Source of the DNA: Sphingobacteriales bacterium
GTDB lineage: Bacteria > Bacteroidota > Bacteroidia > Chitinophagales > Chitinophagaceae
Direction of reading: 5' to 3'
Assembly: GCA_900299255.1 (NCBI GenBank)
Contig: OMJB01000053.1
Coordinates: 1-35,165 of the forward strand
DNA length: 35,165 nucleotides
The position numbers and the translations under genes are program-made. Within the stretch, counting starts at the first letter, position 1. Each line of letters opens with the position of its first letter. This document shows, piece after piece, positions 1 through 35,165 of the stretch. The notes below the pieces were generated by a model, which saw only the letters and a program-made list of their open reading frames with translations, ran no database searches and was not told the origin of the DNA.

Positions 1-2
1 GA

Positions 3-1898
3 ATAAGATATCAGCAAGTCATGGTTCGGCGGGGCTCACCAAGACTCTCTTTTCATCATTTTAATAAAGTTGCTAGTCGGTTCATTATAGGCAAGGGCAA
101 TGAAGAATTCTGCGCATATACCAACCGCCCGAAAACGCTTGCTGACAACAGAAACTATGCTTTTAATGAGGTTAAAAGACTGAAAGTTCAGCAAGAGTGG
201 GAGGAGACGCTGACTCTGCCAGACGGACAGACCAAATACTATCTGTGGCGCATGTACCCTGTGCTGAGTGACAAAGGCGGCCTGGAAATAGTGATAGGTT
301 ACGGAGTGGATATTACCGAGCGTAAAAAAATAGAAGACCAGCTGAAAATAGCCAAGCAGGAAGCCGACAGATCTTCTATGTCGAAGGACATATTCCTGAC
401 GAATATGAGCCACGAGATCAGAACACCACTGAATGCTATCATGGGTTTGGGTAAGCTACTGAGCAAGAGTGATCTGAATTCAGTGCAGAAGAATTACCTG
501 AATGGTATAGAAAGTGCCTCATCCAATCTGCTGGGTATTATCAACGACCTGCTAGATTTTTCTAAGATTGAAGCAGGGAAAATAAGCCTGGAAGAAATAA
601 GCTTTAGCCTGGAAACTATTGCCAAACAGGTTGTGAGCGTACTGATGCACAAAGCTGAAGAACGCGGGCTCTCGATACATGTGGACGTTGATCCAAAGAT
701 TGCACCAGTAGTGATTGGCGACCCTTTCAGGGTGAACCAGATATTTATGAATATGGTGAGCAACGCCATCAAGTTCACCGAAAAAGGCTCTGTGTATTTA
801 AAGGCGTTTATGCTGGAGCAGGCCAATGAATTTCAGAAGGTACTGGTGATGATTGAAGATACCGGCGTGGGCATCAAGGAAGAATACCTGGAGAATATCT
901 TTGACAAATTCACACAGGAAGATGAAACAGTGGTACGTAAATTCGGTGGTACTGGCCTGGGCATGAGTATTACCAAGCAGCTGATAGAGCTGATGGGCGG
1001 GACCATATCTGTGTTCAGCAAGAAGAATGTAGGCACAACCATATCCCTGACGTTCAACTTCAGGATTGGCACATCAAGGGTCTTTGAAAAGAAAAAAACC
1101 ATCAAGAATGATACAGCCAATATCAACGGCAAACGCATATTGCTGGTAGAAGACAACAATCTGAACAGGCTGCTGGCATACACCATACTTACTGAATACG
1201 GGGCAATCATTCTTGAGGCTGAAAACGGCCTGCAGGCTATAGAGCGGATGAAAAAAGAACCGTTTGACCTGATACTCATGGATATTCAGATGCCGGTGAT
1301 GGACGGGCTGCAGGCAACCAAAATCATCAGAAGTGAGATCAGTCAGACAATTCCTGTGCTGGCACTCACAGCCAATGCAATCAAAGGCAAAGAAAACCAG
1401 TTTCTGGATGCAGGCATGAACGATTTTATTTTCAAGCCGTACAACGAAATGAACCTGGTGACCCCGATAGCCAAATGGCTGAGTGCAGGCGACGAAGTAC
1501 CGGCACCTGATACAGAACCACCACTGCCAGCACAGGCTGATTTTTCGGGAGAGGCAACCAGCAACGGGCAGTATTACGACCTGAGCAAGCTGATGGCGAT
1601 GGGAAGAAACGACATTGAGTTTATAAAGAAAATGCTCAGGTTGTTTGTCACCGAAACACCGCCTGCACTTACCAGCCTTGTTGAAGCTTATAAAACCGGC
1701 GACATGGCATCTGTTAAGTACCTGGCCCACCGGATGAAGCCCAGCATTAACAGCCTGGGTATTCATACGTTGCAGGATGACATTCTTAAAATTGAAGGAA
1801 TATCTGAGCGCACCGCCGCTAATGACAAGATGATCAATAAGCTGATTACCGTAATCTATAAAGTAATAGAAGGGTTGAAAGCCGAGTATAAACTGTAA
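3..1898 (+). CDS. Hybrid sensor histidine kinase/response regulator with Hpt domain (5' partial)
   Basis: The frame is open back to the window edge, so the N-terminus is missing; the first ATG (position 21) falls inside a PAS domain and is unlikely to be the real start. Numbering from that ATG, the order is: end of a PAS/PAC domain (about 1-105, ending ITERKK), a HisKA dimerisation domain with the phospho-acceptor H131 in SHEIRTPLN, a HATPase domain (N box near N248, DTGVGI at 280-285, GGTGLGMSI near 309-317), a receiver domain (acidic pair E377/D378, phospho-acceptor D421, T450, K472), and a C-terminal Hpt domain with H570 in AHRMKPS. All phosphorelay residues are present, so a His-Asp-His relay can start in this protein. 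There are no membrane segments in the visible part. The input signal is unknown because the sensor region lies outside the window. The next gene starts 192 bp downstream and is unrelated. Confidence 0.95.
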   Translation: MRYQQVMVRRGSPRLSFHHFNKVASRFIIGKGNEEFCAYTNRPKTLADNRNYAFNEVKRLKVQQEWEETLTLPDGQTKYYLWRMYPVLSDKGGLEIVIGYGVDITERKKIEDQLKIAKQEADRSSMSKDIFLTNMSHEIRTPLNAIMGLGKLLSKSDLNSVQKNYLNGIESASSNLLGIINDLLDFSKIEAGKISLEEISFSLETIAKQVVSVLMHKAEERGLSIHVDVDPKIAPVVIGDPFRVNQIFMNMVSNAIKFTEKGSVYLKAFMLEQANEFQKVLVMIEDTGVGIKEEYLENIFDKFTQEDETVVRKFGGTGLGMSITKQLIELMGGTISVFSKKNVGTTISLTFNFRIGTSRVFEKKKTIKNDTANINGKRILLVEDNNLNRLLAYTILTEYGAIILEAENGLQAIERMKKEPFDLILMDIQMPVMDGLQATKIIRSEISQTIPVLALTANAIKGKENQFLDAGMNDFIFKPYNEMNLVTPIAKWLSAGDEVPAPDTEPPLPAQADFSGEATSNGQYYDLSKLMAMGRNDIEFIKKMLRLFVTETPPALTSLVEAYKTGDMASVKYLAHRMKPSINSLGIHTLQDDILKIEGISERTAANDKMINKLITVIYKVIEGLKAEYKL

Positions 1899-2090
1899 CA
1901 GCATGTTTCAAATACAGTGATACCATGCAGGCTAAAGTGTGCCGGGCCGTTTCCTGTGCTGCAACTTATCAAGGCAGGCACATTCACATGAAATATTGGC
2001 TGAACGGCATTTTTCCTTTAATTTAGACCCCGATGAAGCAGAAAAAATGCTCATTGCTGTAACATTATCAATTTAATAAACAGATATACT

Positions 2091-4124
2091 ATGAAATTCC
2101 ATCGCTTTGCATTGTTATTTTTAATGCTGGTGTTATGCACGCTCACATCGTTTGCTGCTCCAGGCGATACAACTGTGGTTACAACCAGCCCGGTGCTGAA
2201 TGCCGACGGCAGCGTGAGCTACGATACGATGATCGTATTGCCAACCAGCAAAACGTACAGGAAAATATTTTTCGTATATACGGTAAATTCGCATAACTGC
2301 CCTTCAGGGTCTACATACTGCCACCAGTGGGATTACCTCGGGAATGCATCACTGAAAACAACACATGGCGACACCGTGGAAATTGCACGAATCATCACAC
2401 CTTATTCAAATTCAGGCTGGTCACGGTTTCCAAATCCGCCGGCCTGGTCTATGGACTATGTGTTTGATGTTACAGATATGGCACCATTGCTCAGAGACAG
2501 CATAACTGTAAACAGTTCGCTGGGCGTGGGTTCTCCGGGTTTTGGCATTTACACTAAACTCATTTTTATTGAAGGCACTCCCGACAGAAACTCAATTGCA
2601 GTGAAACGGATATATGCCCATGGCGGAGCTTATGGAAACGCATCTAACCCGATTGACAACAATTTTCCGGTAGTAAATCAGACTGCCCCTGCGGGAACTG
2701 TGAGTACCGCTTTCCGGTTTATTGTAACCGGCCATGGCTCTGATGCCAACGGCTGCTGCGAATTTGCAGACCACTACTACGACCTGTTTCTGAACAGCAG
2801 CTCAATAGTACGCAGGCATATCTGGCGTAACGACTGCGGGGTAAATGAAACCTATCCGCAGGGCGGCACCTGGGTGTTTGAACGTGCCAACTGGTGCCCC
2901 GGCGCATCTGTGAAGCCGTATTATGATGTACTGCCGGCCATTACTGCCGGATCGAACTACAATGTTAATCTGAGCTTTGAGCCTTATACAGTGGCCTCTG
3001 TATCAGGAAACTACTTCGCCACAGCTTCTGTCGTGTATTTCGGAGGCTTCAACAAAACACTGGATGCATCTATAGACGACATTATATCTCCTTCATCCCA
3101 CCCCGACCACTTCAGGGAAAACCCATCGAGCAGCAAGCCTACTATTCGCCTGCACAATTCGGGCAGTACGCCAATAGACAGTGTAGCATTTCTGTATGGT
3201 GTTGACGACACAGCTATGGAGCCCTATGTGTGGGCAGGAACACTGGCACCGCTGGCCGATACTGTCATTACGCTGCCGCCATCAGCCGCACTCACCTATT
3301 TATCAGCATCTTCACAGTCAGGCTCGTTCCCTTTCAAGGTGGTGGTTACTGCCGTAAATGGTACAGCAGATGCTGACCAGACCAATGACACTATGCGGTC
3401 CAGATTTGTGATAGCACCTAACTGGCCAGATACAATCATGATCAAGATGCTGACCAGTAACCTGGCAGCAGACGGAACAAACCTCAATGCCAACCCATCT
3501 GATGCGAGCTGGTATGTTACCAACATAAACGGCGACACCATTTCTTCACGCACAAACACCAATTACAGCACACTGTATGTGGATACGCTGATATTGCCGG
3601 GTAATGGTTTTTATAAATTTACCATCAGCTCGCCGGGCTACTGCGGCGGGCTGCATTGGTGGCTGTTTGACCAGGCCTTAACAGGATACGTTCCCGGCTA
3701 TCTGCAGATCAAGAGGATGACGGGTGCCAACCTGCCGATGCATGGATACACCTACGCAACCAATACAAGCCCCGGCGGCCTTAAAAACTTTGGTGAGCAC
3801 GATGATTACGGCTGTTCTTACTCGCAGTATTTTTATGTAGGTACTGCAGATGAACTGGGTGTTCGCAACATAAGTATTGCGCCTGCAGTAACTGTGTACC
3901 CCAATCCGGCAGATGGCGAGATCAATGTGGAATTTGACAATATTGATGTTGCCAATTCATCTGTTTCTGTTGTGAATATACTGGGGCAAAAGGTGTACAG
4001 CGGCAAGGTAACCACCGGCAAAATGACCATCAACAGCAGTGCGTTTGCTCCCGGCTTGTACACTATACTGTACACCACAGCCAGTGGCAGCGGTACAGCG
4101 GGCAAAGTGATTGTGTCGCATTAG
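2091..4124 (+). CDS. PNGase F-like secreted protein with T9SS type A sorting domain
   Basis: A 677-residue secreted protein. Residues 1-22 are a signal peptide. About 40-325 resembles both jelly-roll halves of Flavobacterium peptide-N4-(N-acetylglucosaminyl)asparagine amidase F (PNGase F): QWDY (D81), RIITPY, DVTDMAPLL, EGTPD, TGHG, GCCEF (E224), RNDCG and NWCPG follow each other in family order and spacing. PNGase F releases N-glycans from glycoproteins. Its catalytic residues D60 and E206 match D81 and E224; its E118 appears not to be conserved (see findings). A linker and beta-rich region follow (330-590), then a T9SS type A sorting domain (about 597-677, TVYPNPADGE, LGQKVYSG, near-terminal KVIVSH), so export across the outer membrane by T9SS is expected. 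No close operon partner. It could be an active glycosidase or a glycan-binding relative. Confidence 0.85.
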   Translation: MKFHRFALLFLMLVLCTLTSFAAPGDTTVVTTSPVLNADGSVSYDTMIVLPTSKTYRKIFFVYTVNSHNCPSGSTYCHQWDYLGNASLKTTHGDTVEIARIITPYSNSGWSRFPNPPAWSMDYVFDVTDMAPLLRDSITVNSSLGVGSPGFGIYTKLIFIEGTPDRNSIAVKRIYAHGGAYGNASNPIDNNFPVVNQTAPAGTVSTAFRFIVTGHGSDANGCCEFADHYYDLFLNSSSIVRRHIWRNDCGVNETYPQGGTWVFERANWCPGASVKPYYDVLPAITAGSNYNVNLSFEPYTVASVSGNYFATASVVYFGGFNKTLDASIDDIISPSSHPDHFRENPSSSKPTIRLHNSGSTPIDSVAFLYGVDDTAMEPYVWAGTLAPLADTVITLPPSAALTYLSASSQSGSFPFKVVVTAVNGTADADQTNDTMRSRFVIAPNWPDTIMIKMLTSNLAADGTNLNANPSDASWYVTNINGDTISSRTNTNYSTLYVDTLILPGNGFYKFTISSPGYCGGLHWWLFDQALTGYVPGYLQIKRMTGANLPMHGYTYATNTSPGGLKNFGEHDDYGCSYSQYFYVGTADELGVRNISIAPAVTVYPNPADGEINVEFDNIDVANSSVSVVNILGQKVYSGKVTTGKMTINSSAFAPGLYTILYTTASGSGTAGKVIVSH

Positions 4125-4261
4125 GATATTATTTTATGGTTATTCTGATATGGATTTATTGCAATGCGTCCTAGCAGAGCAAAATTCCCCACTTTTTGTT
4201 TCATGTTGTGTTTTGAGTCAATAATCTGATTATCAATATTTTACGATTTAAAAATTACTCA

Positions 4262-4295
4262 AAAATTCCCCACTTTCTCCCCAGTGGGGAATTTT
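4262..4295. repeat. 13-bp perfect inverted repeat, possible terminator
   Basis: The arms AAAATTCCCCACT (4262-4274) and AGTGGGGAATTTT (4283-4295) are perfect reverse complements around an 8-nt loop. The right arm ends in TTTT, so the RNA could act as a terminator for the gene ending at 4124, although it lies 140 bp beyond the stop. A further direct copy of the left arm lies at 4181-4193. Confidence 0.55.
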
Positions 4296-4499
4296 GGTGT
4301 TTTGAACATATTTAAAAATAAACAAATACAATCCCTGTGACTGTACAAGGTTCACAAAGGACCTGATTTAAGTAAAGCCCACCGGAAGGAAATTGCGGGA
4401 TTACTTCCGGTTGCTTCTGGTGCCGGAAATACCGGAAGTTACTCAATTAATTGATTATCAATTAATTGCTGTGCAATTGCGGGTTTTGGCCTCTCCCGG

Positions 4500-4516
4500 C
4501 CTCTCCGAAGGAGAGG
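4500..4516. repeat. CCTCTCC/GGAGAGG hairpin
   Basis: A 7-bp perfect stem (4500-4506 with 4510-4516) around GAA. It is preceded by a partial copy, GGCCTCTCCC at 4488-4497. Hairpins of this form are common between genes in Bacteroidota; I infer a dispersed intergenic repeat without an assigned function. Confidence 0.5.
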
Positions 4517-4875
4517 TGAAGCACAGCAGACCAGGTTTTTGTAAATATCTGTGATTGGTATGAAATGGCAAAATTGAAAATCTATGATGGGACGTATACG
4601 GCCTATGAGAGGACGGAGCGAGCCTGTGATGGAAAAAAGTTGAGGGACATCGGTTGACCTAATTCAAGGTTAATGTCTTAGAAGAAGGGATTTTATCAAC
4701 TGTTCCGAAGACATATTAGGGACAACTAGAGAAAAAGTATTACCAAAAATTAGTAATTAATTTGAAATTGTAAAATAGTTTATTTAACTTAGTATAGGCA
4801 ATTATTCCTTCAATCAATAAAGCAATAATTTAAGACCTGCCCTTATTGAGTTATTTTTCACTGAAATCACTACCT

Positions 4876-6210
4876 ATGAAAAATATTTTTTTGCTACTCC
4901 TCTTATTTCTCACTGGCTTAGCAGTTGGTAGCCGCGCACAAATCATCACCACGATAGCAGGTACCGGAGTGGCGGGAAACACAGGAGACGGTGGACCTGC
5001 AATAAACGCAAAAATTCGCGGACCTATTGGCATATGTTGTGATAAAAAGGGGATTATTTATTTTTCCGATGATAGTTACAAAATAAAAAAAATAAGCTCT
5101 ACGGGAATACTCAGCACATTTGCGGGAACCGGTTTTCCCGGATACAGCGGAGACGGCGGCTCAGCTACCGATGCTCAGATTTACGGATGTGTTGGAATTG
5201 TAGCCGACAAAACAGGCAATATTTATTTCTCTGATTTTAACGAACATGTAATACGAAAAATTGATACCGCAGGAATTATTACTACAATAGCGGGTATAGG
5301 TAGCTTAGGTTTCGGTGGAGACGGCGGACCTGCCACCGATGCAACGCTACATGCTCCTGGTTTTTTGACAATAGACAGAAAGGGCAATATCTACTTTTCT
5401 GATATTACCAATAACCGGATACGTAAAATAAATACAGCAGGAATTATTACCACGTTTGCCGGCACCGGGGCTACCGGCTATAATGGGGACGGTATACCTG
5501 CAACTGATGCAAGCATTTTTCAACCTTCTGGGATAGCCGTTGACAGTGGTAATAACATTTATATTGCTGATCAGTATAATGGTAGAATCAGAAAGGTAGA
5601 TACGGCGGGCATGATCTCTACCATTGCGGGCAATGGAACGGCCGGCTACAGCGGCGATGGTGGCCCGGCAACGAATGCACTTGTTTGGGGTTTGGAAGGG
5701 ATGATTGTAGACAGTGGTAATAATATTTATTTTGCTGACGTGGGCAATTATAGGGTTCGGAAAATATCTGCAAATGGCATCATTAACGCTATTGCCGGAA
5801 ATGGCATTATGGGTTATGCCGGCGATGGTGGTAATCCGCTCGCAGGCAGTTTTGAAACACCAACTGACATTGCCATAGCAAATAACGGCAACCTGTACAT
5901 TACCGACCGGGCTGATAACCGGATCAGGGCTATATCTTATAATGTAGGCCTTTTTCAGCCGAATATGGGAATGAGTATTCATAGTTTTCCTAATCCCAAC
6001 AATGGAGCATTTGCTTTACAAATAACCACAACAGTCACCGAGACTTTTGAGGTGAGTGTAACTGACCTGACGGGCAGGGAAGTTTTGCGAACGTCGGCTG
6101 TGAGCAATAGCCCCACTGATAACGTGCTACAGGTGCCTGATGGCGTGTACTATTTACAAGCTACAAATGAACACGGAATACTTAAAGAAAAGATAGTAGT
6201 GATGAATTAA
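4876..6210 (+). CDS. NHL-repeat beta-propeller protein with T9SS sorting domain
   Basis: I chose the ATG at 4876 because it opens directly onto a signal peptide (MKNIFLLLLLFLTGLAVGS); the ATG at 4846 would add ten polar residues. The mature protein is six near-identical repeats of about 56 residues, each of the form TTIAGTG..GY.GDGGPATDA, then G(I/N)NIYF(A/S)D, then RIRKI.TAG. This is the NHL pattern, expected to form a single six-bladed propeller. A T9SS type A sorting domain closes the protein (PNPNNGAF, TDLTGREV, KEKIVVMN). NHL propellers usually bind proteins or carbohydrates; no catalytic motif is visible. The gene lies 32 bp before another T9SS gene on the same strand, so the two may once have been co-transcribed. 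Confidence 0.88.
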   Translation: MKNIFLLLLLFLTGLAVGSRAQIITTIAGTGVAGNTGDGGPAINAKIRGPIGICCDKKGIIYFSDDSYKIKKISSTGILSTFAGTGFPGYSGDGGSATDAQIYGCVGIVADKTGNIYFSDFNEHVIRKIDTAGIITTIAGIGSLGFGGDGGPATDATLHAPGFLTIDRKGNIYFSDITNNRIRKINTAGIITTFAGTGATGYNGDGIPATDASIFQPSGIAVDSGNNIYIADQYNGRIRKVDTAGMISTIAGNGTAGYSGDGGPATNALVWGLEGMIVDSGNNIYFADVGNYRVRKISANGIINAIAGNGIMGYAGDGGNPLAGSFETPTDIAIANNGNLYITDRADNRIRAISYNVGLFQPNMGMSIHSFPNPNNGAFALQITTTVTETFEVSVTDLTGREVLRTSAVSNSPTDNVLQVPDGVYYLQATNEHGILKEKIVVMN

Positions 6211-6242
6211 CACGCAACCGGAAACCACTAAAACCAAATACG

Positions 6243-6970
6243 ATGAAACATTTTTGTATAACTGCCATTACCTGCGTAATGGTTTTTTTGTGGGTGCCAA
6301 CGCTTGCCCAGAACAGCACAGCGAGGATCAATCAGGACTGGCAGATATACGCTTCTGACACCAGCCTCACGTACCGGGCAATTGTAACAATATGCGACAG
6401 CTTGTTTCGGCTGGCAGGCTATCCGGCAGCAACGGACACTGCTATTACAGATACAGCAGTAGAACTGGAACATGACGGAACACCCTGGCTGGATTATGTG
6501 GGCTGGAAGACTTTCTGGGCTAACCGGCTGGATTTAGAAACAGGTAAACTGCATGATTTTACGTCGGCAGCCATAGCTACATTGCAGGCCGATACCGGTA
6601 TCTTGCTGGGTATGGGGCAGCCAGAGGAACGAACAACAGGTGGCTGTAGCAAGCTATGGCCAACCATTACACCCGCCACATCCGGCTGGCGGTATATAGG
6701 GCCGCAGAACATAGATTCAACTACCGCAGTGAGGGACGGTGATGCTGCCGGAATAAATACACTGCACCAGCACCTTGGGCAGATACACAAAATTCTTGTA
6801 AACCCTAACAACGCCGATGAGGTATATGCTTCCAGCCTGTGGGGCGGGCTATGGAAAACCAGCAATGCCAGCGCTGCGCCCAATAATACCTGGGTATGTC
6901 TGACGGATAAGAATTGGTGGTGCCTTTACCTGCTTCAACTATAATCCAACAAACGGACCAATATTTCCCG
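6243..6970 (+). pseudogene. Frameshifted, 3'-truncated T9SS/BNR-repeat secreted protein
   Basis: The reading frame starts with a good signal peptide (MKHFCITAITCVMVFLWVPTLAQ) and runs to a stop at 6944. Its end resembles the first blade of a sortilin/BNR-type propeller (ILVNPNNADEVYASS, GGLWKTSN), a region that in such secreted proteins is normally followed by several hundred more residues. The last in-frame residues (NWWCLYLLQL) look wrong. A shift of one base at about 6912 instead gives IGGAFTCFNYNPTNGPIFPV, a sensible continuation. That second frame then runs straight into the 3' end of guaA and stops near 7010. I therefore read it as the N-terminal remnant of a large T9SS protein that has suffered a frameshift and lost its 3' part at a junction near 6970. 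A sequencing error could explain the frameshift but not the missing end. Confidence 0.75.
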
Positions 6971-6973
6971 TTC

Positions 6974-8515
6974 TTACTCCCACTCGATGGTGGCGGGGGG
7001 CTTGGAGCTGATATCGTATACTACACGGTTGATGCCACGCACCTGATTGATAATGTCGTTTGATATTTTTGCCAGCAGATCGTAAGGCAGGTGCGCCCAG
7101 TCGGCAGTCATACCATCTACCGATGTTACGGCACGGAGGGCACAGGTGTATTCGTACGTGCGCTCATCGCCCATTACGCCTACACTCTGCACGGGCAGTA
7201 AAATAGCGCCTGCCTGCCACACCTTGTTGTACCAGCCGCTGTCGCGCAGGTGCTGGATATAGATGGCATCTGCATCCTGCAGCAGTTTTGCTTTCTCCTC
7301 TGATACAGGGCCGAGTATGCGTATACCCAGGCCGGGGCCGGGGAACGGATGGCGGCCTATGAAAATCTCATCGAGGCCGAGCTCACGGCCCACACGGCGC
7401 ACCTCGTCTTTAAACAGATAGCGCAGCGGCTCTATGAGCGAAAGGTGCATGATCTCGGGCAGTCCGCCTACATTGTGGTGGCTCTTGATGGTAGCAGAGG
7501 GTCCGCCATGTACCGACATAGACTCCACCACATCGGGGTAAATAGTACCCTGGCCGAGGAAGCTCACATCAGTTAAGCGAACGGCCTCTTCGTGGAACAC
7601 ATCGATAAATAATTTGCCAATGATCTTTCTTTTTGCCTCGGGGTCAGATACACCGGCAAGATAGGTATAAAAGCGGTTGCGGGCATCTACGCCCTTGGTA
7701 TTGAGGCCTAAGTGCTTATAACCTTCGAGTACTTGCTCGAACTCGCCTTTGCGCAGCAAGCCGTTATCTACAAAAATGCAATACAGGTTCTGCCCGATAG
7801 CTTTATTAATGAGTGTGGCAGCAACAGTAGAGTCTACCCCACCGCTGAGTGCCATTACTACTTTTTTATCGCCCGCCTGCTCCTTAATTTTTGCTACAGT
7901 CTCCTGAATAAAAGCTGCCGGTGTCCAGTCTTGCTGGCACTGGCAGATATCGGTAATGAAGTTCTTGAGTAGCTGCCGGCCATCGGTGCTGTGTGTTACC
8001 TCAGGGTGAAACTGAATAGCGTAAACGGTGTTGGCAGCATATGCCGCATCAGTTTTATATGCAGCTACGGGGATGCTTTCTGTACGCGCCAGGACTGTAA
8101 ATCCTTCGGGTAATTTTTTGATGGTATCGCTATGGCTCATCCATACCTGCGAGCCCTGCGGTATCGTGGCAAAAAACGGATCATGCGCCACATCCTGCAG
8201 ATGGGCACGGCCGTATTCGCGGTGTGTTGATTTACCTACCTCTCCCCCGGCCTGCTTTGCCAGCAGCTGCGCACCGTAGCAAACAGCCAGCACAGGCAGC
8301 CTGTCGGCCATAGCCTTTATATCAGGGCTGGGTGCCGATGGGTCGTTTACAGAGTACGGACTGCCGGCAAGTATGATGCCTTTTAGCGCGCTGTCGTAAG
8401 TAACCGGCTTGGTGCATGGCTGAATTTCGCAGTACACATTGAGCTCCCTGATATTGCGGGCTATAAGCTGCGTATACTGTGAGCCAAAATCGAGGATAAG
8501 TATCTTGTTATTCAT
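6974..8515 (-). CDS. guaA: GMP synthase (glutamine-hydrolysing)
   Basis: Full-length 513-residue GuaA, which converts XMP, ATP and glutamine to GMP in the cytoplasm, the last step of guanine nucleotide synthesis. The N-terminal class I glutamine amidotransferase has its triad at C79 (AVCYGAQ), H170 and E172 (QFHPEVTHS). The ATP pyrophosphatase domain has the P-loop SGGVDS at 224-229. The dimerisation domain carries [13 protein letters not shown] and ends in the conserved [12 protein letters not shown]3467 lies upstream on the same strand (73-bp gap), so the two could be co-transcribed. The 3' end meets the broken T9SS gene tail to tail within a few bases, yet guaA itself is intact. Confidence 0.98.
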
Positions 8516-8527
8516 TTAAACCCTAAA

Positions 8528-8539
8528 CCCCCGGAGGGG
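8528..8539. repeat. Small CCCC-GGA-GGGG hairpin between guaA and the DUF3467 gene
   Basis: The short GC stem (8529-8532 with 8536-8539) sits in the sequence AAACCCCCGGAGGGGCCTTT. Very similar C-rich/G-rich intergenic hairpins are common in Bacteroidota. It lies 14 bp upstream of the guaA start on the minus strand, so it would be in the leader of a co-transcript. No function can be assigned. Confidence 0.4.
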
Positions 8540-8588
8540 CCTTTACCTATTTAAGAATGTGGTTAATCGCTAGCTTGCAAATCAGACT

Positions 8589-8903
8589 TTAAGCCTGTGC
8601 AGTAGGAGTACCGAAGTTGAACGGCATTGCTGTATTTTCCTGGTCTTTGATATTGCCGTATTGTGCTTCAAAACGTTTTACATTATCAATGAGTGCTTTC
8701 ATCAGGCGCTTGGAGTGCTGCGGTGTCATTACAATACGCGACTTCACTTTGGCCTTTGGCACATTGGGCATTACATTCACAAAATCTATTACGAACTCAG
8801 CAAAAGAATGCGTAATAATGGCAAGATTGGCATATTCTCCATCGGCCATTTCTTCAGACAGCTCAATATTCAGCTGTTGCTCGGGGATTGGTTGATCAGG
8901 CAT
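8589..8903 (-). CDS. DUF3467 family protein
   Basis: A 104-residue soluble protein without signal peptide or membrane segment. It matches what I know of the DUF3467 family: an acidic start (LNIELSEEMADGEYANLAIITHS), a central EFVIDF followed by a Pro/Lys-rich turn, then SRIVMTPQHSKRLMKAL and a C-terminal NVKRFEAQYG helix. The biochemical role of the family is not known to me. It is upstream of guaA on the same strand and divergent from gldD. Confidence 0.85.
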   Translation of the reverse strand: MPDQPIPEQQLNIELSEEMADGEYANLAIITHSFAEFVIDFVNVMPNVPKAKVKSRIVMTPQHSKRLMKALIDNVKRFEAQYGNIKDQENTAMPFNFGTPTAQA

Positions 8904-8952
8904 AAATTCTGTTTTATGGCTGCGAAATTAGGTTATTTTGAGCGATATGTGG

Positions 8953-9000
8953 GTTGGTTGGTTGATTGGTTTAATGGTTGAGTAGTTGATTAGTTGGTTG
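8953..9000. repeat. Degenerate 8-bp repeat array, six units
   Basis: Six consecutive octamers begin at 8953: GTTGGTTG, GTTGATTG, GTTTAATG, GTTGAGTA, GTTGATTA, GTTGGTTG. The units are the reverse complement of the type seen in front of folB (33571-33746). A facing segment at 9042-9056 (AATCAACTATTCAAC) pairs with 8977-8991 through 14 Watson-Crick pairs and one G-T pair, so the region can fold into a 15-bp stem upstream of gldD. Confidence 0.8.
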
Positions 9001-9057
9001 GCTTTCTCTTTGTATATGGGATTGACTCAAGTGATATTCACAATCAACTATTCAACT

Positions 9058-9065
9058 TATCTTTG
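9058..9065 (+). promoter_or_regulatory. Candidate -7 box TATCTTTG for gldD
   Basis: The octamer fits the Bacteroidota -7 consensus TAnnTTTG exactly and ends only six bases before the gldD ATG at 9072. No TTG lies at the usual -33 distance. If used, the transcript would begin at or very near the start codon. The GGAGG at 9065-9069 could alternatively serve as a ribosome binding site for a transcript starting further upstream. Confidence 0.45.
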
Positions 9066-9071
9066 GAGGCA

Positions 9072-9671
9072 ATGTACCGGTTACTTATTTTTTCATTTGT
9101 ACTGTTTCTATTTGCCTGCAAACCCACGGTGTACCCGCCAAAGCCACAGGGTTACTACCTGATTGATACTCCTGCAGCACATAAATACCGGCTTTTTGAA
9201 GGCAAGGGCTATCCGTACACTTTTGAATACCCGGAATATGCCGAGGTGGTGAAGGATACTATGTTTATGGAAGAACATGCCGACAATCCCTACTGGATCA
9301 ATATTGTTATTCCATCGCTGGGCGGCATTATTAATCTTACATACAAGGAAATCACACCCAAAGAGCCACTCATAGACCTTGTACAGCGTGCCTACAATCT
9401 GTCGTTCTTCCATCACGATAAAGCACAATATATAGATGGTGCAAGCATGAATAATGGACAGAAGGTATATGTGGTTACGTATAGCCTGGGAGGTGATGCA
9501 GCATCTAAATACCAGTTTACAGCTACCGACTCTGTAAAGCACTTTATCAGGGGAGCCCTGTACTTTGATGTAACACCCAATGCCGACTCCCTGCAGCCAG
9601 CCTACGACTTTGTGCAGCGGGATATACAGCATATGCTGTGGACAATGCGGTGGAAAACCCCAGGGCAATAA
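9072..9671 (+). CDS. gldD: Gliding motility lipoprotein GldD
   Basis: I start it at ATG 9072, which opens onto a lipoprotein signal peptide (MYRLLIFSFVLFLFAC, lipobox LFAC with C16); the frame extends to 8994 but the extra 26 residues are not signal-like and cross the repeat region. The 199-residue product has the GldD hallmarks: KPQGYYLIDTP, KYRLFEGKGYPYTFEYPEYAEV, an NPYWINIVIPSLGG segment, LTYKEI and a C-terminal FVQRDIQHMLWTMRWK. GldD is a periplasm-facing lipoprotein needed for gliding and for T9SS function in Flavobacterium. Its presence agrees with the many T9SS substrates here. It is monocistronic as far as seen, and divergent from the DUF3467 gene. Confidence 0.92.
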   Translation: MYRLLIFSFVLFLFACKPTVYPPKPQGYYLIDTPAAHKYRLFEGKGYPYTFEYPEYAEVVKDTMFMEEHADNPYWINIVIPSLGGIINLTYKEITPKEPLIDLVQRAYNLSFFHHDKAQYIDGASMNNGQKVYVVTYSLGGDAASKYQFTATDSVKHFIRGALYFDVTPNADSLQPAYDFVQRDIQHMLWTMRWKTPGQ

Positions 9672-9719
9672 GCCTGCCAGCCCCCACCTGCGGTGTAAAT
9701 ATTTTTGAATAGTACATAG

Positions 9720-9750
9720 TTGCTAAGGTGCGGATATAGTCTTACTTTTG
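9720..9750 (+). promoter_or_regulatory. Bacteroidota promoter (TTG-N20-TACTTTTG) for the tRNA region
   Basis: TTG at 9720-9722 is followed after 20 bp by TACTTTTG (9743-9750), which fits TAnnTTTG. It lies 53 bp before the first base of the tRNA-Arg-like sequence at 9804 and well before the GIY-YIG gene. It would transcribe the disrupted tRNA, the nuclease gene and possibly the intact tRNA-Arg. Confidence 0.6.
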
Positions 9751-9799
9751 CAACTCTTTAAAAATGGAAGCCGTGCAGTATCCGGTTGATTTTTTTTAG

Positions 9800-9828
9800 A
9801 ATTGGTTGCGTAGTTCAATGGATAGAAT
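9800..9828 (+). repeat. 29-bp direct repeat, left copy (tRNA-Arg 5' end)
   Basis: Identical to 10130-10158 over 29 bases, 330 bp apart. It holds the acceptor 5' strand (GGTTGCG) and the whole D-arm of a tRNA. The two copies bracket the GIY-YIG gene. Confidence 0.9.
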
Positions 9829-9891
9829 ACCCGCCCGTACCGAACGGTACGTTCGGGCAGGGAAGTTTCCTAAACTTTTGATACAGGTTCG
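9804..9891 (+). pseudogene. Disrupted tRNA-Arg(CCU), 5' part with hairpin insert
   Basis: The order is: acceptor strand GGTTGCG, D-arm GTTCAATGGATAGAAT, a 34-nt GC-rich hairpin (9829-9862), an anticodon stem-loop with loop TTCCTAA (anticodon CCT, 9867-9873), a variable loop, then CAGGTTCGA of the T-arm. There the tRNA stops: the 3' half of the T-stem and the 3' acceptor strand are missing, and the ATG of the GIY-YIG gene follows directly. An intact tRNA of the same specificity lies at 10315. It cannot form a normal tRNA as it stands. Confidence 0.75.
9829..9862 (+). repeat. GC-rich hairpin inside the broken tRNA
   Basis: CCCGCCC (9830-9836) pairs with GGGCAGGG (9855-9862) with one bulged A. 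Inside it GTACCG (9837-9842) pairs with CGGTAC (9845-9850) around AA. It sits exactly between the D-arm and the anticodon stem, where tRNAs have a single nucleotide. Confidence 0.75.
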
Positions 9892-10143
9892 ATGTTTTAT
9901 ACTTACGTTATTCAGAGTAAAAACGATTCGGGGTATTATTACAAAGGACATTGTCAGGACATAGAAGTAAGGCTAAAGGAACACAATAGCGGAAAAACAA
10001 AATCGAATAAACACGAGGCGCCATTTCTTCTGGTGTACTTTGAGACTAGTGAGACAAGAGAAGAAGCAATTGAAAAAGAGAAATATTGGAAAACTGCTGC
10101 GGGTAGGAGATATTTGCAGAAGAAATTAAAATTGGTTGCGTAG
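9892..10143 (+). CDS. GIY-YIG domain nuclease nested in tRNA-Arg sequence
   Basis: An 83-residue single-domain GIY-YIG protein. The variant motif is TYV...YKG (residues 4-6 and 17-19), followed by the conserved Arg in VRLKEHN, the SGKTKSNK segment, a LVYFET strand, the catalytic-type Glu in TREEAIEKE, and the C-terminal YWKTAAGRRYLQKK helix. The order and spacing are those of small UvrC/homing-type GIY-YIG proteins. The start codon lies in the T-loop of the broken tRNA-Arg (GGTTCGATG); the nearest in-frame upstream stop is the TAA of the anticodon loop (9871-9873). The stop codon TAG (10141-10143) is part of the second copy of the tRNA 5' end, which also encodes the last residues LVA. The gene therefore exactly fills the space between two tRNA pieces. 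It probably nicks or cuts DNA; its target is inferred to be the tRNA gene. Confidence 0.88.
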   Translation: MFYTYVIQSKNDSGYYYKGHCQDIEVRLKEHNSGKTKSNKHEAPFLLVYFETSETREEAIEKEKYWKTAAGRRYLQKKLKLVA

Positions 10144-10158
10144 TTCAATGGATAGAAT
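10130..10158 (+). repeat. 29-bp direct repeat, right copy (tRNA-Arg 5' end)
   Basis: Second identical copy of 9800-9828. After 10158 the sequence no longer fits a tRNA: the anticodon stem does not pair and no T-arm is present. It supplies the stop codon of the GIY-YIG gene. Confidence 0.9.
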
Positions 10159-10314
10159 GTCGGGTTCTTAAACAAATCGGTTCTTTGAATGATAAACTTC
10201 AATAAAATCAATGGTTTACAAATTTTGGGGAAACCAACTGAGCAGTAAAGTGAGCAGTGATTGTGTCAGTGCGAACTAAGTTTGGTTAAATTTGACCGAA
10301 GATTTATCAAAATT

Positions 10315-10389
10315 GGCCCTGTAGTTAAATGGATATAACCAGCGTTTCCTAAACGTTAATTCCAAGTTCGATTCTTGGCGGGGCTACCA
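10315..10389 (+). tRNA. tRNA-Arg (anticodon CCU)
   Basis: All four arms fold. The acceptor GGCCCTG pairs with CGGGGCT (with G-T pairs), followed by discriminator A and an encoded CCA. The D-arm is GTTA/TAAC. The anticodon arm AGCGT-TTCCTAA-ACGTT gives anticodon CCT. The T-arm is CCAAG-TTCGATT-CTTGG. It is followed at once by a terminator hairpin and a decayed integrated element, so its 3' half probably served as an attachment site. Confidence 0.93.
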
Positions 10390-11425
10390 AAGCGGAATTC
10401 CCAGTCACAAGCTGGGAATTTTTATTTACTGCCCCCTTGAAACCCCTTGATTTTACAATACTTTGGCGCAAAAACAGATTGATTCCAGAAGTTCGATAAT
10501 CCTGTTTTTCACGATCATATACCAATGGCGAATTTATTACTGCTTTTTGCAATCTCTTCCTACCATGAACATCACAAGAATTGTAGATTTCATTGAGGTT
10601 TTCAAGCATTTTTAAGCCAGAATCTACATTGTCTGAAAAGTTCGATAATTGATCTTCACACTCCTAGAGTTGTGGGCGCAATACTTCCAATTCTGAATTA
10701 ATTTGTGACTTGGCTATTTCATAAATCTCATTATCTATTTCACCAGTTGCATATCTGATTTTAACTTTGTTTAGTTTCTCTTCCTTTTCCTGAACAGATT
10801 TAAGAAGCCAAGCGTGGCGTTCATTTTTTCTTTTTGTACATCATGCATTAAATCATTTAATTCAATCTTTACTTGATGTTTAATTTATTCAGGAATTGAA
10901 ATATGGCTTAATAGGGCATTAAATTTATTGTCCAGTATTACATTGCTAACATTGAGTCTACACCCCTTTGTATTGCATTTATAGTAGTACTTATCCTTCA
11001 CTTTTTTATAATATCCAGTTAGGTTTTTACCGCATTTGTCACATTTCAAAAAGCCTTTCAAAGCTAAATGATCGTATTCAGATTCTAGCTTTCGATATTC
11101 CCTACAATAATTAGGATCATTTACTTTTAACCATAAGTCCTCAGTTACTAGAGGTTCATGAATGCCTTTAATAAGCTCATTTTCTTCTAGTAAACCATGT
11201 GTTATTATTCCACAATAAAATGGATTCTCTAAAATTCGATAGCAATATTTCTCCTTTACATTTAGACCTTTATTGCGCACAATTTGGTAAATCTCTGACA
11301 CCTCCAACTTCCTTTCACCTCTTAAATGGAACATATCTCTTATTAAATCAGCGTTTTTCCCATCGGGTACACAAATACTTCGTTTTCCTCGTATCACTTT
11401 TTTGTAACCGACCAATGGCCTATAT
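10349..11425 (-). pseudogene. Large serine recombinase, 5'-deleted and disrupted
   Basis: Read on the minus strand from 11425, this is the middle and C-terminal part of a large serine recombinase. It starts in the Recombinase domain (VGYKKVIRGKR, then CVPDGKNADLIRDMF and YCYRILENPFYCGII), followed by the zinc ribbon (CDKCGKNLTGYY ... YYKCNTKGC) and a coiled-coil C-terminus. The catalytic resolvase domain is absent. Damage visible: a TAA stop at 10885-10887 after HISIPE, a one-base loss in the A-run at 10822-10827, and a TAG at 10664-10666; the correct frame resumes as MLENLNEIYNSCDVHGRKRL. The frame continues to 10349, reading antisense through the 3' half of the tRNA-Arg (VAPPRIELG). Large serine recombinases integrate phages and genomic islands; this copy is inactive. 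Confidence 0.88.
10396..10423 (+). terminator. Rho-independent terminator of the tRNA-Arg
   Basis: A perfect 9-bp stem AATTCCCAG (10396-10404) / CTGGGAATT (10412-10420) with a 7-nt loop is followed by TTTATTT. It begins six bases after the encoded CCA. Confidence 0.8.
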
Positions 11426-11980
11426 GTGAATAGAGGGGTTGAGGCTTTTATTAGAACATACGGATACAATGACAAACTTGGACGGGAAGCCAGAATGAAT
11501 TTTGGTGGCATTCATAAATATGGGGAAATACAGCCATCAACTCAATTGAAGTTAGTATTAGAAGGTTACAACAAAGAAAAACAGAAAATAGAGGATACCG
11601 ACGGCTTTATGGGTCTAACGGATTCATCCGGTAACATTGCTGCCTCATGGTCTTTTGCTTCTTTGTTAAAACACTGGAATACCAAGCACGCTAATGCATG
11701 TTATGTCCCATCTTTAAACAGAAAAATGGTTAATGGCATCTTTACCCAGCAGTATTCGTACGGCAATCTTGTTATGCTTGGCTCCAATACTGACTTTTCC
11801 ATTTTCCTTAAGCAAGTAGCAGACGGGCATATATATTATGACCCTGGAATAAAACTGGAATTAGCTATCCCCGATGTGCGTAAGCAAAATATAAAACGGC
11901 GAAGTCAATTCAGAATAAAAGCAAGTAGTTTGCGCAGCCTGTATAAAGAAAATGAAGTCGTAAATCTAGAAAATATATAG
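11426..11980 (+). pseudogene. MvaI/BcnI-type restriction endonuclease, C-terminal fragment
   Basis: The open frame starts at a GTG (11426) with no ATG and no plausible leader; it is open only back to 11408, so the 5' end is lost. The 184 residues fit my recollection of the C-terminal half of MvaI/BcnI-family type II enzymes: FIRTYGY, GREARMNFG, LVLEGY, WSFASLLKHWNTKHANACYVPS, YSYGN, TDFSIFLKQVADGHIYYDPGIK, KRRSQFRI, and SLRSLYKEN at the end. The N-terminal region that carries the catalytic D/E-x-K residues in MvaI is missing, so it should be inactive. Its broken 5' end touches the broken 5' end of the recombinase pseudogene on the other strand. No methyltransferase gene is present in the window. 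Confidence 0.7.
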
Positions 11981-12125
11981 CAACTACTTTTATTAAGTCA
12001 ATATTGATTTACTAAAACGCAAATGACTATTTTTTGCCTCCACTTGGCTTCCTTTCATATTTTGCTTTAACCAGATTGTTATCTTGTACCAAAATTGAAA
12101 AAACACACGAATCCCGTCTAACAAT

Positions 12126-12136
12126 CCCCCCCCCCC
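12126..12136. repeat. Eleven-base poly-C tract
   Basis: Eleven consecutive C residues in an otherwise AT-rich intergenic stretch between the restriction-enzyme fragment and ppk, 66 bp upstream of the ppk -7 box. Tracts of this length are prone to length change by slippage. Confidence 0.95.
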
Positions 12137-12201
12137 AATATTAATTAATTGTAAAGCTTTCGTTACCAACTGATTTAACATAGCAGGCGGGTATTAGTGT
12201 G

Positions 12202-12209
12202 TAACTTTG
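12202..12209 (+). promoter_or_regulatory. -7 box TAACTTTG for ppk-ppx
   Basis: Exact match to TAnnTTTG, 43 bp before the ppk start codon. No clear TTG at -33. It is the only consensus box between the island remnant and ppk. Confidence 0.5.
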
Positions 12210-12252
12210 CAGTGGTCCCAGTCGGGGTACTATACTTAGTGCTTTTTTCCTC

Positions 12253-14325
12253 ATGTTTAAATCTACCAAACAGACTATAATACGCGATATAAGCTGGCTG
12301 GCTTTTAATGCCCGTGTGCTGCAGGAGGCCGGCGATGAAAGCAACCATATTCACGACAGGCTGCGCTTCCTGGGTATCTTCTCCAATAACCTCGATGAGT
12401 TTTTCAGGGTGCGGGTAGCAGCCCTCAATAAGATGCTTACACTGGGTAAGGCAGCTAAAATGCACCTGGAAGCCAACCCCGAGAAAATACTGAAGAAGAT
12501 ACAGCAGATAGTGATCAGCCAGCAGGTAGAGTTTGATAGAGTATACGCTGCTATCATTGATGAGCTGGAACACAAAAAGGTGTTCATCAAAAACGAAAAA
12601 CAGCTTACCAAAAAACAGAAGGAGTTTGTACATAAGGTATTTGAGGAGAAGGTACGCACACAGATCATCCCGCTGATGATAGAGACGATACCGCACATGC
12701 CTTTGCTGCGCGATAAGTCTATTTACCTGGCCTGCGTGCTGGGCAACTCAAAAGACTCTATGCTGCAGCGCTACGCACTAATAGAGATACCCACCAGGGT
12801 GCTGCCACGGTTTATAGCACTGCCCACCGAAAAAGACGAAACCCATATTATCCTGCTGGAAGACATAATTAGGCTGAACCTGCCCGGGCTGTTTGCCCCG
12901 TTTGGTTTCGACCGGTTCATGGGTTACATCATTAAAGTAACACGCGATGCAGAGCTGGAGATAGACAACGACCTGAACACAAATCTGATCTCGCAACTGG
13001 AGAAGGGGCTGAAGAACCGCAAGCGGGGCCGCGCTACCAGGTTTGTGTATGACAGGGAAACAGACCCGCGCCTGCTCAACTTCCTGATAAAACGCCTGGG
13101 GCTTACAAAAAAAGACAATCTGATAGCCGGCGGGCGCATACATAATTTCAAAGATTTTATAGATTTCCCTGCCTCCATTTTCAATGATATAAAGCCACGG
13201 CCCAGAGCTTTCATACACCCGCTGCTGCAGCAGCCATGCAGAATTATGAATGTACTGGAGCAGCGCGATGTCATGCTACACTTGCCCTATCACTCTTTTG
13301 ATTCGATCATTGATCTGCTGCGCGAGGCAGCTATTGATCCACTGGTAACGAGCATACGCATAACCTGCTACCGGCTGGCGCGCAACTCAAAGATCATTAA
13401 CGCTCTGATCAATGCGGTGCGCAATGGCAAGGAGGTAACGGTGGTGCTGGAACTGCGTGCCCGGTTTGACGAAGAGGCTAATCTGCGCTGGAAAGCACAA
13501 CTGGAAGAAGAGGGTGTGAAAGTGGTACTGGGCCTGCACGACATGAAGGTACATGCCAAGCTCTGTGTGATAAAGAAACGGGAGTTTAACCGCACCAGGC
13601 AGTATGGCTTTATCTCAACCGGCAACCTTAACGAGAACACCGCCCGCTACTATGGCGACCATACCCTGCTCACCACCGACCGCAACATACTGGCCGATGT
13701 GAACAGGATATTTGACTATATAGAAAATCCGGCCAAGAAAGCTTCCCTGCTCAGGAACTGCAAAACACTGCCTGTATCGCCGCTAAATATGCGCAAAACG
13801 ATGCTGCTGCAAATCAATAAACAGATTGTAGCTGCCCGCAAGAAGAAACCGGCTGCTGTAACCATAAAACTGAACAGCCTTGTAGACCATGCCCTTACAG
13901 AAAAGCTGTATGCCGCAGCCAGGGCAGGTGTGGATATAAAGTTGGTGATAAGGGGTATATGCTGCGCCTATACAGAGCAGAAATCCTTTAAAGGGCATAT
14001 GAAAGCCATCAGTATTATAGACGACTACCTGGAACATGCGCGGGTGTTTATTTTTGGTACTGATAAAGGCCCCAGGGTATTTATCTCATCGGCCGACTGG
14101 ATGATACGCAACCTGGACCATCGGGTAGAGGCCGCCTGCCCCATATACGATGAAGAAATACAGCAGGAACTGAAAGATATTCTGGATATTCAGCTTGCGG
14201 AGAATGTAAAAGGGCGTATATTAGATAACGAACAGCACAACGAATATGTGAAAAGAGATAAAAACACAGTTCGGGTGCGTGCTCAGGAAGCTATCTATAC
14301 ATACCTGAAGAACAAAAGTTATTAA
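12253..14325 (+). CDS. ppk1: Polyphosphate kinase 1
   Basis: A 690-residue full-length PPK1, which reversibly transfers the gamma-phosphate of ATP onto polyphosphate. The N-terminal domain begins with the family signature RDISWLAFNARVLQEA and RLRFLGIFSNNLDEFFRVRV. The head domain follows, then the two phospholipase-D-like catalytic domains. The phospho-accepting histidine corresponds to H434 in MKVHAKLCVI, and the second active-site histidine to H623 in NLDHRVE. STGNLNENTARYYGDHTL and FGTDKGPRVFISSADWM are also present. It is directly followed by ppx in the same frame after two stop codons. Making and degrading enzymes in one operon is a common arrangement for polyphosphate metabolism. Confidence 0.97.
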   Translation: MFKSTKQTIIRDISWLAFNARVLQEAGDESNHIHDRLRFLGIFSNNLDEFFRVRVAALNKMLTLGKAAKMHLEANPEKILKKIQQIVISQQVEFDRVYAAIIDELEHKKVFIKNEKQLTKKQKEFVHKVFEEKVRTQIIPLMIETIPHMPLLRDKSIYLACVLGNSKDSMLQRYALIEIPTRVLPRFIALPTEKDETHIILLEDIIRLNLPGLFAPFGFDRFMGYIIKVTRDAELEIDNDLNTNLISQLEKGLKNRKRGRATRFVYDRETDPRLLNFLIKRLGLTKKDNLIAGGRIHNFKDFIDFPASIFNDIKPRPRAFIHPLLQQPCRIMNVLEQRDVMLHLPYHSFDSIIDLLREAAIDPLVTSIRITCYRLARNSKIINALINAVRNGKEVTVVLELRARFDEEANLRWKAQLEEEGVKVVLGLHDMKVHAKLCVIKKREFNRTRQYGFISTGNLNENTARYYGDHTLLTTDRNILADVNRIFDYIENPAKKASLLRNCKTLPVSPLNMRKTMLLQINKQIVAARKKKPAAVTIKLNSLVDHALTEKLYAAARAGVDIKLVIRGICCAYTEQKSFKGHMKAISIIDDYLEHARVFIFGTDKGPRVFISSADWMIRNLDHRVEAACPIYDEEIQQELKDILDIQLAENVKGRILDNEQHNEYVKRDKNTVRVRAQEAIYTYLKNKSY

Positions 14326-14328
14326 TAA

Positions 14329-15228
14329 TTGATACTGGCGGCAATTGATATAGGGTCTAATGCGGCAAGGCTGCTGATCAGCGAGGCATCTGTTTACAAA
14401 GACGGATCAGTGGATTTTACAAAAATGAACCTGCTGCGTATCCCGCTCAGGCTGGGGTTTGAGGTGTTTGATACCGGGGCAGTAAGCGATGCAAAGAAGA
14501 AAAAGCTCATAGAAACGCTGAATGCCTACAAGCTGCTGATGAGCATATACAATGTAGAAGCTTACAGGGCCTGCGCCACATCGGCCATGCGCGATGCTGC
14601 CAACGGGCCGCAGGTCATGAAGGACATTCTTGAAGAGACCGGGATAAAAATTGACATCATCAGCGGCCAGGAGGAGGCAAGCATTATATACGAAACCCAT
14701 ATTGCAGAGCAGCTCAGCAGCAACAAATCTTACCTGTATATAGATGTGGGCGGTGGCAGCACTGAGGTTACCATGTATTCTCAGAACCATACCATATTCA
14801 AGGAGTCGTTTAATATAGGCACCATACGTATGCTGCACAATAAGGTTACCGACGAGCAGTGGGAACATATGAAGTGGTATATCAAAACCCATACACGGGC
14901 CTATCAGCCGCTTGAAGCCATAGGCACCGGTGGCAACATCAATAAAATATTCTCCATTTCGAAACGGAAAGAGGGCAAGCCGCTGTCATCAGAACTGCTG
15001 AAAGACTACTACAAGGAACTCAGTAATACACCGCTGGAAGAGCGCAAGCACCTTTACCAGTTCAGGGACGACCGTGCAGATGTAATTGTGCCGGCACTGC
15101 AGGTATATATCTCTATTATGCGCTGGTCGCTGGCAGATGAAATTTATGTACCAAAAATCGGCCTTGCCGACGGGCTTATCAAAATGCTCTACAAGGAGCA
15201 GTGTTCCGCAAAAGCAACCGGGGTTTAA
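14329..15228 (+). CDS. ppx: Ppx/GppA family exopolyphosphatase
   Basis: A 299-residue single-core Ppx/GppA phosphatase of the actin-like ATPase fold: DIGSNAARLLI at 7-17, an ATSAMRDA strand, the catalytic-type Glu in SGQEEA (E115/E116), DVGGGSTE at 139-146, GTGGN at 199-203 and a C-terminal LADGLIK. It lacks the C-terminal HD-like domain of long E. coli Ppx, like many short homologues. The start is TTG at 14329, three bases after the ppk stop (TAA TAA TTG), and ATA follows; no ATG is available before DIGSN, so the unusual start is well supported. It should split terminal phosphate from polyphosphate or pppGpp. Translation is probably coupled to ppk. Confidence 0.93.
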   Translation: MILAAIDIGSNAARLLISEASVYKDGSVDFTKMNLLRIPLRLGFEVFDTGAVSDAKKKKLIETLNAYKLLMSIYNVEAYRACATSAMRDAANGPQVMKDILEETGIKIDIISGQEEASIIYETHIAEQLSSNKSYLYIDVGGGSTEVTMYSQNHTIFKESFNIGTIRMLHNKVTDEQWEHMKWYIKTHTRAYQPLEAIGTGGNINKIFSISKRKEGKPLSSELLKDYYKELSNTPLEERKHLYQFRDDRADVIVPALQVYISIMRWSLADEIYVPKIGLADGLIKMLYKEQCSAKATGV

Positions 15229-15229
15229 A

Positions 15230-17176
15230 TCACCAGTGTACCAGTTTAATCTGCTCAGGCTTTGAGCCGCTTATATTCAGGTAGTAATTGCCGGCAGGCA
15301 GGTTGCTTCCTGGCACCTGTGCGGCACCCTTGCTGCTGCGGCCACGCCACAATACCCTGCCTGCCACATCTGTGAGGGTGAGTGCTGTATCATCGGGCAG
15401 GTTGCCTACCTGCCAGAAGTTGCGGGTGGGGTTAGGGAAGACAGTGATACTGCCGGGCTGCACCTCGGGCACAGCAAGGCTGTATCTGAGCATGGTATCC
15501 TGTGTTATAAACCCTACACGGGTGCATAAGGTAACCGCATCGGGGTTCAGGTACACATTGGTTACAGTAGGCGCCCAGTCAAAAGTATATACCTGGGTAT
15601 CGAGGCTGTTATATACTTTGATAAAAGTATCTGCACCGGCAGCATGCAGCTGTAGCTCCAGCGGCGTACTGAAGTGTGGCGTGGTAGCCGGGCAGGATGT
15701 GGATTGTATCAGCTTTACAATAGCAGTAGTACCCACCTGGTCCCACGTTACTTTATATTTCGGGAAGCCCTTGCCATATATCCACTGGTTAAAGAAAGTA
15801 TCAAGGCTCATGCCATACTCGGCTTCGGCTATTGCCTTCAGGTCGGTTGTGGCTGCATTGCCAAGCCTGTAGGTTTGCTGGTAGGTGCGCAATACATTGA
15901 AAAAGTTGCTGTCGGCGGGTGCTATGTAGCGCAGCATACTTACTACCATTGCAGCCTTGTCATAAACAGTATTGCGGTTAAAAATCGTAGTGGCCCCTGA
16001 AGTATCAGTTACAAATACTTGCCCGCACACCGGCGACATAGCGCGGCCCAGATTGCCCTGCCGCAGCACCAGAGCGGCAGCGGCCCCCCAGAAATGCTCG
16101 GTATACAGTGCTTCGGCATAAGTAGCAAAACCCTCGCTCAGCCACACTTCTCCCCAGCGGCTGTAGGTAACATTGTCGCCAAACCACTGGTGGCACAGCT
16201 CGTGTGCTATAGTACGTGTATCTGGCACACCTATAGTGGTCATGGTCTGGTTTTCCATACCGCCGCCAAGGGTTGTGTAGCAGACACCATATTTTTCCTT
16301 CCAGAACGGATACCTGCCAAATATGGTTGAGAAGTAATCAACGATCTGTGGTATCGTATCAAAATTAATCTTGTACACCGGATTGAACGTGGCTGTATCA
16401 GCCAGGAAATTCTGCACCAGCATAGAGTCTGTGCTGCCGGTAAAATACATATACGCCTTATACTCGGCATACCTGGCCACGGCAATAGATACCAGGTAAT
16501 AGGCAATGGGGTAATGTGTTTGCCAGTGGTATTTCCAGTAGCCGGGCGTAGTTGTTGTATCCAAATTTACCAGTAGCCCGTTGCTGCCATCCACCACACC
16601 GCGCGGCACAGTTACAACCATATCTACCGAATCTATCTTGTCGTTTACCGATTGCTTGCAGGGCCACCAGTCCTTGGCCACCCAAGGGTCGCTTACAGTG
16701 TACACCATATGCGTGCCACCGGCTGATACAGCATGTGTAACCCCGTTAAAAAAACCACTGCCTGAAGGAGGCGTGCCATGGTAGGTAATCTGCGCTATAA
16801 CAGTTGTTCCGGCCGCTGCGGTGGCGGGCAGAGTAATGGTTCTAACAAAACCAGAAGAGGCAACTGTAACTGCCACGCCATTTATCAGTGCCGCATCTAT
16901 GTGCATGAGTGAGTCCAGCTCAAAAACGTAGATGCTCATCATTGGTGCGGTTACCACAAAGGTGGTAGTAACTGTGCCGCTTATATAGGTGGAGGTATCT
17001 GTAAGGTGGAGGTCAAGATGGAGATGCTTGATATCGTAATCTCCTTCTGCAGGGTCGGCCAGGGTTGTTTTGGCAGCAGCAGCGCTTTTTTTATCGCGCC
17101 CTCCTGCAAAAGTATCAGCTGCAGTCAGTAATAGCAGCACAGCAACAATCCAGTTGAATTTCATAAGATACCGCAT
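15230..17176 (-). CDS. M1 family zinc metallopeptidase with T9SS sorting domain
   Basis: A secreted aminopeptidase N-like enzyme. The frame opens at 17227, but a promoter-like box lies at 17185-17192, so I start at ATG 17176 (an ATG at 17164 is also possible and gives a clean signal peptide, [21 protein letters not shown]). Numbering from 17176, the exopeptidase motif GGGMENQT precedes the zinc site [10 protein letters not shown] (H325, E326, H329), with the third ligand E348 in [13 protein letters not shown], 18 residues after the second His. The N-terminal beta domain and a C-terminal T9SS type A sorting domain ([27 protein letters not shown]) flank the catalytic part. It probably trims peptides outside the cell. 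It is tail to tail with ppx, one base after its stop. Confidence 0.95.
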
Positions 17177-17184
17177 GTTATCCT

Positions 17185-17192
17185 CAAAGTTA
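17185..17192 (-). promoter_or_regulatory. -7 box TAACTTTG upstream of the M1 peptidase
   Basis: On the minus strand TAACTTTG ends eight bases before ATG 17176, with GAGGA between. It argues against the far start at 17227, which would lie upstream of the promoter. No TTG at the usual -33 distance is seen. Confidence 0.45.
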
Positions 17193-17293
17193 TTGAAATA
17201 CCGCCATGAAACCTGCCTGCACCGCACAAATTAAAACGGGCAAAAGCAACTATTTTAACACCTGCTGCAGACTTTACAGCCACAGTATGTAAT

Positions 17294-17301
17294 TATATTT
17301 G
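17294..17301 (+). promoter_or_regulatory. -7 box TATATTTG for the DUF1573 gene
   Basis: Exact TAnnTTTG, 24 bp before the ATG at 17326, with a TTTA at 17273-17276 near the -33 distance. Confidence 0.5.
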
Positions 17302-17325
17302 CACCGGTAACAGCCCCCCTCACGA

Positions 17326-17853
17326 ATGATGAACACATTACGCTATCTGCTGGCAGCACTTCTTACAATGGCTTTGCAGCCCTGCACTGCTCTGGCACAA
17401 AACGGTGTGCCCGCTCAGAAAACAGAACCCGCAGGTGCTGTTTTTAACTTCATTCATAAAGACCGCATTCACGACTTTGGCACCCTGCTTGTAAACGGCA
17501 GCGACGAGTACAAGTTCGAATTTGTGAATTCGGGCACAGCACCGCTGGTGATAAAGGAAATGCATGGCACCGGTAAAGGGCTGAATATGCCTGCTTTTAA
17601 ATTACTGGTCAGTTATCCGCAGGGTGCCATAGCGCCGGGGCAGAGTGGCACCATCACAGTAATGGTAAAGGCACTGAATGAGCCTGGCAGCTACCGGAGT
17701 GAGGTATACGTAACCTCTAATGCCACCGGGCCCAAATACAGGCTGCTGCTGGTAAGGGGGGATATTGTGAGTGAGCCGGGCAACCCTACTCCCAGAACTG
17801 CCGATACTGCAAACACATCGCAGTTCGTTAATCCTGTTATAGGGGGGCAATAA
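17326..17853 (+). CDS. DUF1573 secreted protein
   Basis: A 175-residue exported protein. The signal peptide covers about 1-25 (ends TALAQ); ATG 17329, one codon later, is an equal candidate for the start. The rest is a single DUF1573 Ig-like domain: HDFGTLLVNGSDEYKFEFVNSGTAPLVIKE, then APGQSGTITVMVKA, GSYRSEVYVTSNAT and YRLLLVRGDI. The usual Cys in the family's central motif is replaced (EMHGTGKG). Related to ASPM/SPD-2/Hydin-type domains. No enzymatic role is evident; the protein probably acts in the periplasm or on the cell surface. Followed after 74 bp by the PDZ gene. Confidence 0.85.
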   Translation: MMNTLRYLLAALLTMALQPCTALAQNGVPAQKTEPAGAVFNFIHKDRIHDFGTLLVNGSDEYKFEFVNSGTAPLVIKEMHGTGKGLNMPAFKLLVSYPQGAIAPGQSGTITVMVKALNEPGSYRSEVYVTSNATGPKYRLLLVRGDIVSEPGNPTPRTADTANTSQFVNPVIGGQ

Positions 17854-17915
17854 TCACCACAGTGCAGCAGATCGTTAATTTTGCTGCATTCATTCTTCAT
17901 TGGCTTTTATAACAT

Positions 17916-17923
17916 TAAATTTG
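17916..17923 (+). promoter_or_regulatory. -7 box TAAATTTG abutting the PDZ gene
   Basis: Exact TAnnTTTG ending four bases before ATG 17928. No TTG at -33 (the closest, 17900-17902, is only 13 bp away). If functional it would give a leaderless transcript. Confidence 0.4.
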
Positions 17924-17927
17924 CCGC

Positions 17928-18689
17928 ATGAAAAAGTTCCTGCTGATTGCCCTTTCCTTTATCATATCCGCCGTGCCGTTGTTCGCCCAAAACACCATTG
18001 GTGGTATTGGCGCACAGTTATTTCAGGACACCTCCGGAGGCCAAACTATGCCACGCATTCTCAGCCTGGTGCCTAATTCGCCGGCATATGATTCGCTGAA
18101 AGCCACCGACTTTCTGATTAAAGTAAACGATATCAGCTGCAAAGACAAAGAACTGAACGATGTGGTGAGTATGATCAGGGGCGTTGCCGGAACCAAAGTA
18201 AAAATCACTGTTGCAGATACCAAGGAGGGCGCACGCCCCAGGGAATACATGCTCACCAGGGTGGGCATACAACTGGCTGCACCGCCCGACCCAGTACCCG
18301 CATTTAATCAGTGGTGCGATGCGCAGGCGAAACAACTCAGAAAACAGGGGCACGAAACAGTAAAAACCTTTACATCAGACTGCGGTAATTATTTCTTCAA
18401 TTACAATGCCGATGCCGGCACTTACCATGTGCGCGTGTACACTATGGAAGAGAAGGGGGCGGGAACGCTCACGCCGGGTTTTACAGCCAATGCAAAAGTG
18501 TACGATGGCGATAAGGAAGCAAACGCTGTGCCGCTCAATGCAGCAGCAACTTCAGAAGCCAACGGCACCTCAATTGCACAACTGGAAGGCGCCATCACTT
18601 TCAGCAGGGAATGTGTGGCTATCATCAGCATAGGCGGCCTCAGCGATGCAAAAACGTGCAGGGCTATGTATATAGCTGTTTACCGTTAG
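17928..18689 (+). CDS. PDZ domain exported protein
   Basis: A 253-residue protein with signal peptide (about 1-20, ends PLFAQ) and one PDZ domain (about 22-112): GGIGAQL, ILSLVPNSPAYDS, LKATDFLIKVNDISC, then VVSMIRGVAGTKVKITV. It has no protease domain. The C-terminal half (115-253) is a beta-rich domain I do not recognise, with three cysteines. It is on the same strand as the DUF1573 gene but has its own promoter-like box. It is convergent with the TPR membrane protein, only 12 bp away. Confidence 0.8.
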   Translation: MKKFLLIALSFIISAVPLFAQNTIGGIGAQLFQDTSGGQTMPRILSLVPNSPAYDSLKATDFLIKVNDISCKDKELNDVVSMIRGVAGTKVKITVADTKEGARPREYMLTRVGIQLAAPPDPVPAFNQWCDAQAKQLRKQGHETVKTFTSDCGNYFFNYNADAGTYHVRVYTMEEKGAGTLTPGFTANAKVYDGDKEANAVPLNAAATSEANGTSIAQLEGAITFSRECVAIISIGGLSDAKTCRAMYIAVYR

Positions 18690-18701
18690 TCACCGGCACC
18701 T

Positions 18702-20732
18702 TTACCTCGCCTTCATAGACTGGTAGTAGTTGTTGTCCACTCCGGTAAAGCCCAGCGACATAGCCTTTTCTATATCTTTCTGTGCCTGAGCTTTGTTGCC
18801 TTTTCTGGCATAGCAAAACGAACGGCCATAGTACACTTCGCCATTGTCAGGACTGAGCTGTAGTGCAGTTTCAAAGTCCTTCAGCGCTTCATCAACTCTG
18901 TTGAGACGGGTAAGCAATCGGCCCCTGTTGAGGTGAGGTGCATACATATCCGGGTTCTGGGCAATTGAAATCCCATACTGCTTCAGTGCCGAATCAGGCT
19001 TGCCTACCATGTCGTAAAAATTACCAAAGTTACTGTGTGCCTCAGGGAAGTAAGGCCTGGAGCTCAGTGCAAGGTTAAAGCAGATAGCAGATGAATCGAA
19101 ATTATGAGAAATGGCATAAATAATTGCCAGGCCCAGGTAGGCATTTGCGTCCTCATCAATAGTCTTGAACCTGATAGCTTTATAATAATTCGCTTTGGCC
19201 TCTGTAAACTTGCCCACACTCCGTTCCAGCTCTCCTATAGAAATGTAGGGATTCGCAAACGTTGGCTGTAATTCTATTGCCCTGTTCAGCAAAAAGAATG
19301 CAGAGTCATAATAAATCTTTTTCTGTGCAGGGTCAACAGCATCATTGAATTTGTTGAAATAATTGAACCCAAGGTTATTCCATGCGTTGGGGGCACGCAC
19401 AGGCTCTTTCTCTATTTCGTCGCGCCATAGGCTGGTTGTATCGTACCATACCTGGCACCGCTGATTGCTCAGATAGCCCAGCACCATGGTGTATGCCAGT
19501 ACCGCTGTCAGCACCATGCGACCCGCCTGGTGGTTGCCATCCGGCTCAAAAAACCCGGAGATAAACCAACCAGCAATAAAGAACAGGCCAAAATAAGCGA
19601 TGTAGGTGTACCTGTCGGCAAGAATAGCGCCACCCACCGGCAGAAACTGCAGCAACAGGATAATATTCGCCAGAAAGAACAATGAACCAAAAATGATTGC
19701 TTTGCTTTTGCGGGCAAATTTCCATAATAGAAAAATCCCTGTAGCTACGCCAAGCGGATACAGATAGTACTGCATGGCCAATGAGTTTCCTTCTTTAAGC
19801 GGGTAAGGGTAGAAGTTGCTTAACCCCACAGGCACCAGGGCTTTCCACAGATAAGTAATCAGGGCATAGCATCCCAGGGCTATCCTTTCGTAAGGTGCAT
19901 AATGCACATCTACCGTAGCCAGCGACCCAAATGCTTTCTGGTCTATTAATGACCTGATACCAAACCCAACTGATATTGCGAAATGAGGTATCTTCTCAGC
20001 AAGCAGCCCGAAATTCAGTTTTCTGCCTTCAAAATAATCAATCAGTAGTAGCGTCAATGGCAGCACAACAGCCACCGGCTTGCCCAGCAGTGAGGACAGG
20101 TACAACACAATTCCAAGGGCGTACCACTTCCATTTTTTCGAGCCCTCGCTTCTGGCAAAATACACCCAAGCAATGCATGCCGCCACATAAAACACACCAT
20201 AAACAACGTCTTTGCGCCCGGCAAGCCATGCCACAGATTCTACATGCATTGGATGTAGCCCGAACAGCAATGCGGCAACCGCTGCAGCAACCGGCCGCTT
20301 GGTGAGCAGTTGTACAAATACATAAACCAATATCGTTGTTAAAATATGCAGCAGCAAACTATCCAGATGATACAACCATGGCTCCAGCCGCACATAGCTG
20401 TATTCTATTGCGTAGCTCAAAATGGTTAACGGGTGATAGTTGCCCATTATGGGTGTAGTAAAAATATTCTTCAGCCCCTCAGCTGACAGGTCTTTGATCA
20501 GCGCATTATCTTTGATGTATCCCGGATCATCCCAGTTGGTAAGCTGGTTATTGAGGCACGCCTGGTAAAAAACCCAGGTTATCAGCCCGATAGCCGCGGG
20601 GAGCAGTACATTAATATATCGTTTAAAAAAGCTGGTATTGTCCGCCTGTGCAGGGCGTGCCGTTCTTACGGGTGGCTGCTGGGCAGCTCTTGTGGCACCT
20701 GAATTTACCTGCGGTTTTGTTTTCTTAGACAT
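18702..20732 (-). CDS. Multipass membrane protein with C-terminal TPRs (TMTC/GT-C-like)
   Basis: A 676-residue protein. After a short basic N-terminus there are about ten hydrophobic segments (residues 40-420) with the hallmarks of the TMTC/PMT-like GT-C family: NWDDPGYI with its acidic pair in the first extracytoplasmic loop, NYHPLTILSYAIEY, YHLDSLLLHIL and FGLHPMHVESVAWLAGRKDV. Residues about 430-670 are tetratricopeptide repeats (for example AYLGLAIIYA, APHLNRGRLLTRLNRVDEALKDFETALQLSPD, AQAQKDIEKAMSLGF). In animals TMTC proteins O-mannosylate cadherins using a lipid-linked sugar; a role as a protein glycosyltransferase here is inference from the shared motifs. Confidence 0.8.
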   Translation of the reverse strand: MSKKTKPQVNSGATRAAQQPPVRTARPAQADNTSFFKRYINVLLPAAIGLITWVFYQACLNNQLTNWDDPGYIKDNALIKDLSAEGLKNIFTTPIMGNYHPLTILSYAIEYSYVRLEPWLYHLDSLLLHILTTILVYVFVQLLTKRPVAAAVAALLFGLHPMHVESVAWLAGRKDVVYGVFYVAACIAWVYFARSEGSKKWKWYALGIVLYLSSLLGKPVAVVLPLTLLLIDYFEGRKLNFGLLAEKIPHFAISVGFGIRSLIDQKAFGSLATVDVHYAPYERIALGCYALITYLWKALVPVGLSNFYPYPLKEGNSLAMQYYLYPLGVATGIFLLWKFARKSKAIIFGSLFFLANIILLLQFLPVGGAILADRYTYIAYFGLFFIAGWFISGFFEPDGNHQAGRMVLTAVLAYTMVLGYLSNQRCQVWYDTTSLWRDEIEKEPVRAPNAWNNLGFNYFNKFNDAVDPAQKKIYYDSAFFLLNRAIELQPTFANPYISIGELERSVGKFTEAKANYYKAIRFKTIDEDANAYLGLAIIYAISHNFDSSAICFNLALSSRPYFPEAHSNFGNFYDMVGKPDSALKQYGISIAQNPDMYAPHLNRGRLLTRLNRVDEALKDFETALQLSPDNGEVYYGRSFCYARKGNKAQAQKDIEKAMSLGFTGVDNNYYQSMKAR

Positions 20733-20767
20733 ACAGCATAAATATACTTTTCTTGTTTGGAGGTAAC

Positions 20768-20796
20768 AAAAAAAGAGCCCTGAAAATTCAGGGCTC
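20768..20796 (-). terminator. Rho-independent terminator after the first Ig-repeat gene
   Basis: GAGCCCTGAA (20775-20784) and TTCAGGGCTC (20787-20796) form a 10-bp perfect stem with two loop bases; on the minus strand seven T residues follow. It ends transcription of the gene at 20819-23419 before the TPR gene. Confidence 0.9.
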
Positions 20797-20818
20797 CGTG
20801 GAATTCATAAATATTCAA

Positions 20819-23419
20819 TTACTGTTTCACAAAATTCCGGGTGCCTATACGGATGCCGTTTTCGTCGTAAATAGTAATCACATGCATACCGGGTGCCAGT
20901 TTGCTGATGTTGACCTCATTGGTTCCTGCAGCAAAACGGGGCAGATCTATTTCTTTCTTGCCTTCAATAGCAGTTAAAACCACTTTCACAGCCGTTGAAG
21001 ATTCAATGTATAATACAGAAGTTGCCGGGTTAGGATAAATCATAATCGGGGTGCCATTAAGATTTTTGATACCCAGCCTTACTACGTCAAAATAATATTT
21101 AGGCGACCTGCCCACACAGCCGTTTTTGTCGGTTACCTCTACAAAGTAGAATTCGGTATTCACCGCTGCAATGGTAGGGGATGTAGCTCCGTGAACTTTA
21201 CCCGCCAGGCTGTCGTACCATTGATAAGTAACATAGCCTGTATCGGTATACAATTCACCGGTAAGGAAGTTATAATTAACCGGAGGTGCGGGCAACGGAT
21301 TTACAGATATTGCCTTTGTCTGCAAGCAACCTGTTGGCAATACATACTTGATTGTACTCACTCCACCAGATAATGCATATATAACGCCACCGGTATCTAT
21401 TGCTACCACAGTAGCTGGCGTGCTTATCCATGCGCCTCCGTATGGGCTGCAATGCAATGTATCGTTTGTGTTGGGGCACAGCACATCTATACCTTTAATA
21501 GGCGCAGGCAGCGGATTAATAGTTACGCGTGTGTAGATAGTGCAGCCGGGCTCAATAGTATAAGTAATATCAACCGTGTCTGCATATACTCCCGTGAACA
21601 CACCGCTAATAGTATCAACAGTTGCCACACCTGCATTGGTGGTATGCCACCTTCCGCCGGTTACTGCATCACTTAGTGCGGCACTGGTGTTCGGACAGGC
21701 AATTTTTGTACCTGTAATCGGTGAAGGATAATCTATTACCGAATACTGAACAGTACTTAAGCATCCTGTAGCTGTGGTATAGCTTATTGTAGTTATCCCT
21801 ACTGTTAAACCATTAATCCTGCCTGAATCAAGGTGCACTGTGGCTATTGCCGGGTACTGGCTCGTCCAAGTACCACCGCCAACAATATTTGTAAGCCAGC
21901 CTTCGCCACCTATACACACACTGTCTCTGCCTGCTATCGGCGCTACCGGATTAACTGTTACGTCTTTATGAGCAGTACATCCGGATGATACCGTATAGTT
22001 AATCTGAACAACGCCCATAGTTATACCGAGTACCTGCCCGGGTGCAGTGCCTATGCGTGCTATCGTAGGATCGCTGCTCGTCCACACGCCTCCGGGTGAA
22101 GTGGCACTGATGAGTATTGAATCGCTCTGGCACACATTTCCGGGCCCTGACAATCCCACCACATTGATCAATGCTGTTCTTTTACAACCGGTAGCAGCAA
22201 GCGTATATGTTATTGTTGAAGCTCCAATCACTATTCCGGTAACCAGGCCGGTTGATGAACCGATTGTTGCAATACCGGGGGCACTGCTTGTCCATACACC
22301 ACCTGCTGGCGTAGATGAAAGCGTAACGGTGCTGCCTGTACAAATGTTGGTGCTGCCTGCTATTGGAGTGGGCGTAGGGTTTACGGTAACACTGAATGTG
22401 CTGCTTGCTCCCGAACACAGGCTATTGGCAACTGTAAGCGTACCTGTGTAAACACCAGCCGCTGCCGCTGCCGGAACAGTAAGAGTAATGGGAGATACAG
22501 GCAATGGCGTGCTGGGAACATTGGTGAAACCCGCCGCCAGTGCAGCAGGGCTGTATGAAATACTGTAGGTAGTAGGTACACTAATGGGAGCGCTGTACGT
22601 TAATGTGGTGGATGTTGCCCCCTGGCAAACAGCCTGAGTGGTACCCAGTGTAACTGCAGGTATCGGATCAACATAAACAGTATCTAAACCTGGAGAAGAA
22701 GTAGTAGTGCCTGATGTTACTGTACAACTATATACACCAGCAGCACCCAGAGTTGCAGGAACTGATATTGTAGCTGTTGTAGCTGTAAACGCACCTGGGC
22801 CGCTCCATGCAAACGTAGGGCTTGGCGCAGATGTAACAGCAGTAAGTGAAATGGTTCCGCCTACACAGTAGTGAGTTGCACCTGTAAATGTTGGCGGAGA
22901 GGCACCGTAACGGAAAGTTACAATCATCGTCTGGCTGGCAGGCGGGCATGGCGCACCAGCAATACCTCCCCAGTTAGAATTACCAATGTGAGGCCGTACA
23001 GAATATCCTGACCCACAAAGGCAGGGCGATTGATTTGACAATTCAACGCCGGTAGGGTCACATCCTGATCCGGTAATACACCCAGTGCCTACGTACCATG
23101 TTTGCGCAGTTGGAGTAGCTGTGGCATCAAACACAGAATAGGCAGTATAGGTGCGCAAAGCCGTTGCAACAGCTGTAGCAATAACCGGGTCATTGCAGGT
23201 AATTCCTACCGGATCCATTGTTCCGCTGATAGTAAAACCAGTATAGGTATATGTACTCAGCAAACTGGACAAAAACGTAGTCCATGCAGTACACTGTGTA
23301 GTAGGAGTAGAACCACCCACAAAAGCCTGATTATATACGACAGTCTGCGCCTGGCTGCCCTGCACAGCTAACAGCAAAACCAACATAAAGAGTTGTAGGG
23401 AATTGTACAATTTTCTCAT
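20819..23419 (-). CDS. T9SS adhesin-like protein with five Big2-like repeats (paralogue A)
   Basis: An 866-residue secreted protein with signal peptide (1-24, ends GSQAQ). Its N-terminal domain (25-170) is Cys-rich and carries NSNWGG and CPPASQTMIVTFRYG; I do not recognise it. Two Ig-like domains follow (near FAWSGPGAFTATTATISVP and the next about 100 residues). Then come five repeats of about 80 residues built as GGxWTSS...IATI...GLVTG...G.tTItYtl.tGC, resembling bacterial Ig-like group 2 domains. A conserved YTDTGYVTYQWYDSL segment precedes the T9SS type A sorting domain (IYPNPATSVLYIES to RNFVKQ). It lines up along its length with the gene at 23580-26183. No enzyme motif; a surface adhesion or matrix role is inferred. 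Confidence 0.85.
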   Translation of the reverse strand: MRKLYNSLQLFMLVLLLAVQGSQAQTVVYNQAFVGGSTPTTQCTAWTTFLSSLLSTYTYTGFTISGTMDPVGITCNDPVIATAVATALRTYTAYSVFDATATPTAQTWYVGTGCITGSGCDPTGVELSNQSPCLCGSGYSVRPHIGNSNWGGIAGAPCPPASQTMIVTFRYGASPPTFTGATHYCVGGTISLTAVTSAPSPTFAWSGPGAFTATTATISVPATLGAAGVYSCTVTSGTTTSSPGLDTVYVDPIPAVTLGTTQAVCQGATSTTLTYSAPISVPTTYSISYSPAALAAGFTNVPSTPLPVSPITLTVPAAAAAGVYTGTLTVANSLCSGASSTFSVTVNPTPTPIAGSTNICTGSTVTLSSTPAGGVWTSSAPGIATIGSSTGLVTGIVIGASTITYTLAATGCKRTALINVVGLSGPGNVCQSDSILISATSPGGVWTSSDPTIARIGTAPGQVLGITMGVVQINYTVSSGCTAHKDVTVNPVAPIAGRDSVCIGGEGWLTNIVGGGTWTSQYPAIATVHLDSGRINGLTVGITTISYTTATGCLSTVQYSVIDYPSPITGTKIACPNTSAALSDAVTGGRWHTTNAGVATVDTISGVFTGVYADTVDITYTIEPGCTIYTRVTINPLPAPIKGIDVLCPNTNDTLHCSPYGGAWISTPATVVAIDTGGVIYALSGGVSTIKYVLPTGCLQTKAISVNPLPAPPVNYNFLTGELYTDTGYVTYQWYDSLAGKVHGATSPTIAAVNTEFYFVEVTDKNGCVGRSPKYYFDVVRLGIKNLNGTPIMIYPNPATSVLYIESSTAVKVVLTAIEGKKEIDLPRFAAGTNEVNISKLAPGMHVITIYDENGIRIGTRNFVKQ

Positions 23420-23450
23420 TTTCCTTATTTTTATTAATAAACCAAAATAA

Positions 23451-23492
23451 AATTACGATATAATTTTCAGAAGAGAAAATTATATCGTAATT
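23451..23492 (-). terminator. 18-bp perfect AT-rich hairpin between paralogues A and B
   Basis: The arms at 23451-23468 and 23475-23492 are perfect reverse complements over 18 bp with a 6-nt loop. On the minus strand the stem is followed by a T-rich stretch (TTATTTT). It lies 88 bp past the stop of the 23580-26183 gene and 32 bp before the start of the 20819-23419 gene, so it probably ends the first transcript; it could also lie in the leader of the second. Confidence 0.65.
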
Positions 23493-23579
23493 ACTGTAAC
23501 TTGATTAACTTATAGTTTATATATCCCTCCCGAAATACATCCTATATTCGGGAAAAATATCAGGCTATTACCTCTATTT

Positions 23580-26183
23580 TTATTCTTTAACCAGCTTCTG
23601 AACCGCAACCCTCGTTCCGGTTTCGTCATACAAAGTAATAGTATATACTCCCGGCGACAGGCTGCTGATGTCTATTTCACTCTTCCCTTTTACCAACCCT
23701 GACTTTAATATAGTTTTTCCTTCTATAGAACTGATAACAGAACGAACCGCACTCGCAGATTCAACGTATAATCTCTCTGTTGCAGGATTAGGGTAAATAT
23801 TGGCCATTGCACCGTTGACATTTTTTATGCCCAGCCGGTTTACATCAAAATAATACTTGGGTGATACCCCCTTACAGCCATTTTTGTCTGTCACCTCCAC
23901 ATAATAATACTCGGTATTCACGGCGGCGATCGACGGAGATGTAGCTCCGGTTACTTTGCCCATCAGGCTGTCATACCACTGATAGTTAACATAACCTGTA
24001 TCTGTGTACAGTTCTCCGGTAAAGTAATTATAATTAACCGGCGGAATCGTAATCGGGCTTACTGAGATTGTTTTTGTAGTAACGCACCCTGTAGGTAATG
24101 TGTAGAAAATTGTACTTACACCTGAACCAACAGCCCACACAGTACCACCGGTGTCGATAGCTGCAATTGTTGCAGGGACACTTGACCAGGCTCCTCCTTT
24201 CGAAATATCGTGCATGGTATCAACCGTATTTGGGCACATCAGATTAGTACCGGTAATTGGAGCCGGAAGCGGATTAATGGTAACACGCGTATAGATAGCA
24301 CAACCTGGCTCAATAATGTAAGTGATATCAGCGGTGTCAGCATAAACACCGGTAAATACACCCGTATTAATATCTACTGTTGTTACAGCAGGATTTGAGG
24401 TATACCACTTGCCGCCCGCTACAGTATTAGTAAGAGTACTACTGGTGCCAGGACAAGCCGTTTTAGTTCCGGTTATTGCTGGTGGGTAATCTATTACAGA
24501 ATATGCCACCGTGCTGAAACAGCCAGTAGGCAATAGATAACTAATTGTAGTGATGCCCGCTACAATTCCCGTAATCCGGCCAGAGTCAGGGTGTATAGTC
24601 GCTACGGCCGGATAGGTGCTCGTCCAGGTACCACCGCCTACAATATTTGTCAGCCATCCGGTACCGCCAACACAAACACTGTCCCTGCCCTCAATAGGCG
24701 CATGCGGATTTACAGATACAGTCCAGGTAGAAACACAACCAGATGGGAGTGAATAACTTATTGGGACTACTCCCATTGCAGTTCCTGTAACCACACCTGT
24801 AGCATCTACAGTGGCTATTGTAACGTCGCCACTGCTCCAGGTACCACCACCTGATGTAGAGGTGAGTGTAATGTTATCTCCTGCACATACATGGTCAGGC
24901 CCGGATATCCCTACAACATTTATTAAAGCTGTAGTAAAACACCCAGTTGTTGTCAATGTATAACGTATTGTAGTAGCACCCACAGTAACCCCGGTTACAA
25001 GGCCGGTTGATGAACCTATTGTTGCTACAGAAGGGGTTGTGCTGGCCCAGAATCCTCCGGGTGTTGCATCTGTTAGTGTTATGGTGCTGCCGGTACATGT
25101 ATTAGCCACACCGGAGATTAGTGCAGGATTCGGATTCACAGTCAGCGTGAACACTGCCCCAGGGCCTGTACACGAACCATTGTTTACAGTTACTGTGCCG
25201 GTATAAACAGCTGCAGGCGCGGCTGCAGGTACACTCAGAACTATTGGTGATACCGGTAAAGTTACTGCTGTAACATTGGTGAAACCTGCACTGAGCGCAG
25301 CTGCGCTATAGGTAACAGAATAATTGGTGGGGCTGCTCGTAGTAGCCGTATAAGGCAGATTTGCTGATGTTGTGCCCTTGCACACTGCCGGATTTGTACC
25401 CAAAGTGATAGTAGGCTGAGGAGTTACAACTATTGTATCAAGTGCAGGCGAAGAAGGCACTCCACCCGATGTTACAACGCAACTGTACACACCTGCTGTA
25501 GCAGGCGAAGCTGTAAAGGTAATAGATGCCGTTGTTGCTGAAAATGCCCCTGGGCCAGACCATGCATAAGTAGGGCTGGGGAATGTGGAGCTTGCTGTTA
25601 AAGTTACAATATCACCTGTGCAGTGATGGGCCGCTCCTGTTATAGTTGGTGGCGGAGGCCCTGACTGCCAAACCTGAATTTCCCTGAAATTAGGATTGAT
25701 TAGCGGTGCAACACAGTTCACGAACTGGAGAATCGTAGTTGTAACAGGAGGAAATGACATTGAATCGGCCTGGCATATAGCAGTGGTGTAAGGAGCAATA
25801 ACAGTCCACCCTGTACCATTCCAGTATTCAACACTGCATGAATTCATCGGCCTGTCGGCATGATAAAAAACAATTTTGCTGAAAGTAACCGGAGCAGACC
25901 AAGTATATGTGATGGTTCCGCCGTTGGCAACCCACCCCCAAGGAGTCGGGCATGTTCCGTATCCGCTGCAGCCCGTAAACCCAACTATAGAGTTATCGTT
26001 GTAATTAAGTGGGCCATATATAGTTACTCCCGAACCAGCTGTCTGGCTGGCTACTGCGGTAAGTGCCACATTGGTTTGAGCCCTCACAGTTCCGGAAAAC
26101 TGAAGAGCCATTAACAAAAATAAAGCGACAGGGAATACCAGCTTAAACGTGCCGTTTTGCTGAACAGTATAGTTTCGAACCAT
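23580..26183 (-). CDS. T9SS adhesin-like protein with discoidin-like N-terminus and five Big2-like repeats (paralogue B)
   Basis: 867 residues. The start at 26183 gives a long N-region before the hydrophobic core (LVFPVALFLLMALQF) ending in VRAQ. Residues about 36-175 look like a galactose-binding/F5-8 type C domain (VALTAVASQ, TYTWSAPVTFSKIVFYHADRP, SVEYWNGTGWTVI, FREIQVW). Two Ig-like domains and five Big2-like repeats follow; from residue 180 onward the protein is collinear with paralogue A. The T9SS type A sorting domain spans from IYPNPATERLYVES to AVQKLVKE. The distinct N-terminal domain suggests a different ligand for the same stalk and anchor. No promoter consensus is visible upstream. 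Confidence 0.86.
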   Translation of the reverse strand: MVRNYTVQQNGTFKLVFPVALFLLMALQFSGTVRAQTNVALTAVASQTAGSGVTIYGPLNYNDNSIVGFTGCSGYGTCPTPWGWVANGGTITYTWSAPVTFSKIVFYHADRPMNSCSVEYWNGTGWTVIAPYTTAICQADSMSFPPVTTTILQFVNCVAPLINPNFREIQVWQSGPPPPTITGAAHHCTGDIVTLTASSTFPSPTYAWSGPGAFSATTASITFTASPATAGVYSCVVTSGGVPSSPALDTIVVTPQPTITLGTNPAVCKGTTSANLPYTATTSSPTNYSVTYSAAALSAGFTNVTAVTLPVSPIVLSVPAAAPAAVYTGTVTVNNGSCTGPGAVFTLTVNPNPALISGVANTCTGSTITLTDATPGGFWASTTPSVATIGSSTGLVTGVTVGATTIRYTLTTTGCFTTALINVVGISGPDHVCAGDNITLTSTSGGGTWSSGDVTIATVDATGVVTGTAMGVVPISYSLPSGCVSTWTVSVNPHAPIEGRDSVCVGGTGWLTNIVGGGTWTSTYPAVATIHPDSGRITGIVAGITTISYLLPTGCFSTVAYSVIDYPPAITGTKTACPGTSSTLTNTVAGGKWYTSNPAVTTVDINTGVFTGVYADTADITYIIEPGCAIYTRVTINPLPAPITGTNLMCPNTVDTMHDISKGGAWSSVPATIAAIDTGGTVWAVGSGVSTIFYTLPTGCVTTKTISVSPITIPPVNYNYFTGELYTDTGYVNYQWYDSLMGKVTGATSPSIAAVNTEYYYVEVTDKNGCKGVSPKYYFDVNRLGIKNVNGAMANIYPNPATERLYVESASAVRSVISSIEGKTILKSGLVKGKSEIDISSLSPGVYTITLYDETGTRVAVQKLVKE

Positions 26184-26335
26184 AGTGTTGAATATTAGTT
26201 TATTATGTAAAAACTTCTGCTTTTAAAATACTTTTTCAATTACCTCTGCCTAGCCCTCCTGCAACAAAAAACTGTTCGCATAATGTTACAATCCGCTACA
26301 ATTCTTCCATTGCACATCAGTCAGCCTCACAAAGC

Positions 26336-29212
26336 CTATTCCTTAACCAGTTTCTCCACTACGAGGCGGGTACCACTTTCGTCATATAACGTGATGATAT
26401 ACATACCGCCCGGCAGCTTGCTGATATCCATGGTTCCGGGATTTACCTTCTCCATAATTACTTTTCCTTCCACACCAGATATCACTGCCTTTGTTCCTGA
26501 TGGCGCTTCGATCTGCAAATGATCGCTGGCAGGGTTAGGATATATTCTGATGTCTTCTTTCGTAATCTGGTTTACTCCAACATTGAAAATGTTGAGTGCC
26601 AGTGTTGAGAAACCCTTGCAGCCAATACCATCTCCTACAATTACTCGGTAGCTGCCGTTAAGGTGCGGTACATAACTGTAGTTTGTAGCACCCGGAATTG
26701 AAGATAGGTTAAGGTACCACTGGTATGTTGAATAAGCGCTCGAAGTAGACAGCGTTGTCCCGGAGAAGCTGATTGTTGGCGCAGGCAGCGAATTAACAGC
26801 AACTGTTTCCGGGCTTGTGGTAACAGTACATGTACCCGAACCACCTGATACCTGAACCACGCAGGTATAAACACCAGATGTTGTCGCAGTATAGGTGGCA
26901 AATGTTGCACCAGGAATATCTACTCCGTCTTTCTTCCATTGAAATAGGATCGTACCAACTGCACCACCAGGATTAGCAGTGAGCACCACGCTGCCACCAA
27001 TACAGAAATGCAGCGGAGTAGTATAATCTATCACAGCATCAATGCCTGCAGTAACTACTACTGCTGCTGAAATGGTATGGCAGCCAAAGGCATTGGACAT
27101 GTCAACAGTATATGAACCTGATGTAAATGCCTGATAAGAGGCATTGGTCTCACCGGCTATCGGTGTGCCACCGTTGCGCCACTGATAGGTAATACCACCC
27201 ACGGAGCCATCGAGGATAACGCTGCCGCCAGCACAGAACGTTGTAGCAGACAATGGCGTAATAGTAGAAGCCGGAGCCGGGTCAATCGTGAGCATTACAG
27301 TTGAATAACAGCCTGTAGCGAGGGTGTAGGTGATGTTACAGCCCGGAGTTGTAAGGCCTGAAACAATACCGGTAGAAGAACCGACTGTAGCAATAGCTGT
27401 ATTCTGGCTTGACCAGGTGCCTCCGCCGGTACCATCTGCAAGTGTAGTAGTAGTGTTCTGGCAAAATTCAGCAGCACCCACTATAGGTGCCGGCACCGGG
27501 TCTACATTAATAACACCCGTAATCTGGCAGCCGGTTGAGCCTACTGTATAGGTAATAGTCGCGGTACCCGCTGTGATGCCTGATACAATTCCACCTGCAG
27601 TAACTGAAGCATTAGGTGCCCCGCCTGAGAACGAACCTCCGGGCGTCGCATCGGTTACTGTTATTGTCCCAGCTTCACACACATTTGTCGGGCCTCCTAT
27701 TGCCAGTGGCAGCGCATTTACCACCACAGCTTTAACAGCCTGGCAGCCGCCTTCTGTGTATATAATATTCACTGAGCCACCACTTACTCCTGTCACCACA
27801 CCTGATGAACCAACTATTGCAGTGGTTACTGAGCTACTGCTCCAGGTACCACCCGGAGTGGCATCTATTAATGTAATTGTTGAACCTGCACAAACGCTGG
27901 ACGGCCCTGATATCGGCAATGGTGCAGTATTCACTGTCATATCATAAACAGCAGGCGGGCAGCCACCGGTTGTATATGTAATGGTAACTGTACCAGCAAG
28001 AACACCTGTAACTACACCCGATGACGCCCCTACCACAGCGGTGCCTGTTGCACTGCTTGTCCACGTACCGCCCGGAATGCCATTGGTAAGTGTAACTGAA
28101 GCACCCTCGCAGACTGATGTTGGCCCGCTGATCGCTGTCGGTGGGTCATTTACAGTCATGCTTTGTGTTACAAAACAGCCTGTAGGCAGTGTATAAGACA
28201 TTGTAGCCGTGCCAGATGCAACACCTACTACCAACCCCGAAGACAGGCCAATCGTTGCAATGGTACCATCAGAACTTGTCCAGTTGCCAGTACCTGGTGC
28301 AGATGTCAGTGTGGTTCCACTGGACACACAAACGTTAGTGGCACCCGAAATAGCAGATGGCAGAGGATTTACTGTCACAGCAGCTGTTGAGAACGTAGCT
28401 GTAGCACTATAAGTGATACAGTCATTGATAGCAGTTAGCGTGTATACACCCGCAGAAGCAGGAGACACAGTAAGTGTTGCAGTAGCACCAGCACCTGTAT
28501 AACCTGCCGGCCCGCTCCAGGTATATCCACCAGAAGCACCTGTAGCCGAACCAGTCAGCGTTAGTAGATCGCCATCACAAATCGGATTAGGTGATGCAGC
28601 AGCAGATAGAGATGTAGGTGGCGGGCAATATGTAACAGTGATATAAGGTGCATGGCCTACGGTGGTAGTAGACGCCGTTGAACCGGCTTCACCGGCAAAA
28701 GTATAAATCCTGGAAGCACCGCCCGTAAAGCAGATTGATATTTTATTACCTGCGTTAGATTGAATGAAACCTTCTGTAGTAACAGTTGATGCAAGCGTTT
28801 GGTTACCTACTGCTGTACCATAAGTAGCCGTGGTTAACAATGTACCTGCTACCATATCACCGAACAAGGTTGCCGGCACAGTAACAGTCGACAGGTCACC
28901 AGCATAGCCGTAAGTATTCCAACCCGAAGGTGCACCTGTGCCTCCATAGGTATTTGTATACATGCCTATTGTAACACTGCTGACAACTGAACCTACAGGT
29001 ATGCCACCTACGCCACCCAGATTAAACACGGCATAACCCCTCTGTGTCGCGGCGGTTGAAACTATATTACCATCAGTTCTTGCACCTGCTGTAGCATTAC
29101 CTGTTGTATAAGACCCAACCGCGCCTGATGCCCAGATAGTAACAGTAACAGGCTGAGCAAAAGCAAAGAAACCAAGGCAAATAAATAATGACAGAAAATA
29201 AATTTTTTTCAT
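26336..29212 (-). CDS. T9SS adhesin-like protein with five Big2-like and additional Ig-like domains (paralogue C)
   Basis: 958 residues, signal peptide 1-19 (MKKIYFLSLFICLGFFAFA). The N-terminal domain (20-195) has FNLGGVGGIPVGSVVSSVTIGM and ISICFTGGASRIYTFAGEAG; it looks like a carbohydrate-binding-type beta sandwich, but I cannot name it. An Ig-like domain (YTWSGPAGYTGAGATATL) and five Big2-like repeats (GTWTSS type, each closing in GC) follow. Then come three Ig-like modules with YQWRNGG, FQWKKDG and YQWYLNL cores, and a T9SS type A sorting domain (IRIYPNPASDHLQIEA to LVVEKLVKE). It is related to paralogues A and B but more divergent. Same strand, 152 bp upstream of paralogue B. Confidence 0.86.
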   Translation of the reverse strand: MKKIYFLSLFICLGFFAFAQPVTVTIWASGAVGSYTTGNATAGARTDGNIVSTAATQRGYAVFNLGGVGGIPVGSVVSSVTIGMYTNTYGGTGAPSGWNTYGYAGDLSTVTVPATLFGDMVAGTLLTTATYGTAVGNQTLASTVTTEGFIQSNAGNKISICFTGGASRIYTFAGEAGSTASTTTVGHAPYITVTYCPPPTSLSAAASPNPICDGDLLTLTGSATGASGGYTWSGPAGYTGAGATATLTVSPASAGVYTLTAINDCITYSATATFSTAAVTVNPLPSAISGATNVCVSSGTTLTSAPGTGNWTSSDGTIATIGLSSGLVVGVASGTATMSYTLPTGCFVTQSMTVNDPPTAISGPTSVCEGASVTLTNGIPGGTWTSSATGTAVVGASSGVVTGVLAGTVTITYTTGGCPPAVYDMTVNTAPLPISGPSSVCAGSTITLIDATPGGTWSSSSVTTAIVGSSGVVTGVSGGSVNIIYTEGGCQAVKAVVVNALPLAIGGPTNVCEAGTITVTDATPGGSFSGGAPNASVTAGGIVSGITAGTATITYTVGSTGCQITGVINVDPVPAPIVGAAEFCQNTTTTLADGTGGGTWSSQNTAIATVGSSTGIVSGLTTPGCNITYTLATGCYSTVMLTIDPAPASTITPLSATTFCAGGSVILDGSVGGITYQWRNGGTPIAGETNASYQAFTSGSYTVDMSNAFGCHTISAAVVVTAGIDAVIDYTTPLHFCIGGSVVLTANPGGAVGTILFQWKKDGVDIPGATFATYTATTSGVYTCVVQVSGGSGTCTVTTSPETVAVNSLPAPTISFSGTTLSTSSAYSTYQWYLNLSSIPGATNYSYVPHLNGSYRVIVGDGIGCKGFSTLALNIFNVGVNQITKEDIRIYPNPASDHLQIEAPSGTKAVISGVEGKVIMEKVNPGTMDISKLPGGMYIITLYDESGTRLVVEKLVKE

Positions 29213-29506
29213 ACTGCTTTTTAATAAAACTGTGAACCTTTCAAAAAACGCCTCTCAGGCTAAAAATACTCTAGTAAATACAAATAGGAATTATTTTTAA
29301 CTTTTGGTTAAAAAGAACAACTTCGCCTATTTATTTGGAAAAATAGACATAATCTCCCGAAAAATCAAATATTACGTTGGAAATATTTATAAACTGTATG
29401 CAAGGCATTTTTCATGCCGTTCAGGCACACAAAAATATAAAACATATCAAAAATGTGAAAGCAGTGCGACTTGCGGGGCTATAGGCCTATTATTTTGCAA
29501 ATTGGC

Positions 29507-30385
29507 TTAATTGCGCCTGTCTACACCCCAATACAGTTTTTGCCGAATCGTTTTCAGAAAGTTGTGCTCATCCGGACGCACAAGTGAAACCGTAAATGTT
29601 TCCTTTTTAATGGCCAGTTGAACATTGCTTTTAATCATTTCGGTACGCGCGTCCAGTGTACAAAGAAAGTGTTCTGTCCTTCCTTCAATTTCAAACGAAA
29701 TCACATTGTCATCGGGTACAACAATTGGCCTGGTATTCAGATTATGTGGCGCAACAGGAGTAATCACAAAACTTGATGCCTGCGGGAAAACCACCGGGCC
29801 ACCGCAGCTCAGAGAGTAACCGGTGGAACCTGTAGGTGTAGCCACAATTAGACCGTCTGCCCAGTAAGTATTCAGGAATTCACCGTTCAGGTAGGTGTGT
29901 ATTTTTATCATGGACGAACTGTCCTGCCGGTGGATGGTGAACTCATTGAGGGCATATGGTGCCCCGTTGAACAGTGGCAGGCTGGAATCAAGGTGCAGCA
30001 GCGTACGTTTTTCGAGCGTATAGGAACCTTTCACCAGCGAAAGTATGGCTGCCTCCACTTCATCGGCAGGTATAGCCGCCAGAAAGCCCAGCCTGCCCAG
30101 GTTTACACCAATAAGCGGAATATTTGTATTACCCACAAAACACACCGAATCGAGCATGGTGCCATCGCCGCCAAAACTGAACAGCATATCAGTATTGGGC
30201 GGTAGGTCTTTTTTACCGGTAAAAAAACGGGGGGTGCATTTGAAATTCAGGTGCGGCTCCAACCGGTCGTAAAACTCTTTGTAAAAAACCATTTGCAGCT
30301 TGTGCAGCTCCAGTAAACTCAGAATTCTTAGCAGTATGGGTACATCCTGCTCATCGAAAGTGCGGTTGTAAAGTGCTACAAGCAT
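29507..30385 (-). CDS. nadK: NAD kinase
   Basis: A 292-residue cytoplasmic enzyme that phosphorylates NAD to NADP. Motifs are complete: GGDGT at 72-76 (catalytic Asp), GVNLGRLGFLA at 93-103, NEFTIHR at 147-153, and the signature DGLIVATPTGSTGYSLSCGGP at 177-197. The length is typical. A TATATTTG box lies five bases before the start codon, and six 7-bp repeats lie just beyond it. The outer membrane protein gene at 30461 is upstream on the same strand (75-bp gap), so read-through is possible. Confidence 0.96.
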   Translation of the reverse strand: MLVALYNRTFDEQDVPILLRILSLLELHKLQMVFYKEFYDRLEPHLNFKCTPRFFTGKKDLPPNTDMLFSFGGDGTMLDSVCFVGNTNIPLIGVNLGRLGFLAAIPADEVEAAILSLVKGSYTLEKRTLLHLDSSLPLFNGAPYALNEFTIHRQDSSSMIKIHTYLNGEFLNTYWADGLIVATPTGSTGYSLSCGGPVVFPQASSFVITPVAPHNLNTRPIVVPDDNVISFEIEGRTEHFLCTLDARTEMIKSNVQLAIKKETFTVSLVRPDEHNFLKTIRQKLYWGVDRRN

Positions 30386-30390
30386 AAATT

Positions 30391-30398
30391 CAAATATA
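30391..30398 (-). promoter_or_regulatory. -7 box TATATTTG abutting nadK
   Basis: On the minus strand TATATTTG ends five bases before the nadK ATG. It overlaps the first unit of the 7-bp repeat array. No TTG is at -33. A leaderless transcript would follow from its use. Confidence 0.4.
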
Positions 30399-30438
30399 GT
30401 CTTTAGTATATAGTATTTAGTACATAGCCGTTAGTTGA
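30397..30438. repeat. 7-bp repeat array (TAGNNNN), six units, in front of nadK
   Basis: On the plus strand TAG recurs every seven bases at 30397, 30404, 30411, 30418, 30425 and 30432 (TAGTCTT, TAGTATA, TAGTATT, TAGTACA, TAGCCGT, TAGTTGA). A two-unit relative, TAGTACATAGTTGC, occurs at 9710-9723 by the tRNA promoter. Confidence 0.7.
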
Positions 30439-30460
30439 AACATTGAGCTATGCATGGCTT

Positions 30461-31840
30461 CTATTCGCTATTGAAATGTAAATATAGGCCATTTTGGCTC
30501 ATGTGATTCCATGCAAACTCCATCCGAATTTTAATGTCATACAGTGTTACCACATCCAGGCCTACGCCTGCACTGTACAAAACCCTGTTACCCAGAAAAT
30601 TGTAGTGTTCCGCTGCGCCATCTATATAACCCACATCTGCAAATACCTTGGGATATATGCGGATGGGCAGTGCTGTAAAATACCTGATGGGCAGCGAATA
30701 GGTATTGTTAAATAGTTCTCGCTTAAAGTCAAAACGGAGCAGGCCATAGCTGCCACCATCAATCACATAGTATTCATAGCCTCTCAGATAGTCGGTTTGT
30801 GTGCCCAGCCCACCCTGAAAATAATAAGGCTGTTTTGCCGGATACATGGCCCTGCCCCTGAATATAAGAGATGAATACCACTTATGTAGCGGGCTGAAAA
30901 ACCAGCCCGCTTCGAGGTTGATATAACTTTGAAAATTCAGTCCGCCAAACCCTTTGCGCACCACCGCCTGTGTTACCGCTTTGATTCCTTTCAGCGAGTA
31001 GCTCCAGTTGTCAACTGCATTATATTCCCTTCTGTAAAAAAACTCCAGAAACCTCGCTTCGGTGCTGTTCCTGTAAAAAAAATCGTTGTTCAGTGCCAGC
31101 AGGGTGTCGCTCACTTTGAAGTCTCTGAAATTCACCTGAAAAATATGACGTATGGCGTATTTGGGGCGAAAAATAAAACTAACACCGCCCTCGGTCTGCT
31201 GCATAATAACCGGCCCTGTGTATAGGCCGGCGTACAACAGTTTATTTGAATCACAGATGTAATTCGCCTGCCTGCTCTGCGAAAAACTGAGCCACATGCC
31301 AAATCCGTTTGTCTGTCCCTGATTTACATAGGGCCTTACATAACTGATACCGAGTTTCTGTATATAACCTCCCTGTGCTGTAATGGCCAATTGTTCCAGA
31401 CTGCCCCTGAAATTCTTATCAGTAAGCGTAACCCCCACGGTGGCCCGTCGCAGGTCGTGATCTTGTTTTTCCCACCAGGTATTGAAATTTCTGTCGGCAA
31501 ACTGTAGAATAAAAGAGGGAATGATCAACCAGCGCTCTTTAACCGTAATGAACAGATCCAGCCCGTCTGCGTTGTTTCCGGTGCGCTGTGCAACTTCATT
31601 GAACAATTGCAGATTCATGAGTCTGAGCCTGTTTTTCTCCAGCATAGCATCCAGCGAATCTGCCGGAAGCACATCACCTTCGTGTAGTGCCATTTCACGC
31701 AGTATCACCCTTGTACGGGTATGTTTGTTGCCGTCAATTATGATTCGCACGATTTTTATAGCCGCCGGCACAGCAGCTTGTGCATTGCCGTTGGCTGCAG
31801 ACAACAATACCAGTATCAGAATCAGAAAACTACGCCGCAT
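30461..31840 (-). CDS. BamA/TamA-family outer membrane protein
   Basis: 459 residues with signal peptide (1-20, ends GNAQA). Residues about 27-105 form one POTRA domain (IKIVRIIIDGNKHTRTRVILREMALHEGDVL, RLMNLQLFNEV, DLFITVKERW). The remainder (about 110-459) is a predicted 16-strand type beta barrel with many alternating aromatic strands and the family's terminal strands (PKVFADVGYI, LYSAGVGLDVVTLYDIKIRMEFAWNHM). With a single POTRA it is shorter than BamA itself. It probably helps insert proteins in, or secrete them across, the outer membrane. It is upstream of nadK on the same strand and divergent from the 31990 gene. Confidence 0.88.
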   Translation of the reverse strand: MRRSFLILILVLLSAANGNAQAAVPAAIKIVRIIIDGNKHTRTRVILREMALHEGDVLPADSLDAMLEKNRLRLMNLQLFNEVAQRTGNNADGLDLFITVKERWLIIPSFILQFADRNFNTWWEKQDHDLRRATVGVTLTDKNFRGSLEQLAITAQGGYIQKLGISYVRPYVNQGQTNGFGMWLSFSQSRQANYICDSNKLLYAGLYTGPVIMQQTEGGVSFIFRPKYAIRHIFQVNFRDFKVSDTLLALNNDFFYRNSTEARFLEFFYRREYNAVDNWSYSLKGIKAVTQAVVRKGFGGLNFQSYINLEAGWFFSPLHKWYSSLIFRGRAMYPAKQPYYFQGGLGTQTDYLRGYEYYVIDGGSYGLLRFDFKRELFNNTYSLPIRYFTALPIRIYPKVFADVGYIDGAAEHYNFLGNRVLYSAGVGLDVVTLYDIKIRMEFAWNHMSQNGLYLHFNSE

Positions 31841-31989
31841 TTTAGGTACTGCAAGATAGTACAGTTTGCAGGAAGTGTGAGCAACAATTGGGGTTATCGA
31901 ATCATCGCCCAGCAGAATACATCATATAATTTTCCGTTACCGATCTCATTTTCCAACATTTCGGCTAACTTTAACTTAGTTTATCTGTT

Positions 31990-33495
31990 ATGAAACGCCT
32001 GCTCACCTATTTACTTGTTTTTACTATCATTGCTGCCACCTGCTTCACCTCCTGTGTGCACAAAACAAAGGAGCTACCCACCCCCTTCGACGATGGTGGC
32101 TACCCTGCTGATGTAGCCAAAATCCTCATCAACAAATGCACGTACTCCGGTTGCCATAATACGGCAAGCTACCAGAATGCCGCCGGACTGCAACTGGATA
32201 CATGGGCGCATCTGTTTAAAGGTAGTGTAAGCGGCGCAGAGGTAGTTGCGTACAGTACCCAATACAGTCCGTTACTGTATTATACGAATACCGATCCTTC
32301 TTTAGGAGTTGTTGCTACCAATCCCGGCCATCTGGATACACCACTTACGCACGATGAGTACATGGTATTGTACAATTGGGTGGCCAAGGGTGCTCCCGAC
32401 AAGAACGGTAACATACCCTTTGCAACACCTGTACCCGATTCCCGGCAGAAAATATACCTGACCCTACAGGGCTGCGGACTAATCGCTGTAATAGATGGCG
32501 CCAGCAGGCAGGTGATGCGCTACATACCTATAGGCAACACCGCCAACCTAAGCCCACACGATGTAGAAATATCCGGCGATGGAAATTTTGCTTATGTACC
32601 TTTTTACAACGGCCGCCTTGTACAAAAAATAGATGTGCGCACTGATACTGTTGTTGGTAGTGTTGATGTGGGCAGTGTGGCTCTGGGCGGTACGGGACTG
32701 TGGAGCATTGTTTCATTGTCGCCGCTCGATACATCTTTTATGGTAAGCGGCACTATAGGCAATGGCTGCCTGGTGCAGGTAAATACCAATAGCATGCAGA
32801 TCAACCCACGCAAATCAATAGACCAGCTTACAGGCGGCACATCCGGGTTTCCCTCCCCTCATGGCCTTGCCTACAATGCTACCTACGATACTTTTTACGC
32901 CACACTGCTCACGAACATTGTAAAATATGCATTCAACAGTGCCGGAGTACTCACCTTTACCAAGTTCATTTCTGCCACCGGCAATCCGCATCAGATAGAA
33001 ATGACACCTGACCATTCGAAGTACTTCGTTACCTGCCCCGATCCGACCTCATCAGCTGCCAGTACGGTGCGCGTATATGATGCTAAAACCGATACCCTCA
33101 TCAAATCAATAGCCGTAGGCGCAAAACCCCAGGAAATGGATATTTCACCGTCTCGGGGGCTACTGTTTGTGGCCTGTATGGAAGATGCATTCAATCCTTT
33201 ACTGAACAGGCGAGGATCGGTATATGTGATCGATTACAACACCCTGGAAACCGTAAAGATCATTTACGGTGATTTCTTTCAGCCGCACGATGTGGCGGTT
33301 GATGAACGGGATGGACTGCTTTACATACCCAGCCGCAATGCCGACCCTACAGGCCCTGCGCCCCACCATGCTACTTCTTGCAATGGCAGACCAGGCTGGT
33401 ACTCGGTGTACGACCTGAACACGCTACTACCTGCCGACAACAAACGCTATGATGTGCCTGTAGACCCCTATGCAATCTCTGCAAGATTTAAATGA
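31990..33495 (+). CDS. Surface lipoprotein with N-terminal heme-type CX4CH motif and YncE-like propeller
   Basis: 501 residues. The signal peptide ends in a lipobox (FTSC, C22), so the protein is anchored in a membrane. Residues 40-135 form a small domain with CTYSGCH (C50, C55, H56), in the position where cytochrome c-like domains of Bacteroidota and Planctomycetes carry a heme motif, followed by NWVAKGAP, a typical ending of such domains. From about 150 a seven-bladed YncE-type beta propeller follows (VIDGASRQVMRYIPIG, PHDVEISGDGNFAYV, VRVYDAKTDTLIKSIAVGAKPQEMDISPSRGLLFVACM, QPHDVAVDERDGLLYIPSRN). A role in extracytoplasmic electron transfer or ligand binding is inferred; no neighbour supports a specific pathway. 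Confidence 0.82.
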   Translation: MKRLLTYLLVFTIIAATCFTSCVHKTKELPTPFDDGGYPADVAKILINKCTYSGCHNTASYQNAAGLQLDTWAHLFKGSVSGAEVVAYSTQYSPLLYYTNTDPSLGVVATNPGHLDTPLTHDEYMVLYNWVAKGAPDKNGNIPFATPVPDSRQKIYLTLQGCGLIAVIDGASRQVMRYIPIGNTANLSPHDVEISGDGNFAYVPFYNGRLVQKIDVRTDTVVGSVDVGSVALGGTGLWSIVSLSPLDTSFMVSGTIGNGCLVQVNTNSMQINPRKSIDQLTGGTSGFPSPHGLAYNATYDTFYATLLTNIVKYAFNSAGVLTFTKFISATGNPHQIEMTPDHSKYFVTCPDPTSSAASTVRVYDAKTDTLIKSIAVGAKPQEMDISPSRGLLFVACMEDAFNPLLNRRGSVYVIDYNTLETVKIIYGDFFQPHDVAVDERDGLLYIPSRNADPTGPAPHHATSCNGRPGWYSVYDLNTLLPADNKRYDVPVDPYAISARFK

Positions 33496-33570
33496 CCAAG
33501 CGTATAAAATGATATTGCCTAAAAATTCTTGCAAAGCCGCCACACACCAGCTACTTTTACTCCCCGTGAC

Positions 33571-33746
33571 CAATTCGGCAATGCGGCAATGCGGCATTGC
33601 GGCAATGCGGCAATGCGGCAATTTGACAATTTGACAATTCAACCAATAAATTAATCAACCAATCAACTATTCAACCAATCAACCAATCAACTATTCAACC
33701 AATCAACCAATCAACTAGTCAACTAGTCAACTAACCATCCAACCAA
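33571..33746. repeat. 22-unit 8-bp repeat array ending in the folB start codon
   Basis: The tract divides without remainder into 22 octamers from 33571. First come CAATGCGG-type units, then CAATTTGA, then CCAATCAA, CTATTCAA and CTAGTCAA, ending with CCAACCAA, whose last A is the first base of the folB ATG. Phase is kept throughout while unit sequence drifts. A shorter array of the same kind, on the other strand, lies at 8953-9000. Confidence 0.9.
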
Positions 33747-34090
33747 TGCTCACAGTATCGCTGCACGGAATAAAAATACATGCCCCCATAGGTTTGTACC
33801 CCGAAGAAAAAATTGTAGGTAACAACTTTGTGACCGATGTAGATATGTGGCTGCCCGATGTGCAGCCCTGGCCGTTTGCCGACTACTCACTGATACAGCA
33901 AACTGTGGCTGCAATATTTAGCCAGCCGGCTGAATTGCTGGAAACAGTTGTGCTGAACATACACGATACGCTGATGCAGGTATTTCCGTACGCTGAAAAA
34001 ATAAGGGTTTCCGTAAAAAAACTGAATCCGCCCATGCCGGGCGATGTAGCCTATGCCATGGTTTGCTACGAAACACCGGCAGCCAACTAA
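33746..34090 (+). CDS. folB: Dihydroneopterin aldolase
   Basis: A 114-residue cytoplasmic enzyme of folate synthesis that splits 7,8-dihydroneopterin to 6-hydroxymethyl-dihydropterin and glycolaldehyde. It has the family layout: LHGIKIHAPIGLYPEEK with E20/E21, ADYSLIQQTV, LLETVVLNI with the pterin-binding Glu at 66, and VKKLNPPMPGDV with the catalytic Lys at 91/92. The length is typical. The ATG directly follows an octamer repeat array, leaving no visible ribosome binding site. No other folate gene is nearby. Confidence 0.92.
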   Translation: MLTVSLHGIKIHAPIGLYPEEKIVGNNFVTDVDMWLPDVQPWPFADYSLIQQTVAAIFSQPAELLETVVLNIHDTLMQVFPYAEKIRVSVKKLNPPMPGDVAYAMVCYETPAAN

Positions 34091-34544
34091 ATATAAAAAA
34101 TTCGGCATACACCACTTCTGAGTGTCAGTACGACGGATATTTTTGGGTTCAAAAAATTTGCAGATTTATAATCCGCAAGAAACTTGGTGAGTTGCTCATC
34201 ACACCCCCTACACAACCAATAAAAAAATATTTATAAATACACCCAAGATTTCACTTCACTTTTACGTCTATATGCAGAGGAACACTTTTTTCTCAGCAAA
34301 ATCCTGCCTGATCGAGGTCAAATCTTACTCCTGATTTTTTACCGGAAATTGCACACTGCACCTGTCATTTTTTGTGCCCGTCACAAAATGATAACACAGT
34401 TATAACAACGTTTGCAGCCGGTGAAACTATTTTTTAAAATATTTTTACCGTTAATTGTTTTTTAGGGTCGTACTTATATCTTTGCAAACCAACAAAAAAT
34501 TTAATTCAACTAAATATTCAGAAAACACAAAAACAAAACAAACT
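34091..34544. other. Intergenic region upstream of the ExbB-like gene
   Basis: These 454 bases hold no convincing gene on either strand. The only element I can support is the promoter near the right end (34455-34484). The composition is AT-rich, without tRNA-like folds or strong inverted repeats. Confidence 0.6.
34455..34484 (+). promoter_or_regulatory. Bacteroidota promoter (TTG-N19-TATCTTTG)
   Basis: TTG at 34455-34457, a 19-bp spacer, and TATCTTTG at 34477-34484: the best full consensus in the window. It is followed by a 60-bp AT-rich leader to the ATG at 34545. Confidence 0.8.
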
Positions 34545-35165
34545 ATGGCAGATGTAAAAGCGGCAGCTTCTCAGGGAAGCAGTGCTGGTAAACCAAAGAA
34601 CTCAAGCAACTTTATGACCAATTTCATCGTTGTTGTTGCGTGTATTGCAGTGGGCTACGTAACCTGGAAATTTGTGCTGGGCAGTGAAAGCAACTTCCTC
34701 GATGCTGCCAAAGAAAAAGCTAAAGGCACTCTGGGCCTTATGTATCAGGGCGGTTTCGTGGTTCCTATACTGCTGGCTACATTGTTTACCCTGTTGTGTT
34801 TTGTGGTTGAGCGCGCGCTTACTATCTTCAAGGCAAAAGGCAAAATGGATGCTGGTGAGTTTGTAAGAAAAGTACAGTACCATCTGGCTAATAAAAATGT
34901 TGATGCAGCTATCGCTGAGTGCGACAAGCAGGCAGGCAGCGTGGGCAATGTAATGCGCTCTGGCCTTAAAGCTTACAAGCACATGATCACTGACAATCAG
35001 CTTACCCACGAGCAGAAAATTCTGAGCATTCAGAAAGAAATCGAAGAAGCTACAGCGCTTGAGCTGCCTATGCTGGAGAAGAACCTCGTGTTCCTGTCTA
35101 CCATTTCTTCGTGCGCTACCCTTCTGGGTCTGTTTGGTACGGTATTGGGTATGATTCGTTCATTC
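34545..35165 (+). CDS. exbB: MotA/TolQ/ExbB proton channel family protein (3' partial)
   Basis: 207 codons are visible before the window ends, with no stop. After a polar, Ser/Lys-rich N-terminus there is a first membrane segment (about 24-45, MTNFIVVVACIAVGYVTWKF), a second (about 72-92, GGFVVPILLATLFTLLCFVVE), a long cytoplasmic helical part (AKGKMDAGEFVRKVQYHL, IAECDKQAGSVGNVMRSGL, EIEEATALELPMLEKNL), and the start of the conserved third segment FLSTISSCATLLGLFGTVLGMI. This is the ExbB/TolQ pattern, in which GTVxGM is the family signature. With ExbD and TonB it would energise outer membrane transport; exbD genes usually follow, but lie outside the window. TolQ is an alternative name. Confidence 0.9.
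   Translation, partial: MADVKAAASQGSSAGKPKNSSNFMTNFIVVVACIAVGYVTWKFVLGSESNFLDAAKEKAKGTLGLMYQGGFVVPILLATLFTLLCFVVERALTIFKAKGKMDAGEFVRKVQYHLANKNVDAAIAECDKQAGSVGNVMRSGLKAYKHMITDNQLTHEQKILSIQKEIEEATALELPMLEKNLVFLSTISSCATLLGLFGTVLGMIRSF

Follow-up and report, generated by a model that had tools for sequence, protein, structure and literature searches.

A GIY-YIG nuclease gene framed by partial tRNA-Arg copies

The window, by which we mean the whole stretch of DNA analysed here, comprises positions 1–35,165 (forward strand) of contig OMJB01000053.1 from Sphingobacteriales bacterium (Chitinophagaceae), assembly GCA_900299255.1. An earlier note on this DNA had described a GIY-YIG nuclease gene fitted exactly between two pieces of a tRNA-Arg gene. 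The features at the locus are the following, where L141 and L002 are orthologous sites in relatives, empty and occupied, respectively:

9743..9750, + strand: TACTTTTG, candidate promoter of the native tRNA-Arg(CCT) locus, proposed from sequence; the same motif precedes the tRNA in empty orthologous sites, e.g. L141, L129 and L138
9800..9828, + strand: 29-bp exact direct repeat, copy 1 (repeat comparison)
9804..9829, + strand: broken tRNA-Arg(CCT) copy, positions 1–26, which agrees letter for letter with the intact tRNA at the empty site L141
9830..9861, + strand: palindrome P, type A, CCCGCCCG...CGGGCAGG, a clean 32-bp insertion between tRNA positions 26 and 27; same site in L002
9862..9893, + strand: broken tRNA-Arg(CCT) copy resumed, positions 27–58 (anticodon arm, variable region, 5' half of the T-arm)
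9892..10143, + strand: GIY-YIG nuclease gene, 83 aa, catalytic domain only (ORF call and Pfam)
10130..10158, + strand: 29-bp exact direct repeat, copy 2, containing the gene's stop codon (10141–10143); tRNA 5' end from 10134
10315..10389, + strand: intact tRNA-Arg(CCT) with a different acceptor stem (Rfam tRNA model and ARAGORN)

The borders are as the note had described them. The two 29-bp repeats are identical, the ATG of the gene (9892–9894) overlaps tRNA positions 57–58 in the T-loop (GGTTCGATG), and the in-frame stop ahead of it (TAA, 9871–9873) is formed by the anticodon loop of the broken tRNA. The gene's own stop (TAG, 10141–10143) corresponds to tRNA positions 8–10 of the second 5' copy and is therefore at the acceptor/D-stem junction. 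Two features had been overlooked: the palindrome at 9830–9861, which is GC-rich and missing from the intact tRNA at L141, and the intact tRNA at 10315–10389. The latter was the only tRNA found when positions 9700–10450 were scanned with the Rfam tRNA model (E up to 1) and with ARAGORN, so both copies flanking the gene are unrecognisable as tRNAs. The promoter consensus in Bacteroidota is TAnnTTTG, and the candidate promoter TACTTTTG now stands upstream of the broken tRNA copy and the GIY-YIG gene.

The encoded protein matches the Pfam GIY-YIG family (PF01541) with an E value of 1.5e-14 and 54.5 bits, against a curated cut-off of 22.6, which places it among the GIY-YIG domain proteins. This is its sole Pfam match, with nothing resembling the tyrosine (HuH) transposase of REP/RAYT systems, and it has no domain beyond the catalytic one. 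In an alignment of 22 relatives the columns Y5, Y17, G19, R27, H31, A59, E63 and K67 are invariant; they include the conserved Tyr, Tyr-x-Gly, Arg and Glu of the GIY-YIG domain (Y5, Y17, G19, R27 and E63), which we take to be the catalytic positions. The protein is under purifying selection in the few pairs where this is measurable, with dN/dS of 0.05–0.22 in 6/17 between-locus pairs with estimable dS (dS being saturated in three of those six); two pairs from arrays gave 0.64 and 0.71, from few changes. A search of 15 hand-picked genomes returned some copies that have internal stops or are shortened (L258, L261, L264 and L266), as expected for units that are gained, decay and are lost.

The window protein had no PADLOC match; weak matches were obtained for two of five family proteins, one of them labelled 'homing endonuclease'. 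Searches of plasmids, phages and viral contigs with the window protein or its close alignment returned no match; for the phages, this covered 50,697 records, searched with the window protein at an E value of 1e-5.

Orthologous sites with and without the nuclease gene

The gene order guaA – DUF3467 – gldD-like lipoprotein – tRNA-Arg(CCT) is common to several genomes of the genus, and the comparison of this locus in relatives that had been proposed in the note could be made. In genome G016 (L002) the place orthologous to the window's is occupied (upstream protein 94% identical over the matched part), with one palindrome at the same site as in the window and a second in the D-loop. At seven sites (L128, L129, L131, L132, L137, L138 and L141) the same upstream gene is followed by one intact tRNA without a nuclease gene, and the tRNA arms at L141 are the same as those of the window's broken copy. 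Occupied sites (the window and L002) and empty ones (these seven) therefore coexist at one orthologous place, as is looked for in a homing endonuclease. Across 20 tRNA-Arg(CCT) loci of the genus the gene is present only in the window's and in L142; among 30 tRNA-Arg(TCT) loci fetched from the genus, 7 have the nuclease gene and 23 have none. In two occupied genomes, G009 (L285) and G020 (L284), the intact Arg-TCT tRNA shows 100% identity with its counterpart in 12 genomes lacking the gene at the fetched locus. Classical donor-site protection is therefore not evident, which speaks against classical homing. One flank of the intact tRNA is altered in many loci, while the tRNA itself is unaltered in the two occupied genomes relative to the 12 unoccupied loci.

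At L124, L125 and L127 a truncated tRNA is followed by an intact tRNA-Arg(CCT), with no nuclease gene. The window has the same arrangement together with a serine-recombinase remnant (10885–11511; PF07508, PF13408), which is on the other strand and outside the unit; the unit itself contains the GIY-YIG ORF only, and has neither the tyrosine nor the serine integrase of an integrase-type tRNA element. From the arrangement shared with L124, L125 and L127 we infer that an unrelated integrative element probably truncated the window's second tRNA copy and brought in the intact tRNA at 10315–10389. The exact fit of the gene between two 5' pieces, as first described, would therefore be partly a matter of local history. 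In the window (10159–11511) the recombinase remnant adjoins the extra tRNA-Arg(CCT), and another type of element seems to use the same tRNA gene both here and at L124, L125 and L127.

tRNA copies accompany high-scoring relatives of the gene across Bacteroidota

A search with the window protein gave matches in 23 of 35 genomes of the genus, and a family-profile search gave matches in 128 of 198 genomes of the phylum, other GIY-YIG subfamilies included. From the genus and the best-scoring phylum matches we collected 122 loci; removal of 7 duplicates left 115, and L051 and L074 were then found to be one place, giving 114 distinct loci. Sixty of the loci were extra, hand-picked ones, 58 from the best-scoring phylum matches listed and two from arrays in G012; because they were chosen in this way, the 114 loci represent the high-scoring end of the family. 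A same-strand tRNA copy lies beside the gene, that is within about 330–410 bp, in 111 of the 114. An ARAGORN-called tRNA is beside it in 101, a set that includes a few palindrome-bearing copies (L021, L067), and an ARAGORN tRNA together with a broken copy in 94. Of 286 real windows, 170 attained the score set for a broken copy; none of 286 shuffled ones did. One ARAGORN call, a 'tRNA-Lys(CTT)' at 1185–1260 of L021, has an anticodon arm that looks like a palindrome replacement.

Two orders are found: intact tRNA, gene, broken copy (mostly a 3' part); or broken copy (mostly a 5' part), gene, intact tRNA. The proposal that the unit carries or duplicates the tRNA 5' end thus suits the window's order and does not extend to the larger group of loci, where the intact tRNA is upstream and the broken copy mostly retains the 3' part. 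The repeat reaches beyond the tRNA border by a median of 9 bases of extra leader (33 cases) or 8 of extra trailer (64 cases). Half of the cases measured thus end no more than 9 bases from the border, which is what recombination through an arm of tRNA homology would be expected to leave.

We also inspected 80 named relatives of the window's lineage, at least three of which (L173, L205 and L207) coincide with L002, L003 and L004. They span Chitinophagia, Sphingobacteriia, Cytophagia, Flavobacteriia, Bacteroidia and Saprospiria (NCBI), with 17 lacking a class. A same-strand tRNA was called within 400 bp in 71 of the 80 and was a tRNA-Arg in 70 of these 71; in the other nine, pieces of tRNA-Arg were seen by eye in seven and not clearly in L236 and L241. 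Open reading frames whose end codons overlap a tRNA, which the note had suggested looking for in Bacteroidota, do occur: 16 of the 80 named loci have the gene's stop within the tRNA that follows it, 13 of them at U8-A9-G10, as in the window.

The same gene outside a tRNA context had been named as the case that would speak against a tRNA-targeting unit. It was seen only in more distant GIY-YIG proteins and in three of the 114 loci without any tRNA sign, L071, L079 and L094, the first two of which are near contig ends. For a longer GIY-YIG subfamily in the genus (an assignment made by eye from protein sequences, as for all longer subfamilies here), ARAGORN found a tRNA in the fetched flanks of 0 of 15 loci, and of six other loci in the same set four adjoin a tRNA; none was called at L259, and the only one at L264 is 1.3 kb off. 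In 45 hand-picked phylum genomes with weak best matches, a same-strand tRNA (Asn, Val or Leu) was within 400 bp in 8 of the 30 fetched loci; most of the 22 without one look by eye like longer subfamilies, with L310, L311 and the short L315 not clearly so. Weaker relatives mostly lack the tRNA, and we therefore regard the tRNA habit as belonging to one subfamily rather than to small GIY-YIG proteins generally. The longer GIY-YIG subfamilies without tRNA neighbours encode proteins of about 95–120 aa (L260, L262, L263, L267, L269–L279; L152, L162), and the genes at L152 and L162 have a type-D palindrome within 200 bp.

Nuclease lineages tend to keep to one tRNA isotype and one palindrome type

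A tree of the nucleases was built from 112 rows and 77 columns, in which 9 of 108 inner branches are starred and many forks are unresolved; it leaves out three unlabelled loci and rows under 70 bits and includes both L051 and L074. On this tree tRNA isotype changes 31 times, compared with a mean of 78.3 and a minimum of 71 in 200 shuffles, and host family changes 52 times, compared with 71.5 (minimum 65). The nuclease tree tracks tRNA isotype more than host family. Lineages pass from one isoacceptor to another for the same amino acid (Leu CAG, CAA, GAG and TAA; Ser TGA, GGA, GCT and CGA) and also from one host family to another; lineages that are tied to a target and cross host taxonomy are what is looked for in homing endonucleases. 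Palindrome types, which are regular expressions drawn up after inspecting the loci and leave 16 of the 112 rows untyped, were treated in the same way: in the 96 typed rows there are 19 changes, compared with 44.2 on shuffling within host family (minimum 37) and 33.1 on shuffling within isotype (minimum 27), with 300 shuffles each. As isotype and palindrome type both follow the nuclease tree, nuclease, isotype and palindrome travel together.

Twenty-two loci hold two or more genes of at least 60 bits. In 21 of them there is exactly one ARAGORN tRNA of the partner isotype; in the exception, L067, two called tRNAs seem to bear a palindrome in the D-arm. Identical array members occur in L069, L070 and L078.

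Palindromes in the broken tRNA copies

Judged by eye, the broken tRNA copies carry short palindromes, which are single or double hairpins. A formal count gave 109 clean palindrome insertions at 61 distinct isotype-and-site pairs, and 51 of these 61 sites fall in or at positions that are unpaired in the cloverleaf; 38.0 were expected, and the maximum in 2000 random draws was 49. In Ala, Lys, Gly, Pro and Val units the hairpin mostly substitutes, by eye, for the anticodon arm and the T-loop is kept; since these units mostly change the anticodon arm, a T-loop target shared by all lineages was set aside. The palindrome is already present in copies that are otherwise identical to the intact tRNA over the aligned part (L003, 73/73; L012, 74/74; L013, 75/75; L107, 82/82).

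Palindrome types are distributed differently over the genomes. In the 80 named loci, arms of type A were counted 175 times in the 72 kb surrounding the gene and 12 times in the remaining 294 kb; type A as a genome-wide repeat was discarded, the strict pattern being found once each in 2 of 35 genomes, both times within units. Type B (CCTGCCTGCCGGCAGGCAGG, up to 2 mismatches) is present in 0–85 copies per genome across the 35 genomes of the genus (e.g. G018, G028, G014). It is commoner in the 9 genomes with a type-B nuclease locus, as assigned by reading the search results, than in the 26 without (one-sided Mann-Whitney p 0.0012; p 0.009 after subtracting the two own copies), and in four genomes with 23–50 type-B palindromes a type-B nuclease was not seen. 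Type D is dispersed in 7 of 12 hand-picked genomes, and 25 of 30 sampled type-D loci are, by eye, outside a tRNA context. Support was weak for the idea that dispersed palindromes target inverted repeats in their flanks: around 27 type-D copies the mean run was 2.70 against 2.30, and 42 of 1000 shuffles were as high.

At about 630–1075 of L121 there are tandem broken tRNA-Ala copies without a nuclease gene, and at 1169–1632 of L149 a row of palindromes with about 110-bp spacing follows a tRNA-Pro; both may be non-autonomous units.

Discussion

That the window holds a small tRNA-targeting unit, consisting of one gene and part of a tRNA, had been proposed from the window alone; the proposal is now well supported by the tRNA copies beside nearly all high-scoring loci, by empty sites with a single tRNA and by isotype fidelity. 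We consider that the window unit is probably one copy of a homing-like mobile unit of Bacteroidota that is specific for tRNA genes and has a partner palindrome. Such a unit would combine a GIY-YIG nuclease reduced to its catalytic domain with a stretch of tRNA sequence as an arm and with the short palindrome that is typical of the nuclease lineage. The nuclease would break a tRNA gene of its own isotype, and the break would be repaired from a resident unit, presumably by recombination through tRNA homology. The nuclease gene would thereby be left between two tRNA copies, one of them complete, such that the cell retains its tRNA, and the other copy would be displaced and marked by the palindrome in a cloverleaf loop. 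Further rounds at the intact tRNA would give tandem arrays of nuclease and broken tRNA. The palindrome may mark the displaced copy and so inactivate or protect it, or it may be a partner that the nuclease mobilises. Spread in the manner of homing, by way of tRNA homology, would explain the anatomy of the loci, their isotype fidelity, both orders and the arrays.

The last possibility can be enlarged into an account in which, as with RAYTs, the GIY-YIG protein chiefly mobilises palindromes into hairpin loops and tRNA genes are merely favoured landing sites. The preference of palindromes for unpaired tRNA positions, the pairing of palindrome types with nuclease lineages, the dispersal of types B and D, and the excess of type-B palindromes in genomes with a type-B nuclease locus all fit this account. 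It sits less well with the four genomes that are rich in type B where no type-B nuclease was seen, with the near restriction of type A to the unit and with the scarcely hairpin-like flanks of the 27 dispersed type-D copies, and it leaves the duplication of the tRNA and the gene's place beside it unexplained; we regard it as unlikely.

A natural cleave-and-rescue device, in which the unit destroys the host tRNA gene and provides a resistant replacement tRNA, might be suggested by L002, where the acceptor stem of the broken copy is the native one, as at L141, and that of the intact tRNA is different. In many loci, however, the two copies are identical or nearly so, palindrome aside, and the identity of the intact Arg-TCT tRNA of G009 and G020 to that of the 12 unoccupied loci leaves a recoded rescue tRNA unsupported, which makes this device very improbable. 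We give as little credence to a conserved host nuclease for tRNA-gene maintenance or repair, inherited with the tRNA, whose spare tRNA copies collect random palindromes. The dN/dS of 0.05–0.22 in the six between-locus pairs would agree with a host gene, as would the failure of the window protein or its close alignment, used as query, to find copies on plasmids, phages or viral contigs. A host gene would not, however, be expected to be patchy at orthologous sites, to cross isoacceptors and host families, to occur as copies that are shortened or have internal stops, or to have a palindrome type bound to its lineage, and palindromes are present where a copy is otherwise unaltered over the aligned part (L003, L012, L107).

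Returning to the homing-like unit, its parts can be joined in a broader proposal: an undescribed mobile class in which a bare GIY-YIG nuclease co-evolves with its own palindrome, each lineage keeps to one isotype, landing is in cloverleaf loops, and gene borders can be taken from universal tRNA positions. With borders of that kind, tRNA maturation would cut the nuclease mRNA and so limit the nuclease. We advance this combination tentatively, judging it slightly more apt to fail than to hold as a whole.

Among known systems, SegB of phages T4 and T6 is the closest, and is a close functional model for the Bacteroidota units. According to the excerpts of the reports available to us, it is a GIY-YIG homing endonuclease, free-standing and encoded within a phage tRNA cluster, whose cuts fall inside tRNA genes (PMC13096335); it drives tandem amplification of the tRNA-segB unit and is widely tRNA-linked in phages (PMC13096335; PMC2988022). 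Both systems have a GIY-YIG enzyme adjoining tRNA genes, and by its letters the motif reported for SegB, RAWTSGAAC, looks like the complement of a T-loop. SegB is a phage gene for which those excerpts report no isotype preference, whereas the units described here are chromosomal and isotype-faithful, encode proteins of about 80 aa and have palindromes in tRNA loops. REP/RAYT (TnpA-REP) systems, as far as the portions of the literature available to us describe them, likewise pair short palindromes with a nuclease lineage, some of the types being scattered through the genome. RAYTs belong to the tyrosine HuH enzymes, whereas the partner of the palindromes here is a GIY-YIG protein and is sited in tRNA genes. 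Small stand-alone GIY-YIG domains are also found in UPF0213 proteins (1zg2 and 1ywl, matched at E 1.4e-5 and 3.5e-5), for which we know of no linkage to tRNA genes. Palindromes in Bacteroidetes are mentioned, in the accessible part of one account, with no link to GIY-YIG proteins (PMC3733652). The double-hairpin elements of Allomyces mitochondria are tiny hairpins suspected of being mobile, as cited in an excerpt of PMC7218506. Some palindromes here are double hairpins too; the Allomyces elements are mitochondrial, whereas the present units are bacterial and chromosomal. To our knowledge no partner nuclease accompanies the Allomyces elements. In titles and abstract openings, mostly from open-access journals and excluding bioRxiv, we found no account of GIY-YIG genes paired with palindromes in Bacteroidota tRNA genes.

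The unit thus looks like an undescribed tRNA-targeting mobile unit whose lineages tend to one kind of tRNA and one hairpin insert. For annotation there is a warning in that ARAGORN calls some palindrome-bearing copies tRNAs, such as the 'tRNA-Lys(CTT)' of L021. The homing-like unit would account for a widespread, unexplained small gene and for the broken tRNA copies adjacent to it, would add a bacterial counterpart to phage SegB, and would offer a natural example, open to testing, in which a nuclease and a palindrome are paired.
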